From Pseudomonadota bacterium (GTDB lineage Bacteria; Pseudomonadota; Gammaproteobacteria; Burkholderiales; Burkholderiaceae_F): 64,000 nucleotides of DNA. The stretch is from positions 62,001 through 126,000 of the forward strand of contig JAKOQB010000005.1 of the NCBI GenBank assembly GCA_029778535.1. The letters are read 5' to 3'. The notes beneath the pieces are model-generated. The model had not been told where the DNA came from and searched no databases. It worked only from the letters and a program-made list of their open reading frames with translations. The position numbers and the translations under genes are program-made. This document shows, piece by piece, positions 1 through 64,000 of this stretch (position 1 is the stretch's first letter; every line of letters starts with the position of its first letter).

Positions 1-395
1 GGCACGATCCGCACCTCGACCGGCAGCATCAGCGTGACGAAGATCATCCAGAAGAAGAACATGCGACCGGGAAAGCGGAAGTACACGATCGCGAACGCCG
101 ACAGCAGCGAAATTGCGATCTTGCCGGCGGGAACGGCGAGCGCGACGATCAGGCTCACCAGCATCATGTGCGCGACCGGCGCGGCCGCGGTGCGCTCCGA
201 ACCCGAGGTCAGCACCGCGGTGTAGTTGCGGATCAGTTCCTTGCCCGGCACCAGCGACATCGGGACCTTGACGATCTGCTCGAACGTCTGCGTCGAAGCG
301 ACGAAGGTCACGTAGACGGGCAGTGCGACCACGATCACGCCGAGCGCGAGGATCGCGTAGGCGAGCAGGTCCAGTGCCGGGCGCCGCTCGACCAT
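1..395 (-). CDS. ugpE: Glycerol-3-phosphate ABC transporter permease UgpE (partial, C-terminus outside window)
   Basis: This is the second membrane permease of the Ugp importer, which carries sn-glycerol-3-phosphate or glycerophosphodiesters across the inner membrane. The reading frame starts with [19 protein letters not shown] and continues through a first membrane segment and a periplasmic stretch to an EVRIVP-like region at the window edge, so about 131 residues are visible. Its ATG overlaps the ugpA stop by one base (TGATG), indicating translational coupling. The EAA loop that contacts the ATPase lies beyond the window. Assignment rests on operon position after ugpB-ugpA and the family-like N-terminus. 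Confidence 0.88.
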   Translation of the reverse strand, partial: MVERRPALDLLAYAILALGVIVVALPVYVTFVASTQTFEQIVKVPMSLVPGKELIRNYTAVLTSGSERTAAAPVAHMMLVSLIVALAVPAGKIAISLLSAFAIVYFRFPGRMFFFWMIFVTLMLPVEVRIV

Positions 396-1276
396 CAGTA
401 CTGCACCTTGCGCTCGATGTAGCGGAACTGCACCACCGTGAGCGCGATCACGATCGCCATCAGGATCACCGACTGTGCGGCGGAACTGCCGAGGTCGAGC
501 CCCTTGAAGCCGTCCTGGAACACCTTGTAGACGAGGTTGGTGGTCGACTGCCCCGGACCGCCCTGCGTGGCCGCGTCGATGATGCCGAACGTGTCGAAGA
601 ACGCGAACACGATGTTGACGACCAGCAGGAAGAACGTGGTCGGCGACAGCAGCGGGAACACGATGGTCCGGAAGCGCCGCGCCGGCCCCGCCCCGTCGAT
701 CGCGGCCGCCTCGATCAGCGACTTCGGGATCGACTGCAGCCCGGCGATGAAGAAGAGGAAGTTGTAGGAAATCTGCTTCCATACCGCGGCGATCACCACC
801 AGCGCCATCGCCTGCCGGCTGTCGAGCAGGTGGTTCCAGGTGATGCCGATGCGGTCGAGCCACCACGGCAGGATGCCGATCGCCGGGCTGAACATGAACA
901 CCCACAGCACGCCGGCGACCGCGGGCGCAACCGCGTACGGCCAGATCAGCAGCGTGCGGAACACGAGCGCGCCGCGCACGATGTGATCGGCCATCACTGC
1001 CAGCAACAGCGACAGCGTGAGCCCGATCGACGCGACCAGCACCGAGAAGACCGCGGTCACGCCGAACGACGCGCGGTAGCTCTCGTCGTGCAACAGGTGG
1101 CGGAAGTTCTCCAGACCTACGAACTGCACGCTGGTGCCGAACGGATCCTGCAGCAGCAGCGACTGATAGACGGTCTCCGCCGCCGGCCAGAAAAAGAACA
1201 CGACCGTGACCGCGAGCTGCGGCGCGAGCAGCGCGTACGGCAGCCAGCGCGAGCGGAAGACGACGCGCTTTTCCAA
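395..1276 (-). CDS. ugpA: Glycerol-3-phosphate ABC transporter permease UgpA
   Basis: A 293-residue inner-membrane permease, normal length for UgpA. About six hydrophobic segments are visible, and the cytoplasmic EAA signature, with its conserved EAA and DGA residues, lies at about 189-208; this loop docks on the ATPase UgpC. It pairs with UgpE to form the channel fed by the periplasmic protein UgpB. The gene lies 155 bases downstream of ugpB, and that gap holds a palindromic repeat, so the two may be partly uncoupled. The ATPase gene ugpC is not in view and may follow ugpE beyond the window. Confidence 0.93.
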
Positions 1277-1316
1277 GGCAGATCAGCGCAGAATCTCGGT
1301 TCCGATTTCCGATCGT

Positions 1317-1388
1317 GTCGTCCCCGCGGAAGCGGGGACCCAGTGAGCGCGGCCAAGAACTGGATTCCCGCCTGCGCGGGAATGACAC
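1317..1388. repeat. Dispersed palindromic repeat, family R1, copy A
   Basis: This sits in the ugpB-ugpA gap. It consists of two GC-rich hairpins: CCCCGCGGAAGCGGGG at about 1322-1337, and CCCGCCTGCGCGGG at about 1368-1381 followed by AATGAC. The outer ends GTCGTCCCC and GGGAATGAC are near-complementary, so the whole unit can fold as one structure. Similar units occur at 18902, 25461 and 48288. Such intergenic palindromes are common in high-GC proteobacteria. Here it may act as a processing or attenuation site between the abundant binding protein and the permeases. Confidence 0.75.
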
Positions 1389-1431
1389 GTGCGGTTGCGA
1401 CGGCCGCGCGGTGCGCGAATCATGCTGTCGC

Positions 1432-2748
1432 TCAGGATCGGCCCTGGCTCACCTTCTGGAAGCGCTCGAGCTGTTCGTTGCCGCGCTTCACCGCGTCGTC
1501 GAGCGCCTGCTTGGGCGTCTTCTTGCCGCCCCAGACGTTCTCGAGTTCTTCCTCCATGATGGCGCGGATCTGCACCATGTTGCCCAGGCGCAGCCCGCGC
1601 GACTTGTCGGTCGTCTTCACGATCATCTGCTGCACCGATACGTCGGTGCCTGGGTTCTTGTCGTAGAAGCCGGACTTCTTCGTCACTTCGTACGCAGCGA
1701 GCGTGATCGGCAGGTAGCCGGTGTCCTGGTGCCACGTGGCCTGGACCTCGGGCTGCGACAGGTACGCGAAGAAGCGGCCGACGCACTGGTACTCCTCCTT
1801 CTTCTTGCCTGCAAACACCCACAGGCTGGCGCCGCCGATGATCGTGTTCTGCGGCGCGCCCTTGACGTCCGGGTAGTACGGCAGCGTCGAGATGCCGAAG
1901 TCGGCCTTCAGCGTGCTCTTGGTGAGGCCGTAGATCGCCGACGACGCCGTCGTCATCGCGCATTCGCCGCTGGAGAATTTGGCGTCGCCCGCCGCGCCGC
2001 GCCCGCCGTAGACGAAGATGCCCTGCTTGGCGAGGTTGGCGAGGTTTTCGATGTGGCGCACGAACAGCGGTCCATTGATCTCGAGGCGCGCGTCGAGACC
2101 GCCGAAGCCGTTGTCCTTGGTCGCGAACAAGGTGTTGTGCCAGGCGCTGAAGCTTTCGAGATGCGTCCACGTCTGCCACGACGTCGTCAGCGGGCACTTG
2201 TGGCCGGCGGCCTTCAGCTTGGCGCCGGCCGCGGCGACCTCGGCCCAGGTCTTCGGCGGCTTGTTCGGGTCGAGCCCTGCCGCCTTGAACGCATCCTTGT
2301 TCCAGAAGAAGACGGTGGTCGAGCTGTTGAACGGGAACGACACCATGTCGCCCTTCGGCGACGTGTAGTAACTCGCGACCGCGGGGATGTACGCCTTCGG
2401 GTCCCACTTGGCGCCGCTTTCGCGCATCACCTCGGCGACCGGCTTGATCGCCTTCGAGTACATCATCGTCGCGGTCCCGACCTCGTACACCTGCAGCACG
2501 TGCGGCGCGGTGCCGGCGCGGTACGCGGCGATCGCCGCGGTCATCGAATCGTCATAGCTGCCCTTGAACACCGCGTTGACCTTGCACTGGTTCTGCGTCG
2601 CGTTGAAGCCCTTGGCCAGGTTGTTGACGCGGTCGTTGTTCACGCCGGTCATCGAGTGCCACCACTGGATTTCGGTCTGCGCGTTCGCGGCGGGCAGCGC
2701 GCCAACGCCGAAGGCGGCGAGCGCCGCGAGCATCGTCTTGCGTAGCAT
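1432..2748 (-). CDS. ugpB: sn-glycerol-3-phosphate-binding periplasmic protein UgpB
   Basis: A 438-residue solute-binding protein, the usual UgpB length. Residues 1-23 form a Sec signal peptide ending ANA before QTEIQWWHSM; the WWHSM stretch followed by a VNNL segment is typical of UgpB. It captures glycerol-3-phosphate in the periplasm and delivers it to UgpAE. The start is supported by AGGAG seven bases upstream of the ATG. It is first in a ugpB-ugpA-ugpE operon read leftwards and is divergent from ubiA. Phosphate-dependent control is known for ugp in other bacteria, but I could not identify a Pho box here. Confidence 0.94.
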   Translation of the reverse strand: MLRKTMLAALAAFGVGALPAANAQTEIQWWHSMTGVNNDRVNNLAKGFNATQNQCKVNAVFKGSYDDSMTAAIAAYRAGTAPHVLQVYEVGTATMMYSKAIKPVAEVMRESGAKWDPKAYIPAVASYYTSPKGDMVSFPFNSSTTVFFWNKDAFKAAGLDPNKPPKTWAEVAAAGAKLKAAGHKCPLTTSWQTWTHLESFSAWHNTLFATKDNGFGGLDARLEINGPLFVRHIENLANLAKQGIFVYGGRGAAGDAKFSSGECAMTTASSAIYGLTKSTLKADFGISTLPYYPDVKGAPQNTIIGGASLWVFAGKKKEEYQCVGRFFAYLSQPEVQATWHQDTGYLPITLAAYEVTKKSGFYDKNPGTDVSVQQMIVKTTDKSRGLRLGNMVQIRAIMEEELENVWGGKKTPKQALDDAVKRGNEQLERFQKVSQGRS

Positions 2749-2807
2749 CGTGATCTCCTGGTTGAACCGGATTGTTCTTTACGTCGTTCGGGCCGAGGCG
2801 TGTTGAT

Positions 2808-2845
2808 CGGCGGCAATTCGCGGCGGCAATTCGCGGCGGCGATTG
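2808..2845. repeat. 13-bp tandem repeat in the ugpB-ubiA divergent spacer
   Basis: Two exact copies of CGGCGGCAATTCG (2808-2820 and 2821-2833) are followed by a partial, diverged third copy. It lies upstream of ugpB, in the region that must hold the promoters of both divergent genes. It could be a repeated protein-binding site or simple slippage. Confidence 0.6.
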
Positions 2846-2969
2846 TCGCGCGCGGCGCGGCGCGCGGACAACCCCTGGCGCGCTGCGTCGCGCGGACAGT
2901 CACTTACATGCGCCACGAGGCTGTTAGCATGCCCGGTCGGCTGCCCGGCTGCCGTCGGCTTGATTCCTC

Positions 2970-3830
2970 ATGCTGCGCGACCGTCTGATCCTGTATTCGC
3001 GGCTGACCCGGCTCGACAAGCCGATCGGCACGCTGCTGCTGCTGTGGCCGACGCTGACCGCGCTGTGGATCGCGTCCGACGGCCCGCCTTCCGCACTGCA
3101 TCTGGCGATCTTCGTGATCGGAACGCTGCTGATGCGCTCGGCCGGCTGCGCCGTCAACGATGTCGCCGACCGCGACTTCGACGGGCATGTGAAGCGCACG
3201 GCCGACCGCGTGGTCGCCAGCGGCAAGGTCTCGCCCGCCGAGGCGCTGCTGGTCGCGCTGGTGCTGACGCTCGCCGCCGCGCTGCTGCTGATCCCGCTGA
3301 ATCTGCTGACGTTCGCGCTCGCGGTCGTCGGCGTTGCAGTGGCGTCCAGCTATCCGCTGTTCAAGCGCTTCTTCCCGCTGCCGCAGGCGTATCTGGCGAT
3401 CGCGTTCTCGTTCGGCATCCCGATGGCATTCGCCGCGGTGCTCGACAGGGTGACGCCGATCGGCTGGTGGCTGTTCACCGCGAACCTGTTCTGGGTCGTC
3501 GCGTACGACACCGAGTACGCAATGGTCGATCGCGAAGACGACATCCGCATCGGGCTGCGCTCGTCGGCGATCCTGTTCGGCCGCGCCGACGTGGCCGCGG
3601 TTATGGCCTGCTACGGCGCGTGCCTGTCGCTGCTGCTGGTGGTCGGCGCGAGCGCGCAGTTCGGCTGGCCGTACTCCGCCGGCTGGCTCGGCGCGCTCGG
3701 CTGCGCGCTCTATCACTTTCTTCTGATCCGCGGCCGCGACCGCGACGCGTGCTTCCGCGCGTTCCGCCACAACCAGTGGTTCGGCTTCGCGATCTTCGCC
3801 GGCGTGGCAGCCGACTACGCGCTGCGGTGA
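2970..3830 (+). CDS. ubiA: 4-hydroxybenzoate polyprenyltransferase UbiA
   Basis: An integral-membrane prenyltransferase of 286 residues that attaches the polyprenyl tail to 4-hydroxybenzoate, a committed step of ubiquinone synthesis. Both Mg-diphosphate-binding motifs are present: NDVADRDFD at 63-71 and [12 protein letters not shown] at 180-191, each followed by several hydrophobic segments. The N-terminal [14 protein letters not shown] is typical of bacterial UbiA. It appears monocistronic: no ubiC is next to it, and it converges with proC across a short repeat-filled gap. Confidence 0.95.
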
Positions 3831-3836
3831 GGTGGG

Positions 3837-3905
3837 GATTGCGGATTGCGGATTACGCGGGGAGGCAACGACCAACGAGCAACGGACAACGAGCAACGGA
3901 CAACG
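3837..3905. repeat. Two adjacent heptanucleotide tandem arrays between ubiA and proC
   Basis: Bases 3837-3857 hold three units of GATTGCG (the third is GATTACG). Bases 3871-3905 hold five units of the type NNCAACG (ACCAACG, AGCAACG, GACAACG, AGCAACG, GACAACG). The arrays almost fill the 77-base gap between the convergent ubiA and proC genes. No terminator hairpin with a T-run is visible there. Confidence 0.85.
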
Positions 3906-3907
3906 AA

Positions 3908-4735
3908 TCACGCCCCGTCCCTGCCGAACTCGTCCCCGAGTTCCGCCGCGCGCGCGCGCGCCGCGAGCACGGCGTCGACGATCTTGCGCTTGAGCTGATC
4001 GGCGTCCATCCGGGCGATCGCGGCGGCGGTCGTTCCGCCCCTGGAGGTCACGCGCGCGCGCAGCACCTCCAGCGGCTCGTCCGAGCTGCCCGCCAGATGC
4101 GCGGCGCCTGCGACGGTTTCGACCGCGAAGCGGCGCGCCTGCTCCGTCGTGAAACCCATCTCGACGCCCGCCGCGACCAGCGCTTCGATGAAGTAGTACA
4201 CGTACGCCGGCCCGCTGCCCGACAGCGCGGTCACCGCGTCGAGCGCCGCGTCGTCGCCGACCCGGACCACGCTGCCCGCGGCGGACAGGATGCGTTCGGC
4301 CAGCTCGAGCTGCGCCTCGCTGACACCGCCGAGCGCCGCCATGCCGGTGATGCCTTTGCCGACCAGCGCGGGCGTGTTCGGCATCGCGCGCACGATGCAC
4401 TGCGTGCCGAGCCAGCGCGCGAGATCGGACGCGCGGATGCCCGCCGCGATCGACAGCACGAGCTGCGCGCCGATGAAGGGCCGCAGCGCGGCGCACAGAT
4501 CCTTCATCTGCTGCGGCTTGACCGCGAGCACGAGCACATCGGCGCGCGCCAGCGATGCGTCCGGTGCCGCAGCCGCGGCGATGCCGAACTCACGCTGCAA
4601 CGCGCTGCGGCGCGCGGCGTCGATCTCGACCGCGGTGATCGCGGCGGCCGGGGTGCCGGCGCGCAGCAGCCCGCCGATCAGCGCACCGGCCATGTTGCCA
4701 CCGCCGAGGAAGCAGATGCGGGACGTCGGGCTCAT
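3908..4735 (-). CDS. proC: Pyrroline-5-carboxylate reductase ProC
   Basis: A 275-residue cytoplasmic enzyme that reduces pyrroline-5-carboxylate to proline with NAD(P)H, the last step of proline synthesis. The Rossmann nucleotide-binding motif GGGNMAG is at 11-17, VKPQ at 72-75, and the family signature LSGSGPAY at 171-178. Its start overlaps the stop of the upstream helical-repeat gene by four bases, so it is the last gene of a yggS-hypothetical-proC operon. proA, which acts one step earlier, is about 8 kb away in a separate operon. Confidence 0.95.
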   Translation of the reverse strand: MSPTSRICFLGGGNMAGALIGGLLRAGTPAAAITAVEIDAARRSALQREFGIAAAAAPDASLARADVLVLAVKPQQMKDLCAALRPFIGAQLVLSIAAGIRASDLARWLGTQCIVRAMPNTPALVGKGITGMAALGGVSEAQLELAERILSAAGSVVRVGDDAALDAVTALSGSGPAYVYYFIEALVAAGVEMGFTTEQARRFAVETVAGAAHLAGSSDEPLEVLRARVTSRGGTTAAAIARMDADQLKRKIVDAVLAARARAAELGDEFGRDGA

Positions 4736-5619
4736 GGGGCGGCACCGAAGAGTTCGTTGGTGTCCATCGTGTAGTAGTTGCGCAGGTCGTCGGCGAAGGT
4801 GGCGGCCAGCGCGTCGGCCTGCGCGCGTGCCGCGTGCGCGCCCGCCGCGTCGCCCGAGCGGGCCAGCGCGGCGGCCAGCGGCTGCAGCAGGAACGCGCGC
4901 TCGACCACATCGTTGCCGTTCGCCGTCACCAGCGTCAGCCCGCGGCGCGCCGCGGCGCGCGCGTGTTCATGGTCGCCGATCCGCAGCGCGACCTTGGCGC
5001 ACAGGTAATCGGCGCGCTCGCGCTCGAGCCATTGCCCGGCGCGGTACCAGAACACGCGCGCCGCCTCCGCGCCGTGGTTCAGCGCGCCGCGCAGCGGCGC
5101 CTCGACCGGCGCGGGCGGGCTCGCGACGAGCAGCCGGCTGGTGACGTTGTTGAAGGTTGCCGCAAAGCCGGCGTCGACGCTGCTGCGATCGAAGCCGATC
5201 GCCTGCTGCGCGAGCTGGGCGAACTCGACCGCGTGCCGCGCGCTGTCGGCGATCCAGTTCAGCGTCGACAGCCGCGCCAGCGCCGCGCAGACATGCTCGG
5301 GCGCACTGCTGCGCTCGACCAGATACCCGCGCGCGCGTGCGAAGGCAGCCGCATCGCCGGCGAGGTCGGCCGCCGCGGCCCAGTGGCGCGCGATGCCGAG
5401 CGGCGCATCGGCGCGCGCGGCCAGGCGCGCCAGATACGACGCGGCCGCCTGCCAGCGGCCGAACTTCTCGCCGAGCACGTGATTGAGCAGGAAGCCGAGC
5501 AGCGGCAGCTTGTCGGCCGGCACCTGCGCGTGATCGAGCGCGCTGAGCCGCGCGGCCGCCTCGTCGGGCGCGTCGTCGTGGATGCGGTCGATCTCCTCGA
5601 GTTCGGCGGCAGGCGTCAT
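4732..5619 (-). CDS. Conserved hypothetical helical-repeat (TPR-like) protein between yggS and proC
   Basis: A 295-residue, Ala/Leu/Arg-rich, almost wholly helical protein without a signal peptide or membrane segment; helix-turn-helix spacing suggests divergent TPR-like repeats. I chose the ATG of MTPAAELEEIDR, because upstream codons in frame run into yggS. The start lies 13 bases after the yggS stop, and the end overlaps proC by four bases, so it is co-translated with both. No catalytic motif is recognisable. A scaffold or regulatory partner for proline or PLP metabolism is possible but is inference from position only. Confidence 0.75.
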   Translation of the reverse strand: MTPAAELEEIDRIHDDAPDEAAARLSALDHAQVPADKLPLLGFLLNHVLGEKFGRWQAAASYLARLAARADAPLGIARHWAAAADLAGDAAAFARARGYLVERSSAPEHVCAALARLSTLNWIADSARHAVEFAQLAQQAIGFDRSSVDAGFAATFNNVTSRLLVASPPAPVEAPLRGALNHGAEAARVFWYRAGQWLERERADYLCAKVALRIGDHEHARAAARRGLTLVTANGNDVVERAFLLQPLAAALARSGDAAGAHAARAQADALAATFADDLRNYYTMDTNELFGAAP

Positions 5620-5632
5620 CGTGAGGTCCAGT

Positions 5633-6340
5633 CTATCGCCGCGCACCGAAGATCGCGGTGCCGATCCGCACCATCGTCGAGCCTTCGGCGATCGCCGCCT
5701 CGAGGTCGTCGGACATGCCCATCGACAGCGTGTCGAGCCGCAATCCACCGGCGCGCAGCTCGTCGAACAGGCCGCGCAGCCGCGCGAACGCCGCGCGCTG
5801 CTGCCGCGGGTCGGTCGTCGGCGCCGGGATCGCCATCAGTCCGCGCAACCGCAGCCGCGGCAGCGCCGCGATCGAGGCGGCGAGCGCAGGCACCTCATCC
5901 GGCGCCGCGCCGCTCTTGCTGGCCTCGCCGCTGATGTTGACCTGCAGCAGCACGTTCAGCGGCGGCCGTTCTTCACTCCGCTGCTCGGACAGGCGCTGCG
6001 CGATCTTCAACCGGTCGACCGACTGCACCCAGTCGAAGTGCGCGGCGAGCGCGCGCGTCTTGTTGCTCTGGATCGGCCCGATGAAGTGCCATGTCAGTTC
6101 GAGCTCGGGTGCGAGTGCGCGCAGTTGCGCGGCCTTGTCGAGGGCTTCCTGCACGTAGTTCTCGCCGAAGTCGTGCTGCCCGCAGCGCGCTGCGGCCACC
6201 ACCGCGGCGGCGCCGAAGGTCTTGCTGACGGCAATCAGGCGCACCGAATCGGCCGTTCGTTGTACGGCCTGTGCGGCCGCGTTAATCCGTTCGTGCACTC
6301 GGCGCAGATTCGCTTGCAAGCACTCGTCCAAAGTGGACAT
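5633..6340 (-). CDS. yggS: PLP homeostasis protein YggS (PLPBP/PROSC family)
   Basis: A 235-residue cytoplasmic protein resembling the barrel domain of alanine racemase. It binds pyridoxal phosphate and buffers its level without known catalysis. The PLP lysine is K40 in the VSKT motif; HFIGPIQSNK at 85-94 and the later SMGMSDDLEAAI phosphate-binding stretch are both diagnostic. The yggS-proC association is widespread in bacteria. It is the first gene of the operon and is divergent from pilT, with a 99-base spacer between the two starts. Confidence 0.94.
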   Translation of the reverse strand: MSTLDECLQANLRRVHERINAAAQAVQRTADSVRLIAVSKTFGAAAVVAAARCGQHDFGENYVQEALDKAAQLRALAPELELTWHFIGPIQSNKTRALAAHFDWVQSVDRLKIAQRLSEQRSEERPPLNVLLQVNISGEASKSGAAPDEVPALAASIAALPRLRLRGLMAIPAPTTDPRQQRAAFARLRGLFDELRAGGLRLDTLSMGMSDDLEAAIAEGSTMVRIGTAIFGARR

Positions 6341-6369
6341 AATGGTTTTGAAACGCCTGCTAGGGTCTT

Positions 6370-6399
6370 GTCCCGTCTGCGTTTTTTTTCGAACGGGAC
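6370..6399. other. Inverted repeat with T-rich loop in the yggS-pilT divergent spacer
   Basis: The arms GTCCCGT (6370-6376) and ACGGGAC (6393-6399) flank a 16-base loop containing eight consecutive T. It lies between two divergent genes, so a terminator role is unlikely. It may be an operator or a leader hairpin. Confidence 0.45.
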
Positions 6400-6439
6400 C
6401 GGATTGCAGCGCCGGCGATCACCGCAACCGGCAGCGCAC

Positions 6440-7483
6440 ATGGACATCTCCGAACTGCTTGCATTCTCCGTCAAAAACAAGGCGTCCGACCTGCACCTGT
6501 CGGCCGGGCTGCCGCCGATGATTCGCGTGCATGGCGACGTGAGGCGCATCAACCTCCCGCCGCTTGAGCACAAGGACGTGCACGCGATGATCTACGACAT
6601 CATGAACGACGCGCAGCGCAAGGTGTTCGACGAGAACCTCGAGTGCGACTTCTCGTTCGACCTGCCGGGGCTGGCGCGCTTTCGCGTCAACGCGTTCATG
6701 CAGGACCGCGGCGCCGCCGCGGTGCTGCGGACGATCCCGTCGCGCGTGCTTTCGCTGGAGGAGCTGAACGCGCCGCGGTCGTTCGCCGAATTCTCGCTGA
6801 AGCCGCGCGGGCTGGTGCTGTGCACGGGGCCGACCGGCTCGGGCAAGTCGACCACGCTGGCCGCGATGTGCGATCACGTGAACAACCATCTGTACGGCCA
6901 CATCCTGACGATCGAGGACCCGATCGAGTTCGTGCACGAGAGCCGCAAGTGCGTGATCAACCAGCGCGAGGTCGGGCCGCACACACTGTCGTTCGCCAAC
7001 GCGCTGCGCTCCGCGCTGCGCGAGGACCCGGACGTGATCCTGGTCGGCGAGCTGCGCGACCTGGAGACCATCCGCCTGGCGCTGACCGCGGCCGAGACCG
7101 GCCACCTGGTGTTCGGCACGCTGCACACCTCGAGCGCGGCGAAGACGATCGACCGCATGGTCGACGTGTTCCCGGCGGCGGAGAAGGAGATGGTGCGCGC
7201 GATGCTGTCGGAGTCGCTGGTCGCGGTGATCTCGCAGTCGCTGCTGAAGCTGAAGGATGGCAGCGGGCGGGTGGCTGCGCACGAGATCATGGTCGGCACG
7301 CCCGCGATCCGCAACCTGATCCGCGAGAACAAGGTGGCGCAGATGTACTCGATGATCCAGACCGGCAGCCAGTTCGGCATGCAGACGCTCGACCAGAACC
7401 TGATGGACCTGGTACGCCGCAACGTCGTCGCGATCGGCGAAGCGCGGCAGTACGCGAAGCAGCCCGAGACGTTCGTCGGCTAG
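6440..7483 (+). CDS. pilT: Type IV pilus twitching motility retraction ATPase PilT
   Basis: A 347-residue hexameric ATPase that depolymerises type IV pili at the inner-membrane base, powering twitching motility and DNA uptake. Walker A GPTGSGKST is at 130-138, Walker B DVILVGELRD at 198-207, the His box TGHLVFGTLHT at 220-230, and the PilT-specific AIRNLIREN at 289-297, which is needed for retraction. The chosen ATG gives MDISELLAFSVKNKASDLHL, the standard PilT N-terminus; longer upstream codons overlap yggS antisense. pilU follows after 104 bases. Confidence 0.97.
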   Translation: MDISELLAFSVKNKASDLHLSAGLPPMIRVHGDVRRINLPPLEHKDVHAMIYDIMNDAQRKVFDENLECDFSFDLPGLARFRVNAFMQDRGAAAVLRTIPSRVLSLEELNAPRSFAEFSLKPRGLVLCTGPTGSGKSTTLAAMCDHVNNHLYGHILTIEDPIEFVHESRKCVINQREVGPHTLSFANALRSALREDPDVILVGELRDLETIRLALTAAETGHLVFGTLHTSSAAKTIDRMVDVFPAAEKEMVRAMLSESLVAVISQSLLKLKDGSGRVAAHEIMVGTPAIRNLIRENKVAQMYSMIQTGSQFGMQTLDQNLMDLVRRNVVAIGEARQYAKQPETFVG

Positions 7484-7501
7484 ATGTTCCCGCGCAACCG
7501 G

Positions 7502-7541
7502 TCCTCACCCCCGTCCCCTCTCCCATTGGGAGAGGGCAGGT
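7502..7541. repeat. Palindromic repeat, family R2, between pilT and pilU
   Basis: CCCTCTCCC and GGGAGAGGG pair around a short loop (about 7515-7537), preceded by CCTCACCCCCGT. It has the same core as the elements at 27158 inside polA and 29131 downstream of it, and more loosely at 23176. It sits in the 104-base pilT-pilU gap and could limit read-through or stabilise the upstream mRNA. Confidence 0.75.
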
Positions 7542-7587
7542 TATGGTTCTCGCTGCGCTGATGCGCGGCTCGCAAAGGTAGACGCTT

Positions 7588-8730
7588 ATGGACCGCGACC
7601 AGGCAACCCGATTCGTCCACGACCTGCTGAAGCTGCTGCTCTCCAAGAAGGGCTCGGACCTGTTCCTCACCGCGGACTTCCCGCCGGCATTCAAGATCGA
7701 CGGCCGCGTGATGCCGGTGTCGAACCAGCCGCTGACCGCGACGCACACCGCCGACCTCGTGCGCTCGATCATGAACGACCGCCAGGCCGCCGAGTTCGAG
7801 GCGACCAAGGAGTGCAACTTCGCGGTCAGCCCGACCGGCATCGGCCGCTTCCGCGTGTCGGCCTTCGTGCAGCAGGGTCACGTCGGCATCGTGTTCCGCA
7901 CGATCGCGGAGAAGATCCCGACCGCGGAAGAGATCAACATGCCGCCGATCGTCAACGAGCTGGCGATGGCCAAGCGCGGCATCGTGATGGTCGTCGGCGC
8001 GACCGGCTCGGGCAAGTCGACCACGCTGGCGGCGATGACCGGCTACCGCAACGAGAACTCGCAGGGCCACATCATCACGATCGAGGATCCGATCGAGTAC
8101 GTGCACCCGCACAGGAACTGCATCATCACGCAGCGCGAGGTCGGCGTCGACTGCGATTCCTGGCAGGTGGCGCTGAAGAACACGCTGCGGCAGGCGCCGG
8201 ACGTTATCCTGATCGGCGAGGTGCGCGACCGCGAGACGATGGAGCACGCGATCGCGTTCTCCGAGACCGGCCACCTGGTGATGTGCACGCTGCACGCGAA
8301 CTCGACCAACCAGGCGCTCGACCGCGTGATCAACTTCTTCCCCGAGGAGAAGCGCCAGCAGCTTTTGATGGATCTGTCGCTGAACCTGCGCGCGCTGATT
8401 TCGCAGCGGCTGATTCCGTTCAAGGACCGCAAGGGGCGCATCCCGGCGGTCGAGATCATGCTGAACTCGCCGCTGATCTCGGAGCTGATCTTCAAGGGCG
8501 ACGTGCCCGAGATCCGCGAGGTGATGAAGCGCTCGCGCGAGCAGGGCATGCAGACCTTCGACCAGGCGCTGTACGACCTGCACGAGAAGGAACTGATCAG
8601 CTACGAGGACGCGCTGCGCAACGCCGACTCGGTCAATGACCTGCGGCTGCAGATCAAGCTCAATTCGAAGCTGTACGGCGGCGTGCAGGGGATCCACAAG
8701 GGGATCGAGCACCTGGGGCTGACGGGCTGA
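7588..8730 (+). CDS. pilU: PilT-like accessory retraction ATPase PilU
   Basis: A 380-residue paralogue of PilT, with the usual PilU length and C-terminal extension. It has Walker A GATGSGKST at 137-145, a Walker B with ILIGEVRD and a TGHLVMCTLH box. It lacks the AIRNLIRE motif of PilT, having LNSPLISELIFKGD in that place, which separates PilU from PilT. PilU works with PilT to raise retraction force. It is downstream of pilT in the same direction, and the structural pilus genes are not in this window. Confidence 0.95.
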   Translation: MDRDQATRFVHDLLKLLLSKKGSDLFLTADFPPAFKIDGRVMPVSNQPLTATHTADLVRSIMNDRQAAEFEATKECNFAVSPTGIGRFRVSAFVQQGHVGIVFRTIAEKIPTAEEINMPPIVNELAMAKRGIVMVVGATGSGKSTTLAAMTGYRNENSQGHIITIEDPIEYVHPHRNCIITQREVGVDCDSWQVALKNTLRQAPDVILIGEVRDRETMEHAIAFSETGHLVMCTLHANSTNQALDRVINFFPEEKRQQLLMDLSLNLRALISQRLIPFKDRKGRIPAVEIMLNSPLISELIFKGDVPEIREVMKRSREQGMQTFDQALYDLHEKELISYEDALRNADSVNDLRLQIKLNSKLYGGVQGIHKGIEHLGLTG

Positions 8731-8740
8731 CGGCTGGCGC

Positions 8741-9226
8741 ATGCCGACCATCCACGACTTCACCGCCAAGACCATCGACGGCAAGACCCGCGCGCTCGCG
8801 GACTACCGCGGCAAGGTGCTGCTGGTGGTCAACGTCGCAAGCCACTGCGGCTTCACGCCTCAGTACCAGGGGCTCGAGGCGCTGTACGAGAAGTACCGCG
8901 CGCAGGGACTGGTGGTGCTGGGCTTCCCGTGCAACCAGTTCGGCGCGCAGGAGCCCGGGTCCGAACCCGAAATCGCGGCGTTCTGCGAAAGGAACTACGG
9001 CGTCACGTTTCCGCTGTTCGCCAAGATCGACGTCAACGGTGCCGGCGCGCATCCGCTGTACAGGTACCTGACCAGTTCCGCGCCCGGACTGCTGGGCAGC
9101 GAGTCGATCAAGTGGAACTTCACCAAGTTCCTGGTCGACCGCAAGGGCAACGTCGTGAAGCGCTATGCGCCGAACGCCGCGCCGGCGGATCTGGCGCAGG
9201 ACATCGAGAAGGCCCTTGCCGCCTGA
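8741..9226 (+). CDS. Thiol peroxidase of the glutathione peroxidase family (BtuE-like)
   Basis: A 161-residue enzyme that reduces peroxides. The peroxidatic residue is C36 in NVASHCGFTPQY. The tetrad partners are Q70 in FPCNQFGAQEPG and W125-N126 in WNFTKF. C82 sits where thioredoxin-dependent members carry the resolving cysteine, so thioredoxin rather than glutathione is the likely reductant. No signal peptide is present, so it is cytoplasmic. The ATG is 10 bases after the pilU stop, so it may be co-transcribed with pilTU, though no functional link is evident. Confidence 0.92.
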   Translation: MPTIHDFTAKTIDGKTRALADYRGKVLLVVNVASHCGFTPQYQGLEALYEKYRAQGLVVLGFPCNQFGAQEPGSEPEIAAFCERNYGVTFPLFAKIDVNGAGAHPLYRYLTSSAPGLLGSESIKWNFTKFLVDRKGNVVKRYAPNAAPADLAQDIEKALAA

Positions 9227-10408
9227 CTAACTCGCCGCGCGCGGCCGGTAGCTGCCCTCGACCAGCTCGAAGCGGAAGAAGCGGCACTCGATGGGCCCGT
9301 TGAACAGCACCGTCTTGCGCGTCTCCTGCAGGCGCATCTGACGCGGCAGCGCGCGGTCGGAAGTCAGGAACCACGCCTCCCACCCGGCGAACGACTGCTT
9401 CAACCGATCGCCCACGTTGGCCATCAGCTTCGGCACCGGCGCGGAGCGCGGCGCGCTCTGCTCGCCGTACGGGGGATTGCTGACGATCATGCCGTGCGCG
9501 CCGATGGGCTCTGCGGTGCGCGCATCGCGCGCGGCGAGCGTCAGCCGGCCGTCGGCGAGCCAGCGCTCGAGCCCGGCGAGCTCGGCGTTGTTCACCGCCT
9601 GCGCGACCACGCGCGTGGAGATATCGCTGCCGGCGATGCGCGCGGCGGCACGATCGTCGAGCCGCGCACGCGCCTCGTCGCGCAGCACCTGCCATGCGCT
9701 GCGGTCGAAGCCGTGCAGCTTCTCGAACGCGAACGCGCGCGCCAGCCCCGGCGCGCGCTTCGATGCGATTTGCGCCGCCTCGATCACGATCGTGCCGCTG
9801 CCGCAGAACGGATCGAGCAGCGGCCGCTCCGGCGTCCAGCCCGCCAGCCGCAGCAGGCCGGCCGCGAGGTTCTCCTTCAGCGGCGCCTCGCCCTTGTCGG
9901 CGCGCCAGCCGCGCTTGAACAGCGGCTCGCCCGACAGGTCCAGATACAGCGTGGCGTCGCTTGCGTCGAGGTGCGCGAACACGCGCACGTCCGGGCGCGC
10001 GCGGTCGATCGACGGGCGCGCGCCGGTCTTCGCGCGCAGCCGGTCGACGATCGCGTCCTTGATCCGCAGCGTCGCGAATTCCAGGCTGCGCAGCGGCGAG
10101 CGCGTCGCCGTCACGTCGACGCGCAGCGCGTGGCGCGCGTCGAAGTGGGCTTCCCACGCGACCGCGTGCGCGGCGGTGTACAGGTCGTCCTCGCTCGCGT
10201 AGCCGTGGCGGCGCACTTCCCACAGCACGCGGCTGGCGATGCGCGAATGCAAGTTGGCCGCGTACGCGGTGGCGAGCGCGCCCGCGAAGGCGACGCCGCC
10301 CGGCTCGGACTTCACCTGCTGCGCGCCGAGCGCGCGCACCTCGTCGGCGAGCAACGCCTCGAGCCCGCGCGGGCAGATGGCGAAGAAGCGGCCGGTCGAT
10401 GCGCCCAC
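9227..10408 (-). CDS. THUMP-domain 23S rRNA guanine-N2 methyltransferase (RlmL N-terminal-half type)
   Basis: A 393-residue SAM-dependent RNA methyltransferase. The N-terminal ferredoxin-like and THUMP region (about 5-165) binds RNA. The Rossmann methylase has DPFCGSGT at 199-206 for SAM and catalytic NPPYGE at 311-316. The order matches the N-terminal half of E. coli RlmL, which makes m2G2445 in 23S rRNA; the RlmK half is absent, as in many betaproteobacteria. The same site is therefore the likely target. It ends an operon read leftwards, with its stop codon abutting the convergent peroxidase gene. Confidence 0.88.
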   Translation of the reverse strand: MGASTGRFFAICPRGLEALLADEVRALGAQQVKSEPGGVAFAGALATAYAANLHSRIASRVLWEVRRHGYASEDDLYTAAHAVAWEAHFDARHALRVDVTATRSPLRSLEFATLRIKDAIVDRLRAKTGARPSIDRARPDVRVFAHLDASDATLYLDLSGEPLFKRGWRADKGEAPLKENLAAGLLRLAGWTPERPLLDPFCGSGTIVIEAAQIASKRAPGLARAFAFEKLHGFDRSAWQVLRDEARARLDDRAAARIAGSDISTRVVAQAVNNAELAGLERWLADGRLTLAARDARTAEPIGAHGMIVSNPPYGEQSAPRSAPVPKLMANVGDRLKQSFAGWEAWFLTSDRALPRQMRLQETRKTVLFNGPIECRFFRFELVEGSYRPRAAS

Positions 10409-10417
10409 GGCCGGCCC

Positions 10418-11860
10418 TCAGCGCCTGCCCAGCAACACGTAGCGGTCGTTGGCGGCGATCTCCTTCGTCTCGCCGCGCAACTGCGCGTTGATGTCGCGGC
10501 GATCGATCAGGATGAACACTTCGCCTGGCCGTTCGAGCGCGGCGAGCGCCTGTTCCATCGTCGCGCGCTGATAGGTCGCGCGCGTGTAGAACTTGGTCGA
10601 GTGCGGCGGCGTTCCGATCACCAGCAGCGGCGCGCCGGGCTCCTTCTCGACGCGCGCCTTCGCCTCGATCAGCGCGCGAGTCGAGCGCTCGTTCCACGTG
10701 CGCGGGATCACGAACAGGAACGCGATCAGAAACGCAGCGACCGCGACGATGCCGGTCGCCGGCACCGCCCAGCGCACCGCGCCCCCGGCATGGTGCTCGA
10801 GCCGCCGCGTGCAGCCGCGCGCGATCGCGAGCGCCAGGGCCGGCATCGCCGGCAGCACGTAGGCCCACACGATGTTGCGCGCGAGCGTGAAGAAGATCGG
10901 CGTGGCTAGCGCCCACGCGAGCAGGTAGCGGTCGAAGGGCGTCCAGCGCGGCAGCGCGGCGCGCGCGCGCACGCGCGTCCACGCCAGCCACCCGAGCACC
11001 GGCAGCCACGTGAGCACGCTGGCCGCGTAGAAGTACCAGATCGTGCCGATCGGCTCGATGTGCGCGTTGCCGTAGCGGTCGCCGCTCCAGCCCGGCTCGA
11101 GAAAGCGCCTGATGTGCTCGCCGACGATGAAGTAGTCGAGAAAACCAGGCGTCCTGATCTCCGCCGCCACGTACCACGGCGCCGCGATCGCCAGCATCAG
11201 CAGCACGCCACCGGTCCACGGCAGCCGCGTCCACAGGCGTTTCAGGTTGGCGCCGCGATCCGGCTCGATCAGCCAGAACAGGCCGATGCTCGCCGCGACC
11301 AGCACCACGCCGACCGGGCCCTTGGCGAGCAGCGCCAGTCCCAGCGCGGCGAACAACGCATAGCCCGCCGGCCGCGAGTGCTCGTTCCACGCGAACCAGA
11401 ACGCGACCATCGCCGCCGTCGTCGTCGTCGCCAGCGCCATGTCGGTCATCACCGCGCCGGCGGCGAGAAACGCCATCGGCATCGTCGCGAACGCGAGCAG
11501 CGCGATCCACGCCTCGAGCGTCGAGTGCGCTGGCTCCGCGCGGCGCGCCAGCCGCCACATGAGCGCCAGCGTGGCGAACGCGAACAGCACCGAGGACAAA
11601 CGCGCGGCGAACTCGTTGACGCCGAGCAGCTTGATCATGGCGGCCTGGGCCCAGAACGACAGCGGCGGCTTGGCCCAGAACGGCACGCCCGGGTCGTTGT
11701 GCGGCGTGATCCAGTCGCCGGTGGTTGCCATCAGGCGCGCGACCTCGGCGTAGCGCGCCTCGGTCGTGTCGCCGAGCGGATACAGCCCGAGCGACGCGAT
11801 GCGGATCGCCGCGAGCGCAAGCAGCAGGCCGACCAGCACGCGGGTCGTCAGCAGTCTCAT
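10418..11860 (-). CDS. ArnT-like membrane glycosyltransferase (GT39/GT83 superfamily)
   Basis: A 480-residue polytopic inner-membrane protein with about 11 hydrophobic segments and a soluble periplasmic C-terminal domain. D31 and E34 in the first loop (GDTTEARYAEV) are the metal or catalytic acidic pair of ArnT and protein mannosyltransferase enzymes, which use polyprenyl-phosphate-linked sugars in the periplasm. Later VPFWAKPPLSFWAQA and LLAKGPVG are family-typical. Modification of lipid A or another envelope glycan is likely, but no arn genes are near, so the sugar and acceptor are unknown. It lies 10 bases downstream of proA on the same strand. Confidence 0.85.
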   Translation of the reverse strand: MRLLTTRVLVGLLLALAAIRIASLGLYPLGDTTEARYAEVARLMATTGDWITPHNDPGVPFWAKPPLSFWAQAAMIKLLGVNEFAARLSSVLFAFATLALMWRLARRAEPAHSTLEAWIALLAFATMPMAFLAAGAVMTDMALATTTTAAMVAFWFAWNEHSRPAGYALFAALGLALLAKGPVGVVLVAASIGLFWLIEPDRGANLKRLWTRLPWTGGVLLMLAIAAPWYVAAEIRTPGFLDYFIVGEHIRRFLEPGWSGDRYGNAHIEPIGTIWYFYAASVLTWLPVLGWLAWTRVRARAALPRWTPFDRYLLAWALATPIFFTLARNIVWAYVLPAMPALALAIARGCTRRLEHHAGGAVRWAVPATGIVAVAAFLIAFLFVIPRTWNERSTRALIEAKARVEKEPGAPLLVIGTPPHSTKFYTRATYQRATMEQALAALERPGEVFILIDRRDINAQLRGETKEIAANDRYVLLGRR

Positions 11861-11870
11861 TGCGGAGGGG

Positions 11871-13163
11871 TCAGGTACGGACTTCGCCGTGCCCGAAGAC
11901 GACGAACTTCTGCGAGGTCAGCCCTTCGAGGCCGACCGGTCCGCGCGCATGCAGCTTGTCGTTGGAGATGCCGATCTCGGCGCCAAGGCCGTACTCGAAG
12001 CCGTCGGCAAAGCGGGTCGACGCGTTGATCATCACCGACGCCGAATCGACTTCGCGCAGGAAGCGCATCGCCGCGACATGATCGTCGGTCACGATCGCGT
12101 CGGTGTGGTGGCTCGAATAGGTGTTGATGTGGTCGATCGCCGCGTCCAGATCAGCGACGATACGGATCGACAGGATCGGCGCCAGGTACTCGGTGTGCCA
12201 GTCCTCCTCGGTCGCGGCGACGCACGCGATGCCGGCGGCCTGCAGCACCGCACAGGTGCGCTCGCAACCGCGCAGTTCGACGCTCTTGCCGGCGTACACG
12301 CGCGCGAGCGGCGGCAGCACGCTCGGCGCGATGCCGCCGGCGATGAGCAGCGTCTCCATCGTGTTGCAGGTGCCGTAGCGCTGCGTCTTGGCGTTGTCGG
12401 CGATGCGGATCGCCTGCTCGAGGTTGGCCGCGTCGTCGATGTAAACGTGACAGACGCCGTCGAGGTGCTTGATCATTGGCACCTTGCTTTCTCGCATCAG
12501 CCGCTCGATCAGCGAACGTCCGCCGCGCGGCACGACGATGTCGACGTACTCGGGCATCGTCACCAGCAGCCCCACCGCGGCGCGGTCGGCGGTCGCGACG
12601 AGCTGCACGCCGTCTTCCGGCAACCCGCTGGCGCGCAGCGCGTCCGCGATCATCGAGGCGAGCAGCCGGTTGCACTCGATGGCCTCCGAACCGCCGCGCA
12701 GGATCGTCGCGTTGCCGCTCTTGATGCACAGTCCCGCCGCGTCGATCGTCACGTTGGGCCGGCTCTCGTAGATGATGCCGATCACGCCGAGCGGCACGCG
12801 CATGCGGCCGACCTGGATTCCCGACGGCATCGGCCGGATGTCGCTGATGGTGCCGATCGGATCCGGCATCGCTGCGATCTGCTCCAGCCCCGCCGCCATC
12901 TGATCGATATGGACGTCGCTGAGCTGCAGCCGGTCGAGCAGCGCCGACTCCAGCCCCGCGGCGCGCGCGTGCTCGACGTCGCGCGCATTCGCAGCCCGCA
13001 CGTCGGCGTGGCGCGCGCGGATCGCAGCGGCCAGGTTCGCCAGCGCGGCGTTGCGGGTCGCGGTCGACGCCTTCGCCATCGCGACGGATGCGCGGCGCGC
13101 GCGTTGGCCGACGTCCTTCATGTAGGTCGTCAGGTCCGTGCGCAATTCCTGGGGCGCGTTCAT
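11871..13163 (-). CDS. proA: Gamma-glutamyl phosphate reductase ProA
   Basis: A 430-residue NADPH-dependent enzyme that converts gamma-glutamyl phosphate to glutamate semialdehyde in proline synthesis. The catalytic cysteine is C266 in [20 protein letters not shown] at 211-219 and [13 protein letters not shown] at 231-243 form the family signature. The start [15 protein letters not shown] overlaps the holA stop by four bases (ATGA), excluding longer versions that would run into holA. The partner proB is not in this window. Confidence 0.95.
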
Positions 13164-14194
13164 CTTCCGGTCGTCAGCGCGAGCGCGATGTCGCTCAATT
13201 CTAGCCACGGGTCGGAGTCGCGCCGCGCGGCCCGCAGCCCCTTCACCAGACGGTCGACATCGGCGCAGCGCGCGAGCAGCGCGGCGAGCTTCGCCCCGGT
13301 CAGCCGCGCCAGCGCCTGCGGCAGCAGCTTCTCGCGCGGGCCCCAGATGCGCAGTTCGCGCGCCAGCGTGGCCGCCGGCCGGCCGGCGTCGGCGGCCGAC
13401 TTCGCCTTCAGCAGCGTGCGGATCTCCTCGCTCACCGCCCACAGCACCAGCGGCAGCGCCTCGCCCTCGGCGCGCAGGCCCTCGAGCATGCGCACCGCGC
13501 GCGTCGCGTCCCCGGCGTACAGCGCGACGGGCAGCGCGAACACGTCGTAGCGCGCGACGTTCAGCACCGACTCGGTAAGCTGTTCGAGCGTGATCTCGCC
13601 GGGCGGAAACAGCAGCGCGAGCTTGGCGATTTCCTGGTGCGCGGCGAGCAGATTGCCTTCGACGCGGTCGGCGAGGAACTCGAGCGCCGCGCGAGCCGCG
13701 CGCTGCTGCTGCCGCGCCAGCCGCTGGCCGATCCAGGCCGGCAGCTCCGCGCGTTCGACCTTCGGGATGTCGATCCACACGCCCGCGTGTTCGAGCGCGG
13801 CGGCCCACGCGGATTCGCGCGTGGCGCGGTCGAGCCGCGGCAGCGAAATGAGCGTCAGGGTCTCTGCGGCGGCGTTGTGCGCGTGTTCGCGCAGCGCTTC
13901 GGCGCCGGCCTTGCCCGGTTTGCCGGACGGCAGCCGCACCTCGACGAGCTTCTTGTCCGCGAACAGCGACAATCCAGACGTGGCGCCGACCAGCAGCGAC
14001 CAGTCGAAGCGCCCGTCGGCGTGCAGCACCTCGCGCTCGGCGAAGCCGGCGCCGCGCGCCGCCGCGCGGATCGCGTCCTGCGCCTCGATCGAAAGCAGCG
14101 CTTCGTCGCCGGCGATCGTGTAGATGCGCGCCAGCTTGTCCGCGTGCGCGGCGCGCTCCAGGTGGCCGATGAGCGCCTCGGGCTTCAGGATCAT
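13160..14194 (-). CDS. holA: DNA polymerase III subunit delta HolA
   Basis: A 344-residue clamp-loader subunit that opens the beta sliding clamp. The N-terminus [15 protein letters not shown] is followed by [19 protein letters not shown], the typical nucleotide-fold start of delta; the motif [18 protein letters not shown] near the middle is the strongest family marker. The degenerate ATPase core, without a Walker A lysine, fits delta. The start overlaps the lptE stop by four bases, and the end overlaps proA. The order leuS-lptE-holA is widely conserved in proteobacteria and supports the call. Confidence 0.93.
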
Positions 14195-14712
14195 CCGCGC
14201 GCGCCCTTGACCGCGGCCAGCCGGCGCAGGATCTGCTGCACCAGATCGGACTGCATGTCGCGGTAGAGCAGGGCGGTCTCCGCCTCGAACGCCAGCGCCT
14301 GCGCGTCGTCGAACGCCACATCGCGCTGCACGACCACCTGCGTCGGGCCGAGATAGTCGGCGCCATTGCCGTCGTGCAGCCGGAAGGTGAGCCGCTGGCG
14401 CAGCGTGAATTCGCGCGCGCGCCCCTGCGCGTTCACCGACAGCACCTCGCGGTCGCGGCCTTCGGCGAGCACCTCGAACACCGCCTGCGCGTCCTTCGCG
14501 TTGTCGACGACCTTCGTGCGTGTGCCGGCGCGGATGTTGCGCGCCAGTTCCGTGCCGAGCGGCGAGTTGGGGCCGAAGCCGAGGTAGATCGTGTCGAACG
14601 GCAGCGTCTGCGCGCCGCGCAGCTTGAAGCCACAGGAAGACACCGCAAGGGAAGAAAGCAGGACCAACCACAGAGACACAGAGAACACGGAGAAATGCAA
14701 AGGCCCTTTCAT
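14191..14712 (-). CDS. lptE: LPS-assembly lipoprotein LptE with a repeat-derived signal peptide
   Basis: An outer-membrane lipoprotein of about 173 residues that plugs the LptD barrel and helps insert lipopolysaccharide. The lipobox AVSSC places the lipidated cysteine at C27, followed by [12 protein letters not shown], the standard LptE beginning. The ATG of MKGPLHF lies in the loop of an inverted repeat whose arms are 14667-14683 and 14726-14742; codons 10-16 are inside one arm. AAGGA directly abuts the ATG, an unusually short spacing, so an alternative GTG at 14751 is possible. The 52-base gap to leuS is almost wholly repeat. Lower confidence concerns only the exact start. Confidence 0.9.
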
Positions 14713-14742
14713 TCCTTCTTTGTGCCTCTGTGCCTCTGTGGT
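14667..14742. repeat. Inverted repeat with CACAGAG-type arms covering the lptE start
   Basis: Left arm ACCACAGAGACACAGAG (14667-14683) and right arm CTCTGTGCCTCTGTGGT (14726-14742) are complementary at 16 of 17 positions, with a 42-base loop that contains the lptE start codon. Base composition (A-rich arms) is unlike the surrounding high-GC genes. The CACAGAGACACAGAG motif resembles mobile palindromic repeats seen scattered through many bacterial genomes, from memory rather than a search. Confidence 0.9.
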
Positions 14743-14764
14743 GAAACGCACTTGGCCGTCACTG

Positions 14765-17413
14765 CTAGACGACGACGTTGACGAGCTTGTTCGGCACGAC
14801 GACCACGCGCTTGACCGGATTGCCGCCGACGAACTTCTGCACGTTGGCGTCGGCCATCGCCGCGCGCTCGATCGCCGCCTTGTCGGCCTGCGCGGGAACG
14901 CGGATCGATCCGCGCAGCTTGCCGTTGACCTGCACCACGAGCTCGATCTCGTCCTGCGCGAGCGCGTCCCCGGCCACCGCCGGCAGCGGCGCGTCAAGCA
15001 GATCGCCGTGCGCCTTGGCGAAGCCCAGTTCGGTCCACAGCGCGTGCGTGATGTGCGGCGCGATCGGGTACAGCGTGCGCAGCAGGATGCTGACACCCTC
15101 GCGTGCCAGCGCGCGGCTTGCGGCGTCGCTGCCCAACCCGGCGTCGTCGAGCGCGTTGAGCATCTTCATCGCGGCCGACACCACGGTGTTGTACTGCATG
15201 CGCTGGTAATCGAACAGCGCCTGCTTCAGCGCCAGATGCAGCTCGCGCCGCACGTCCTTCAGCGCCGGCGGCAAGGCCACGCCATCCAGCGTGCCGGCGC
15301 CGCTGATCGCATCGCGCTGCGCGTAGCAGAACGTCCACAGCCGCCGCAGAAAGCGGTACACGCCTTCGGCGCCGGAGTCGGACCACGCGGCGCTCATGTC
15401 GGGCGGGCCGGCGAACATCACGAACGCGCGCGCGGTGTCGGCGCCGAACCTGGCGATGATGTCGCGCGGCTCGACCACGTTGTTCTTGCTCTTCGACATC
15501 TTCTCGATGCCGCCGAGCATCACCGGCTTGCCGTCCTCTTTCGCGATCGCTCCGGTCGGGCGGCCGCGGTCGTCGTAGCTGACCTCGACCTCGTTCGGAT
15601 AGAACCAGCGCGTGCGGCCCGATTCGTCCTCGCGGAAGTAGCAGTCGTTCAGCAGCATGCCCTGCGTGAACAGGCGCTTGAACGGCTCGTCGAACCTGAC
15701 CAGCCCGAGGTCGCGCATCACCTTGGTCCAGAAGCGCGCGTACAGCAGGTGCAGCACCGCGTGTTCGATGCCGCCGATGTACTGGTCCATCGGCATCCAG
15801 TAATCGTTGCGCGCGTCGACCATCGTCGCCGCGTCAGGCGAGCAGTAGCGCATGTAGTACCACGACGAGTCGACGAACGTGTCCATCGTGTCGGTCTCGC
15901 GCCGCGCCGGCTTGCCGCACTTCGGGCACGTGCATTTCAGGAAGCGCTCGTCCTTGCTCAGCGGATTGCCGCTGCCGTCGGGAACGAGATCCTCCGGCAG
16001 CAGCACCGGCAGATCCTTCTCCGGCACCGGCACGGAGCCACAGGCGTCGCAGTGGATGATCGGGATCGGCGTGCCCCAGTAGCGCTGGCGCGAGATGCCC
16101 CAGTCGCGCAGCCGGTACTGAATCTGCTTGTCGCCGAACCCTTTGGCCTTGAGATCCGCCGCGATCGCGTCGGTCGCGGCCGCGTAGCCGAGCCCGTCGT
16201 ACTTGCCCGAGTTCACGCACACGCCGATCGACTTGTCCGCGTACCACTCTTGCCAACGGTCCGTGGTGAAGGCGTCGTCTGCCGACTGCCGACTGCCGAC
16301 TGCCGACTTCCTGTCGATGACCTGGCGAATCGGCAGCCCGTACTTCTGCGCGAACGCGAAGTCGCGCTCGTCGTGCGCGGGCACACCCATCACCGCGCCC
16401 TCGCCATAAGTCATCAGCACATAGTTGCCGACCCACACCGGCACGCGCTCGCCGGTCAGCGGATGGGTGACCGAGAAGCCGGTCGCCATGCCCTTCTTCT
16501 CCATCGTCGCGAGGTCGGCCTCGGCCACGCTGCCGCGCTTGCACTCGTCGATGAACGCGGCGAGCTGCGCATTGTCGCGGGCGAGCCGCGCGGCGAGGGG
16601 ATGCTCGGCGGCGATCGCCATGAACGTGACGCCCATGATCGTGTCGGCGCGCGTGGTAAACACGCGCAGCAGCTTCCGTTCGCCGTCGATCTCGTACGGG
16701 AAGCCGAAGTTCACGCCGGCGCTCTTGCCGATCCAGTTCTCCTGCATCGCGCGCACCTGCGGCGGCCAGCCATCGAGCTTGTTCTGCACGCAGTCGAGCA
16801 GTTCATCGGCGTATTGCGTGATCGCGAGGTAGTAGCCGGGAATCTCGCGCTTCTCGACGACCGCGCCCGAGCGCCAGCCGCGGCCGTCGATCACCTGTTC
16901 GTTGGCGAGCACCGTGTTGTCGACCGGGTCCCAGTTGACGATCTGGGTCTTGCGGTACGCGATGCCCTTTTCGAGCATCTTCAGGAACAGCCACTGGTTC
17001 CACTTGTAGTACGACGGATCGCAGGTCGCGATCTCGCGCGACCAGTCGAACGCGAGCCCGAGCGGCTGCATCTGCGACTTCATGTCGGCGATGTTGTCGC
17101 GCGTCCATCTGGCGGGCGCGATCCTCTTTTCGATCGCCGCGTTTTCCGCCGGCAGCCCGAACGCGTCCCAGCCCATCGGCGTCATCACGTTGTAGCCGCT
17201 GGACCGCATGTAGCGGTACATCACGTCATTCAGCGTGTAGTTGCGCACGTGACCCATGTGCAGCTTGCCGCTCGGATACGGCAGCATCGAGCACACGTAG
17301 AACTTGCCTTTGGGAAAGCGCGGGTCGTTCTCGACCGCGCGGTACGCGTGCGTCGCGCGCCAGTGCGCCTGCGCGTCGGCTTCGACCTGCTGCGGGCTGT
17401 ATTTCTCTTGCAT
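14765..17413 (-). CDS. leuS: Leucyl-tRNA synthetase LeuS
   Basis: An 882-residue class-I aminoacyl-tRNA synthetase that charges tRNA-Leu. The HIGH-type motif HMGH is at 52-55 and KMSKS at about 638-642; the CP1 editing domain, which hydrolyses mischarged tRNA, lies roughly at 225-420. Residues about 369-378 of that domain are encoded by a 4 x 7-base tandem repeat (16280-16307), giving the sequence [19 protein letters not shown] box at 17441-17446 upstream on this strand could be its -10 element, although a good -35 is lacking. lptE and holA follow. Confidence 0.97.
16280..16307. repeat. Heptamer array (4 x TGCCGAC) inside the leuS coding region
   Basis: Four perfect tandem copies of TGCCGAC occupy 16280-16307. 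Read on the leuS strand they encode a repeating SAVGSRQ pattern within the CP1 editing domain. Twenty-eight bases is not a multiple of three, so the flanking bases must restore frame, which they do: leuS is intact on both sides. Confidence 0.9.
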
Positions 17414-17452
17414 CTCTCGACTCGGACTGTGCCGAGCGAGAGTATATCGGCG

Positions 17453-18832
17453 CTACCCCATGAACCCGAGGTCGCGCGCGGAGAAGTTGGCGATGTTCGG
17501 CACCACCGTCGCCAGATTCGTGTCCGACACGCCGAACCATTTCGCCAGCGTGGCCGCATACTGGTCGACCGAACTCGACGGCAGCAGCCGGCCGGAGCCG
17601 ACGTCTTCCGCCGTGCCGAGCGCGATGCTGGGGAACGAGCCGTAGATCGTGCCGCCCTTGACCGCGCCGCCGAGCACGAAGTGATGCGAGCCCCAGCCGT
17701 GGTCGGAGCCGTCGCCGTTGCTGGTCAGCGTGCGGCCGAAGTCCGACGCGGTGAACGTCGTGACCAGGTTCGCCACGCCGAGCTCGACCGTGGCGTTGTA
17801 GAACGCCTCGAGCGCGGCGGCGAGCGTGGTGTGCAGTCCGGGCTGGTCGCGCAACTGGAAGTCGTGGGTGTCGAAGCCGCCCAGGCTGACGAAGAATACC
17901 TGGCGCTTCGCGCCCAGCGCCTGCCGCGCGCTGATCGTGCGCGCGACCATCTTCAACTGGTCGGCGAGCGAGTTGCCGGCCGGGAACGCGGTGGTGAGCG
18001 CAGGCGCGGAGGCCAGCGCGTTCGTCAGCGCGGTATTGGCCGCGATCGAACGCGCGGTCACGCGGTCGTATTCATCCTCGAACATGCCGGGGCGCGCGGC
18101 GGTGATCAGCTGCTGCAGCACCTGGGTCGCGCTCGCAGAGCCGAACAGCGTGCCGCTCAATCCGCTGATCGCGACGGGGCCGTTGCTGCCGACCTGGTAC
18201 TGCAGCACCGTGCGGCCGGACAGATAGACGGCCGCGCCGGCGACCGACACCGCGGAGAAGGTCTGGTTGGCGTTGCCCGACGCGATCAGATCGGCGATCC
18301 GACCGCCCCAGCCGCTGGTCGCGCCTTCGGCGCCCGACGACTGCCACACCGACTGCTGGTCGTTGTGCGAGAAGAGCTTCGGCGGCAGCGGCACCGACGC
18401 GCTCTGGTACTGCGCCTTGGTCGTCGGAACGATCAGCGGCCCGACGTTGGCGACAACGGCGAGCTTGCCGCTGCCGTACAGCGTCGCCAGCGGCGCCAGT
18501 TCGTTCGGAACCGCGAAGCTGCGGCCGCCCTGCGCGGCGACCGCGCCGAGCGACGTGAGTTGCGCCGACGTGAGCGCGATGGTCGGCCGCGCCGCCGTGT
18601 ACGCGTTGAACTCCGACGGGTCGAACGGCACGACCGTGTTGGTTTGGTCGTTGCCGCCGAACAGGAATACGCATACGAGCGCGCGATAGTCCTCCGCGGT
18701 CTGCGCCGCGGCGGCGCCGATGCCCGCGAGGTTGAGCGCGAGCGGCGTGGCACTGCCGAGCACCGACAGCGCGGAGGCGGTCTGCATGAACTGCCGGCGG
18801 CTGCTGTCGATCGGATGCGATTTGCGGGTCAT
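17453..18832 (-). CDS. DUF1501 family secreted protein (Tat signal)
   Basis: A 459-residue protein with a twin-arginine signal SRRQFMQTAS at 11-20 and a hydrophobic stretch to about residue 44, so it is exported folded, probably with a bound cofactor or metal. The body has VCVFLFGGNDQTNTVVP, SLGGFDTHDFQ and FTASDFGRTL, the DUF1501 hallmarks; the family is distantly related to sulfatases and phosphatases. The start at MTRKSHPIDSSRRQF is the nearest ATG before the Tat motif. It lies downstream of a DUF1800 gene, its constant partner. The function is unknown. Confidence 0.9.
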   Translation of the reverse strand: MTRKSHPIDSSRRQFMQTASALSVLGSATPLALNLAGIGAAAAQTAEDYRALVCVFLFGGNDQTNTVVPFDPSEFNAYTAARPTIALTSAQLTSLGAVAAQGGRSFAVPNELAPLATLYGSGKLAVVANVGPLIVPTTKAQYQSASVPLPPKLFSHNDQQSVWQSSGAEGATSGWGGRIADLIASGNANQTFSAVSVAGAAVYLSGRTVLQYQVGSNGPVAISGLSGTLFGSASATQVLQQLITAARPGMFEDEYDRVTARSIAANTALTNALASAPALTTAFPAGNSLADQLKMVARTISARQALGAKRQVFFVSLGGFDTHDFQLRDQPGLHTTLAAALEAFYNATVELGVANLVTTFTASDFGRTLTSNGDGSDHGWGSHHFVLGGAVKGGTIYGSFPSIALGTAEDVGSGRLLPSSSVDQYAATLAKWFGVSDTNLATVVPNIANFSARDLGFMG

Positions 18833-18901
18833 GGCGGTCCTCATTCCTGGTCTTTCAGAGATTCCTGCGATTCGCGGTCGCGATGGCAGCGCCTGCCGGC
18901 C

Positions 18902-18975
18902 CTCGTCTCCTCGGCGCAGGCCGGGGCCCAAGTTCCGACGCCGCAAATTGGGTCCCGGCCTGCGCCGGGACGACG
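18902..18975. repeat. Dispersed palindromic repeat, family R1, copy B
   Basis: In the DUF1800-DUF1501 gap, ends of the form CTCGTC and GGGACGACGG enclose two GC hairpins with GGCGCAGGCCGGGGCCC and GGTCCCGGCCTGCGCCGGG. The centre TTCCGACGCCG matches copy C at 25461 (TTTCGACGCCG), so B and C form one subfamily. It may separate expression of the two genes. Confidence 0.75.
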
Positions 18976-19001
18976 GTGCCGCGTCATTGAACGACCGCGC
19001 G

Positions 19002-20750
19002 TCATTTCTGGACGATGAATTCGGGCGATGCCAGCGCCAGGTAGATCGCGAGCTTGGCGCGGTTCAGCGACGCGTTCGTAGCGCTGGCCGGAATCGTCGC
19101 GACCGCGTCGCGGATCGCGGTGCGGGTCGCGTCGGTCATCTGGCCCGCGGTCAGCAGCAGCTTGACGCGGTCGACCAGTTGATCGGGGTTGCCGGCGAGC
19201 GCAACCTCCTGCGCATAGGCGGCGCGCACGTCGGTGCCGGTGCCGACACCGCTGTTGACCGCGTTGCGCATGAAGTTCAGATACCCGGCCACCGAGGTCT
19301 CGCCGGTGATCTGGAATTCCGGCGCGACCAGTCCGGCGCTTGCGATCACGGTCGACGGCGGCACGTAGCCGGGCCGATAGAAATTGAACACCGACGGCGA
19401 GCGCAGCGGGTTCTGCCCGAGCGCGGTCGATGGGTCCGCGACGTTGCGGATCGTGTAGTTGCCGCTGATCGAGGTCGCGCCGAACGCGCGCGCCCAGTTG
19501 GCGAGCCGGATCACCGGCTCGCGCAGCTTGCCCCAGGTCGGCTGCGCGGCAATGCTCGTGCTGCGCGCCTCGGAGTCGAGCAAAAGCGCGCGAATGATCG
19601 CCTTCATGTCGCCGCGCACGCCGGCGCCGTTGTCGGTGAACGCCGCCGCCACGCGCGCGACGTAGGCGGGCGACGGATTGCTGGTGACGAAGCGCTGGAT
19701 CAGCTGCCGGCAGAAGAACGGCGCGGTGTTCGGATGGTTGAACAGCGTGTCGAGCGCGGTCTTCAGGCTCGGCAGCGCGGGCGTGTTCGCGGGGATCGTG
19801 ACGCCGAGGAAGGTCTTGGCCGACGTCGAGTGGAACTGCGCATACGCCTGCATCGGCGTCACGTCGCGGTTCGGATCCGCGTTGCCGCCGAAGAAGCGCG
19901 TGTTCGTGGTGTCGGGGCCGGCCCAGCTGAAGCCGGTGAACACCTTGGCCAGCCCCTGCACGTCGGCGTTGCTGTAGGTCGGGATCGGGTTGCCGCTGCC
20001 GTCGCGCTTCAACGAGCCGTCGCTGTTGAGCTGGTACAGCCCGATCGTGAAGAGCTGCATCACCTCGCGCGCGTAGTTCTCGTCCGGCACGCGGCCGGTC
20101 GCGGGGTCTTCCTTCTGGTTGCGCAGCGCCGACAGGTACAGCCCCATGATCGGATGCAGGCTGACGGCCTCGATCAGGGCGCGGAAGTTGCCGAACGCGT
20201 GCGTTCCGAGCATGTCGAGGTAATCCGCCAGTCCGCGCGGGCGGTTGTTCACGTCGGCATTGGCCTGCGACACCACGAAGATCTGCGACAGCGCGAACGC
20301 CATTCTCTGGCGCAGCTGATCCTCGCCGGTGATCGCCTGCGTCCAGAACGTGTCCATCACGTGGTTGCGATAGGTGCTCTCGGGAGCGGCCGGGTCGCCG
20401 GCGGCGATCGCCTGTTCGAGATAGGTCCGGTGCAGCGCGCGCGGCTTGGCGAACTGATCGTCGATCCAGCCGCCGTAGCCGAGCGCGATCAGCGACTGAA
20501 TCGTCGCATCCGTCGGCCCGAAGGTGGCCTGCGTCAGGAAGCGCGCCGCCTCGGCCTGCGAGATCGCCGGTGGCGGCGGTGGCGGTGCAGGCACGGGTGC
20601 CGGCGCGGGCGAATCGGATCCGCCGCCGCCGCACGCCGCCGCGGTGGCCGCGACGAACAGCAGCGCGGCGACATTCCGTTCCGTCGTCGTCGTTGCCGGC
20701 GAATCGTCTGCCAGCGTCGTCATGCCCGGTTCGGTTTCGTGTTCTTCCAT
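19002..20750 (-). CDS. DUF1800 family lipoprotein
   Basis: A 582-residue protein. The start MEEHETEPGM is supported by AGGAG six bases upstream. A hydrophobic stretch ends at a lipobox with C40 (TAAAC followed by GGGG), then a proline-rich tether at about 48-62, so it is probably an outer-membrane lipoprotein. The body carries DUF1800 features such as ARFLTQATFGPTDATI, ENYAREVMQLFTIGLY, FCRQLIQRFVTSNPSP and SPSVFNFYRPGY. It is paired with the DUF1501 gene downstream, an arrangement common in proteobacteria and planctomycetes. The biochemical role is unknown. Confidence 0.9.
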   Translation of the reverse strand: MEEHETEPGMTTLADDSPATTTTERNVAALLFVAATAAACGGGGSDSPAPAPVPAPPPPPPAISQAEAARFLTQATFGPTDATIQSLIALGYGGWIDDQFAKPRALHRTYLEQAIAAGDPAAPESTYRNHVMDTFWTQAITGEDQLRQRMAFALSQIFVVSQANADVNNRPRGLADYLDMLGTHAFGNFRALIEAVSLHPIMGLYLSALRNQKEDPATGRVPDENYAREVMQLFTIGLYQLNSDGSLKRDGSGNPIPTYSNADVQGLAKVFTGFSWAGPDTTNTRFFGGNADPNRDVTPMQAYAQFHSTSAKTFLGVTIPANTPALPSLKTALDTLFNHPNTAPFFCRQLIQRFVTSNPSPAYVARVAAAFTDNGAGVRGDMKAIIRALLLDSEARSTSIAAQPTWGKLREPVIRLANWARAFGATSISGNYTIRNVADPSTALGQNPLRSPSVFNFYRPGYVPPSTVIASAGLVAPEFQITGETSVAGYLNFMRNAVNSGVGTGTDVRAAYAQEVALAGNPDQLVDRVKLLLTAGQMTDATRTAIRDAVATIPASATNASLNRAKLAIYLALASPEFIVQK

Positions 20751-20944
20751 CGGCCTCTCCTGCCTGCCGCGCGGCGCGGCGCATGACGGCGCAATGTGCC
20801 CGTCGCCCACGCGCGGCGGCAATCGTTGATACACGGTGTTACCCGCCTTACTCGCAGCGGGAATTCTGGCGATTGCGCAGCCGCGATGAACGCGCGGCGC
20901 GCCGCGAAACCGGTCGTCCGTTCGATGGACCTTAGAATTCCGGG

Positions 20945-23155
20945 ATGAATCTGCTCGACTCGCTGAACCCGCAGCAACTCGCCGCGGTCACGCTCCCCAA
21001 TCAACCCGCGCTGATCCTGGCCGGTGCCGGTTCGGGCAAGACGCGCGTGCTGACCACGCGCATCGCCTGGCTGATCCAGAGCGGGCAGGTGTCGCCGCAG
21101 GGCATCCTCGCGGTGACCTTCACCAACAAGGCGGCGAAGGAGATGCTGACGCGCATCTCGGCGATGCTGCCGATCAACGTGCGCGGCATGTGGGTGGGGA
21201 CCTTCCACGGCCTGTGCAACCGGCTGCTGCGCGCGCATCATCGCGACGCGAATCTGCCGCAGACGTTCCAGATCCTCGACTCCGCCGATCAGCTGTCGGC
21301 GATCAAGCGGTTGCTGAAGGGCAACCAGATCGACGACGAGAAGTATCCGCCGCGCAACCTGCAGCTCTTCATCAACAGCGCGAAGGAGGCCGGCCTGCGC
21401 GCGAGCGCGGTCGAACTGTCGTCCGAGATGCGCGACGACTACAACCGAAAGTTCGTCGAGCTTTACTCGATGTACGACACGCAGTGCCAGCGCGAGGGGG
21501 TGGTCGACTTCGCCGAGCTGCTGCTGCGCTGCTACGAGCTGTTGCTGAAGAACGAGCCGCTGCGCACGCACTACCAGGAGCGCTTCCGCCACATCCTGGT
21601 CGACGAGTTCCAGGACACCAACGTGCTGCAGTACAAGTGGCTCAAGCTCCTGGCAGGCGTGCACAACGCGATCTTCGCGGTCGGCGACGACGACCAGTCG
21701 ATCTACCGCTTCCGCGGTGCCAACGTCGGCAACATGGCCGATTTCGAGCGCGAGTTCCGCGTGCGCAACGTGGTGAAGCTGGAGCAGAACTACCGCTCGC
21801 ACGGGCACATTCTCGATGCCGCCAACGCGCTGATCCGCCACAACGCGCAGCGGCTCGGCAAGAACCTGTGGACGGAGGCCGGCGAGGGCGAGAAGGTGCG
21901 CGTGTTCGAGGCCGGCAGCGACGGGCTCGAAGCCGCGTGGCTGGTCGACGAGGTGCGCGGCCTGATCGGCGAAGGGCACCTGCGCAGCGAGATCGCGGTG
22001 CTGTACCGCTCGAACGCGCAGTCGCGCGTGATCGAGCACGCGCTGTTCAACGCCGGCATCCCGTACCGCGTCTACGGCGGGCTGCGTTTCTTCGAGCGCG
22101 CCGAGATCAAGCACGCGCTCGCGTACCTGCGTCTGATCGAGAACCCGGCCGACGACACGGCGTTCCTGCGCGTGGTCAACTTTCCGCCGCGCGGAATCGG
22201 CGCGCGCACGCTGGAGCAGTTGCAGGATGCCGCGCGCGCGTCGAACCAGAGCCTGTACGCAGCGGTGGGGAGCCTGACCGGCAAGGCGGGCAGCAATCTC
22301 GGCGCGTTCGTCAAGCTGATCGACAGCCTGCGCTTCGAGACCGCGAACCTGCCGCTGAAGGAGATCGTCGCCGCGGTGATCGATCGCAGCGGCCTGATCG
22401 CGCACTTCAAGACGGAAAAGGAAGGGCAGGAGCGGGTCGAGAATCTGCAAGAACTGGTCAACGCCGCGGTCGGCTTCGCGGCCGAGGAGGGCTACGCGCA
22501 GGATGCGCCGGCCACGCAGGGCGAGACCGAGGCCGCGCTGCCGTCGCCGCTGGCGGCGTTCCTGTCGCACGCGTCGCTGGAGGCGGGCGAGAACCAGGCC
22601 GCAGAAGGCGCGGATGCGCTGCAGCTAATGACGGTGCACGCGGCCAAGGGACTCGAGTTCCACGCGGTGTTCATCACCGGGCTGGAGGAGGGCCTGTTCC
22701 CGCACGAGAACAGCGTGACCGAGATCGGCGGGCTCGAAGAAGAGCGGCGGCTGATGTACGTGGCGATCACGCGCGCGCGGCGTCGTCTGTACCTGTCGTT
22801 CGCGCAACAGCGGATGCTGCACGGCCAGACCCGCTACGGCATCAAGTCGCGCTTCATCGATGAGCTGCCCGAGGGCGTTCTCAAGTGGCTGACGCCGCGG
22901 CTGCGCGAGGGCGCGGGGCCGCGCCTTGGCCAGTGGCACGACGCGGGTGTCCGCCCCGCCGTGGCCGCGGCAGCGCCGCAGGTGCAAACGCGCAACGGCT
23001 ACCGCATCGGCCAGACCGTGCGCCACGACCGCTTCGGCGAGGGCGTGATCATCAAGCTCGAAGGCTCCGGTTCGGACGCGCGCGCGAAGATCAACTTCGG
23101 TTCGCAGGGCATCAAGGAACTGCTGCTGTCGATCGCCAAGCTGCAGACTGCTTGA
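20945..23155 (+). CDS. uvrD: UvrD/PcrA-type DNA helicase
   Basis: A 736-residue SF1A 3'-5' helicase used in nucleotide excision and mismatch repair. Motif Q and I lie at the N-terminus (NPQQLAAVTL, Walker A AGAGSGKT at 26-33), Walker B VDEFQDT at about 219-225, GDDDQSIYRFRGA near 247, and motifs IV-VI later (QLMTVHAAKGLEF, LMYVAITRARRRLYL). The last about 60 residues form the Tudor-like domain seen in UvrD/PcrA (VRHDRFGEGVIIKLEG), which in UvrD binds RNA polymerase. It is monocistronic and divergent from the DUF1800 gene. Confidence 0.95.
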   Translation: MNLLDSLNPQQLAAVTLPNQPALILAGAGSGKTRVLTTRIAWLIQSGQVSPQGILAVTFTNKAAKEMLTRISAMLPINVRGMWVGTFHGLCNRLLRAHHRDANLPQTFQILDSADQLSAIKRLLKGNQIDDEKYPPRNLQLFINSAKEAGLRASAVELSSEMRDDYNRKFVELYSMYDTQCQREGVVDFAELLLRCYELLLKNEPLRTHYQERFRHILVDEFQDTNVLQYKWLKLLAGVHNAIFAVGDDDQSIYRFRGANVGNMADFEREFRVRNVVKLEQNYRSHGHILDAANALIRHNAQRLGKNLWTEAGEGEKVRVFEAGSDGLEAAWLVDEVRGLIGEGHLRSEIAVLYRSNAQSRVIEHALFNAGIPYRVYGGLRFFERAEIKHALAYLRLIENPADDTAFLRVVNFPPRGIGARTLEQLQDAARASNQSLYAAVGSLTGKAGSNLGAFVKLIDSLRFETANLPLKEIVAAVIDRSGLIAHFKTEKEGQERVENLQELVNAAVGFAAEEGYAQDAPATQGETEAALPSPLAAFLSHASLEAGENQAAEGADALQLMTVHAAKGLEFHAVFITGLEEGLFPHENSVTEIGGLEEERRLMYVAITRARRRLYLSFAQQRMLHGQTRYGIKSRFIDELPEGVLKWLTPRLREGAGPRLGQWHDAGVRPAVAAAAPQVQTRNGYRIGQTVRHDRFGEGVIIKLEGSGSDARAKINFGSQGIKELLLSIAKLQTA

Positions 23156-23175
23156 ACGAGGCGAGGCGTCCGCCG

Positions 23176-23217
23176 AGCCTCGCCCCCTTTCGCTGCGCGA
23201 GCGGGGGTAGGGGGAGA
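23176..23217. repeat. GC-rich palindromic repeat (R2-like) between uvrD and the membrane gene
   Basis: The CCTCGCCCCC half and the GGGGGTAGGGGGAGA half are complementary around CGCTGCGCGAGCG (the CGCTCGCGC-type inner hairpin). It lies between convergent genes and could act as a bidirectional barrier. It is a looser relative of the 7502 and 29131 elements. Confidence 0.6.
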
Positions 23218-23276
23218 GTGCCGTGGAACCTTGCCGAAAAGGCGAGCTTCGGCGAGGTCGTTCCGAGAGCCGAGAC

Positions 23277-24014
23277 CTATTGAGTCTCGAAGACCGACTT
23301 GTACATCGGATAGAAGCTCGCCTGCACCAGCGTCATCAGCACCAGCGCCAGCGGCGCCAGCACGATCGACAGCGCCTGGCGCGACGAGAACAGCGACGAA
23401 ACCACCATCACGACGACCGCACTGGACGCCATCATCATCAGGCTCACCACCACGCCATAGACGAGCAGCGCCGTCTTGTTGCGCCAGCACGCGACCACGC
23501 TGCCGAACATCGCCTTGCCCGGGGTCAGGCGATGCCAGCCGACCAGCACCGGCGCAAACCACATCAGCATCAGCACCGGCGTGTACAGCACCAGTTGCAG
23601 CACGAGCGCGTCGAGCGGGATGTCCTGGATCGACGCCGGCGCCTGTGCCGATTCCGGCCCGCCGAACAGCGCGCCGAGCGTGGCGACGATCAGCACCAGT
23701 CCGGCGTTGATCATGCCGAGCAGGAACATCGGCGTACGCACCTTGGCATCCTGGAACGGCTGCACGAACAGGTTGATCGTCGGCGCGCGCTTCGCGTCGA
23801 CCTCGCGGCACGCGGCCAGCAGCGCGACGGTCGCGAACGGCGCCAGCACGCCCGAGATCGCGATGCCGATGAACGGGATCAGCGCCGGCACGAACAGCAT
23901 CATCAGGTACACGACGACCATCGCCGACAGTCCGAGCGGCTGGCGGGCGAACAGTCGCCAGCCGTCGCGCAGCCACAGCGCGCCGGTGCCGGCCGAAACG
24001 GTCTTGATCAGCAT
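23277..24014 (-). CDS. Polytopic membrane protein, BPSS1780-like family
   Basis: A 245-residue protein with five or six hydrophobic segments and short loops. The N-terminus MLIKTVSAGTGALWLRDGWRLFARQPLG, with a GW...F..P pattern, resembles small betaproteobacterial membrane proteins sometimes annotated as BPSS1780 family. No transport or catalytic motif is apparent. It is downstream of thrB on the same strand with a 25-base gap, so co-transcription is likely. The function is unknown. Confidence 0.8.
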   Translation of the reverse strand: MLIKTVSAGTGALWLRDGWRLFARQPLGLSAMVVVYLMMLFVPALIPFIGIAISGVLAPFATVALLAACREVDAKRAPTINLFVQPFQDAKVRTPMFLLGMINAGLVLIVATLGALFGGPESAQAPASIQDIPLDALVLQLVLYTPVLMLMWFAPVLVGWHRLTPGKAMFGSVVACWRNKTALLVYGVVVSLMMMASSAVVVMVVSSLFSSRQALSIVLAPLALVLMTLVQASFYPMYKSVFETQ

Positions 24015-24039
24015 GCAATCGATTCTATTGGTTGGGGGG

Positions 24040-25008
24040 TCAGACCCAGGGCAGTTCGGGATCGGCGATGCGCCGCTTCAGCGTGCGCTCGAACCGGCCC
24101 GGGTCGTGCGGCGTCAGCAGGTGTGCCACGCGCGGCAGGTGCTGGTCGTGCAGGCGCGAGATCCAGAACCGGAGCGCCGCGGCGCGCAGCACGGTGCGCC
24201 AGTGCTCCCGTTCCAGCTCGAGCAGCGGCCGCACAGTGTGGTACGCGCATAACAACGCGGCCGCACGTTCCATCACCAGCGCGCCGTCGCCGACCTCGAC
24301 GCACCAGTCGTTGACCGCGACCGCGATGTCGAACAGCCAGATGCTGCAGCCGGCGAAGTAGAAGTCGATCACTCCACCAATCGCCGGCGCGCCGTGCTCA
24401 TCTACGAACAGAACGTTGTCGCGGAAGAGATCGGCGTGGATCGGCCCGCTCGGCAGCTTCTCGAATGCGGGCGAGCGGAAGAAGCTGTCCTGGTGGATCA
24501 CCTCTTCGGCCAGCGCGTGATACGTGCCGTCGTCGACAAACCGCTCGAGCTCCGGCAGCACGGTCTTCCACCAGCCGATGCCGCGCAGGTTCGGCTGGAA
24601 GCGCGGGAAGTCCTGCCCGGCGAGGTGCATCCTCGCGAGAAACTCGCCGACGCGTTCGCAGTGCGCCGCGGTCGGCGCCGCGACCGAACGCCCTGGCACG
24701 CGCGTGACGATCGCCGCCGGCTTGCCCTTCAGCTCCGAGATCAGCGATCCGCCGGCGTTCTCCTGCGGCGCCGGCACCGGCAGGGCGCGCCGCGCGAGGT
24801 GGCGCATCAGCTCGAGGTAGAAAGGGAGCTGGCGGAACGTCAGCCGCTCGAAGATCGTCAGCACGAACTCGCCGCGCGTGGTCGTGACGAAGTAGTTGGT
24901 GTTCTCGATACCGGTGGCGATGCCCTGGAACGACACCAGCTCGCCGAGCGCGTAGGAACGCAAAAGCTGCGCGATGTCTTCGCCGCCGATTGCGGTGAAG
25001 ACGGCCAT
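24040..25008 (-). CDS. thrB: Homoserine kinase ThrB (aminoglycoside-phosphotransferase-fold type)
   Basis: A 322-residue kinase that phosphorylates homoserine in threonine synthesis. This is the proteobacterial APH-fold type, not the GHMP type of E. coli. The catalytic loop HADLFRDN is at 191-198 (D193, N198), and the metal-binding aspartate D215 is in VIDFYFAG. The N-terminal MAVFTAIGGEDIAQLLRSYALGEL and GIENTNYFV are typical. It lies just downstream of a DUF2782 gene, a conserved betaproteobacterial arrangement beside polA. Confidence 0.93.
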   Translation of the reverse strand: MAVFTAIGGEDIAQLLRSYALGELVSFQGIATGIENTNYFVTTTRGEFVLTIFERLTFRQLPFYLELMRHLARRALPVPAPQENAGGSLISELKGKPAAIVTRVPGRSVAAPTAAHCERVGEFLARMHLAGQDFPRFQPNLRGIGWWKTVLPELERFVDDGTYHALAEEVIHQDSFFRSPAFEKLPSGPIHADLFRDNVLFVDEHGAPAIGGVIDFYFAGCSIWLFDIAVAVNDWCVEVGDGALVMERAAALLCAYHTVRPLLELEREHWRTVLRAAALRFWISRLHDQHLPRVAHLLTPHDPGRFERTLKRRIADPELPWV

Positions 25009-25080
25009 CAGCGCCGTCCGCGCACCGGGCCGCGCGCCCGTGTCACGAGTGGCAGCGGGTCGGTGATCCGGCGCTGCAAC

Positions 25081-25431
25081 TCAGAACTCGAATTTCAGGA
25101 AGCGGGGGGTTGACAGCCCGCTGGCGAGATCCTGCGGCGACAGCGGCCGCTGGCCTTCGCGATTCTCGATCGTGTAGCTGTACGAGCGCCACGCCGGCGT
25201 CACGATGATCTCGCGTACGCGCGTGCCGACGCGGCGCTGTTCGATGCGGGTCTCGGGCAGCACTTCGTGCTTCGGTGGCGCGCGCTCCGCGGCTACGGCT
25301 TCCGCCGGTGGCGCCTCCGTGACCTTGGGCGCCGGTGCATCCTTGGCCAGCGGCGGCGGCGCGTCGAGCGGCTGCGCCTGCACCGTCCCGGCCAGCAGGG
25401 CGATGGCGACGAGGAGCGGCGCGCGTTTCAT
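25081..25431 (-). CDS. DUF2782 family small periplasmic protein
   Basis: A 116-residue protein with a signal peptide (MKRAPLLVAIALLAGTVQA, cleavage near residue 19), a proline/alanine-rich stretch to about residue 55, then the DUF2782 core TRIEQRRVGTRVREIIVTP ending in LSTPRFLKFEF. It is probably exported to the periplasm. The family is almost always found beside polA and thrB in beta- and gammaproteobacteria, as here. The role is unknown. Confidence 0.88.
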   Translation of the reverse strand: MKRAPLLVAIALLAGTVQAQPLDAPPPLAKDAPAPKVTEAPPAEAVAAERAPPKHEVLPETRIEQRRVGTRVREIIVTPAWRSYSYTIENREGQRPLSPQDLASGLSTPRFLKFEF

Positions 25432-25460
25432 GGTTGCGATTATCGCGCGATCTGAAGGTG

Positions 25461-25532
25461 CCGTCGCCCCGGCGAGGGCCGGGGCCTGATTTCGACGCCG
25501 TAACCTGCCCCCGGCCCGCGCCGGAGCGACGA
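25461..25532. repeat. Dispersed palindromic repeat, family R1, copy C
   Basis: The outer ends CGTCGCCCCGGC and GCCGGAGCGACG are near-complementary, with internal GAGGGCCGGGGCC and GCCCCCGGCCCGCGCC. The centre TTTCGACGCCG matches copy B. It occupies most of the 115-base gap between the LOG gene and the DUF2782 gene. Confidence 0.75.
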
Positions 25533-25546
25533 GGCGATGCTTGCGG

Positions 25547-26284
25547 TCACAGATACAGCAACTGCTCGCGCTCGGCCGGCGTCTGCGCGAAGCCGCGCTT
25601 CTCGTAGAAGTCGAAGATCGCGTCGACCACCGCGTCGCTGTCGTCGACGACCTGCATTAGGTCGAGGTCGTTTTCCGCGATCATGCCCTGCTCGACCAGC
25701 GCGCTCTTCATCCAGCTCAGCAGCCCGGCCCAGAATTCGGAGCCGACCAGCACGATGGGGATTCTGCGTCCCATCTTCGTCTGGATCAGCGTCAGCGCTT
25801 CGGTCAGTTCGTCGAGCGTGCCGAAGCCGCCCGGCATCACCACGTACGCGGCCGCGTACTTGACGAACGCCACCTTGCGCGCAAAAAAGTGGCGGAACCG
25901 CAGCGAGATGTCCTGGAACGGATTGCCGTGCTGCTCGAACGGCAGTTCGATGTTCAGGCCCACGGACGGCGAGCGGCCGTCGAAGGCGCCTTTGTTGGCG
26001 GCCTCCATCACCCCGGGGCCGCCGCCGCTGATGACCGCGAAGCCGGCGTCCGACAGCTTGCGCGCGATCTCGACTGTCTGCGTGTAAACGGGCGTACCGT
26101 CCCTTGCGCGTGCGCTGCCGAAGATCGACACCGCGGGACGGATTTCCGACAGACGTTCGGCGGCCTCGACGAACTCCGAGATAATCCCCCAGATCTGCCA
26201 CGATTCGCGCGCCTTCTGGCTGGTCGCGCGTTCCGGCGTGGTCACCGCGCGCAGGCTGGGAATGTTTTTCTGACGATCGAGCAT
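25547..26284 (-). CDS. LOG family protein (cytokinin riboside 5'-monophosphate phosphoribohydrolase-like)
   Basis: A 245-residue Rossmann-fold protein. The two LOG motifs are present, GGGPGVMEAAN at 87-97 and PGGFGTLDE at 151-159, which bind and hydrolyse nucleoside monophosphates (releasing base and ribose phosphate) in characterised members. The N-terminal 50 residues and EAAERLSEIRPAVSIFGSAR match the long bacterial subgroup. The ATG has a good GGAG six bases upstream, lying inside polA codons; the start codons of the two divergent genes share CATG. The substrate here is unproven. Confidence 0.88.
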   Translation of the reverse strand: MLDRQKNIPSLRAVTTPERATSQKARESWQIWGIISEFVEAAERLSEIRPAVSIFGSARARDGTPVYTQTVEIARKLSDAGFAVISGGGPGVMEAANKGAFDGRSPSVGLNIELPFEQHGNPFQDISLRFRHFFARKVAFVKYAAAYVVMPGGFGTLDELTEALTLIQTKMGRRIPIVLVGSEFWAGLLSWMKSALVEQGMIAENDLDLMQVVDDSDAVVDAIFDFYEKRGFAQTPAEREQLLYL

Positions 26285-29057
26285 GGCTGACTCCGAAAAG
26301 ACGTTGTTGCTGGTCGACGGCTCAAGCTACCTGTATCGCGCGTTTCATGCGCTGCCCGACCTGCGCACGGCGCGCGGCGAGCCGACCGGCGCGATTCGCG
26401 GCTTCATCTCGATGCTGAAGCTGTTGCGTGAACAGGTGCCGGCGGATTATCTCGCCTGCGTGTTCGATGCCAAGGGCAAGACCTTCCGCGACGAGATCTA
26501 CCCGGAGTACAAGGCGCATCGCCCCGCCATGCCGGACGATCTGGCCGCGCAGATCGCGCCGATTTACGAGGCGGCCGAGGCGCTCGGCTGGCCGGTGCTT
26601 GAGATCGAGGGCATCGAAGCCGACGACGTGATTGGCACGCTCGCGCGCCACGCGCAAGCGCACGGCGTGCGGACCGTCGTGTCCACCGGCGACAAGGACC
26701 TCGCGCAACTGGTCAACGACCACGTCACGCTGGTCAACACGATGAGCAACGAAACGCTCGACGTCGCCGGTGTGATCAGGAAATTCGGCGTGCGGCCGGA
26801 CCAGATCGTCGACTACCTGGCGCTGGTCGGCGATGCCGTCGACAACGTTCCGGGCGTGGAAAAGGTCGGGCCGAAGACCGCCGCCAAATGGCTGCAGCAG
26901 TATGGCTCGCTCGACGCGATCGTCGCCAACGCGGACAAGATCGGCGGCGTGGTGGGCGAGAACCTGCGCAAGGCGCTCGACTGGCTGCCGACCGCGAAAA
27001 CGCTGGTCACCGTGAAGACCGACGGCGACCTGACCGCGCACCTGCCGCACTTCGATGCCTTGCGCGCGCGCGCGCCGGATGTTGCACGGCTGCGCGAGCT
27101 GTATACGCGGTGGGAGTTCAAGAGCTTCTTGAGGGAGTTGGGTGAAGACGTGAGCGCCCCTCACCCCAGCCCTCTCCCCGTGATCGAGGAGAGGGGGGAA
27201 GAGCCCTCTGTCCCGCATCAGCGGGAGGGGGCTGGGGGTGAGGGCAATTTGCCTCTGAAGTACGAAACCGTCGTCACGGAATCGCAGCTCGACGCCTGGC
27301 TGCGCAAGATCACCTCCGCTGCGCTCACCTGCATCGACACCGAGACCACTTCGCTCGACCCGATGAAGGCGAAACTCGTCGGCATATCGCTCTGTGTGCA
27401 CGAATTCGAAGCGTGCTACATCCCGCTCGCGCATCGCTATCCCGGCGTGCCGCAACAGTTGTCGTTCGATGCCACGCTGGCGAAGCTCAAGCCGTGGCTC
27501 GAAAGCGATCAGCACAAGAAGGTTGGCCAGCACTTGAAGTACGACGCGCACGTGTTCGCCAATCACGGCGTGCGGCTGGCCGGCATCGCGCACGACACGC
27601 TGCTGCAGAGCTACGTGCTGGAAGCGCACCGCAACCACGACATGGACTCGCTGGCCGAGCGCCACCTCGGCCGCAAGACCATCACGTTCGAGCAGGTGTG
27701 CGGCAAGGGCGCCAACCAGATCGGTTTCGACGAGGTGGCGCTCGATCGCGCCACCGCCTACGCGGCAGAGGACGCCGAGGTCACGCTGGCGCTGCACCGC
27801 GCGCTGTGGCCGCGCATCGAGGAGCACCCGAAGCTCGCCTACATCTACCAGTCGATCGAGATTCCGGTATCGAAGATCCTGTTCGACATGGAGCGCACCG
27901 GCGTGCTGATCGACCGCGAGAAGCTCGCCAACCAGAGCGCCGAGCTCGGCCGCCGCATCAACGAGCTCGAAGCGCGCGCGCACGAGCTGGCGGGCCAGCC
28001 GTTCAACCTCGGCAGCCCGAAGCAGATCGGCGAATTGCTGTTCGGCAAACTGGGGCTGCCGGTGGTGAAGAAGACCGCGTCCGGCGCGCCGAGCACCGAC
28101 GAGGAAGTGCTGGAGAAGCTCGCCACTGACTATCCGCTGCCGAAAGCGCTGCTCGAGCACCGCGCGCTGTCGAAACTGAAATCGACCTACTGCGACAAGC
28201 TGCCGGCGAGCATCGATCCGGCCACCGGGCGCGTGCACACCAGCTACGGGCAGGCGGTCGCGGTGACGGGTCGGCTGTCGTCGAGCGATCCGAACCTGCA
28301 GAACATCCCGATCCGCACGCCGGAAGGGCGGCGCATCCGCGAGGCGTTCATCGCGCCGGCGGGCAGCCTGATCGTCTCGGCTGATTACTCGCAGATCGAA
28401 CTGCGCATCATGGCGCACATCAGCGGCGACGAGGGATTGCTGCGCGCATTCGCCGCCGGCGAAGACATCCACCGCGCGACCGCGAGCGAAGTCTTCGGCG
28501 TGCCGGTGGGCGAGGTGAGCAGCGAGCAGCGCCGCTATGCGAAGGTGATCAACTTCGGCCTGATCTACGGCATGAGCGCGTTCGGGCTGGCGTCGAACCT
28601 CGGCATCGAGCGCGACGCGGCGAAGAACTTCGTCGACCGCTACTTCACGCGCTATCCCGGCGTGAAGCAGTACATGGACCGCACGCGCGAGCTGGCCAAG
28701 CGCCAGGGCTATGTGGAGACGGTGTTCGGGCGCCGGCTGTGGCTGCCGGAGATCAATTCACCCAACGGCCCGCGCCGCGGCGCGGCGGAGCGCGCCGCGA
28801 TCAACGCGCCGATGCAGGGCACCGCGGCCGACCTGATCAAGCTCGCGATGATCGCCGTGCACGACTGGCTGCTGCGCGACGGATTGCGCACGAAACTGGT
28901 GATGCAGGTCCACGACGAACTGGTCTTCGAGGTCCCCGAGTCGGAACTCGACCTCGTGCGCGAGCGCGTGCCGGTGCTGATGAGCGGCGTGGCGCAACTG
29001 AAGGTGCCGTTGCTGGCGCAGGTTGGCGTCGGGCGCAACTGGGACGAGGCGCATTGA
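26283..29057 (+). CDS. polA: DNA polymerase I PolA with an in-frame repeat element
   Basis: A 924-residue enzyme for Okazaki fragment maturation and repair. The 5'-3' nuclease spans about 1-285 (LLVDGSSYLYRAFHALP, EADDVIG). The 3'-5' exonuclease is intact with D352 and E354 in IDTETTSLD and a YAAEDAEVT Exo III. The polymerase has motif A DYSQIELR (D701) and motif C HDELVF (D878). Residues 292-321, in the linker between the nuclease and proofreading domains, are encoded by an 87-base palindrome and read APHPSPLPVIEERGEE onward. The ATG overlaps that of the divergent LOG gene, and a clear Shine-Dalgarno sequence is lacking. Confidence 0.97.
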   Translation: MADSEKTLLLVDGSSYLYRAFHALPDLRTARGEPTGAIRGFISMLKLLREQVPADYLACVFDAKGKTFRDEIYPEYKAHRPAMPDDLAAQIAPIYEAAEALGWPVLEIEGIEADDVIGTLARHAQAHGVRTVVSTGDKDLAQLVNDHVTLVNTMSNETLDVAGVIRKFGVRPDQIVDYLALVGDAVDNVPGVEKVGPKTAAKWLQQYGSLDAIVANADKIGGVVGENLRKALDWLPTAKTLVTVKTDGDLTAHLPHFDALRARAPDVARLRELYTRWEFKSFLRELGEDVSAPHPSPLPVIEERGEEPSVPHQREGAGGEGNLPLKYETVVTESQLDAWLRKITSAALTCIDTETTSLDPMKAKLVGISLCVHEFEACYIPLAHRYPGVPQQLSFDATLAKLKPWLESDQHKKVGQHLKYDAHVFANHGVRLAGIAHDTLLQSYVLEAHRNHDMDSLAERHLGRKTITFEQVCGKGANQIGFDEVALDRATAYAAEDAEVTLALHRALWPRIEEHPKLAYIYQSIEIPVSKILFDMERTGVLIDREKLANQSAELGRRINELEARAHELAGQPFNLGSPKQIGELLFGKLGLPVVKKTASGAPSTDEEVLEKLATDYPLPKALLEHRALSKLKSTYCDKLPASIDPATGRVHTSYGQAVAVTGRLSSSDPNLQNIPIRTPEGRRIREAFIAPAGSLIVSADYSQIELRIMAHISGDEGLLRAFAAGEDIHRATASEVFGVPVGEVSSEQRRYAKVINFGLIYGMSAFGLASNLGIERDAAKNFVDRYFTRYPGVKQYMDRTRELAKRQGYVETVFGRRLWLPEINSPNGPRRGAAERAAINAPMQGTAADLIKLAMIAVHDWLLRDGLRTKLVMQVHDELVFEVPESELDLVRERVPVLMSGVAQLKVPLLAQVGVGRNWDEAH
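27158..27244. repeat. Palindromic element (family R2) inserted in frame in polA
   Basis: The outer arms CCCTCACCCCAGCCC (27158-27172) and GGGCTGGGGGTGAGGG (ending 27244) are complementary apart from one extra G. Inside are CCTCTCCCC, GGAGAGGGGGG and a CCCGCATCAGCGGG hairpin. Length is 87 bases, exactly 29 codons, so the polA frame is kept. The downstream copy at 29131 shares the CCCGCATCAG core. Confidence 0.9.
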
Positions 29058-29101
29058 ACGCGGATCGAACGCCGGCGCCGACAAGAAGAACTTTCTCGTA
29101 A

Positions 29102-29184
29102 CTTTCCGGGGAAGATGCGGCATGTCCGGAAAGCTCCCTCTCCCGCATCAGTGGGAGAGGGTTGGGCTGAGGGCCCAACTGTGA
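29102..29184. repeat. Composite palindrome (family R2) downstream of polA
   Basis: A first hairpin pairs CTTTCCGG (29102-29109) with CCGGAAAG (29126-29133). A second unit contains CTCCCTCTCCCGCATCA and GTGGGAGAGGG followed by TTGGGCTGAGGGC. It lies between polA and the convergent brnA and could end polA transcription, although there is no clear T-run. Confidence 0.7.
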
Positions 29185-29238
29185 AACAAGCAAGACGTCG
29201 CCCCTCGGTAGCAATGGGCCGCGGACTGCCTTGCGTCC

Positions 29239-29505
29239 TCACAGAGTGCGCAGCTCCTCGCGCAGCACCCTGCATAGCATCTCCACCGTGACGGGGCGAT
29301 CGCTCGACGCCTTGCCCTTGCTCGATGCGAGTACCTCGCGGAGTGCAGCATTGATCTTGGTCTGGTATCCCGTGCCCTGGGCCTCCGCCTTGGCGCGGAA
29401 GAACTTGATCACGTCGTCGTCCAGCATGATCGTGATGCGAGTCTTGCCCGGCGACGGAATGACTGCGCCCCGCTTGCTTTTGGAGAAGTCGTATTCCTTA
29501 CGCAT
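29239..29505 (-). CDS. brnA: BrnA-type antitoxin
   Basis: An 88-residue protein. The N-terminus MRKEYDFSKSKRGAVIPSPGKTRITIMLDDDVIKFFRAKAE and the following TGYQTKINAALREVL match the BrnA antitoxin pattern: a ribbon-helix-helix DNA-binding domain that represses its own operon and neutralises the RNase toxin BrnT. Its ATG overlaps the stop of the upstream brnT remnant (ATGCGTAA), the usual brnT-brnA order. Because brnT is frameshifted, the antitoxin may be an orphan. Confidence 0.88.
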   Translation of the reverse strand: MRKEYDFSKSKRGAVIPSPGKTRITIMLDDDVIKFFRAKAEAQGTGYQTKINAALREVLASSKGKASSDRPVTVEMLCRVLREELRTL

Positions 29506-29780
29506 GGTGTGGCTCCGTTTCGCCGCGACTGGCCCTGCGCGCGGAGATCAGGCGCTTTCGATCGCCTCGCGGCGTGTGCGCAAAGATCAGCGCCCGACCC
29601 AGAACATCGATGCACCGCGTGAAGAACCGCCGCTCACCTTCAGCATCCGGGTCCTCGATCGTGACGGCCCTCGGATCACGGAGAGCCTGCTCGGCGTGAG
29701 CGAAGCCGACCTTGTGTTTCCCGGAGGTTGCTCTGCTCCCTGGCGGGGTCGAACTCGATCTTCACCGGCCGATCATGCAT
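29498..29780 (-). pseudogene. brnT: BrnT ribonuclease toxin, frameshifted
   Basis: Reading leftwards from the ATG at 29780 gives VKIEFDPAREQSNLRE, the BrnT N-terminus, then frame is lost. In the next frame HKVGFAHAEQALRDP, then AVTIEDPDAEGERRFF, LGRALIFAHTPRGDRKRLISARRAS and a stop at 29498 continue the family pattern. The span of 283 bases is 3 x 94 plus one, consistent with a single inserted base around the CTCCGGGAAACAC stretch (near 29722-29728). Without it the product would be about 93 residues, normal for BrnT. A sequencing error cannot be excluded. Confidence 0.8.
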
Positions 29781-29878
29781 ATTCGATGCATGTCGTCGGC
29801 CGCCCGCTGAGAAGGGATGACCTCAGGTGCCCGGCGACCCGAAGCGCGCAGGCGCCGGCGATTGGGGCGAATAGCGAA

Positions 29879-29908
29879 CCGAACTGCGCGCGAAGCCCCG
29901 CAGTTCGG
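29879..29908. terminator. Hairpin downstream of the small membrane gene
   Basis: CCGAACTGC (29879-29887) and GCAGTTCGG (29900-29908) form a perfect 9-bp stem with a 12-base loop, 31 bases past the stop of the leftward membrane gene. On that strand TTCGCTATTCG follows, with no proper T-run, so it may be a weak terminator or part of another folded element. Confidence 0.4.
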
Positions 29909-29938
29909 CGATCCGCTCGACCTGTTGGTTGCCCTGCG

Positions 29939-30292
29939 TCAGCGCCACGCTCGGTGCGCGAACGGACCGACGCGCCACAAGTACGCGTAACCGAGGGCCA
30001 GCATGGCTGCCGGGATCGCCCCGCCCAACAGGAAGGCGCTGATGCGGCGGGTTACCGGCGCGAAGAGTACCCAGAGATTGAGCAGGGCCGTCACCGCGAA
30101 TGCGGCAGGAAAAAGTACCAGCGCCAGCACCATGCCCCTGCCGCCCACCGACGGTCCCTCTCCGGTCGTGGTAACCAATTTCAACCAGAACGCGAGCACG
30201 GAAACCAACAGCGGCGCGAGGATTCCGAATACCGACTTCGATGCCTTCGACAATGGCGGTCTTACGGCGGTGGTCGGACTGGACGAATCCAC
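29939..30292 (-). CDS. Hypothetical small membrane protein (possible gene-cassette product)
   Basis: A 117-residue protein with about three hydrophobic helices (FGILAPLLVSVLAFWLKLV, MVLALVLFPAAFAVTALLNLW, ISAFLLGGAIPAAMLALGYAYLW). The start is a GTG with GAGG seven bases upstream. The family is not recognised. It begins only 20 bases after an attC-like site on the same strand and is followed by a hairpin, the layout of an integron gene cassette. Another frame across the region is also open, so the gene call rests on hydrophobic patterning and the ribosome site. Confidence 0.55.
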   Translation of the reverse strand: MDSSSPTTAVRPPLSKASKSVFGILAPLLVSVLAFWLKLVTTTGEGPSVGGRGMVLALVLFPAAFAVTALLNLWVLFAPVTRRISAFLLGGAIPAAMLALGYAYLWRVGPFAHRAWR

Positions 30293-30311
30293 GGTTCATC
30301 CTCACTGCGCA

Positions 30312-30393
30312 GTTCAACGTTTGAGCTCACCTGCCGGCGGCAGCCGCGGGCTGACGCACGTCGGGTGCAACGAAGGGTCAAACTGCATTGCCC
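30312..30393 (-). other. attC-like recombination site (degenerate)
   Basis: On the minus strand the region ends GCTCAAAC followed by GTTGAAC, matching an integron L' site plus a GTTRRRY core (R'). About 50 bases earlier is GTTTGACC, complementary to L' with one mismatch (L''). The expected R'' (RYYYAAC) is poorly kept, GGGCAAT. The interior holds a CAGCC-CGC-GGCTG hairpin. This fits a decayed or solitary attC; no integrase gene is in the window. Confidence 0.4.
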
Positions 30394-30783
30394 ACCGGAA
30401 ATGGCACTGTTGGCAAGTGCACTACTAACAGAAGCGGCCAGACCCGGCACCCGGTCTCCTTGGGAAAACGCTGTCCGCTGATGTCTGCCGGGGCAGCGCG
30501 CGGAGCGCTCAGACTGAGAATCCGAGTGCCCGCGGCGAACGTCCATGCAGATCGTCGCATGGCGATTTGCGCTATCGGGCCGGCATGCTTTCTTGCGGCC
30601 ACCGACGCGCGACCTGCGCACCGCGTGGCTTCAATGAGATCCTGATGGCGGTCCGTGCGGTGTCTTCAGCAGTGCGCCGCCAGACTGCAGCGTCATCGCC
30701 ACGGCTACGCGCGGCGAGAACTGTGGCGCTGCGCTTGACCGGCGTCGTGCTCTACGTCCGAATCCGATTGTGTGTTCGGCTGG
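30394..30783. other. Non-coding stretch in the accessory islet
   Basis: About 390 bases with no frame that looks protein-like, no ribosome site leading to a plausible gene and no recognisable RNA. Base composition is somewhat less GC-rich than the flanks. With the attC-like site before it and a DUF2283 gene after it, it is probably remnant accessory DNA. Confidence 0.5.
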
Positions 30784-30981
30784 TCAAGACGCGACCTGCT
30801 CGAACGAGAACTGCGGGAAGTCGGCCCTCTGGCGCGCATGTTCGATCGTGATCGCGCACAGATTTCCCTGTGTGTCGTACTCGACCAGCGTGTCTTCGTC
30901 GATGTCGCGCGTATCGGCCACGGTCGCGTTCTTCAGCTCGATGTAGAGCGTGTCGGTGTCGGCGAAGTGCTTGATCTTCAT
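30784..30981 (-). CDS. DUF2283 domain small protein
   Basis: A 65-residue protein starting MKIKHFADTDTLYIELKN, with TRDIDEDTLVEYDTQGN and ITIEHARQRAD, the full DUF2283 pattern. These proteins are usually beside a DUF4258 gene, and the pair is suspected to be a toxin-antitoxin module. Here no DUF4258 frame is seen on either side, so it appears to be an orphan. I chose the internal ATG because the family begins at MKI; a longer start eight codons upstream is possible. Confidence 0.85.
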   Translation of the reverse strand: MKIKHFADTDTLYIELKNATVADTRDIDEDTLVEYDTQGNLCAITIEHARQRADFPQFSFEQVAS

Positions 30982-31026
30982 GGCCTGAAGCTCTGGTCGA
31001 AGCAAGCATTGTGGACTGCCGGACCC

Positions 31027-32349
31027 CTACAACGTCAGCGTCAACCCCGTCAGCAGGGCGCCCGGCACGCGGCTCGTCTCGACCGAGCGGCAGCCGTAGG
31101 TGCTGGCGTTCAGGATCCACTCGCTTTCGCGCGTCAGGCCCTCGAGGCGCGCGCCGAGCATGCGGTACAGCGTGTCGTCGAAGCGCATCACGGCGAGCGG
31201 CGCGGCGATCCGGCCGTGCTCGACCCAGAACGTTGCGAAGCGCGTCATCCCGGTCACGCGCGCGGACGGTCGGTCGGAGTAGTTCAGGTAGTGGAAGTTG
31301 CCGACGTAGATGCCGGTGTCGAGCGCGGCGAGCGCGTCGGACTGCGGCAGGTCGCCGGCCGCGAGTTCCATCGAGTGCATCGATTCGCCGTCGTCCGCGC
31401 CGTTTGGTTCGATTCCATATTCCCGCGCGGTGCGCGGCGACACCAGGCTGCCGGCGTGGCGGCCGGCGCGGATCAGATCGACCGCTGCGGGCCGCGGGAA
31501 TCCCGCATCGTCGAACGCGGGCGCGAGTCCCCGCGCGGTGTGCTCGCGCAGCGTGACCTGCGGCGAGAGCTGCGCCTCGCCGTCGACCAGACGCTGCAGC
31601 ACGCTTTGCTGGGTGCGCTGGTCCTTCTCCGACACGCCGCCCCAGTTGAGCATCCACAGCAGCTCGTCGAGCGCGGCCGGCGTGACGTACGCGCGGTAGT
31701 CGCCGGGCGCGATCGTCTTGACCGGGCGCGCCAGATGCGCGAGCTGCTCGCGCGCGGCGTCGATGCGGCGCGCGAGTTCCGCGCGCTCCCAGTCGGCGCC
31801 GGCGTAGTTGCACTTCACCGCCTTGTCGGCCGCGTGATAGACGGACCAGTCGAACAGGAACGAATCGACCGCGTGCCAGTTGCGCTGGCCGAGCGAATTG
31901 GCGAAGCCGCGGTACACCGGCCCGCTCGCGAACAGCCCGACGAGATCGAGCCCCCCGGCCGCGCGCACGATGTCGTCGATCGCCTGCGCCGGCGCGGGCA
32001 GTTTCCCTCCGCGCGCGTGGTCCGACGACTGCGCGTCGGTCGCGTACAGCAGGTAAGGATCTTCCGGCAGCGACGGCAGATCGGCGCGCATCGAGTCGAT
32101 CGCGTGCGCGATCGCCGCGCGGTCCTGCTCTGCATTGCCCGTCAGCGCGAGCGTGACGCCGTCGTGGCGCTGGCCCTCGATCAGCGTCAGCGTCAGATAC
32201 GCCTGCCGCACCGACAGCGGCTGGCGCACGCGGCCGCGGTTGAAGCGCACGAAGTTCGACGCCTCGCCGGAGAAGTTGGCAAGCAGCACTTCCTTGCCGG
32301 TGAGTTGCGCGATCGCGAAATCGGCGAGGTCGAAGAACAGATCCTTCAT
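31027..32349 (-). CDS. TldD/PmbA-family protein, TldE-like partner
   Basis: A 440-residue member of the TldD/TldE metalloprotease family. It lacks an HExxxH motif, so it is the non-catalytic TldE/PmbA-like partner. The C-terminal half (SMELAAGDLPQSDALAALDTGIYVGNFHYLNYSDRP, GMTRFATFWVEHG) is family-typical. The start MKDLFFDLADFAIAQL overlaps the stop of the catalytic partner by four bases, so the two are translationally coupled and probably form a heterodimer that degrades unfolded peptides. Confidence 0.88.
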   Translation of the reverse strand: MKDLFFDLADFAIAQLTGKEVLLANFSGEASNFVRFNRGRVRQPLSVRQAYLTLTLIEGQRHDGVTLALTGNAEQDRAAIAHAIDSMRADLPSLPEDPYLLYATDAQSSDHARGGKLPAPAQAIDDIVRAAGGLDLVGLFASGPVYRGFANSLGQRNWHAVDSFLFDWSVYHAADKAVKCNYAGADWERAELARRIDAAREQLAHLARPVKTIAPGDYRAYVTPAALDELLWMLNWGGVSEKDQRTQQSVLQRLVDGEAQLSPQVTLREHTARGLAPAFDDAGFPRPAAVDLIRAGRHAGSLVSPRTAREYGIEPNGADDGESMHSMELAAGDLPQSDALAALDTGIYVGNFHYLNYSDRPSARVTGMTRFATFWVEHGRIAAPLAVMRFDDTLYRMLGARLEGLTRESEWILNASTYGCRSVETSRVPGALLTGLTLTL

Positions 32350-33809
32350 TCTTCCGCTCCGAACACGTCGACCCCGGTGAACTTGCACGCCGGGCTCGCA
32401 TGGCCGACGCGGATCGTCTGGTTCGGCTCGCCCTTGCCGCAGTAGGGCGTGCCAAGGATCTCGTAGGTCGAGGCGTCGCCCACCATCGCGAGCGAGCGCC
32501 AGAACGTGGCCGAGATGCCGCGGTAGTTGGGATTGCGCACGACTTCAGCGAGCTTGCCGCCGCGGATGCGCTGACCCCACTCGCAGCCGAACTGGAACTT
32601 GTTGCGCGAATCGTCGATCGACCACGAGGTGTTGGTCTTCATCAGGATGCCGTCGTCGATCGACGCGATCATCGCGGCGAGGCTCGACGTGCCCGGTTCG
32701 ATGTTCAGGTTGCTCATGCGGTCGATCGGCGGGCGGTTCCACGCGCTGGCGCGCGCGGTGGCCACGCCCTCGATGTCGGCGCGCACTGCGCGCGCGCGCT
32801 GCTGCGACACCGTGCCGCCGAGCGGACGCAGCAGGATGCCGTCGCGGATCAGGTACTCGCGCTGCGCGCGCGTGCCCTCGTCGTCGAAGGCGAAACTGGC
32901 GAGCTCGATCTCGCGCGTCGGATCGCAGGTGACGTTCAAGAGCTTCGAGCCGTACTGGTACGAGCCGAACATGTCGAGCGTGACGAAGCTCGTGCCCGCG
33001 TAGTTGCGCTCGTCGCCGAGGATGCGGTCGAGTTCCAGCGGGTGCCCGATCGACTCGTGGATCTGCAGCATCATCTGGTCCGGCATCAGAATCACGTCGA
33101 ACCTGCCGCTCGGGCAGTTGGGCGCGGCCAGCAACTGCAGCGCTTCTTCGGCCGTGGCGCGGCCGCCGCCGACGAAGCCCGAGCGCTCGATGATCTCGAG
33201 CCCGCCCTGCTGGCAGAACCCGTTGCCGCGCCCGCCCCACGAGCGCGTCTGCGTGACGTGGCCGGCGTGCGCGACCACGTGCAGGCTCGGGATCGTCATG
33301 TCGAACTCCTGCAACGCCTCGCCGCCGTCGGCAGTGAGCTGCAGCGTGCGGGTGCGGATCGTCCACAGGCTCGCTTCCCAGTCGACGATGCGCTCGTCGA
33401 TCCTGCACGCGCGCGATTCGCGCATCAGAAGGTCAATGCGGTCGGCCTTGCTCCACGTGACGGGCCTGATCGTCGGCGACGCGTAGCGGCCGCGCGGTGC
33501 CGGCAGGCGCGGCGGCTGTCCGGCGAACACGCTGCGCCCCCTGGACAGGCGCGCCCACTCGGCCGCGCGCGCGATCGCGGCGCGCAGGCCGGCGTCGGAC
33601 AGATCGCTGGTGGCGGCGTAGCCGAGCCCATCGCCATCGACCAGCGTGACCATCGCGCCGCGATCGACGAAGCTGGAGGTCGGTTCCGGCACGTCCTGAC
33701 GCACCGCGGTCGTTTCGGAGGATTCCTCGACCACGCGCAGCGCGCAGTGGTCGGCCGCGGGCGCGAGCCGGCGGAAGCGTTGTGACAGGGTTTCGATGTC
33801 GAACGGCAT
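32346..33809 (-). CDS. TldD-family zinc metalloprotease
   Basis: A 487-residue protein with the catalytic HESIGH (H251, E252, H256), the HExxxH signature of TldD. QFGCEWGQRIRGGKLAEVVRNPNYRG and a cysteine- and glycine-rich end (GTPYCGKGEPNQTIRVGHASP) complete the family pattern. The start MPFDIETLSQRF has AAGGA six bases upstream. It differs from canonical E. coli TldD and belongs to a divergent paired TldD/TldE lineage; peptide substrates, such as a modified peptide precursor, are not evident nearby. Confidence 0.9.
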   Translation of the reverse strand: MPFDIETLSQRFRRLAPAADHCALRVVEESSETTAVRQDVPEPTSSFVDRGAMVTLVDGDGLGYAATSDLSDAGLRAAIARAAEWARLSRGRSVFAGQPPRLPAPRGRYASPTIRPVTWSKADRIDLLMRESRACRIDERIVDWEASLWTIRTRTLQLTADGGEALQEFDMTIPSLHVVAHAGHVTQTRSWGGRGNGFCQQGGLEIIERSGFVGGGRATAEEALQLLAAPNCPSGRFDVILMPDQMMLQIHESIGHPLELDRILGDERNYAGTSFVTLDMFGSYQYGSKLLNVTCDPTREIELASFAFDDEGTRAQREYLIRDGILLRPLGGTVSQQRARAVRADIEGVATARASAWNRPPIDRMSNLNIEPGTSSLAAMIASIDDGILMKTNTSWSIDDSRNKFQFGCEWGQRIRGGKLAEVVRNPNYRGISATFWRSLAMVGDASTYEILGTPYCGKGEPNQTIRVGHASPACKFTGVDVFGAEE

Positions 33810-33994
33810 CGTTGTTCCTTCGGGACCGCCGCGCGTCGCAGCGGGCAACAGAAGCGCCGACGCCTCTGGTGGAGGCGCGACACACATGAATCGGGGATGA
33901 ACGGAATTCTAACGGCAGCGGCCGCGTCGAATAGCCGCGACGCCGTGCGGGTCGGCCGCCGGCGCGCCGATCGCAACTCGGCAGGAGGATCTGG

Positions 33995-34882
33995 ATGGAC
34001 GATGGAAGTGACGCGTTGCTGCCGCAGCGGCAGGAGTTTGATAGCCTGCGGCCGCCGCTCGAACTGACGCGGCGCGGCTTCGTGATGACCTCGCTCGCGG
34101 CCGGCTTTGCCGCCGCGGTGCTGCCCGTGCAGGCGCAAACGATGATCGTCACCGACACGCAGGGACTGACCGCCGGCGAAGTGAAGATCCCGGTCAAGGA
34201 CGGCGAGATGCCCGCGTATCGCGCGCAGCCCGCCGGCAAGTCGAAGCTCGCGACCGTGCTCGTGGTGCAGGAGATCTTCGGCGTGCACGAGCACATCAGG
34301 GACGTCTGCCGGCGGCTGGCGAAGGCGGGCTATCTGGCGGTCGCGCCCGAGCTGTATGCGCGCCAAGGAGATCCGTCGAAGTACACCGACATTTCCAAGC
34401 TGGTCAGCGAGGTTGTCCGCAAGGTGCCCGACGCGCAGGTGATGAGCGATCTGGACGCGACCGCAGCGTGGGCCGCGAACAACGGTGGCGGCGGCAAGCT
34501 CGGCATCACCGGCTTCTGCTGGGGCGGCCGAACCACGCTGATGTACGCCGCGCACGACCCGAATGTGGCGGCGGCGGTCGCGTGGTACGGGCCGACGGCG
34601 CGCGCCTATCACACCGGCGACAAGACCGCGCTCGAGGTGGCAGGCAACATCAAGGCCGCGGTGCTCGGCCTGTACGGTGGCGACGACGGCGGCATACCGA
34701 CGGACACCGTCGAAAAGCTGCGCGACGCACTGAAGGCCGCCGGCAATGCGAAGTCGGAATTCGTGATCTACCCGGGCACGCCGCACGCGTTCTTTGCCGA
34801 CTATCGGCCGAGCTACCGCAAGGAGGCGGCCGAGGACGGCTGGAAACGGCTGCTGGCGTGGTTCGGCAGACACCTCGCCTGA
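33995..34882 (+). CDS. Dienelactone hydrolase family protein, Tat-exported
   Basis: A 295-residue alpha/beta hydrolase. An N-terminal twin-arginine signal is seen ([26 protein letters not shown] at 26-27). The catalytic cysteine is C175 in [10 protein letters not shown]; an aspartate at 230-231 (GGDDGG), H264 (GTPHAF) and E93 ([10 protein letters not shown]) complete the dienelactone-hydrolase triad and its glutamate. It is likely periplasmic and cleaves an ester or lactone. No catechol or chlorocatechol genes are near, so the substrate is unknown. Confidence 0.92.
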
Positions 34883-34949
34883 GCGCGCCGGCGGCGGGGC
34901 ATCGGCGCGGTGCGCGTCGGGGGCTTGACATGTTTGCTACCGTGGCCGC

Positions 34950-35723
34950 ATGTCCGCGCTCGCCTGGATCGTGCTCGCCAACGTGCTGTCGACGATCGTG
35001 TCGATCAGCCTTGCCGCGCTGCTCAGCTTCCGCCTGCTGTCGGGGCTGGTCGACAAGCTCGTGTGCATGTCGGCCGGGCTGCTGCTGACGGTGGCCACCA
35101 CGCACCTGCTGCCCGAGTCGTTCCACAGCGACGCCGATCCGTTCGTGCTCGGCTGGGTGCTGCTGGCCGGAATCATGGGCTTCTTCCTGCTGGAGAAGGT
35201 GGCGCTGATCCACCACACGCACCACCACGAGGGCGACACGCACCACCATCACCACGGGCACGACGCGGATGAGGCGCGCCGCGGCGGCTGGCCGATCCTG
35301 GTCGGCGACGCGTTCCACAACTTCGGCGACGGCGTGGTGATCGCCGCTGCGTTCCTGGTCGACGTGCACCTCGGCGTGACCGCGACGCTGGCGGTGATGG
35401 CGCACGAGATTCCGCACGAGGTCGGCGATTTCATGATCCTGCTGAACGCGGGATTTGCGAAGCGCAAGGCGTTCGTGTTCAACCTGATCTCGGGTCTATC
35501 CGCGGTCGCGGGCGGCGTGGTCGGCTACTTCGTGCTCGAAACGATGCAGGGCCTGCTGCCGTACGCGCTGCTGATCGCGGCGGCCAGTTTCATCTACATC
35601 GCGCTGTCGGACCTGCTGCCGGAGATGATGCGGCGCTCGTCGCTGCGCCGCTCGCTGCCCGAAGTGCTGCTGGTGCTGGCGGGTGTGGCGATCGGCGCGC
35701 TCGTCACCGGCGGCGGGCACTAG
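34950..35723 (+). CDS. ZIP family metal transporter
   Basis: A 257-residue inner-membrane importer of zinc or related divalent metals, with about eight hydrophobic segments. A histidine-rich cytoplasmic loop lies at 88-104 (HHTHHHEGDTHHHHHGH). The metal-site helices carry HNFGDG at 123-128 and HEIPHE at 152-157, the ZIP TM4 and TM5 signatures. Its end overlaps the convergent marR gene by 20 bases, so their transcripts are antisense to each other. Confidence 0.93.
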   Translation: MSALAWIVLANVLSTIVSISLAALLSFRLLSGLVDKLVCMSAGLLLTVATTHLLPESFHSDADPFVLGWVLLAGIMGFFLLEKVALIHHTHHHEGDTHHHHHGHDADEARRGGWPILVGDAFHNFGDGVVIAAAFLVDVHLGVTATLAVMAHEIPHEVGDFMILLNAGFAKRKAFVFNLISGLSAVAGGVVGYFVLETMQGLLPYALLIAAASFIYIALSDLLPEMMRRSSLRRSLPEVLLVLAGVAIGALVTGGGH

Positions 35724-36345
35724 CCAGCCGCGCGCGGGCGCGCAGTTCCTGCACGGTCGCGAGCCGGTGCTCGCGGCAGATCAGCGCCGAGTCCTGCGCC
35801 GACAGCGGCTCGCCGGTCAGCGCGCAGCGGAAGGCATCCGCACCCTCGATGCGGAAGTGATCGCAGCTTCTGCACACGCCGAAGGTCAGGTTGCCGGTGC
35901 GCCGCTGCAGCTTGCGCAGCGCGCCGGTCATCGCCTCGTCGGCGGCGGCGATCTCATCCGGCGGCAGCGCTGCCAGCGCGGCGTTCCACTCGGAGAGGAA
36001 GCCGAGCGCGTTGAGCGCCTTGCGCCCGCGCGCGGTCAGCCCGAGGTGGATCACACGCCGATCCTTCTCGTCGGTGGTGCGCCAGATCAGCCCCTCGCGC
36101 AGCAGCAGTTGCAGGCTCTGTGACACCGTGCCCTTGGACGTGCCCAGATACTCGGTCAGCGCGATCGCGGTGTCGCTGTAGCGGTTGGCGCGCGCCAGAT
36201 ACGCGAGCGCCTGCAGGTGCACGAGCTGCAGCCCCAGTTCGGTTGCGCGCCGGCGCAGCTCGCCCTGCAGCAAACGGCCGATGCAGGCGGCCGTCTCGAG
36301 CAGGCGGGCGGCCGCGGGCGCGGGGTCGTCACGCATGGGCGCCAT
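35704..36345 (-). CDS. MarR family regulator with a C-terminal cysteine cluster
   Basis: About 213 residues. The winged-helix domain covers roughly 10-145 (LVHLQALAYLAR, TEYLGTSKGTVSQSLQLLLREGLIWRTTDEKDRRVIHLGLT). After it comes FGVCRSCDHFRIEGADAF, then RCALTG and LICREH, a C-x2-C plus two further cysteines and a histidine that could bind zinc, iron or an Fe-S cluster and act as a sensor; this tail is absent from ordinary MarR proteins. It is divergent from cytochrome P460, with palindromes between them. Two starts are possible, MAPMRDD (used) and the MRDD three codons later. Confidence 0.88.
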   Translation of the reverse strand: MAPMRDDPAPAAARLLETAACIGRLLQGELRRRATELGLQLVHLQALAYLARANRYSDTAIALTEYLGTSKGTVSQSLQLLLREGLIWRTTDEKDRRVIHLGLTARGRKALNALGFLSEWNAALAALPPDEIAAADEAMTGALRKLQRRTGNLTFGVCRSCDHFRIEGADAFRCALTGEPLSAQDSALICREHRLATVQELRARARLASARRR

Positions 36346-36357
36346 GGTAGCGGATCG

Positions 36358-36367
36358 AAACCGGTTT
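36358..36367. promoter_or_regulatory. Palindrome AAACCGGTTT, candidate MarR operator 1
   Basis: A perfect 10-bp palindrome in the marR-P460 divergent spacer, overlapping the -35 of the rightward promoter. With the site at 36396 it would let the regulator control both itself and P460. Confidence 0.5.
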
Positions 36368-36394
36368 GACAAATGCGGCGCCGGTCGACACAAT
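36366..36394 (+). promoter_or_regulatory. Predicted sigma-70 promoter for cytochrome P460
   Basis: TTGACA (36366-36371) matches the -35 consensus exactly. CACAAT (36389-36394), 17 bases on, matches TATAAT at four of six positions. It points towards the P460 gene 61 bases away. Confidence 0.6.
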
Positions 36395-36395
36395 A

Positions 36396-36416
36396 GTTTC
36401 GTTTCGAAACCGAAAC
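36396..36416. promoter_or_regulatory. Near-perfect inverted repeat, candidate MarR operator 2
   Basis: The arms GTTTCG (36396-36401) and CGAAAC (36411-36416) flank the palindrome TTTCGAAA (36402-36409), with one asymmetric base. It lies immediately downstream of the predicted -10, around the transcription start, where a bound MarR protein would block initiation. Confidence 0.6.
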
Positions 36417-36454
36417 GACGACCCCATCCATTCATCGCTCAGAGGAGATCACGC

Positions 36455-36931
36455 ATGAAGAAGCTCATCGTCGCCGTCGCCGCGCTCGGCACGCTCGCCG
36501 CCGCGTCCGCCGCCGACCCGAAGGTCGCCTATCCGAACGGCTTCCGCGACTGGCATCACGTGAAGTCGATGGTGATCAACAAGGGCCATCCGCTGTACGA
36601 CGCGGTCGGTGGGATCCACCACATCTACGGCAACCCGAAGGCGATCCAGGGCTACAAGGCCGGCAACAAGTTCGCCGACGGGTCGGTGATCGTGTTCGAC
36701 CTGTTCGAGGCGGTCGACAAGGACAACGCGATCGCCGAAGGCGCGCGCAAGGCGGTCGTCGTGATGGCGCGCGACGGCAAGAAGTTCGCCGCCACCGGCG
36801 GCTGGGGCTACGAGGTTTTCGACGCCAAGACGAAGAAGGGCACGCTCGACGCGAAGGGCGCCGCGGACTGCCACGCCTGCCACACGCAGATGAAGGATTC
36901 GGGCTTTGTGTTCAGCCGACTGCGCGACTGA
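36455..36931 (+). CDS. Cytochrome P460 family protein
   Basis: A 158-residue periplasmic haem protein. A signal peptide ends near residue 20 (AAASAA before DPKVAYPNGF). The single c-type haem motif CHACH (C139, C142, H143) is near the C-terminus, as in P460, and the fold lacks other haem sites. Family members oxidise hydroxylamine or bind nitric oxide, and some have a Lys-haem cross-link that I cannot verify here. AGAGGAG nine bases upstream supports the ATG. Regulation by the divergent MarR gene is likely from the two palindromes between them. Confidence 0.9.
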   Translation: MKKLIVAVAALGTLAAASAADPKVAYPNGFRDWHHVKSMVINKGHPLYDAVGGIHHIYGNPKAIQGYKAGNKFADGSVIVFDLFEAVDKDNAIAEGARKAVVVMARDGKKFAATGGWGYEVFDAKTKKGTLDAKGAADCHACHTQMKDSGFVFSRLRD

Positions 36932-36943
36932 AGCGAGGCGCGG

Positions 36944-37801
36944 CTAAGGCGTAGGGCCGGTGGCGACGGGGCGCGCGCGGTCGGCGACCCACTCGCTCCA
37001 CGATCCCGGATAGATCGCCGCGCCCGGCAGGCCGGCGATCTCCAGCGCCAGGATCAGGTGGCATGCGGTGACGCCGGAGCCGCAGTAGGCGGCGATCTGC
37101 GTCGGCGCGCGGCCGTCGCGCAGTGCATCGAGCTCGGCGCGCAGCTCGCGCGGCGACTTGAACCGGCTTTCCGCAGGCGAGGTGAGGTTCGCCTGCCAGA
37201 AGCGGTTCACCGCGCCGGGGATGTGGCCCGCGACCGGATCGAGCGGCTCCTGTTCGCCGCGATAGCGCTCGGGCGCGCGCACGTCGACCAGCAGCAGGTT
37301 CGGATCGTTGCGCAACGACTGCACCGCGCCGGTGTCGAGCAGGCGCACCAGCGGATCGCGCGCTTCGAAATTGCCGCGCGCGCGCGCGGGTGCGTCCGTG
37401 CTCGCAAGGCCCGTTTCCGCGAGCCACGCCGGCCAGCCGCCGTCGAGCAGCGCGACCTTCGCGTGCCCGAGCCAGCGCGCCAGCCACCACAGCCGCGCGG
37501 CGAACGAACCGCCGTTGGCGTCGTAGGCGACGATCTGCGTGTCGTTGCCGATGCCCCAGTCGCGGAATCGCTGCACCAGCGCGTCGCGATCGGGCAGCGG
37601 ATGGCGGCCGTTGCGGCCGGTCTTCGGACCCGACAGGTCGTCCTCGATGCGCGCGAACTGCGCGCTTGGAATATGTCCGGCCTGGTACTGCACCTGCCCG
37701 AGCGAGTGATCGGTCAGGTCATGGCGGCAATCGACCACGCACCAGTCCGCATCGGCCAGGTGCTGCTGCAGTTCCTGCACTGAAACGAGCGTCGTATGCA
37801 T
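36944..37801 (-). CDS. Thiosulfate/3-mercaptopyruvate sulfurtransferase (rhodanese family)
   Basis: A 285-residue tandem-rhodanese enzyme. The N-terminal inactive domain covers about 1-135, and the catalytic domain 150-285 carries the persulfide cysteine C240 in the loop CGSGVTA. That loop is typical of 3-mercaptopyruvate sulfurtransferase (SseA), which transfers sulfur to cyanide or thiols. No signal peptide, so cytoplasmic. It converges with P460, with stop codons 13 bases apart. Confidence 0.92.
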   Translation of the reverse strand: MHTTLVSVQELQQHLADADWCVVDCRHDLTDHSLGQVQYQAGHIPSAQFARIEDDLSGPKTGRNGRHPLPDRDALVQRFRDWGIGNDTQIVAYDANGGSFAARLWWLARWLGHAKVALLDGGWPAWLAETGLASTDAPARARGNFEARDPLVRLLDTGAVQSLRNDPNLLLVDVRAPERYRGEQEPLDPVAGHIPGAVNRFWQANLTSPAESRFKSPRELRAELDALRDGRAPTQIAAYCGSGVTACHLILALEIAGLPGAAIYPGSWSEWVADRARPVATGPTP

Positions 37802-37810
37802 GATTCACAC

Positions 37811-38513
37811 TCACCTGTCGACGTCGGATTCGATGGTTTCTTCCGCCGGCTGCGCGCGCCGCGATGATAGGATAGTCGCGATCGCGCCGCTGGCGACGAT
37901 CAGCGCGATGCCGCCGTGTGTGCCGAGAAGCCAGTGGCGAGCACGCCGATCGGTCCGAGCGCCACGCCCATGGCGGCGAAGTAGAACACGATGCGACACT
38001 CCGGTTCACTCAGCTGACCGAGCTCCTTGACGTGCAGGAAGGCCAGCGCGGCCATCACGACCGAAGCCAGCCCCGCGAACGTGGCATTCGAATCGAAGCT
38101 CTCGAAGCTGGGCTGCGGCACCGGCAGCACGCCGGCAAACCCGGCCGCCACCGCGGCCACCATTTCCCACGGAGTGCGGCGCCCCGCTATCAGCGCGACG
38201 GCCACCGAGAACGCGGCCAGGAGCACCGCCGACGTGTAATTGAGCGTCATCGCAGCGCCCGGCGACAGCAGCGACGTCGCGCACAGCCGCAGCGCCAGCG
38301 ACGCGGTGCCGACCGCGTCGCGCCGCAGGTGCAGACGGTCCGTGCGTGGCCAGCGTCTCTTGGCGCACGCGCCGACAGCGCGATGCCGATGCAGCCGAGC
38401 AGCCCGCGATAGAACACGAGCTCGTCCACCCCGTACTTGCGCGCGGCGAGCTTCACGCACACGCCCATCAGCGCGAACAGCGGCGTGGTGACTAGCATCC
38501 AGGGCGATTGCAT
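37811..38513 (-). pseudogene. Decayed EamA/DMT-superfamily exporter
   Basis: The leftward frame from 38513 begins MQSPWMLVTTPLFALMGVCVKLAARKYGVDELVFYRGLLG, an EamA start. It is then continued in another frame by LHLRRDAVGTASLALRL through AMTLNYTSAVLLAAF, FLHVKELGQLSEPECRIVFYFAAM and LATGF. A third frame supplies GGIALIVASGAIATILSSRR and the stop. Two frame changes (about 38330-38400 and about 37925) and a missing block in the second repeat reduce it to 703 bases, against roughly 870-900 expected. The second half is the more damaged. Confidence 0.8.
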
Positions 38514-38722
38514 CGGGCGCGCAGTGTTGCGAGCGGGCGCCGCGCACCTTGCCTCGGGCGCGATGCACGTGCCGCGCGCGGTCATCCCCGCTTTGTGTCG
38601 GCGGCCGTAAGTTCGCGCCGACCGCGGGCGACCCGCGCTCGCGAGCGAGATTCCGCAACCGCTTTTCGCCGCCGGCGATTTCGATCCGCCGCCACATGAC
38701 CCATCTCGCTGGAGGGACGAAC

Positions 38723-40852
38723 ATGACGAACGAACCGAGAGAACGCTCGGCCGGACCGCGCAAGCGACGCGCTGTCACCGCAAGGTTGAAGGGGCGATCG
38801 TCCGGCACCGCGGCGCTGGTCCTCCTCGCCGCGCTGTGCGGCACGGCGGCCGCCGATAAAGGCGCCAGCCCCGCGCAGCTGCGGCGACACATCGACGCGC
38901 AGGTCGGCGGCATCCAGAAGCTGATGGTCCCGGCGCGCGACGAGGATCTGCCGCAGCCGCGGCTTGCGAACGGCAGCCCGGACCCATTCTTCCAGACCAC
39001 CGAGACCAAGCGGTATCTCGGCAAGCAGCTCTTCCACGATCCGATCCGGACCGCACGGATCCTGCCGAACTTCGGCGGCGTGCTTGCCACCCGACAGACC
39101 GCGTCGTGCGGCAGTTGTCACCTAGGCGAATCGGCATCCAAGTCTGGCACGCTCCTGAACTTCGCCGTCGGCGGCGAAGGGCGGCACTACACCGACGCCG
39201 CGGGTAACTTCATCCCGCGCCGGCGGCCGCGCACAGACAATCTTCCGAGGCTACGGAACGCGGCACTCTTTCCCGGCGATGCGCTGGTCGATGAACTACC
39301 CACGCTGACGGACATCTACGAGTTCGCGGTGGGCAGTCCGGCGCGGGGCCGCAAGCTGCCGGATCCGGGTCGACTGCTGCGAACCGGCCGCCTCGACGCG
39401 CTGGACAGCGTCGCGCGCAATGCGCCCGGCGTGATCGGCGCCGCGTTCAACAATCGGCTGCTGCTGGGCGGGTTCGCCGGCGAGCCCGATGCTTCGCCCG
39501 GCGGACTGAACCCGTTCGGCCATCCGGCACAGGAAAGCGTTGCACTGCTTCTGCTCGACGCGCACCGGATGCTGGAGTTCCTGTCGGCCGAACTGCAGCA
39601 GATCGCGGTCTATCGCAAGCTCTTCCGCGACGCGTTTCCCGAGGAAGCTGCGCTGGCGCCGAACTGCACGCCGCTGACGCCGCCGGCGCCGGGAAGCTGC
39701 GATGCGCTGATCAACGACATCACCGTCCTGCGCGCGACGGCGACCTTCCTGCGTGCCACCGTGACGCGCAACACGCCGTGGGACCGGTTCCTGGCCGGTT
39801 CCAACGACGCGCTGACGGAAGGGCAGCGGCGCGGCGCGAGGCTCTTCTTCACCGCGGCCGACAAGGGTGGCGCGGGCTGCTACACGTGCCACAGCGGTCC
39901 GATGCTGAACAAGCAGGTCAACGATCCCGATGTGGCCGGCGTCGGCCGGTTCGTCGAGGAGAACTTCTACAACCTCGGGCTCGGCGACCATCCGCTGCAG
40001 GCGCTGAATCGCGTGGCGAGAAACGACCCGAATTTCCGCGACGACGGCAGACGGGAGATCACGGGCCGCGACAGCGATGCCTTCAAGTTCCGCGTCGTCA
40101 CCCTGCGGCAACTGAAGGACGCGCGGTTCTTCTTCCACAGCGGAGCGTTCTCGAGCGTGAAGGAGGTAGTGCGGTACTTCAATGCCGGCGTGCCGCAGGA
40201 CGCGCAGGCCGCTGCCGCGGGCACGCTGACGTCGCGCTTCACGTTCCCGCGCGGACCCGGAACGCCGCGCGGCCTGGGCCTGAGCGACCAGCAGATCGAC
40301 GATCTGGCCGACTTCATCGAGAACGGCCTGTACGACTCCGCGTTCGTGCATTTCGACCCCAAATCGTCGACACAGATGTTCCAGTTGAGCGAGCGCGACG
40401 TCACGTACTCGAAGTATCGGCCAGATCTCGCGGCATTGGGCGCGGTCGACGGCCGTCCAGCCAGCGGGCGACCGCAGGACAACGACGACGCGCTGTCCCG
40501 GCGCGACATGGGCCTGGAATTCCTCGACGTCACCGCGCAGGCGCAGGCTTCGCCGGTGAACGCCGAGGATCGCGGCACCCGGCGCGAAGTCGTCTACCGC
40601 ATCAGTAACAACGGCACGTCAGTTATCGACACGCACCTGCTGCTGATCGCACGCGGCCTGCCGCGTGACATCCGGCTGGAAAACGGCAGCGGCGTTACGA
40701 GCAGCGGTGACCCTTATCGGCGCGTATTCCTGCGCGACGGCGTGCTCCTGCCAGGCCAGAGCATCGTCGAACGGCTCGTATTCAAGCGGAGCTCGGCCGG
40801 CAAGCCGGTGAACTACAACCTCGTTCTGCTGTCGGGACAGGGCAACCCGTAA
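38723..40852 (+). CDS. Large secreted diheme cytochrome c peroxidase-family protein
   Basis: A 709-residue protein with a basic N-terminus, a hydrophobic signal (about 28-44), and two c-type haem motifs, CGSCH (C129, C132, H133) and CYTCH (C386, C389, H390), in the CcpA/MauG family arrangement. It is far longer than CcpA (about 320 residues): there is about 200 residues between the haems and an extra 150-residue C-terminal domain rich in beta-like sequence. It may reduce peroxide or oxidise a cofactor or substrate. GGAGG seven bases upstream of the ATG fixes the start. Confidence 0.88.
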   Translation: MTNEPRERSAGPRKRRAVTARLKGRSSGTAALVLLAALCGTAAADKGASPAQLRRHIDAQVGGIQKLMVPARDEDLPQPRLANGSPDPFFQTTETKRYLGKQLFHDPIRTARILPNFGGVLATRQTASCGSCHLGESASKSGTLLNFAVGGEGRHYTDAAGNFIPRRRPRTDNLPRLRNAALFPGDALVDELPTLTDIYEFAVGSPARGRKLPDPGRLLRTGRLDALDSVARNAPGVIGAAFNNRLLLGGFAGEPDASPGGLNPFGHPAQESVALLLLDAHRMLEFLSAELQQIAVYRKLFRDAFPEEAALAPNCTPLTPPAPGSCDALINDITVLRATATFLRATVTRNTPWDRFLAGSNDALTEGQRRGARLFFTAADKGGAGCYTCHSGPMLNKQVNDPDVAGVGRFVEENFYNLGLGDHPLQALNRVARNDPNFRDDGRREITGRDSDAFKFRVVTLRQLKDARFFFHSGAFSSVKEVVRYFNAGVPQDAQAAAAGTLTSRFTFPRGPGTPRGLGLSDQQIDDLADFIENGLYDSAFVHFDPKSSTQMFQLSERDVTYSKYRPDLAALGAVDGRPASGRPQDNDDALSRRDMGLEFLDVTAQAQASPVNAEDRGTRREVVYRISNNGTSVIDTHLLLIARGLPRDIRLENGSGVTSSGDPYRRVFLRDGVLLPGQSIVERLVFKRSSAGKPVNYNLVLLSGQGNP

Positions 40853-40933
40853 CGCGCACGCAGGGCGGAGCGGTCGGCGCGGCACCGCCCGCGCACCCGG
40901 TTCCGGGTGCGCGGGCGCCGTCGCATCGGCGCC

Positions 40934-41933
40934 TCAAACGTGCAGCGACGCGAGCAGCGCGTCCGGCACGTCGATCCCGTCGCTGGGCGCCCGGCGGCGC
41001 AGCGCTTCCCGCCGCGTGCCGGGCAGGCGCACGCCGTCGTCCTTCAGCATCTCGGCGAGCAGCACTTCGATGCGATCGAAATAACCGTCGCCGGCCAGCG
41101 CGGACGGATCGATCACGACTGGACGCCTGGCCGATGCGCGGGCGGCTGCCCTCGGCCAAGAAGAAGCTCGATGCCTCGAAGCCGAAGTTGGCGCCGGTGA
41201 GCGCGGCGACCAGCAGTTCGATGATCAGCGCCAGCATCGCGCCCTTGGGGCTGCCGACGGCGACGACCGGCAGCATCGAGTCTTCCAGGCCGGCGGCCGG
41301 ATCGGTGGTCGGATTGCCGTCGCGATCCAAAGCCCAGCCGAGCGGGATCGACTGGCCTGCCTTCGCCGCGGCCATCAGCTTGCCGCGCGCGACCTCGGAC
41401 AGCGACAGATCGATCAGCAGCGGATCGGCACTATGGCGGGGAAAGACGGCGGCGATCGGGTCGGTGCCGAAGATCGGATGCTTCCCTCCCGCCGCGGGCA
41501 TCGCGGCCGGCGAGTTGGAGAAGCCGAGCCCGACCATGCCGGCCGCCGCGACCGGTCGCAGGTGATCGACGATCACGCCGCCATGGTGGCTTTGCGTGAC
41601 GCCGGCGAAACCGCCGCCGAATTGCCGCGCGCAGTCGATCGCGCGCGCGACCGCGAACTCGCAGGCGGGGAACGCGAAGCTTCCTGCGCGTCGACGAGCA
41701 GGGCGCCACCGCGGGTGGCGATCACGTGCGGCTGCGCGGCGCCGTTGACGCGGTCGTTCGCGAGGAGCTCGACGTACTGCGGCGACGCGCCCCAGCCCGT
41801 GCGACGACAGCCCCTGCGCTTCGGCGAGCACGAGTGCTGGTGCCGTCGACTGCGCCATTGCGCCGTTGGCGCCGGCGCGCTTGAGCTTGTCTGCGACGAT
41901 CTGCTCGAGCCGTTCGACCGCAACGACCGCCAT
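40934..41933 (-). pseudogene. Ldh-family (malate/sulfolactate) dehydrogenase, three frameshifts
   Basis: Four frame segments make up an almost full-length (about 333 codons) Ldh-family NAD(P)-dependent dehydrogenase. They are MAVVAVERLEQIVADKLKRA to EAQGLSSHGLGR; PQYVELLANDRVNG to GGALLVDAQ; FAFPACEFAVARAI through GKHPIFGTDPIAAVFPR and PKGAMLALIIE to RPRIGQ; and VIDPSALAGDGYFDR to the stop. Breaks lie near 41780, 41690 and 41122. It is next to SuyAB-like genes, and Ldh-family enzymes (ComC type) act on sulfolactate, so a sulfolactate dehydrogenase role before decay is plausible. Sequencing errors remain possible. Confidence 0.8.
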
Positions 41934-41938
41934 CGGCC

Positions 41939-43114
41939 TCAGGCCGACTCGTACAGCCTTGTGAGAACGAACTCGCGGTGCCCCAGCGCCTCGGCCGCGG
42001 TCAGCCGTCCGTTGGCGGTGCGCAGCATCATGTCGAGCAGCCTGTCGCCCGCCTGGTCGAGCGTGATCTCCCGCTGCAGCAGGCCCGAGGTGTCGACGTC
42101 GATGTGCTCGCTCATCAGCCGCACGGTGCGAGGGTTGGCGCACAGCTTGATCACGGGCAGGATCGGGTTGCCGATCACGTTGCCTTGGCCGGTGGGGAAG
42201 AAGTGCACCGCGAAGCCGCTCGCTGCGCACAGCGTGACCATTTCGGCCGCGGCCGACGACGAATCCATGAACCACAGCCCGGGATGGGTCGGCACTTCGG
42301 CCTTGTCGAGCACGCCGTCGATGGTGCACTTCTTGCCGATCTTCTGGATGTTGCCGAGCGCCTTTTCCTCGATCGTCGTGAGCCCCCCGGCGATGTTGCC
42401 CTTGGTCGGCTGCGAGTCGGACAGGTCCGAGGTCTTGTGGCGGTTGATCACGTCCTGGTAGCGGTTGAACATGAACATGAAGCGCTCGCGCACCGCGTCG
42501 TTGGCGCAGCGCGCGGCGACGATGTGCTCGCCGCCGGTCAGTTCCGTCGTCTCGCCGAAACACAGGTAGTTGCCGAGCGCGTGCAGCTTGTCGAACGCGT
42601 TGCCCACCGTCGGGTTCGCGCCGCAGCCCGACGTGGTGTCGCTCTCGCCGCACTTGGTCGACACCCACAGCTCGCGGATGCCGCACGGCTCGCGCTGCTT
42701 CTCGCTCGCCCACTGCACATACCCGCGCGCGACCTTGCTGGCACGCATGATCGTGTCGTGGTCGCCGTGGCCCTCGATGCCGAAGCCGGTCACCGGTTTG
42801 CCGGTGGTGGCGATGCCGTCGACGACCTTCTTCGTCCAGCCGTCCTCGATGCCGATCACGACCACCGCCGCCACGTTCGGATTGCAGCCGGCGCCGATCA
42901 GCGTGCGGAAGTGCAGTTCCAGATCGGCGCCGAACTGCAGCCGGCCGTAGGGGTGCGGGATCGCGAGCGCGCCCTTGATGTTGTGCGCGACCGCTTCGGC
43001 CGCGGCGTTCGACAGGTCGTCGAGCGGCAGGATGACCACGTGGTTGCGCACGCCGACGCGGCCGTTCTCGCGCCGGTAGCCGAGGAAAGTCGTGTCCTTG
43101 GAGACGATTGCCAT
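41939..43114 (-). CDS. UxaA-family lyase large subunit, SuyB-like ((R)-sulfolactate sulfo-lyase beta)
   Basis: A 391-residue metal-dependent lyase of the altronate/galactarate dehydratase (UxaA) family. Conserved cysteines lie in [25 protein letters not shown] and ANPRTVRL-type regions, and HGDHDTI. Split small and large subunits, a partner Ldh-family dehydrogenase and a GntR regulator match suyAB clusters, in which the enzyme cleaves (R)-sulfolactate to pyruvate and sulfite. Altronate dehydratase is the main alternative, but no hexuronate genes are present. It lies 13 bases after the small subunit. Confidence 0.72.
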
Positions 43115-43127
43115 GGCGTCGTTCCTC

Positions 43128-43409
43128 CTACCAGCGCTTGGTCTTGATGTTGTGCACGTGCGCGTGCTCGCCGGCCTTGATCGGCGCCACCACGCGGCCC
43201 ATGTCGATGCCGTACTTCCACGCCGTATCGCCCGGCTGCATGTCGGCGAGCGCGACCTTGTGGCCGATCGGGATGTCCTGGCGCGCCTGCACGGTCAGCG
43301 TCCTGTCCTCGTCCATGATCCAGCCGGTAAGCTGCATGCCGGCCTTCACCCCCTCGACCACCACCACGGCGACCGTGTCCTTGCGGTCGTGCAGTACGAA
43401 ATGAATCAT
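43128..43409 (-). CDS. UxaA-family lyase small subunit (SAF domain), SuyA-like
   Basis: A 93-residue SAF-domain protein ([22 protein letters not shown], then [28 protein letters not shown]). The GHKVAL and HVHN patterns are typical of the N-terminal domain of UxaA lyases, here a separate polypeptide as in SuyA. It would form the active site with the large subunit. It is the first gene after the promoter at 43439-43467, and AGGA precedes the ATG. Confidence 0.78.
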
Positions 43410-43438
43410 CGCGTCCTCCGCCGTTGCCGATGGCGGCG

Positions 43439-43467
43439 ACTGTAGGCAGCGCCCAACGCACTGTCAA
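43439..43467 (-). promoter_or_regulatory. Predicted sigma-70 promoter for the suyAB-like operon
   Basis: On the minus strand TTGACA (43467-43462) matches -35 exactly and TACAGT (43444-43439) is a 4/6 -10 match, with exactly 17 bases between. It points to the SAF-domain gene 30 bases away and abuts the palindrome at 43469. Confidence 0.65.
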
Positions 43468-43468
43468 A

Positions 43469-43488
43469 CAAGTCATATGAATCACTTG
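43469..43488. promoter_or_regulatory. Inverted repeat CAAGT-N10-ACTTG, candidate GntR operator
   Basis: CAAGT (43469-43473) and ACTTG (43484-43488) are perfect complements around CATATG. It lies between the divergent GntR and lyase genes, one base from the -35 of the lyase promoter, where a repressor would control both directions. Confidence 0.6.
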
Positions 43489-43520
43489 CATGACGGGAGC
43501 GGCGGCGCCACAATCGCCGC

Positions 43521-44327
43521 ATGCCGACCGCCGTCACCGCGCGCAACCACGCGACCGCCGCGCCGCCGCGCCGCGCGTCCGCCTTCCGCGCGATCGCGCC
43601 GGAGGCCGCGGAAATGCCGCTGTACCGCGTCGTCAAGCGCGCGCTGCTGCAGGCGATCGAGGACGGCACCTACCCGCCCGGCGCCGCGCTGCCGAACGAA
43701 ACCGCGCTGGCGGCGACCTTCGGCGTGTCGATCGGCACGCTGCGGCACGCGGTCGACGAGCTGGCGGCCGACCATATCCTGGTGCGCCGGCAGGGGCGCG
43801 GCACGTTCGTCGCCAGCCACAATGCCGACCGCTCCGTGTTCCAGTTCTTCCACATCGAGCGCGCCGACGGGCTGCGCGAGGCGCCGACGGTCGAACTGCT
43901 CGGCTTCGAGCGCGCGCGGCTGGACGAAGACGCCGCGCAGGCGCTCGGCGCCCCGGCCGGTGAGGCGTGCTTCGCGATCGAGACGCGACTCGCGCTGCAG
44001 GGTCGCGCGGTGGCGTACGACCGGATCGTGATCCCGGCCGCGCTGTTCCGCGGTCTGACGGAGAAGCGCCTGCGCGACCGGCCGAGCACGATCTATCACC
44101 TGTACCAGACCGAGTTCGGCATCACGGTCGTGCGCGCGCATGAGCGATTGCGCGCAATCAGCGCCGACCGTACGGTGGCGCGCGTGCTCGGCCTGCCCCA
44201 TGGCGCGCCGGTGCTGCAGGTGCGCCGCACGGCGCTCACCTTCGGCGACAAGCCGGTCGAGCACCGGGTGTCGACCGTGAACACTTCGCACCACGACTAC
44301 GTGAATCTGCTGACGAGGCCGATATGA
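43521..44327 (+). CDS. GntR/HutC-family regulator with UTRA effector domain
   Basis: A 268-residue regulator. The winged-helix domain covers about 30-105 (LYRVVKRALLQAIEDGTYPPGAALPNETALAATFGVSIGTLRHAVDELAADHILVRRQGRGTFV). The UTRA ligand-binding domain covers about 125-265. It probably senses an organic acid such as sulfolactate and controls the divergent lyase operon. The end overlaps the next gene by four bases. The first 25 residues are disordered, so the exact start is uncertain. Confidence 0.9.
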   Translation: MPTAVTARNHATAAPPRRASAFRAIAPEAAEMPLYRVVKRALLQAIEDGTYPPGAALPNETALAATFGVSIGTLRHAVDELAADHILVRRQGRGTFVASHNADRSVFQFFHIERADGLREAPTVELLGFERARLDEDAAQALGAPAGEACFAIETRLALQGRAVAYDRIVIPAALFRGLTEKRLRDRPSTIYHLYQTEFGITVVRAHERLRAISADRTVARVLGLPHGAPVLQVRRTALTFGDKPVEHRVSTVNTSHHDYVNLLTRPI

Positions 44328-45118
44328 GTGGCATCAAGCTGGCGCGCGCGCTCGAAGCGGCGCAGACCGCCGTGCGCGCGGCGGGGAGGTTCCTGCAGGA
44401 CAGCCGCGCGCGGATCGGCAAGGCTGCGCTCGAGCACAAGGCGCCGGCCGAGGTGGCGAGCGCGATCGAACGCGAGGCCGAGGCGCTGATCCGCTCCCGC
44501 ATCAGCGCGGTGTTCCCTGAGCACGGTTTCATCGGCACCGAGATCGGCGGCGTCTTTGACGCGCGACGCGCGCAGTGGCTGATCGACGCGATCGACGGCA
44601 TCGCCAATTACACGCGCGGGTATCCGCAGTACTCGGTATCGCTGGCGCTGCAGCACCAGGGCGAGGTCGTGCTGGGCGCGATCTACGACCCCAATCGCGA
44701 CGAACTGTTCACCGCCACGCGCGGGCAGGGCGCCTACTGCAACGGCGTGCGCGTGGCGTGCAGCCGGCGCGCGGTGCCGCTCGAGGCGCTCGCCGCCACC
44801 GCGTTTCCACCACCGGAGTCGACGCGGCTGCCGCAGTTCCTGGGCGAGCTGGCGCGGATGGCCGCCGGCTTCGGCGAACTGCGCCGCTCCGGCGCGCTGG
44901 CGCTCGACCTCGCGTACCTCGCCGCGGGCCGCGTCGACGCCTTCTGGGCGCACGATATCGGCGCGTGGGACGCCGCCGCTGCGATCGTGCTGCTGCGCGA
45001 GGCAGGCGCGCGCTGCGAGGCACTCGACCGCGCTCCGCTGCTCACCGCGCGCTCGCTGCTCGCCGCCGCGCCCGCGCTGCTGGCGCCGACGCGCGCACTG
45101 CTGGCCGGAACGCCTTGA
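44324..45118 (+). CDS. Inositol-monophosphatase-family protein with an altered catalytic motif
   Basis: A 264-residue IMPase-fold protein. Metal ligands E73, D88, D91 and D216 (WD motif) are kept. The canonical DGTTN motif reads DGIAN at 91-95, so the threonine that positions the attacking water is replaced by isoleucine (I93). It may still hydrolyse a small phosphate ester slowly or bind it without turnover. It is translationally coupled to the GntR gene, so it probably belongs to the regulated cluster. A 3'-phosphoadenosine-phosphate phosphatase role would fit sulfonate metabolism but is inference. Confidence 0.85.
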   Translation: MSGIKLARALEAAQTAVRAAGRFLQDSRARIGKAALEHKAPAEVASAIEREAEALIRSRISAVFPEHGFIGTEIGGVFDARRAQWLIDAIDGIANYTRGYPQYSVSLALQHQGEVVLGAIYDPNRDELFTATRGQGAYCNGVRVACSRRAVPLEALAATAFPPPESTRLPQFLGELARMAAGFGELRRSGALALDLAYLAAGRVDAFWAHDIGAWDAAAAIVLLREAGARCEALDRAPLLTARSLLAAAPALLAPTRALLAGTP

Positions 45119-45146
45119 CGAGGTGTGCCGGCCGTACAATCGGCTG

Positions 45147-45398
45147 ATGGCGAAATCGACACCGAAACCGGTCGCGGAGCTCAGCTTCGAGCAGGCGCTC
45201 GATGAACTCGATGCGCTGGTGCGGCGGATGGAAGCGGGCGAACTGTCGCTCGAGGACTCGATTGCGGCCTACCGGCGCGGCGCCGAGCTGGCGAAGTTCT
45301 GCCAGTCCAAGCTCGCGGCCGCCGAGCAGGAAATCCGGAAGCTCGACGGCGAGCTGCTGGTGCCGCTGAATCCCGAGGAACTGCGGGGCAGTCAGTAG
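45147..45398 (+). CDS. xseB: Exodeoxyribonuclease VII small subunit XseB
   Basis: An 83-residue helical protein with the full XseB pattern: FEQALDELDALVRRMEAGELSLEDSIAAYRRGAELAKFCQSKL. It stimulates XseA, which degrades single-stranded DNA; xseA is not in this window. ispA starts three bases after its stop, giving the common xseB-ispA-dxs operon. Confidence 0.96.
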   Translation: MAKSTPKPVAELSFEQALDELDALVRRMEAGELSLEDSIAAYRRGAELAKFCQSKLAAAEQEIRKLDGELLVPLNPEELRGSQ

Positions 45399-45401
45399 AC
45401 G

Positions 45402-46340
45402 ATGCACGCGGCGGCAAAGCAGGCGAGCGCGCCGGTCGAGCGCGCCCAACAGGAGTTCGGCGCCTGGATCGCGGAGCGGGTGGCGCGCTTCGAGCGCGCT
45501 GCCGATGCGCAACTGCCGCCGCCGACGGTCGCCCCGCAGCGCCTGCACGAGGCGATGCGCTACGCGGTGTTGGGCGGCGGCAAGCGCGTGCGTCCGCTGC
45601 TGGTGTACGCCGCGGGCGAAGTCACCGGCGCGCCGCTCGCCGCGCTCGACGCCGCCGCGCTCGCCGCCGAGTATGTCCACGTCTACTCGCTGATCCACGA
45701 CGACCTGCCGTGCATGGACGACGACGTGCTGCGACGGGGCAAGCCGACGGTGCACGTCGCATTCGACGAGGCCACCGCGATGCTCGCCGGCGACGGCCTG
45801 CAGGCCGAGGCGTTCAAGGTGCTCGCCGACGTCGATCTGCCCGACCGCGCGCGCGCCACGCTGATGCGCGAACTGGCGCACGCGGCGTCGACCGAGGGCA
45901 TGTGCGGCGGGCAGGCGCTGGACCTGGCCGCGGTGGGACGCACGCTGACGCTCGACCAGCTCGAACAGATGCACCGGATGAAGACCGGCGCGCTGCTGCT
46001 CGCCGCGGTACGCATGGGCGCGCACGCGGGGCCGCTCGAAACGGCAACCGCCGCCGCGCTCGACGGCTACGGCCGCGCAATCGGGCTGGCGTTCCAGGTC
46101 GTCGACGACGTGCTCGACGTGGAGAGCGACTCGCACGCACTCGGCAAGACCGCGGGCAAGGACGCGCGGCAGGGCAAGCCCACCTACGTGTCCACGCTCG
46201 GCCTGGCGCTGGCCAAGCAGTGGGCGCAAACGCTGTGGGGCAGGGCGCACGCGGCGCTCGACGCGTTGCCGGCAGCGGCGGCGGCGCGTGCGCTGCGTCT
46301 GCGACAATTGGCCGACTACATCGTCGTGCGCTCGTCCTGA
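45402..46340 (+). CDS. ispA: Farnesyl diphosphate synthase IspA
   Basis: A 312-residue polyprenyl synthase. The first aspartate-rich motif DDLPCMDDD is at 100-108, the second DDVLD at 235-239, and GGGKRVRPLL at 58-67. It condenses isopentenyl diphosphate with dimethylallyl and geranyl diphosphates to give farnesyl diphosphate for quinones and undecaprenyl carriers. The first 12 residues are likely disordered. It is between xseB and dxs in the standard isoprenoid operon. Confidence 0.96.
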   Translation: MHAAAKQASAPVERAQQEFGAWIAERVARFERAADAQLPPPTVAPQRLHEAMRYAVLGGGKRVRPLLVYAAGEVTGAPLAALDAAALAAEYVHVYSLIHDDLPCMDDDVLRRGKPTVHVAFDEATAMLAGDGLQAEAFKVLADVDLPDRARATLMRELAHAASTEGMCGGQALDLAAVGRTLTLDQLEQMHRMKTGALLLAAVRMGAHAGPLETATAAALDGYGRAIGLAFQVVDDVLDVESDSHALGKTAGKDARQGKPTYVSTLGLALAKQWAQTLWGRAHAALDALPAAAAARALRLRQLADYIVVRSS

Positions 46341-46355
46341 GGCGCGGCGGCATCC

Positions 46356-48251
46356 ATGTACGACCTGCTCGCCACGATCCGCGCGCCCGCCGACCTGCGC
46401 AAGCTCGACGGCGAGAAGCTGCAACGCCTGGCCGAAGAGCTGCGCGCGTTCGTTCTCGACTCGGTGTCGAAGACCGGCGGGCACCTGTCGTCGAACCTCG
46501 GCACGGTGGAGCTGACGATCGCGCTGCATTACGTGTTTGACACACCGCGCGACCGCATCGTGTGGGATGTCGGCCACCAGACGTACGCGCACAAGATCCT
46601 GACTGGCCGCCGCGAGGCGATGAAGACGCTGCGGCAGTTCGGCGGCATCTCCGGCTTTCCCCGCCGCGGCGAATCGGAGTACGACGCGTTCGGCACCGCG
46701 CATTCGTCGACGTCGATCTCGGCCGCGCTCGGCATGGCCGTGGCGGCGCGCGCAACCGGCAATAAGCGCCACAACATCGCGGTGATCGGCGACGGTGCGC
46801 TCTCCGGCGGCATGGCGTTCGAGGCACTGAACAACGCCGGCGTGATCGAGGGCATCCGCCTGCTGGTGATCCTGAACGACAACGACATGTCGATTTCGCC
46901 TGCGGTCGGCGCAATGAATCGTTACCTCGCGCGGCTGATGAGCGGCAAGTTCTACGCGGCGGCGCGCCAGGCCGGCAAGCAGGTGCTGAAGAATTTCCCG
47001 CCGGTGCTGGAGCTGGCGCGACGCATCGAGGAGCACGCCAAGGGCATGGTGGTGCCGGCCACGCTGTTCGAGGAGTTCGGCTTCAACTACATCGGCCCGA
47101 TCGACGGCCACGATCTGGACTCGCTGATCCCGACGCTGCAGAACATCAAGCAGTTCACCGGCCCGCAGTTCCTGCACGTGGTCACGCGCAAGGGGCAGGG
47201 CTACAAGCTCGCCGAGGCCGACCCGGTGCTGTATCACGGCCCAGGCAAGTTCGATCCGACGCAGGGCATCCGACCCGCCGCGCCGAGCAAGCCGACCTAC
47301 ACGCAGGTCTTCGGCGACTGGCTGTGCGACATGGCGCAGGCCGATACGCGGCTGGTCGGCATAACGCCGGCGATGCGCGAGGGCTCGGGCATGGTGCGCT
47401 TCGAGCAGGAACACCCTGACCGCTACTTCGATGTCGGCATCGCCGAGCAGCACGCGGTGACGTTTGCCGCCGGACTCGCCGCGGAGGGCATGAAGCCGGT
47501 GGTGGCGATCTACTCGACCTTCCTGCAGCGCGGTTACGACCAGTTGATCCACGACGTGGCGATCCAGAATCTGCCGGTGCTGTTCGCACTCGACCGCGGC
47601 GGGCTGGTCGGCGCCGACGGCGCCACCCATCACGGCGCGTTCGACCTGTCGTACCTGCGCTGCATTCCGAACATCGCGGTGATCGCGCCTTCGGACGAGA
47701 ACGAATGCCGGCGGCTGCTGACCACCGCGTTCCAGCACCACGGCCCGGCCGCGGTGCGCTATCCGCGCGGTGCGGGGATCGGCGCGCCGATCGAACGAGA
47801 ATTGCGCGGGCTGCCGTTCGGCCAGGCCGAGGTGCGGCGCGAATCGTCCGCGCGCACCGGCAGCCGGATCGCGATCCTCGCGTTCGGTCCGGTGCTGCAT
47901 GCGGCGCTCGCGGCCGCCGCGAAGTTCGACGCCACGGTGGTCGACATGCGCTTCGTCAAGCCGCTCGACCTCGAATTGCTCGAGCGTGTCGCGCGCACGC
48001 ACGACGCGCTGGTGACAGTCGAGGAGAACGTCGTGAAGGGCGGCGCCGGTTCCGGCTGCGCCGAGGCGCTGGCGGAACTGGGAATCGTCAGGCCGATCCT
48101 GCACCTGGGCCTGCCCGATCAGTTCGTCGACCACGGCGATCCGGCGCGGCTGGTGGCGAGCGTCGGGCTCGATGCGATCGGCATCGAGCAGTCGATCCGC
48201 ATCCGCTTTGGCGACTTGCAGGCGCAGCCGCGGCTGGTCAAGTCGGCTTGA
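46356..48251 (+). CDS. dxs: 1-deoxy-D-xylulose-5-phosphate synthase Dxs
   Basis: A 631-residue thiamine-diphosphate enzyme that condenses pyruvate and glyceraldehyde-3-phosphate, the entry step of the non-mevalonate isoprenoid pathway. H43 (GHLSSNLG) and H74 (DVGHQTY) and GDGALSGG at 145-152 bind thiamine diphosphate; the transketolase central region ([12 protein letters not shown]-like, [15 protein letters not shown]) and C-terminal domain are complete. It is 15 bases after ispA. It is the last gene before a palindromic repeat. Confidence 0.97.
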
Positions 48252-48287
48252 ATGCGCGATCGGCGAGAGGTCGCGGAGCCTGAGGCT

Positions 48288-48388
48288 CCGTCGTTCCCGC
48301 GCAAGCGGGAACCCAGCGACTTTCCGTCGAACGTCACGGGATCCCCGCTGGAGCCTGCCCCCGACTCCGATCGGGGGCGGGGATGACG
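48288..48388. repeat. Dispersed palindromic repeat, family R1, copy D
   Basis: Between dxs and the amidotransferase gene, CGTCGTTCCCGCGCAAGCGG pairs within itself as a hairpin, followed by AACCCAGCGAC as in copy A (ACCCAG). A second hairpin CCCCGACTCCGATCGGGG and the end GGGGATGACG close the unit. It shares its ends with copy A at 1317. Confidence 0.75.
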
Positions 48389-48422
48389 CCATCTGTGCCG
48401 GCGGCACTTCGAGACGTTGGAC

Positions 48423-49163
48423 ATGAAACCGGTTGCCGTATTCCAGCACTCGCCCGACGCCGGCCCGGGCTACTTCGCCGACTGGCTCGCCGCGCAGAGC
48501 ATTCCGATGCAGTTCGTCCGCATCGACCGCGGCGACGTCGTGCCGGCGCGCGCGGACGGATTCAGCGGACTGTGTTTGCTGGGCGGACCGATGAGCGTCA
48601 ACGATCCGCTGCCGTGGATCGATGACGAACTGCGGCTGATCCGCGACGCCGACGCGCGCCGCGTGCCGGTGATCGGCCATTGCCTCGGCGGACAACTGCT
48701 CGCCAGGGCGCTCGGCGGCGCGGTGGCGCGCAATCCGGTGAAGGAGATCGGCTGGGGACGGCTGCGCGTGACCGACGTGGCAGTCGCGCGCGACTGGCTC
48801 GGCGCCGACGCGCCGGAGGCCCCGGAGTTCTTCCAGTGGCACGGCGACACGTTTTCGCTGCCGCCGGGCGCGGTGAACTTCCTCGCCAGCGATCTGTGCC
48901 AGCACCAGGCGTTCGTGATCGAGCGCGACGGCTGCGCGCACCTCGGCGTGCAGTTTCACTGCGAGATGACGCCGGCGCTGGTGCGGGACTGGGCCACCGA
49001 CCCTGAAGGCATCGCGGAGATCGACGCGGAACGCCGGTCGACCGGCGGCCCCGGTGTCTGCGATGCCGTCGCGATGCTGCGCGATGTCGAGGCGCGTGCG
49101 CGGCGGATGAACGCACTGGCCGCACGGCTGTACGCACGCTGGGCGACCGGGCTGACACGTTAG
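48423..49163 (+). CDS. Class I glutamine amidotransferase-like protein
   Basis: A 246-residue stand-alone GATase domain. The nucleophile C87 is in GHCLGG, and H179 and E181 are in QFHCE, giving a complete Cys-His-Glu triad. The start ATG gives MKPVAVFQHSPDAG. It resembles GMP-synthase-like amidotransferases of unknown acceptor, often glutamine- or gamma-glutamyl-cleaving. An upstream TTG two codons earlier is less likely. It is separated from dxs by a repeat and is not obviously linked to its neighbours. Confidence 0.9.
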   Translation: MKPVAVFQHSPDAGPGYFADWLAAQSIPMQFVRIDRGDVVPARADGFSGLCLLGGPMSVNDPLPWIDDELRLIRDADARRVPVIGHCLGGQLLARALGGAVARNPVKEIGWGRLRVTDVAVARDWLGADAPEAPEFFQWHGDTFSLPPGAVNFLASDLCQHQAFVIERDGCAHLGVQFHCEMTPALVRDWATDPEGIAEIDAERRSTGGPGVCDAVAMLRDVEARARRMNALAARLYARWATGLTR

Positions 49164-49309
49164 CCGGAACGCGCCGCCCTACTCACGGTGCGAGCCGGCA
49201 CGGGCCAGCCCGCGCATCCGGGATCGCCGCGGCCGATGGCTTCGTTGCGGGTGTGGATACGGAAGGACTATGTTTCGTCGCCCTGGAACTGAACGCGCAG
49301 GAGAAAACG

Positions 49310-49969
49310 ATGGCGCTGCGAATGGGCGACGACGCACCCGACTTCGCCGCCGAGACGACCGAAGGACCGATCCGCTTTCACGAATGGATCGGCGACCACT
49401 GGGCAATCCTGTTCTCGCATCCGAAGGACTTCACGCCGGTGTGCACGACCGGGCTTGGCTACATGGCCGGGCTGAAGAAGGAGTTCGACCGGCGCAACAC
49501 GAAGATCATCGGCCTCAGTATCGACGCGGTCGGCGATCACACGCGCCGGGCCAAGGACATCGAAGACGTGACCGGGCACAAGCCCAACTATCCGCTGATC
49601 GGCGATCCGGAGCTGAAGGTTGCGAAGCTGTACGACCTGATCCATCCGAACGCGAGCGGCCCGGCATCGGCGCGCACGCCGCAGGACAACGCGACGATCC
49701 GCTCGGTATTCATCATCGGCCCCGACAGGAAGATCAAGCTGATCCTGACCTATCCGATGTCGGTCGGGCGCAACTTCGACGAGGTGCTGCGCGCGCTCGA
49801 CGCGCTGCAGCTGTCCGCAAGGCATCGCATCGCCACGCCGGTGAACTGGAAGCCGGGCGACGAGGTGATCATCCAGAACTGGGTGCCCGACGGCGAAGCG
49901 AAGGCGGTGTTTCCGAAGGGCTGGCGCACGGTGAAGCCGTACATGCGCGTCACGCAACTGCAGCAGTAG
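49310..49969 (+). CDS. 1-Cys peroxiredoxin (Prx6 family)
   Basis: A 219-residue antioxidant enzyme. The peroxidatic cysteine C45 is in the motif DFTPVCTTGLGYM, with T42 and P43. The long C-terminal domain with PVNWKPGDEVIIQNWVPDGEAKAVFPKGWR is diagnostic of the Prx6 class. AGGAG seven bases upstream supports the ATG and excludes the longer frame. The flavoprotein gene starts 24 bases after its stop, so the two are probably co-transcribed. Confidence 0.94.
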   Translation: MALRMGDDAPDFAAETTEGPIRFHEWIGDHWAILFSHPKDFTPVCTTGLGYMAGLKKEFDRRNTKIIGLSIDAVGDHTRRAKDIEDVTGHKPNYPLIGDPELKVAKLYDLIHPNASGPASARTPQDNATIRSVFIIGPDRKIKLILTYPMSVGRNFDEVLRALDALQLSARHRIATPVNWKPGDEVIIQNWVPDGEAKAVFPKGWRTVKPYMRVTQLQQ

Positions 49970-49993
49970 CCGGGCGACGCGACCGGTGCCCCG

Positions 49994-51532
49994 ATGAGTG
50001 AACAACCTGCAAGCGAGCAGTCCGACGCCGGGCCCGACCTGACGCAGGGCGTCGCCGCCGACGCATTGGCCGACGGCGGGATGCTCGCCGGCCATGTCGG
50101 CGACGATGCGGTCGTGCTCGCGCGCCGCGGCGGCGAGTTCTTCGCGCTGGCCGCCGCCTGCACGCACTACCACGGTCCGCTCGCCGAAGGCGTGATCGTC
50201 GGCGACACCCTCCGCTGCCCGTGGCATCACGCGTGTTTCGACCTGCGCACGGGCGAAGCCGTGCGCGCGCCCGCGCTCGCCCCGATCGCGTGCTGGGCGA
50301 CCGAACTGCGCGACGGCACCGTGTACGTGCGCGCGCCGGCCGCACCGCGAACAGCGGCGCGCGTTGTGCGCGGCAACGATGCGCCACGCCGGATCGTGAT
50401 CGTCGGCGGCGGTGCCGCGGGCTTCGCCGCGGCGGAGATGCTGCGGAGGCAGGGCTACGACGGCAGCCTCGTGATGGTGAGCGACGACGATGCGGCACCC
50501 GTCGATCGGCCCAATCTGTCGAAGGACTACCTGGCGGGCAACGCGCCGGAAGAGTGGATACCGCTGCGCGCAGCGCAGTTCTATGCGGACCAGCGGATCG
50601 ACCTGCGCTTGAAGACGCCGGTGACCGGCATCGATGCGAAGGCGCGCGAGGTCGTGCTCGCCGGCGGCAGCCGGCTCGCGTACGACCGGCTGCTGCTCGC
50701 CACCGGCGCCGAGCCGGTGCGATTGCCGCTGCCGGGGTTCGACCTTCCGCACGTTTTCACGCTGCGCACGCTCGCTGATTGCCGCGCGATCATCGCGCGC
50801 GCGGCGCAGGCGCGGTGCGCGGTCGTGCTCGGTGCGAGCTTCATCGGGCTCGAAGTCGCGGCCTCGCTGCGCACCCGCGGGCTCGAGGTGCACGTCGTGG
50901 CGCCGGAGGCGCGCCCGATGGAACGCGTGCTCGGCCCGCAGCTCGGCGATTTCTTGCGCCGGCTGCACGAAGAGCACGGCGTGATCTTCCACCTGCAGGA
51001 CACGGCAGCCGCGCTCGACGCGCAGCGCGTGCAGCTCGCAAGCGGCGGCGCGATCGACGCGGAGCTGGTCGTCGCCGGCGTCGGCGTGCGGCCGCGCGTC
51101 GCGCTTGCCGAGCGGGCGGGGCTCGCGATCGACCGCGGGGTGACCGTCGACGCCCATCTCGAAGCCGGCGCGCCGGGAATCTTCGCCGCCGGAGACATCG
51201 CGCGCTGGCCCGATGCGCGCAGCGGCGATGCAATCCGCGTCGAGCACTGGGTCGTCGCGCAGCGCCAAGGACAAACCGCGGCCCGCAACATGCTCGGCGC
51301 GCGGGAGAAATTCGACGCGGTGCCGTTCTTCTGGAGCCAGCACTACGACGTGCCGATCAACTACGTCGGCCACGCCGAGCGCTGGGACGAGATCGAGATC
51401 GACGGCGACATCGCCGCGCGCGACTGCCTGCTGCGCTTCCGGCGCGCCGGCCGCGTGCTCGCGGTTGCGTCGATCTATCGCGACCGCGACAGCCTGTTCG
51501 CCGAAGCCGAACTGGAGCGTGGGGCGTCGTAG
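49994..51532 (+). CDS. Rieske-FAD fusion oxidoreductase (AIFL-type ferredoxin reductase)
   Basis: A 512-residue fusion. The N-terminal Rieske [2Fe-2S] domain uses C56-H58 and C75-H78 (CTHYH, CPWHH). It is followed by a FAD/NAD(P)H pyridine-nucleotide oxidoreductase with GGGAAG at 138-143, a second GASFIGLEVA nucleotide-binding loop near 285 and FAAGDIA for the FAD. It passes electrons from NAD(P)H to a partner. The adjacent 1-Cys peroxiredoxin, which needs an external reductant, is a natural candidate, but that link is inferred. Confidence 0.9.
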   Translation: MSEQPASEQSDAGPDLTQGVAADALADGGMLAGHVGDDAVVLARRGGEFFALAAACTHYHGPLAEGVIVGDTLRCPWHHACFDLRTGEAVRAPALAPIACWATELRDGTVYVRAPAAPRTAARVVRGNDAPRRIVIVGGGAAGFAAAEMLRRQGYDGSLVMVSDDDAAPVDRPNLSKDYLAGNAPEEWIPLRAAQFYADQRIDLRLKTPVTGIDAKAREVVLAGGSRLAYDRLLLATGAEPVRLPLPGFDLPHVFTLRTLADCRAIIARAAQARCAVVLGASFIGLEVAASLRTRGLEVHVVAPEARPMERVLGPQLGDFLRRLHEEHGVIFHLQDTAAALDAQRVQLASGGAIDAELVVAGVGVRPRVALAERAGLAIDRGVTVDAHLEAGAPGIFAAGDIARWPDARSGDAIRVEHWVVAQRQGQTAARNMLGAREKFDAVPFFWSQHYDVPINYVGHAERWDEIEIDGDIAARDCLLRFRRAGRVLAVASIYRDRDSLFAEAELERGAS

Positions 51533-51562
51533 CCGCGCGCACGCGGTTCATATAATCGGCGC

Positions 51563-52585
51563 GTGCCGCTGCAACTCGTCGAAAACGCGTCGCTCAAGCC
51601 GTACAACTCGTTCGGGGTCGACGCGCGCGCCGCGTTCCTCGCGCGCGTCGCGTCCGACGAGCAACTGGCCGAGCTCGAGTCGCTGCCGGCGGTAGCGGGG
51701 CTGCCGCGGCTGATCCTCGGCGGCGGCAGCAACCTGCTGTTCACCGGCGATGTTGAAGGCGTGGTGGTGAAAATCGAAATTCCCGGCCTTGCCGAACTCG
51801 AACCGAGCGACACGCACTGGCGCATCGAGGTCGGCGCCGGCGAGAACTGGCACGCGACGGTCGAGCGGCTGCTGGCGCTGGATCGCCCGGGGCTGGAGAA
51901 CCTGGCGCTGATTCCCGGACAGGCGGGCGCGGCGCCGATCCAGAACATCGGCGCGTACGGGATCGAGCTGGCGGAACGCTTCGAGTCGCTGCGCGCGTGG
52001 GACGTGTCGCAGCGGCGCGTGGTCCAGATGTCGCTCGCCGACTGCAACTTCGGCTATCGCGACAGCGTGTTCAAGCACGCGCTTGCCGGCGCCCGCGTGA
52101 TCACGGGCGTGACCCTCGCGTTGCCCAGGCAATGGCAGCCGGTGACGAGCTATGTCGACGTCGCGAGCGAATTGAAGGCGCGCGCGCTGACGCGGCCGAC
52201 CGCGCGCGACATCTTCGACGCGGTGGTGGCGATCCGGTGCCGCAAGCTGCCCGACCCTGTGCTGATCGGCAATGCCGGCAGCTTCTTCAAGAACCCGGTG
52301 GTCGCGCGGGAGAAGCTGAATGAACTGCTGCAGCACTTTCCGTCGCTGGTCAGCTACCCGATGCCGGGCGGCCGCTTCAAGCTCGCCGCGGGCTGGTTGA
52401 TCGACGCCGCGGGGCTGAAGGGCGCCACGCGCGGCCGCGCCGGCGTGTACGAGAAGCAGGCGCTGGTGCTCGTCAATCGCGGCGGCGCCACCGGCCGCGA
52501 GATTCTCGCGCTCGCGCGCGAGGTGCAGGAGAAAGTCGCGGCGAAGTTCGGCGTGCTGCTGGAACCGGAGCCGGTGATCGTCTGA
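51563..52585 (+). CDS. murB: UDP-N-acetylenolpyruvoylglucosamine reductase MurB
   Basis: A 340-residue FAD enzyme that reduces UDP-GlcNAc-enolpyruvate in peptidoglycan synthesis. GGGSNLLF at 53-60 and QAGAAPIQNIGAYG at 120-133 bind FAD; the proton-donor serine is S240 in GNAGSFFKNP, Y166 lies in FGYRDSVFK, and glutamates near the C-terminus (LLEPEPVIV) complete the site. It has the type-I MurB length. It converges with argG across an 18-base gap. Confidence 0.95.
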   Translation: MPLQLVENASLKPYNSFGVDARAAFLARVASDEQLAELESLPAVAGLPRLILGGGSNLLFTGDVEGVVVKIEIPGLAELEPSDTHWRIEVGAGENWHATVERLLALDRPGLENLALIPGQAGAAPIQNIGAYGIELAERFESLRAWDVSQRRVVQMSLADCNFGYRDSVFKHALAGARVITGVTLALPRQWQPVTSYVDVASELKARALTRPTARDIFDAVVAIRCRKLPDPVLIGNAGSFFKNPVVAREKLNELLQHFPSLVSYPMPGGRFKLAAGWLIDAAGLKGATRGRAGVYEKQALVLVNRGGATGREILALAREVQEKVAAKFGVLLEPEPVIV

Positions 52586-52603
52586 ACTGCCGGTCGGCGG
52601 CGC

Positions 52604-53938
<1,335 letters not shown>

Positions 53939-53952
53939 CTATGCCGGCTCGC

Positions 53953-54918
53953 TCAATCGACCCTCGTCCCGCTGCGCGCGATCACCGGCGCCCAGCGTTC
54001 GCGCTCGGCGCGCATGAACGCGGCGAACTGCGCGGGGCCGCCGCCGGCGACGTCCCAGCCGGCCGCCTCGATGCGCGTCTTCACGTCGTTCGCCTGCAGG
54101 ATCGCGTTGATCTCGCGGTTCAGCCGTTCGATCACGTCGCGCGGTGTGCCGGCGGGCGCGACGAAGCCGTTCCAAGCGATCGCCTCGAAGCCGGGGAAGC
54201 CGCTTTCGGCGATCGTCGGCAGCTCCTTCATCGGCGCCCAGCGCGTTGCGCTCGTCACCGCGAGCGGCCGGATCTTCTTCGCATCGATCAGCGGCAGCAG
54301 CGACGTCGGATTGCTCATGATCGCCTGCACGTCGCCCGCCGCCGCGGCCTGTGCCGCCGGCGGCGCGCCGTTGTAGGGGATGTGCACGAGATGGAGATTC
54401 GCTTGCGCCTTCAGCAGCTCCATCGCCAGATGCGACGAACTGCCGTTGCCGATCGATGCATAGTTGAGCTGCCCCGGCCGCGCGCGCACGTACTGAACGA
54501 ACTCGGCGAAGTTCGCCACCGGCAGCGCGCCGTTGACGGCGAGCAGGTTCGGCGCGGTGCCGACCAGCACGATCGGCGCGAGATCGCGCGCCGGGTCGTA
54601 GGCCAGCTTCGAATACAGGAAGGGCGCGGTCGCCAGCGGGCCGGTGAACGACAGGCCGAGCGTGTATCCGTCGCGTTCGGCCTTGGCGATCGCATCGGTG
54701 CCGACGGTGCCGCCGGCCTGCGGGCGGTTGTCGGCGATCACGGGCGGGCCGAGCCGTTCGCGCAGCTTCTCCGCGATCAGCCGGCCCAGCACGTCGATGG
54801 ACGAGCCCGGCGGCGCGGTCAGGATCATCCGCAACGCACGCGCGGGCCATGCTTGCGCGCGCGCGAGCGCGCTCGCGCCTGCCAGGGCGATGGCGGACAA
54901 GGCGGTTCTGCGTTTCAT
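53953..54918 (-). CDS. Bug-family (TctC) tripartite tricarboxylate transporter substrate-binding protein
   Basis: A 321-residue periplasmic binding protein with a signal peptide (MKRRTALSAIALAGASALARA). The fold features ALRMILTAPPGSSIDVLGRLIAEKL, VIADNRPQAGGTVGTDAIAKA and IPYNGAPPA are family standards. It binds a carboxylate ligand, whose identity cannot be read from sequence. No TctA/TctB membrane genes are adjacent, as is typical of the many orphan Bug genes in Burkholderiales. It lies between argG and a GGDEF gene. Confidence 0.92.
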   Translation of the reverse strand: MKRRTALSAIALAGASALARAQAWPARALRMILTAPPGSSIDVLGRLIAEKLRERLGPPVIADNRPQAGGTVGTDAIAKAERDGYTLGLSFTGPLATAPFLYSKLAYDPARDLAPIVLVGTAPNLLAVNGALPVANFAEFVQYVRARPGQLNYASIGNGSSSHLAMELLKAQANLHLVHIPYNGAPPAAQAAAAGDVQAIMSNPTSLLPLIDAKKIRPLAVTSATRWAPMKELPTIAESGFPGFEAIAWNGFVAPAGTPRDVIERLNREINAILQANDVKTRIEAAGWDVAGGGPAQFAAFMRAERERWAPVIARSGTRVD

Positions 54919-54966
54919 GCGGCGATCCGGCGCGAAGGGAACGCGCGATTCTCGCCCGGATCGCGC

Positions 54967-56634
54967 TCACGCGATGCCGTTGCCGCCCTTGCGCTTGGCG
55001 CGGTATAGCGCTGTGTCCGCCGCGTCGAGCAGCGCCTCGGCACGCGTCGTGCCGTCGAAAAGCGCGAGTCCGACCGAGGCGGTCAGCAGCGAACGGCGCT
55101 CCGCGCCGGCCGGACTGCGCCACGCGCGCAGCGAGTCGAGGTAGGTCGCGAACAGATGCGCGGCCCGCTCGCGCGTGCAGTCCGGCAGCAGCGCGCAGTA
55201 TTCGTCGCCGCCGTAGCGGAATACCTGCGCGTCGGGCGGCAGCATCATGCGCAGCCGCTCGGCGGCAAACACGATCGCGCTGTCGCCGATGCGGTGGCCG
55301 TAGCGGTCGTTGATCGGCTTCAGGTTGTCCAGATCGATCATGCCGACCGTCAGCGCTGTGCCGCTCGCGCGCGCGGCGCCGATCAGCTGCTCGAGCCGGT
55401 CGAGCAACTCGCGCCGGTTGAGCAGGCCCGTGACCGGATCGTGGATCGCCTGCTCGCGCGTCAGCTTCAGTTCCAGCGCGGCGCGCGCGTACGCCAGCCG
55501 CGCCGGCTGCGACGCCGCGCTCCAGCGGCCGTGCGCGGCGTGGTAGCGCCGGTGCCAGCGCCATGCGCGCCGCCAGTCGCCTTTGCGGGCGTACACATCC
55601 GAGATCGCCTGCAGCGTTTTCCACAGGTGCGGCAGGTGCGGCAGCCGCCGCAGCAGCAGCGCAGCGCGCCGCCAGTGCGCGATTGCCTGTGCCGAGTCGC
55701 CGCGCAGAAACGCGAGTCGACCGCTCGACCACGCGCCGGTCGCCAGGCCGAGGCGAAAGCTGCGCCGGGTGGCGTCGTCGAGCAGGCCCTGCAGGTACTG
55801 CTCGGCCTCGGCGAAACAACCGGTTTCGATCAGGTCTTCCGCCACCGTCGCCAGCACGTCGCCGGGGTGCCGCTGCAGCAGATAGTCGCGGTCGCATGCG
55901 AGCAGATCGAGCATCAGTTCGCGCGCCGGCCCGACGCGGCCGGTCTGCAGGTAGCAGTAGGCGAGGTTCACCCGGCAGACGGTGCCGAACCCCGCGACCT
56001 CGACCCGTGACTCGGCGGCGAGCGCCTGCTGCAGGCTGGTCTCCGCGCCGTCCCAGTCGCCGACGTGTAGCAGCACCGCGCCGATGTTCAGCAGCAGCAG
56101 CGCGAACGCGGCCGGGTGATGCGCGCGCACGTACTCGTACTCGGCGAAGAAATCACGGAACGCGAGTTCGGGTTTCGCCGACGCCATCAGCGCCACCGCG
56201 CGCCACGCGTGCAGGCAGTGGCGATCGAAGCTCGACAGCGAGGGCGCGGCCGCCAGCGCCGCATTGAGGTCGTCGAGCGCGCGCGGCACATCGCGATCGA
56301 TCGTGTGCAGCATGCCGCGCACGCCGCGCGCGAGCGCCTGCAGCCGGGTGCGGTCGGTGTCCGGCAGGGGCGCGCGGTCGAGTGACTGCAGCACGGCATC
56401 CAGGTCCGCGATCGCGGCGGCGCGTTCGCCGTAGCGGCCGCGCGCGGCAGCCAGGATCACGCGCGCGAACAGCGGATTGAATCCAGCGTCGTCGTCAGCG
56501 GTCGCCCACGCGTCGGCGACCGCCGTCGCGCGCCGCGGCGCGGACAGCACGCGAGTCCACGCCTCTTCGAGAGCCGCAAGCGCGTCGAACGGCGCGGATC
56601 GGGTCGAGAACGGCATTGCTTCCAACCGGTCCAT
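54967..56634 (-). CDS. TPR-GGDEF protein, probable soluble diguanylate cyclase
   Basis: A 555-residue soluble protein. About 1-390 is a helical TPR-like array (AWATADDDAGFNPLF, GDWDGAETSLQQALAAE, AYCYLQTGRVGPARELMLDLL). The GGDEF domain has an intact GGDEY active site at 475-479 and GMIDLDNLKPINDRYGHRIGD, so it should make cyclic di-GMP. The RxxD inhibitory site that normally sits just upstream of the motif is absent, so product feedback there is lost. No membrane segment or sensor domain is seen; the TPR array is the likely input. Confidence 0.9.
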   Translation of the reverse strand: MDRLEAMPFSTRSAPFDALAALEEAWTRVLSAPRRATAVADAWATADDDAGFNPLFARVILAAARGRYGERAAAIADLDAVLQSLDRAPLPDTDRTRLQALARGVRGMLHTIDRDVPRALDDLNAALAAAPSLSSFDRHCLHAWRAVALMASAKPELAFRDFFAEYEYVRAHHPAAFALLLLNIGAVLLHVGDWDGAETSLQQALAAESRVEVAGFGTVCRVNLAYCYLQTGRVGPARELMLDLLACDRDYLLQRHPGDVLATVAEDLIETGCFAEAEQYLQGLLDDATRRSFRLGLATGAWSSGRLAFLRGDSAQAIAHWRRAALLLRRLPHLPHLWKTLQAISDVYARKGDWRRAWRWHRRYHAAHGRWSAASQPARLAYARAALELKLTREQAIHDPVTGLLNRRELLDRLEQLIGAARASGTALTVGMIDLDNLKPINDRYGHRIGDSAIVFAAERLRMMLPPDAQVFRYGGDEYCALLPDCTRERAAHLFATYLDSLRAWRSPAGAERRSLLTASVGLALFDGTTRAEALLDAADTALYRAKRKGGNGIA

Positions 56635-56743
56635 GTCGCGCGAGAATACGACACGCGATCAAGTCCGGGGTGTCGAATATTCGCTTGACGTCGACCGGCC
56701 GGCAGGTTGCCGAGGCCGGAAATCCGCGGTGAAGAACGCGCGG

Positions 56744-57667
56744 CTACCGCACGTTGCGGCCGAGCAGCAGGTACTCCATTAGCGCTTTCTGTGCATGCAG
56801 CCTGTTTTCTGCCTCATCGAACACGACGGACTGGGGCCCTTCGAGCACGTCCTCGGTGACTTCCTCGCCGCGGTGCGCGGGCAGGCAGTGCATGAAGAGC
56901 GCATCGGGCCTGGCGGCCCGCATCAGTGTCGCGTCGACCTGCCAGCGCGCGAAGGCGCGGCGGCGCACCTCGTTCTCGGCCTCGAAGCCCATGCTGGTCC
57001 ACACGTCGGTGTTGACCAGATCGACGCCGCGCGCGGCGTCGAGCGGGTCGGCGAAGAAGCGGAAGTGCGGTCCCGGCGGCGCCAGCCGCGCATCGAGCGG
57101 ATACCCGGGCGGCGTCGATACGTGCAGCGTGAAGCCGAGCAGCCGCGCCGCCTGCAGCCACGTGTAGGCCATGTTGTTGGCGTCGCCGATCCACGCCACC
57201 GTCCTGCCGGCGATCGAGCCGCGGTGCTCGATGAAGGTGTAGATGTCGGCGAGGATCTGGCACGGGTGATATTCGTTGGTCAGCCCGTTGATCACCGGCA
57301 CGCGCGAATGCGCGGCGAACGTCTCGATCTTCGCCTGCTCGTAGGTTCGGATCATCACGAGGTCGACCATGCGCGAGATCACGCGCGCGGTGTCCTCGAT
57401 CGGCTCGGCGCGGCCAAGCTGCGAATCGCCGGTGGTCAGGTGGATCACCGAGCCGCCCATCTGGTACATGCCGGCCTCGAAGCTCACCCGCGTGCGCGTG
57501 CTGGCCTTCTCGAACACCATCGCCAGCGTGCGGTCGGCCAGCGGCTGGTAGAACTCGTAGCGCTTGAAACGGTCCTTGATGAGGCGCGTGCGCTCGAACA
57601 CCCACTCGATCTCGTCGCGCGAGAAATCCGCGAGCTGCAGGAAATGTTTGATCGGTGCGCCCGGCAT
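56744..57667 (-). CDS. argF: Ornithine carbamoyltransferase ArgF
   Basis: A 307-residue enzyme forming citrulline from ornithine and carbamoyl phosphate. STRTR at 56-60 binds carbamoyl phosphate; HCLPAHRGEEV and DANNMAYTWL complete the signature. The start MPGAPIKHFLQLADFS has a strong AGGAGG upstream and lies 8 bases after the argD stop, so the two are co-translated. A longer upstream reading is antisense to argD and was rejected. Confidence 0.96.
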   Translation of the reverse strand: MPGAPIKHFLQLADFSRDEIEWVFERTRLIKDRFKRYEFYQPLADRTLAMVFEKASTRTRVSFEAGMYQMGGSVIHLTTGDSQLGRAEPIEDTARVISRMVDLVMIRTYEQAKIETFAAHSRVPVINGLTNEYHPCQILADIYTFIEHRGSIAGRTVAWIGDANNMAYTWLQAARLLGFTLHVSTPPGYPLDARLAPPGPHFRFFADPLDAARGVDLVNTDVWTSMGFEAENEVRRRAFARWQVDATLMRAARPDALFMHCLPAHRGEEVTEDVLEGPQSVVFDEAENRLHAQKALMEYLLLGRNVR

Positions 57668-57675
57668 GCGGCCTC

Positions 57676-58848
57676 CTACGCGGCGAGAAAGTCGCGTACC
57701 AGCGGCGCCAGCCGCGCGACGATCTGATCGGCTTCGGCGGCATTGATCACGAGCGGCGGCAGCAGCCGGATCACGCGCTCCTGCGTGACGTTGATCAGCA
57801 GCCGCGCGTCGAGCGCGCGCCGGGCCAGATCGCCGCACGGCCGGTCGAGTTCGATGCCGATCATCAGCCCCTGGCCGCGGATCGCCGCCACGCCCGGCAG
57901 ACCGCCGAACTCGCGCGCGAATCCCGCGCGCATCCGCTCGCCCTGCGCGGCGGCGTTGGCCATCAGCTGCTCGTCCTCGATGATCGCCAGCGTCTCCAGT
58001 CCCGCGCGGCACGCGAGCGGCCCGCCGCCGAAGGTCGAACCGTGGTTGCCGGGCCCGAGCACGCCGGCCGCGGGGCCGCGCGCGACGACCGCGCCGATCG
58101 GCACACCGGAGCCCAGCCCCTTGGCGATCGTGATCACGTCCGGCCTGATGTCGGCCCACTGGTAGCCGAACCACTTGCCGGTGCGGCCGATGCCGGACTG
58201 CACCTCGTCGATCATCAGCAGCCAGCCGCGCTCGTCGCACCAGCGCCGCAGCGTGCGCACGTAATCGCGGTCGGCGACGCGAATGCCGCCTTCGCCCTGC
58301 AGCACCTCGAGCCAGATCGCCTGCACGCGCTGGTCCGCTGCTGCGACGCGTTCGATCGCGGCGACGTCGTTGTAGGGCACGCGGATGAAACCGGACGGCA
58401 ATGGGTCGAAGCCCTTGCGCGCCTTGTCCGAGCCGGTCGCCGCGAGCGTGGCCAGCGTGCGGCCATGCCACGCGTGTTCCATCACGATCGTCTGTGCCTC
58501 GGGGTTGCCGCGCTGGTGGCCGCGGAAGCGCACCAGCTTCAGCGCCCCTTCATTGGCCTCCGACCCCGAGTTGGCGAAGAACACCTCGTCCATGCCGGTC
58601 AGCGCGCAGATGCGATCGGCGAGCTGTTCCTGCTCCCGGATGCGATACACGTTCGACGTGTGGATCAGCTTGCCTGCCTGGTCTGCGATCGCCTTGACGA
58701 GCCGCGGGTGGCCGTGGCCGAGTCCGTTGACCGCGATGCCTGCCAGCGCGTCAAGGTACGCGTTGCCGTCGGCGTCGTACAGCCACGCGCCCTTGCCGTG
58801 GGTGAACGCCACCGGCAGGCGGCTGTAGGTGTTCATCAGGTGCGACAT
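57676..58848 (-). CDS. argD: Acetylornithine aminotransferase ArgD
   Basis: A 390-residue class-III PLP aminotransferase. The PLP lysine is K243 in TIAKGLGSG; D214 in MIDEVQSG and GSEANEGALKLVR are typical. It transaminates N-acetylornithine in arginine synthesis and may also act on succinyl-diaminopimelate. It is followed directly by argF. Upstream, a terminator ends the preceding decarboxylase transcript, and a TATAAT box lies on this strand at 58901-58896, so argD probably has its own promoter. Confidence 0.94.
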   Translation of the reverse strand: MSHLMNTYSRLPVAFTHGKGAWLYDADGNAYLDALAGIAVNGLGHGHPRLVKAIADQAGKLIHTSNVYRIREQEQLADRICALTGMDEVFFANSGSEANEGALKLVRFRGHQRGNPEAQTIVMEHAWHGRTLATLAATGSDKARKGFDPLPSGFIRVPYNDVAAIERVAAADQRVQAIWLEVLQGEGGIRVADRDYVRTLRRWCDERGWLLMIDEVQSGIGRTGKWFGYQWADIRPDVITIAKGLGSGVPIGAVVARGPAAGVLGPGNHGSTFGGGPLACRAGLETLAIIEDEQLMANAAAQGERMRAGFAREFGGLPGVAAIRGQGLMIGIELDRPCGDLARRALDARLLINVTQERVIRLLPPLVINAAEADQIVARLAPLVRDFLAA

Positions 58849-58861
58849 GGCGGGCTCGCTG

Positions 58862-58890
58862 AAAAAGAAAAACGCGGCGCGGCCGCGTTT
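58862..58890 (-). terminator. Rho-independent terminator after the PLP decarboxylase gene
   Basis: On the minus strand the stem AACGCGG/CCGCGTT encloses CCGCG and is followed by a T-rich run (TTTTTCTTTTT). It ends the decarboxylase transcript just before argD, which must therefore start from its own promoter. Confidence 0.8.
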
Positions 58891-58915
58891 GGCGAATTAT
58901 AGGGAGTTGTCGCGT

Positions 58916-58965
58916 CGCTGCGCGACGCTGTGGGGCGTTGCCGCTCCGCTGCGCGACGCTGTGGG
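58916..58965. repeat. Direct repeat pair (31-base period) between argD and the decarboxylase
   Basis: CGCTGCGCGACGCTGTGGG occurs at 58916-58934 and again at 58947-58965. The copies lie upstream of the TATAAT box of argD. They may be repeated binding sites or duplication by slippage. Confidence 0.55.
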
Positions 58966-59006
58966 CAGTCGCCGCGTCGCCTCGCGCCCTGCGCGGCGCC
59001 TCGCGC

Positions 59007-61058
59007 TCAGGCCGCCTTGCGGACCGCGCGCCTTGCGGCGAGCGGCGCCATCTTCTGCTCCTCGGCGGCGGTCAGCACGCGCACGCTCGGGAAGTAGCCC
59101 TGGTAGACGACGCCGTGCAGCTCGACCTTGTTCTGCACGCGCAGGTAGCGGATCAGGTACTCGACGATGTTCTCGGTGATGCGCTGGCCCGGCACCAGCA
59201 CGGGGATGCCGGGCGGGTAGGGCACGATCTGGTCGGCGCAGATGCGGCCCTTGAGCGCCGCGTTCGGCTGGTCGTTGTCGTCGAGCAGCGGGATCAGTTC
59301 GCCGCCGCAGTAGTACGCGTCACGCGGCAGGTAGACCAGTTCGGTGAACGGTGGCAGGTCCGGCGTGCGATACAGGCGGCGCGGCGCGCGCTTTTCGCGG
59401 CCGATGCGCATCAGCGCGTCGTACAGGCGCGAGCACTTCGAGCGCGTGGTACCGATGGTGAGGAGCAGCGTGATCGTGTTGAAGGTCGACTTCTCGATCG
59501 TGATGTTGAAGCGCGTGAAGAGTTCCTGCTGCAGCTCGTCGACCGTCAGGCCGCAGGAGGAGATGTCGACGGTGATCTTGGTCGGATCGAGGCGGATGCC
59601 GTCGCCCTTGACCTCGTCGGGCAGCAGGTCGTCGAGCTCGAGCACGCGGAACACGCCGGTCGAGTTGATCTGCTGGCGCAGCTCGGCCGCCAGCATCAGC
59701 GTGCGCTCGAGCAGCTTGTAGCCCTCCAGCACCGCCTGCTTGCGGCCGACGTCGAGGCTGGCGATCAAGCTGTACATCGGGCTGGTCGACGTATGCATGT
59801 TGAAGTTCTCGCGGAACAGGTGTTCCTTGAAGGTCGGGTCGTTCACATGGATGAACGCCGCCTGCGAGAAGGCGGTCAGCGTCTTGTGTGCCGACTGCGT
59901 CGCGTAGTCGGCGCCGGCCTCGAGCGCGGTCGGCCGCAGGTCGGGGTGGAAGCGCGCGTGGCTGAACCAGGCCTCGTCGATCAGGACCTTGATGTTCCTG
60001 GCGTGCGCGGCGTCGATGATCGGCTTCAGGTCGTAGCGCAAGCCGTCGTAGGTGCACGAGGTCAGCACCAGCAGTTGCGCGTCGGGGTGCTCGTCGATCG
60101 CCTTCAGGATTGACTTCTTCGGCACCGGGCCGAACACGCCGTACTTGCGGTTGACGCTGGAATCGAGATAGATCGGCCGCGCGCCCGACAGCACCACGCC
60201 GTGGTGCACGCTCTTGTGGCAGTTGCGGTCGAGCAGCATCTTCTCGCCCGGCGCGATCAGCGTCTGCAGGATCACCTTGTTGGCGGTCGACGTGCCGTTG
60301 GTGGCGAAGAAGGTCTTGCGCGCGCCGAACGCCTTGGCCGCCATCTGCTGCGCCTCGGCGATCACGCCGGTGGGCTCCATCAGCGAGTCGAGCGCCTTGA
60401 CCGACACCGACAGATCGGCGTCGAACACGTGCTCGCCCATGAACTCGTAGAACTCGTTGACCCACGGGCTGCCGCGCAGCGAGTCGCCGCTCGAGTGTCC
60501 GGGCGTGTGCCAGGCGTCCTTGGCCGACAGCACGTACGCCTTCAGCGCGTCGTAGAACGGCGTGCGCGCGCGCTCGGCGATCTGCGCGTTCAGGATCCGG
60601 TACATGCCGCGGTGGTCACGCTCCTCGCGGTAGAAGTAGCCGTCGACCGCCTCGGCGAAGAGGGCATCGACGACCTGGTCCTCCTTTTCCTTCTCGATCA
60701 GGATGTACAGGTCCAGTTCGGGCCGCAGCGCGGTAATCTTCTGCACCAGCTTGAGCGCGCTGACCTGCAGGCCGCGCGACGTTTCCTTGCCGTTGCCGTT
60801 GCGGCCGCCGGCGCGGCCGCCCGCACGCCGCCCGCCCTCCTGCACCGCGTACAGCTTGTCGTCGACGATCACGACCTGGATGTCGCCGTCCTCTTCGATC
60901 TGATGCAGCGCCTCCTTGGCCGTGAGCGCGCCGATGAAGGCGATGCCGAACGGGTTGTCGAGTGAGCGCGCCGCGGAGTTCAGGCCCTTCAGCAGATCCC
61001 TGAGAATCAGTGGCTCGTCGTTGATGACGAGCACTTTCGATATCGGGCCGGGCGACAT
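59007..61058 (-). CDS. Orn/Lys/Arg decarboxylase class-I (inducible type) protein
   Basis: A 683-residue PLP enzyme. The N-terminal wing domain (about 1-130, KVLVINDEPLILRDLLKGLN) resembles a receiver. PLP binds K392 in SAHKT, and FNMHTSTSPMYSLIASLD is family-typical. The C-terminal domain follows. It would decarboxylate arginine, lysine or ornithine; sequence alone does not decide which. Residues about 73-96 are a Gly/Arg-rich linker (EGGRRAGGRAGGRNGNG) inserted in the wing. I chose MSPGPISKVLV as the start; it has no good ribosome site. Confidence 0.9.
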   Translation of the reverse strand: MSPGPISKVLVINDEPLILRDLLKGLNSAARSLDNPFGIAFIGALTAKEALHQIEEDGDIQVVIVDDKLYAVQEGGRRAGGRAGGRNGNGKETSRGLQVSALKLVQKITALRPELDLYILIEKEKEDQVVDALFAEAVDGYFYREERDHRGMYRILNAQIAERARTPFYDALKAYVLSAKDAWHTPGHSSGDSLRGSPWVNEFYEFMGEHVFDADLSVSVKALDSLMEPTGVIAEAQQMAAKAFGARKTFFATNGTSTANKVILQTLIAPGEKMLLDRNCHKSVHHGVVLSGARPIYLDSSVNRKYGVFGPVPKKSILKAIDEHPDAQLLVLTSCTYDGLRYDLKPIIDAAHARNIKVLIDEAWFSHARFHPDLRPTALEAGADYATQSAHKTLTAFSQAAFIHVNDPTFKEHLFRENFNMHTSTSPMYSLIASLDVGRKQAVLEGYKLLERTLMLAAELRQQINSTGVFRVLELDDLLPDEVKGDGIRLDPTKITVDISSCGLTVDELQQELFTRFNITIEKSTFNTITLLLTIGTTRSKCSRLYDALMRIGREKRAPRRLYRTPDLPPFTELVYLPRDAYYCGGELIPLLDDNDQPNAALKGRICADQIVPYPPGIPVLVPGQRITENIVEYLIRYLRVQNKVELHGVVYQGYFPSVRVLTAAEEQKMAPLAARRAVRKAA

Positions 61059-61250
61059 GCCTGTGGGCAGAGGAGGGATCCTTGGGACGGGACGCTTTAT
61101 GCGCGAAATGCACCACGAACGCAAGCCAGCGCCGGAACTTCGAACGCACGGCGCACGGCTGCGTTGACACGCATCACCGGGTGGCGCTGCTTTGACACGC
61201 GTCGACCGGAAAGCGTTTCACGGACGATACAATCCGCGCCGTCTTTCTTC

Positions 61251-61634
61251 ATGTCCGATCTCGCTGAGCGCCCGCGCCCGGAACTCGCCGCCTTGACCGC
61301 CGAGCCCAAGAAACCGGCGCACGCCCCGCGCGAGTTCTTCATCCACGGCGTGACACTGCAAGGCAGGACCTTCCGCCCGAGCGACTGGGCCGAGCGCCTG
61401 TGCGGCGTGATGTCGGGCTTCCGACCGGGCGGCGTCGGCGCCGGCCGCGATGCGCTGATCGGCTATTCGCCGTACTGCCGGCCCACGACGGTGGGCGGCG
61501 TCAAGTGCGTGGTTGTCGACGAGCGGCTGCGGGACATCGAGCGGATGGCGTTCGATTTCGTGATGAATTTCGCGCGCGACAACGAACTGCAAGTGTTCGA
61601 GGGCGGTTCGCTGCCCGATCCGCCGCGCAGGTAG
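61251..61634 (+). CDS. DUF3579 family protein
   Basis: A 127-residue protein with FFIHGVTLQGRTFRPSDWAERLCG, ALIGYSPYCRPTTVGGVKCVVVDERL and FDFVMNFARDNELQVFEGG, the DUF3579 pattern that is largely restricted to betaproteobacteria. No signal peptide. It usually sits between rpsT and the arginine genes, as here, and is convergent with rpsT. The role is unknown; the ATG of MSDLAERPRPEL is the likely start. Confidence 0.9.
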   Translation: MSDLAERPRPELAALTAEPKKPAHAPREFFIHGVTLQGRTFRPSDWAERLCGVMSGFRPGGVGAGRDALIGYSPYCRPTTVGGVKCVVVDERLRDIERMAFDFVMNFARDNELQVFEGGSLPDPPRR

Positions 61635-61639
61635 TTCCG

Positions 61640-61678
61640 GCAAAAGCAAAGGGCGCGTCCCGTCGCGCGGGAACGCGC
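61640..61678 (-). terminator. Rho-independent terminator of rpsT
   Basis: On the minus strand GGGCGCGT and GGGACGCGCCC (arms at 61671-61678 and 61649-61660) form a stem with one bulge, followed by TTTGCTTTTG. It follows the rpsT stop by about 25 bases. Confidence 0.75.
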
Positions 61679-61702
61679 CCCTGATCGGGTCGTCGGCCGT
61701 CT

Positions 61703-61966
61703 TCAGCGCATCGCCTTCAGTGCCGCCGCCAGCCGGCTCTTGTTGCGCGCGGCCGTGTTCTTGTGAACGATCCTCTTGTCGGCGACCGAATCGATCACGC
61801 TGGTGGCTTTCTGGAACACCTCCAGCGCCGCCTTCTTGTCGCCGGCGGCGATCGCCTTGCGCACCGTCTTGACGGCCGTGCGCACGCGCGAGCGCAGCGC
61901 CGTGTTGTGCGCGTTGCGCGCCGTGTTCTGACGGGCGCGCTTGCGCGCCTGCTTGGTATTGGCCAT
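61703..61966 (-). CDS. rpsT: 30S ribosomal protein S20
   Basis: An 87-residue, lysine- and alanine-rich helical protein, the standard size: [39 protein letters not shown], with [18 protein letters not shown] at the end. It binds 16S rRNA helices 9 and 44. It is monocistronic with a promoter at 62042-62070 and a terminator at 61640-61678. In other bacteria S20 represses its own translation through the leader. Confidence 0.97.
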
Positions 61967-62041
61967 GTCGCGTCCTGAGATCGAGGCGGCGCGCCGGTAA
62001 CTGAAGCCAGCGAATAAAGAGGGGCGCCGGAAAAGCCCTAG

Positions 62042-62070
62042 ACTATATCAGAGCGGCCGCACACGAACAA
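62042..62070 (-). promoter_or_regulatory. Predicted promoter of rpsT
   Basis: On the minus strand TTGTTC (62070-62065) is followed after 17 bases by TATAGT (62047-62042). It would give a leader of about 70 bases before the rpsT ATG, and overlaps the upstream region of divergent murJ. Confidence 0.55.
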
Positions 62071-62106
62071 AGCCGATCCGCCCGCCGCCTCGAGCCTCCC
62101 GCATCC

Positions 62107-63654
62107 TTGAACCTCCTCCGCGCCGCCGCCACGATCTCGAGCCTGACGCTGCTGTCGCGCGTCACGGGCCTCGCGCGCGACCTGCTGATCTCGCGCATCT
62201 TCGGCGCGTCGGCCGAGACCGATGCGTTCAACGTCGCGTTCCGCCTGCCGAATCTGCTGCGGCGATTGTTCGCCGAAGGGGCGTTCCAGCAGGCCTTCGT
62301 GCCGATGCTGGCCGACGCGCGCCGCAGCCGCGGCGACGAGGGCATGCGCACGCTGGTCGATCACGTCGCCTCGGCGCTGTTCTGGACGCTGCTCGCGGTG
62401 TCGGCGCTCGGCGTGGCGCTGGCGCCGGTGCTGGTGTGGATGATCGCGTCGGGGCTGGCGGCCAACCCGGCGGCGTTCGATCTGGCGACGGTGATGACGC
62501 GCTGGATGTTCCCGTACATCCTGTTCATGTCGCTGGTGGCGCTGGCCGCGGGCGTGCTGAACACGCTGCACCGCTTCGCGATCCCCGCCGTCACCCCGAT
62601 CCTGCTGAACCTGTCGTTCATCGCCTGCGCGCTGCTGCTGACGCCGTACCTCGCGCGGCCGATCATGGCGCTCGCGTTCGCGGTCGTGGCGGGAGGCGTG
62701 CTGCAACTCGGGCTGCAGGCGGTGGCACTGCACCGGCTCGGCGTGTTGCCGCGTATCGGCGGACTGGGCGCCGCGCTCAACGATCCCGGCGTACGGCGCA
62801 TCCTGCGCCTGATGTTGCCGGCGCTGTTCGCGGTGTCGGTCGCGCAGCTGTCGATCATCATCAACACCAACATCGCCTCGCATCTGGCGAGCGGCAGCGT
62901 GACTTGGCTCGCATTCGCCGACCGGCTGATGGAGTTTCCGACCGCGCTGCTCGGCGTCGCGCTCGGCACCGTTCTGCTGCCGACGCTGTCGAAGGCCGGC
63001 GCCGAGGGCCGCAGCGACGACTACAGCCGGCTGCTCGACTGGGGCCTGCGGCTCACCTGCCTGATCGCACTGCCGGCCGCGCTGGGCCTGGGCCTGCTGG
63101 CGGACGGTCTGGTCGCGGTGCTGTTCCAGGGCGGCAAGTTCAGCGCGCACGACGTGGCGCAGACCGCGCAGGCGCTGATGGGCTACGCGGTCGGGCTGCT
63201 GGGCCTGATCGCGGTCAAGATCCTTGCGCCCGGCTTCTATGCGCAGCAGGACGTGAAGACACCGGTGAAGATCGCCGTGCTGTCGCTGCTGGCGACGCAG
63301 GCGTCCAACCTGGTGCTGGTGCCGCTGCTGGCGCACGCCGGGCTCGCGCTGTCGGTCGGGATCGGCGCGCTGGTCAACGCGGCGCTGCTGTTCAACGGCC
63401 TGCGCCGCCGCAGGACGTACGTGCCGCAGCCGGGTTGGCTCGGATTCTCGCTGCGGCTTGCCGTTGCGCTCGTGGCGCTGGCGGTGCTGCTGTGGTTCGC
63501 CGCGCATCGCATCGACTGGACCGGCATGCAATCGGAATGGGTCACGCGCGCGCTCGCGCTCGGCGGCGTGATCGCGGCGGCGCTGGCGCTGTATTTCGGC
63601 TTGCTGTGGCTGCTCGGCTTCCGGCTGCGCGATTTCTCGCTGCGCGCCCGATGA
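62107..63654 (+). CDS. murJ: Lipid II flippase MurJ
   Basis: A 515-residue polytopic MOP-superfamily flippase with about 14 hydrophobic segments that moves lipid II across the inner membrane for peptidoglycan synthesis. It begins NLLRAAATISSLTLLSRVTGLARDLLISRIFGA, with ETDAFNVAFRLPNLLRRLFAEGAFQQAFVP, a MurJ signature. The first in-frame start is a TTG, since no ATG precedes the conserved N-terminus. Its stop overlaps the SirB1-like gene start by four bases. It is divergent from rpsT. Confidence 0.96.
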   Translation: MNLLRAAATISSLTLLSRVTGLARDLLISRIFGASAETDAFNVAFRLPNLLRRLFAEGAFQQAFVPMLADARRSRGDEGMRTLVDHVASALFWTLLAVSALGVALAPVLVWMIASGLAANPAAFDLATVMTRWMFPYILFMSLVALAAGVLNTLHRFAIPAVTPILLNLSFIACALLLTPYLARPIMALAFAVVAGGVLQLGLQAVALHRLGVLPRIGGLGAALNDPGVRRILRLMLPALFAVSVAQLSIIINTNIASHLASGSVTWLAFADRLMEFPTALLGVALGTVLLPTLSKAGAEGRSDDYSRLLDWGLRLTCLIALPAALGLGLLADGLVAVLFQGGKFSAHDVAQTAQALMGYAVGLLGLIAVKILAPGFYAQQDVKTPVKIAVLSLLATQASNLVLVPLLAHAGLALSVGIGALVNAALLFNGLRRRRTYVPQPGWLGFSLRLAVALVALAVLLWFAAHRIDWTGMQSEWVTRALALGGVIAAALALYFGLLWLLGFRLRDFSLRAR

Positions 63655-64000
63655 ACGCGTTCGAGACATTCGCCGCGCTGATCGCGCCGCGCCGCGAGGG
63701 GACGCTGCCGCTGCTGACGGCGTTGGCCTGGCTGCCGCGCTATGCGGATGCGGGCTTCGATCCCGATGCGGTGATCGCCTGCGTGCAGCGCTGGCGCGAG
63801 CTGCTGCGCGAACGCGTCGCGGCGGACACGTCGACGCTGAACCGCCTGCGGCTGCTGAACCATTTCTTCTTCGACAAGCTCGGCTTTCACGGCGACCCTG
63901 ACGCGTACGACTCGGCGCAGGCGAGCTACCTGTACCGCGTGCTCGAGCAGCGCCGCGGCATGCCGATCTCGCTCGCGGTTCTTTACGCCGAGATCGGCCG
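63651..64000 (+). CDS. SirB1-family protein (partial, C-terminus outside window)
   Basis: The visible 116 residues (MNAFETFAALIAPRREGTLPLL, then NRLRLLNHFFFDKLGFHGDPDAYDSAQASYLYRVLEQRRGMPISLAVLYAEI) match the transglutaminase-like N-terminal domain of SirB1-family proteins. In these proteins it is followed by TPR repeats. Its start overlaps the murJ stop (ATGA), so it is translationally coupled. The role is not established. Confidence 0.85.
   Translation, partial: MNAFETFAALIAPRREGTLPLLTALAWLPRYADAGFDPDAVIACVQRWRELLRERVAADTSTLNRLRLLNHFFFDKLGFHGDPDAYDSAQASYLYRVLEQRRGMPISLAVLYAEIG

Follow-up and report, generated by a model that had tools for sequence, protein, structure and literature searches.

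A MarR-type regulator with a four-cysteine tail, its predicted palindromic operator and its linkage to cytochrome c'-beta

Introduction

Which signal is read by a MarR-type regulator with a cysteine-rich tail that stands back to back with a gene for a c-type heme protein, and what does this arrangement say about the heme protein itself? The question was raised by a locus within a stretch of 64,000 nucleotides that was analysed as a whole (hereafter the window). The heme protein turned out to be of the cytochrome c'-beta type. A 2025 review (PMC11928373) describes c'-beta proteins as binders of NO whose part in nitrosative defence is proposed but not established; it adds that the exact role has yet to be determined for any cytochrome c', be it alpha or beta. 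In the open-access literature we found no description of the MarR regulator, and one may exist elsewhere.

Results

Layout of the locus

The open reading frames and their Pfam matches bore out the original prediction of a MarR gene divergent from a heme-c gene (Table 1). The regulator matched PF12802 (MarR_2) with 46 bits against a cut-off of 27 (E 6e-12), and the cytochrome matched PF16694 (Cytochrome_P460 family) with an E value of 1e-34, its CXXCH motif being present as CHACH. The marR frame ends at 35704 and has two ATG candidates on the minus strand, at 36345 and 36336. The latter is more likely to be the start, because the one at 36345 shares bases with a -10-like box (36344-36349). The TTGACA-17-CACAAT promoter expected in the spacer is present there, and of 11 relatives scanned, 7 have a promoter that matches or resembles it. 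The stretch 37903-38585 may contain a split transporter gene; neither frame matched a Pfam family. We also considered a sulfurtransferase as part of the system and rejected it, since no relative was found in 53 other loci, mostly with 1.5-kb flanks.

Table 1. Positions of the features of the marR/cytochrome c'-beta locus in the window
Feature	Positions	Strand	Basis
ZIP gene	34950-35723	tail to tail with marR	ORF
marR (four-cysteine MarR)	35704..36345	-	ORF; Pfam MarR_2 above cut-off; MarR fold in AlphaFold model
Four-cysteine tail, C158-x2-C161-x12-C174-x15-C190-x-E-H	35767..35874	-	Cysteine conservation in aligned regulators
Presumed marR promoter, TTGTCA-17-TACCAT, overlapping the cytochrome -35	36344..36372	-	Sequence; function inferred
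Candidate operator site 1, GTAGCGGATCGAAAC	36347-36361	.	2 mismatches to GTWTCGANTCGAWAC; position as in relatives
Cytochrome promoter, TTGACA (36366-36371)-17-CACAAT (36389-36394)	36366..36394	+	Sequence
Candidate operator site 2, GTTTCGTTTCGAAAC	36396-36410	.	1 mismatch to consensus GTWTCGANTCGAWAC; cytochrome start point
Cytochrome c'-beta gene, signal-like N-terminus	36455-36931	+	PDB comparison, structures named by PMC11928373, key-residue alignment
Val51 codon	36605-36607	+	Within cytochrome c'-beta gene
Phe81 codon	36695-36697	+	Within cytochrome c'-beta gene
Heme motif CHACH	36869-36883	+	Within cytochrome c'-beta gene

The heme protein is of the c'-beta type

The name P460, originally given to the cytochrome, had to be abandoned. 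Its best matches in the PDB were 7zs4, 6hih, 7zqz, 9htv and 7ead (E 4e-49 to 1e-36), whereas chains labelled P460 matched far more weakly (E 8e-9 and above). As listed in PMC11928373, 6hih, 7zs4 (F32V) and 7zqz (F61V) are structures of Methylococcus capsulatus c'-beta, and 7ead is that of Thermus thermophilus; c'-beta carries Phe61 where P460 has its cross-link Lys. Phe81 of the window protein aligns with Phe61 of the Methylococcus protein, and the cross-link Lys is thus missing, as is typical of c'-beta, where Phe, Met or another residue takes its place. The proposed hydroxylamine oxidation found no support either, given this missing Lys and a table in PMC11928373 in which NH2OH oxidation is not listed for c'-beta.

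At the distal capping position, the window protein has Val51. Among 24 aligned relatives, Phe occupies the capping position in 23 and the cross-link site in 23, L049 deviating at both. Since loss of the Phe32 cap slows the release of NO and CO 1.5- to 3.6-fold, as reported in PMC11928373, NO may be bound more tightly in the window protein.

Four cysteines are invariant in the tail of the regulator

Translation confirmed the predicted cysteine-rich tail. In an alignment of 22 regulators, comprising 20 from the window and the class search and 2 from plasmids, C158, C161, C174 and C190 were invariant. Of 31 regulators drawn from a wide range of lineages, 28 contained the strict motif C..C-x(8-20)-C-x15-C-x-[EDNF], and the four cysteines of the other three (L006, L019, L025) still aligned. 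The motif also occurred in all 80 Pseudomonas/Citrobacter regulators, the best 80 of 534 relatives.

AlphaFold predicted a MarR fold with a mean pLDDT of 78, and Foldseek matched the model to MepR and other MarR structures. The modelled tail, with a pLDDT of 63-75 for the most part, is compact; its CxxC is followed by a hairpin that bears C174 and by a helix that has C190 at its beginning. We found no match to the tail among Pfam and NCBIfam families or PDB chains; the best hit of its profile in the PDB, to protein phosphatases (E 0.14), was taken as chance. The underlying tail alignment comprised 30 of 49 tails, with 2 spurious frames and 17 more left out. Because the four cysteines are invariant and the tail is predicted to fold compactly, it is likely to be a metal-bound Cys4 sensor.

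At E values up to 0.1, neither Pfam nor NCBIfam placed an Rrf2 domain in the window regulator, and it is thus not of the NsrR/Rrf2 type. OsbR and CioR, MarR proteins of Chromobacterium, were considered as members of the same family and set aside: OsbR has two cysteines, and a single one, C52, is named for CioR.

Relatives of the regulator at E<=1e-10 were present in 22 of the 369 genomes of the class. In the family to which the window belongs, a relative at E<=1e-6 was present in 4 of 67 genomes, the window included, and the other three proteins lack the four-cysteine tail. A search for close relatives, in which the window protein was compared with genome contigs, yielded 164 stretches that match a pattern and no relatives.

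The regulator gene is linked to c'-beta across genomes

A P460-family match at E<=1e-8 was found in 39 genomes, of which 22 have a strong c'-beta (E<=1e-26); the other 17 (E values from 2e-14 to 8e-9) were regarded as remoter members of the P460 family and left out. The search for the same layout in relatives, suggested along with the original prediction, revealed a conserved arrangement: 17 of the 22 strong c'-beta genomes have a four-cysteine MarR in the same cluster. Twelve of these pairs are divergent (window included), one is tandem (G127), and four belong to a second branch described below. Among the divergent loci, a DUF2024 gene lies between the two genes in G102, and thioredoxin-like and DUF2024 genes lie between them in G118. 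The rearranged tandem pair of G127 has retained a predicted operator before c'-beta. In G220, c'-beta, DUF2024, a thioredoxin-like gene and a predicted operator are at one contig end and marR is at the end of another contig, and in G099 c'-beta lies near a contig edge. G315 has both genes unlinked, and in G080 and G251 c'-beta stands beside an HxlR-family gene, with no four-cysteine MarR. Altogether, MarR and c'-beta co-occurred in 15 genomes as compared to 1.3 expected. Across the phylum, c'-beta at E<=1e-20 was found in 2 of 299 genomes drawn, one of them that of the window; in the other, L187, no four-cysteine frame was seen within the 3.5-kb locus.

A palindrome shared by the relatives is present twice in the window

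The relatives have a common predicted operator, GTWTCGA-N-TCGAWAC, which we also found at two sites in the window. Site 2 corresponds to the predicted GTTTCG...CGAAAC palindrome and indeed follows the -10 box of the cytochrome promoter. Site 1 is a degenerate copy within the presumed marR promoter, just 5' of the cytochrome -35, and relatives carry better copies at the equivalent position. The exact looser pattern GTWTCGNNTCGAWAC has a single occurrence in the 4.77-Mb genome, which is site 2. With two mismatches allowed, the strict palindrome was found at 26 places in this genome, as compared to 2 for the reversed pattern; site 1 therefore rests on its position and conservation and not on its own score. 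The single other palindrome with one mismatch (C147:120568, L173) has no gene start nearby.

The spacers of the relatives contain GTATCGACTCGATAC-type palindromes, those of the GTATCG..TCGATAC type lying just before the -35. The palindrome is often doubled there, before the cytochrome -35 and after the -10, and the equivalent of site 2 lies near the presumed c'-beta start point in the relatives scanned. A match to GTWTCGANTCGAWAC with at most two mismatches was present in 19 of 23 marR upstream regions (dinucleotide shuffles expect 0.06) and one with at most one mismatch in 16 (0.00 expected, rounded); at the former threshold none was found in L009, L011, L012 and L027. The looser pattern, with two mismatches, occurred within 200 nt upstream in 99 of 105 loci. 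We also counted its exact form genome-wide in 20 of the 22 MarR genomes, leaving out G332 and G399. It occurred at 27 places in 16 genomes, and by manual count 18 of these places adjoin marR or its cluster. In 25 genomes without a regulator match in the class search, 4 of which carry a second-branch MarR, it occurred at 6 places in 5 genomes, and the strict centre at none.

A further operator that had been proposed, AAACCGGTTT, is present once in the window (36358-36367), where a CGAAAC half-site runs into CGGTTTGACA, yet we saw no counterpart in the spacers of the relatives and rejected it. The core of the original prediction, in which palindromic sites and a MarR protein with an unusual cysteine tail control the cytochrome, fared better. 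With its invariant cysteines and a palindrome that different families have retained, the pattern goes far beyond a local coincidence. We conclude that comparative genomics makes the predicted relation of regulator, operator and target highly probable.

A second branch uses another palindrome

In G400, G403, G313 and G142, a more distant four-cysteine MarR lies 5' of c'-beta on the same strand; the order in G403 is marR, thioredoxin-like gene, c'-beta and redoxin gene. On plasmids of Thermus thermophilus HB27 (pTT27) and T. oshimai JL-2, c'-beta comes first and is followed by a four-cysteine MarR. Over 135 residues, the HB27 cytochrome does not differ from 7ead, the T. thermophilus c'-beta whose structure is known. 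The six second-branch regulators form one side of the tree with a support of 100/99, on long branches that may meet for that reason, as the tree itself warns. All six loci, those of Thermus included, have the palindrome GTTAGGA-N-TCCTAAC in common, with at most three mismatches in two copies in each of four loci and in one copy per Thermus locus; the background was 2 copies in 667,770 bases of Pseudomonas/Citrobacter loci. Two operator codes thus serve one type of regulator and one target, which argues that c'-beta is a true target.

Other genes beside the regulator

A profile search of the genome collection matched 562 stretches, 534 of which encode relatives (tblastn E<=1e-3). The best 80 of these are all from Pseudomonas or Citrobacter, a bias that arises because the first row of the alignment was a Pseudomonas protein. 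Divergent genes in these loci include those for a thioredoxin-like protein (Thioredoxin_3), DUF2024 and Rof, and in Pseudomonas the first operator, GTWTCGA-N-TCGAWAC, fronts this cluster. Many of the 80 loci also encode a secreted-looking protein with no match in Pfam or NCBIfam, whose structure model was unusable (pLDDT 41). DUF2024 exceeded its cut-off in 12 genomes of the class, 7 of them with MarR as compared to 0.7 expected (p 6e-7); this count omits G227, which falls below the Pfam cut-off. With genes for DUF2024, Rof, a thioredoxin-like protein and a secreted one behind the operator in these other lineages, the shared theme may be nitrosative or thiol-redox defence.

In two Roseobacter plasmid copies, the regulator is followed by MOSC-domain genes (assigned by Pfam for the Leisingera one). 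NnrS, treated here as a marker protein of the NO response, was only slightly enriched, a point against the NO reading: it was present in 15 of 22 MarR genomes as compared to 179 of 369 overall (p 0.045). In favour of an NO/redox context are the neighbouring genes for thioredoxin-like, redoxin and DUF2024 proteins and, next to the c'-beta cluster of G403, a gene in two frames that resembles nsrR (71 bits, cut-off 182).

Discussion

We propose, with a probability of about 0.6, that the gene pair is an autoregulated stress switch whose Cys4 site senses nitric oxide or thiol-redox stress. Judged by the position of the sites and the usual behaviour of MarR proteins, a dimer would bind the 15-bp palindrome at both of them. 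With site 2 at the start point and site 1 within the marR promoter, both genes would be repressed: occupation of site 2, just past the -10 box, would shut the c'-beta promoter, and occupation of site 1, inside the overlapping marR promoter, would shut marR itself. The C-x2-C-x12-C-x15-C-x-E-H tail would form a small Cys4 site for a bound metal, either Zn or a [4Fe-4S] cluster. NO or related thiol-reactive stress would attack this site, the dimer would leave the DNA, and the c'-beta made upon derepression would trap NO. A role in nitrosative stress is plausible and in line with the binding of NO by c'-beta. Candidate signals may include NO, thiol oxidants, sulfane sulfur and a metal; NO or reactive nitrogen as the natural signal is a tentative choice, at somewhat less than even odds.

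A different chemistry would have Zn in the Cys4 tail, with thiol oxidants, electrophiles or sulfane sulfur oxidising the cysteines, releasing the Zn and derepressing the genes, so that NO would be at most one trigger. When the tail matched Pfam weakly, it was most often to zinc-ribbon-type families, DZR_2 being hit by 6 of 30 members (best E 0.0035), but all of these matches stayed below the cut-offs. The thioredoxin-like, redoxin and AhpD-like neighbours, the last named by eye, would fit, as would the several MarR proteins that sense sulfane sulfur or ROS via cysteines according to PMC11211675; a gas-binding heme protein such as c'-beta is, however, hard to tie to thiol oxidants alone. We consider this explanation rather unlikely.

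It is very improbable that the tail reads the supply of Zn or Fe with the overlapping ZIP gene in the circuit. The predicted overlap of ZIP with the marR end is real (20 bp, tail to tail), Cys4 sites are capable of binding metals, and the best NCBIfam match of the Thermus regulator is a Zn-dependent MarR, albeit far below the cut-off (37 vs 175 bits). However, a ZIP relative was found in none of 53 other loci, as a rule with flanks of about 1.5 kb, which leaves the suggested link to metal import unsupported; the AdcR-type Zn MarR model NF038251 (NCBIfam) gave the window regulator 18.2 bits against a cut-off of 175, and the linked genes (c'-beta, thioredoxin-like, DUF2024, Rof) are no metal transporters. 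Just as improbable is c'-beta as a mere passenger of a MarR that regulates itself and other genes: the regulator does stand without c'-beta in the best-80 Pseudomonas/Citrobacter loci and apart from it in G315, but site 2 coincides with the presumed start point of c'-beta, and the link is found again in the second branch, where the operator differs, and has outlasted a rearrangement in G127.

The proposed stress switch can be extended to a more doubtful claim, namely that an Fe-S NO-sensor family with a MarR fold and a Cys4 tail ranges from Thermus to Pseudomonas, including P. aeruginosa, and governs a nitrosative-defence module through two lineage-specific operator codes, thereby revealing the role of c'-beta. 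The module would then consist of c'-beta, the thioredoxin-like protein, DUF2024, Rof and the secreted protein. Since c'-beta seems to have a regulator of its own that is conserved widely and has a predicted operator, there is a route to its physiological role. The same regulator and operator in many Pseudomonas species make the question approachable in laboratory strains, and the linked genes for DUF2024 and the secreted protein gain a first functional context.

Among known systems, the c'-beta proteins 6hih (Methylococcus capsulatus) and 7ead/8brk (Thermus thermophilus) belong to the same family as the window cytochrome (E 2e-48 and 1e-36) and share its CXXCH and the Phe at the cross-link position, but have a distal capping Phe32/Phe29 where the window protein has Val. 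Cytochrome P460 (6hiu, 2je3, 6amg) has the Pfam family and fold class in common with it, but carries the heme cross-link Lys in place of Phe. The zinc-dependent MarR proteins AdcR and ZitR combine the MarR fold with a bound metal; the window regulator reaches 18 bits with the AdcR model, against its cut-off of 175. The CX2CXnCXnC pattern, which binds [4Fe-4S] in the HiPIP-like small subunits of glycyl radical enzymes as described in PMC12358834, is a resemblance of pattern only, as the tail profile found no such PDB chain. A precedent for an NO-sensing cluster in such a protein is ArnR of Corynebacteria, a MarR/ArsR-like winged helix-turn-helix protein with C-terminal cysteines; as described in PMC12343034, it carries [4Fe-4S] and its DNA binding is abolished by NO, but it has three conserved cysteines at other spacings and controls nar and hmp. 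With the MarR repressors MepR, ST1710, SlyA and FabT, the window regulator shares the winged-helix fold and the divergent layout and, as predicted from the conserved palindrome, would also share the palindromic operator and autoregulation; unlike them, it has an extra tail of ~45 residues with four invariant cysteines.

Operators and regulators

The second, more distant branch of the MarR-family regulators with a four-cysteine tail (4-Cys MarR) has a different palindrome, GTTAGGA-N-TCCTAAC, which is common to the loci L029-L032, L161, and L163 and ranges from Gammaproteobacteria-class genomes to Thermus plasmids. At one of these loci, an NsrR-like gene in two reading frames adjoins the cluster of marR, thioredoxin-like, cytochrome c'-beta, and redoxin genes. 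In two other genomes, the gene adjoining c'-beta encodes an HxlR-family protein rather than a 4-Cys MarR, and is possibly another regulator of the same cytochrome.

Coordinates of features in the window and at loci (L) extracted around marR or c'-beta relatives
Feature	Location	Strand
Val51 codon	window 36605-36607	
Membrane-protein-like coding stretch	window 37903-38585	minus
Large diheme cytochrome c peroxidase/MauG-like protein (PF03150)	window 38699-40852	
NsrR-like gene	L030:332-779	
HxlR-family gene	L037:1013-1360	
HxlR-family gene	L046:2102-2422	
TM_HPP gene	L040:374-1408	
c'-beta gene near IS66 elements	L162:3691-4417	
Secreted-looking protein	L085:2908-3642	

Neighboring genes

A conserved, secreted-looking protein was observed at L085 and 36 further loci (e.g., L110, L022, and L165). 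Many Pseudomonas loci encode it close to the 4-Cys MarR, and on a Phaeobacter plasmid the two genes adjoin. The Pseudomonas sequences contain a WHSHW stretch. Searches of the protein against Pfam and NCBIfam gave no matches, and its predicted structure model was of low confidence.

In genome G220 (locus L040), a gene for an HPP-family membrane protein comes after the c'-beta cluster. Downstream in the window lies the MauG-like protein; the membrane-protein-like stretch is seemingly split across two frames, neither of which matched Pfam.

Cytochrome c'-beta

The c'-beta of the P. aeruginosa plasmid pAFM-PA19-3158 (L162) is 59% identical to that of the window, and its gene is preceded by what appears by eye to be a degraded thioredoxin-like gene. 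Alignment of the key residues placed Val51 at the distal capping position of the window cytochrome, a position occupied by the capping Phe in 23 of 24 aligned relatives. The window cytochrome is thus a natural counterpart of the F32V variant that was engineered in the Methylococcus capsulatus protein.
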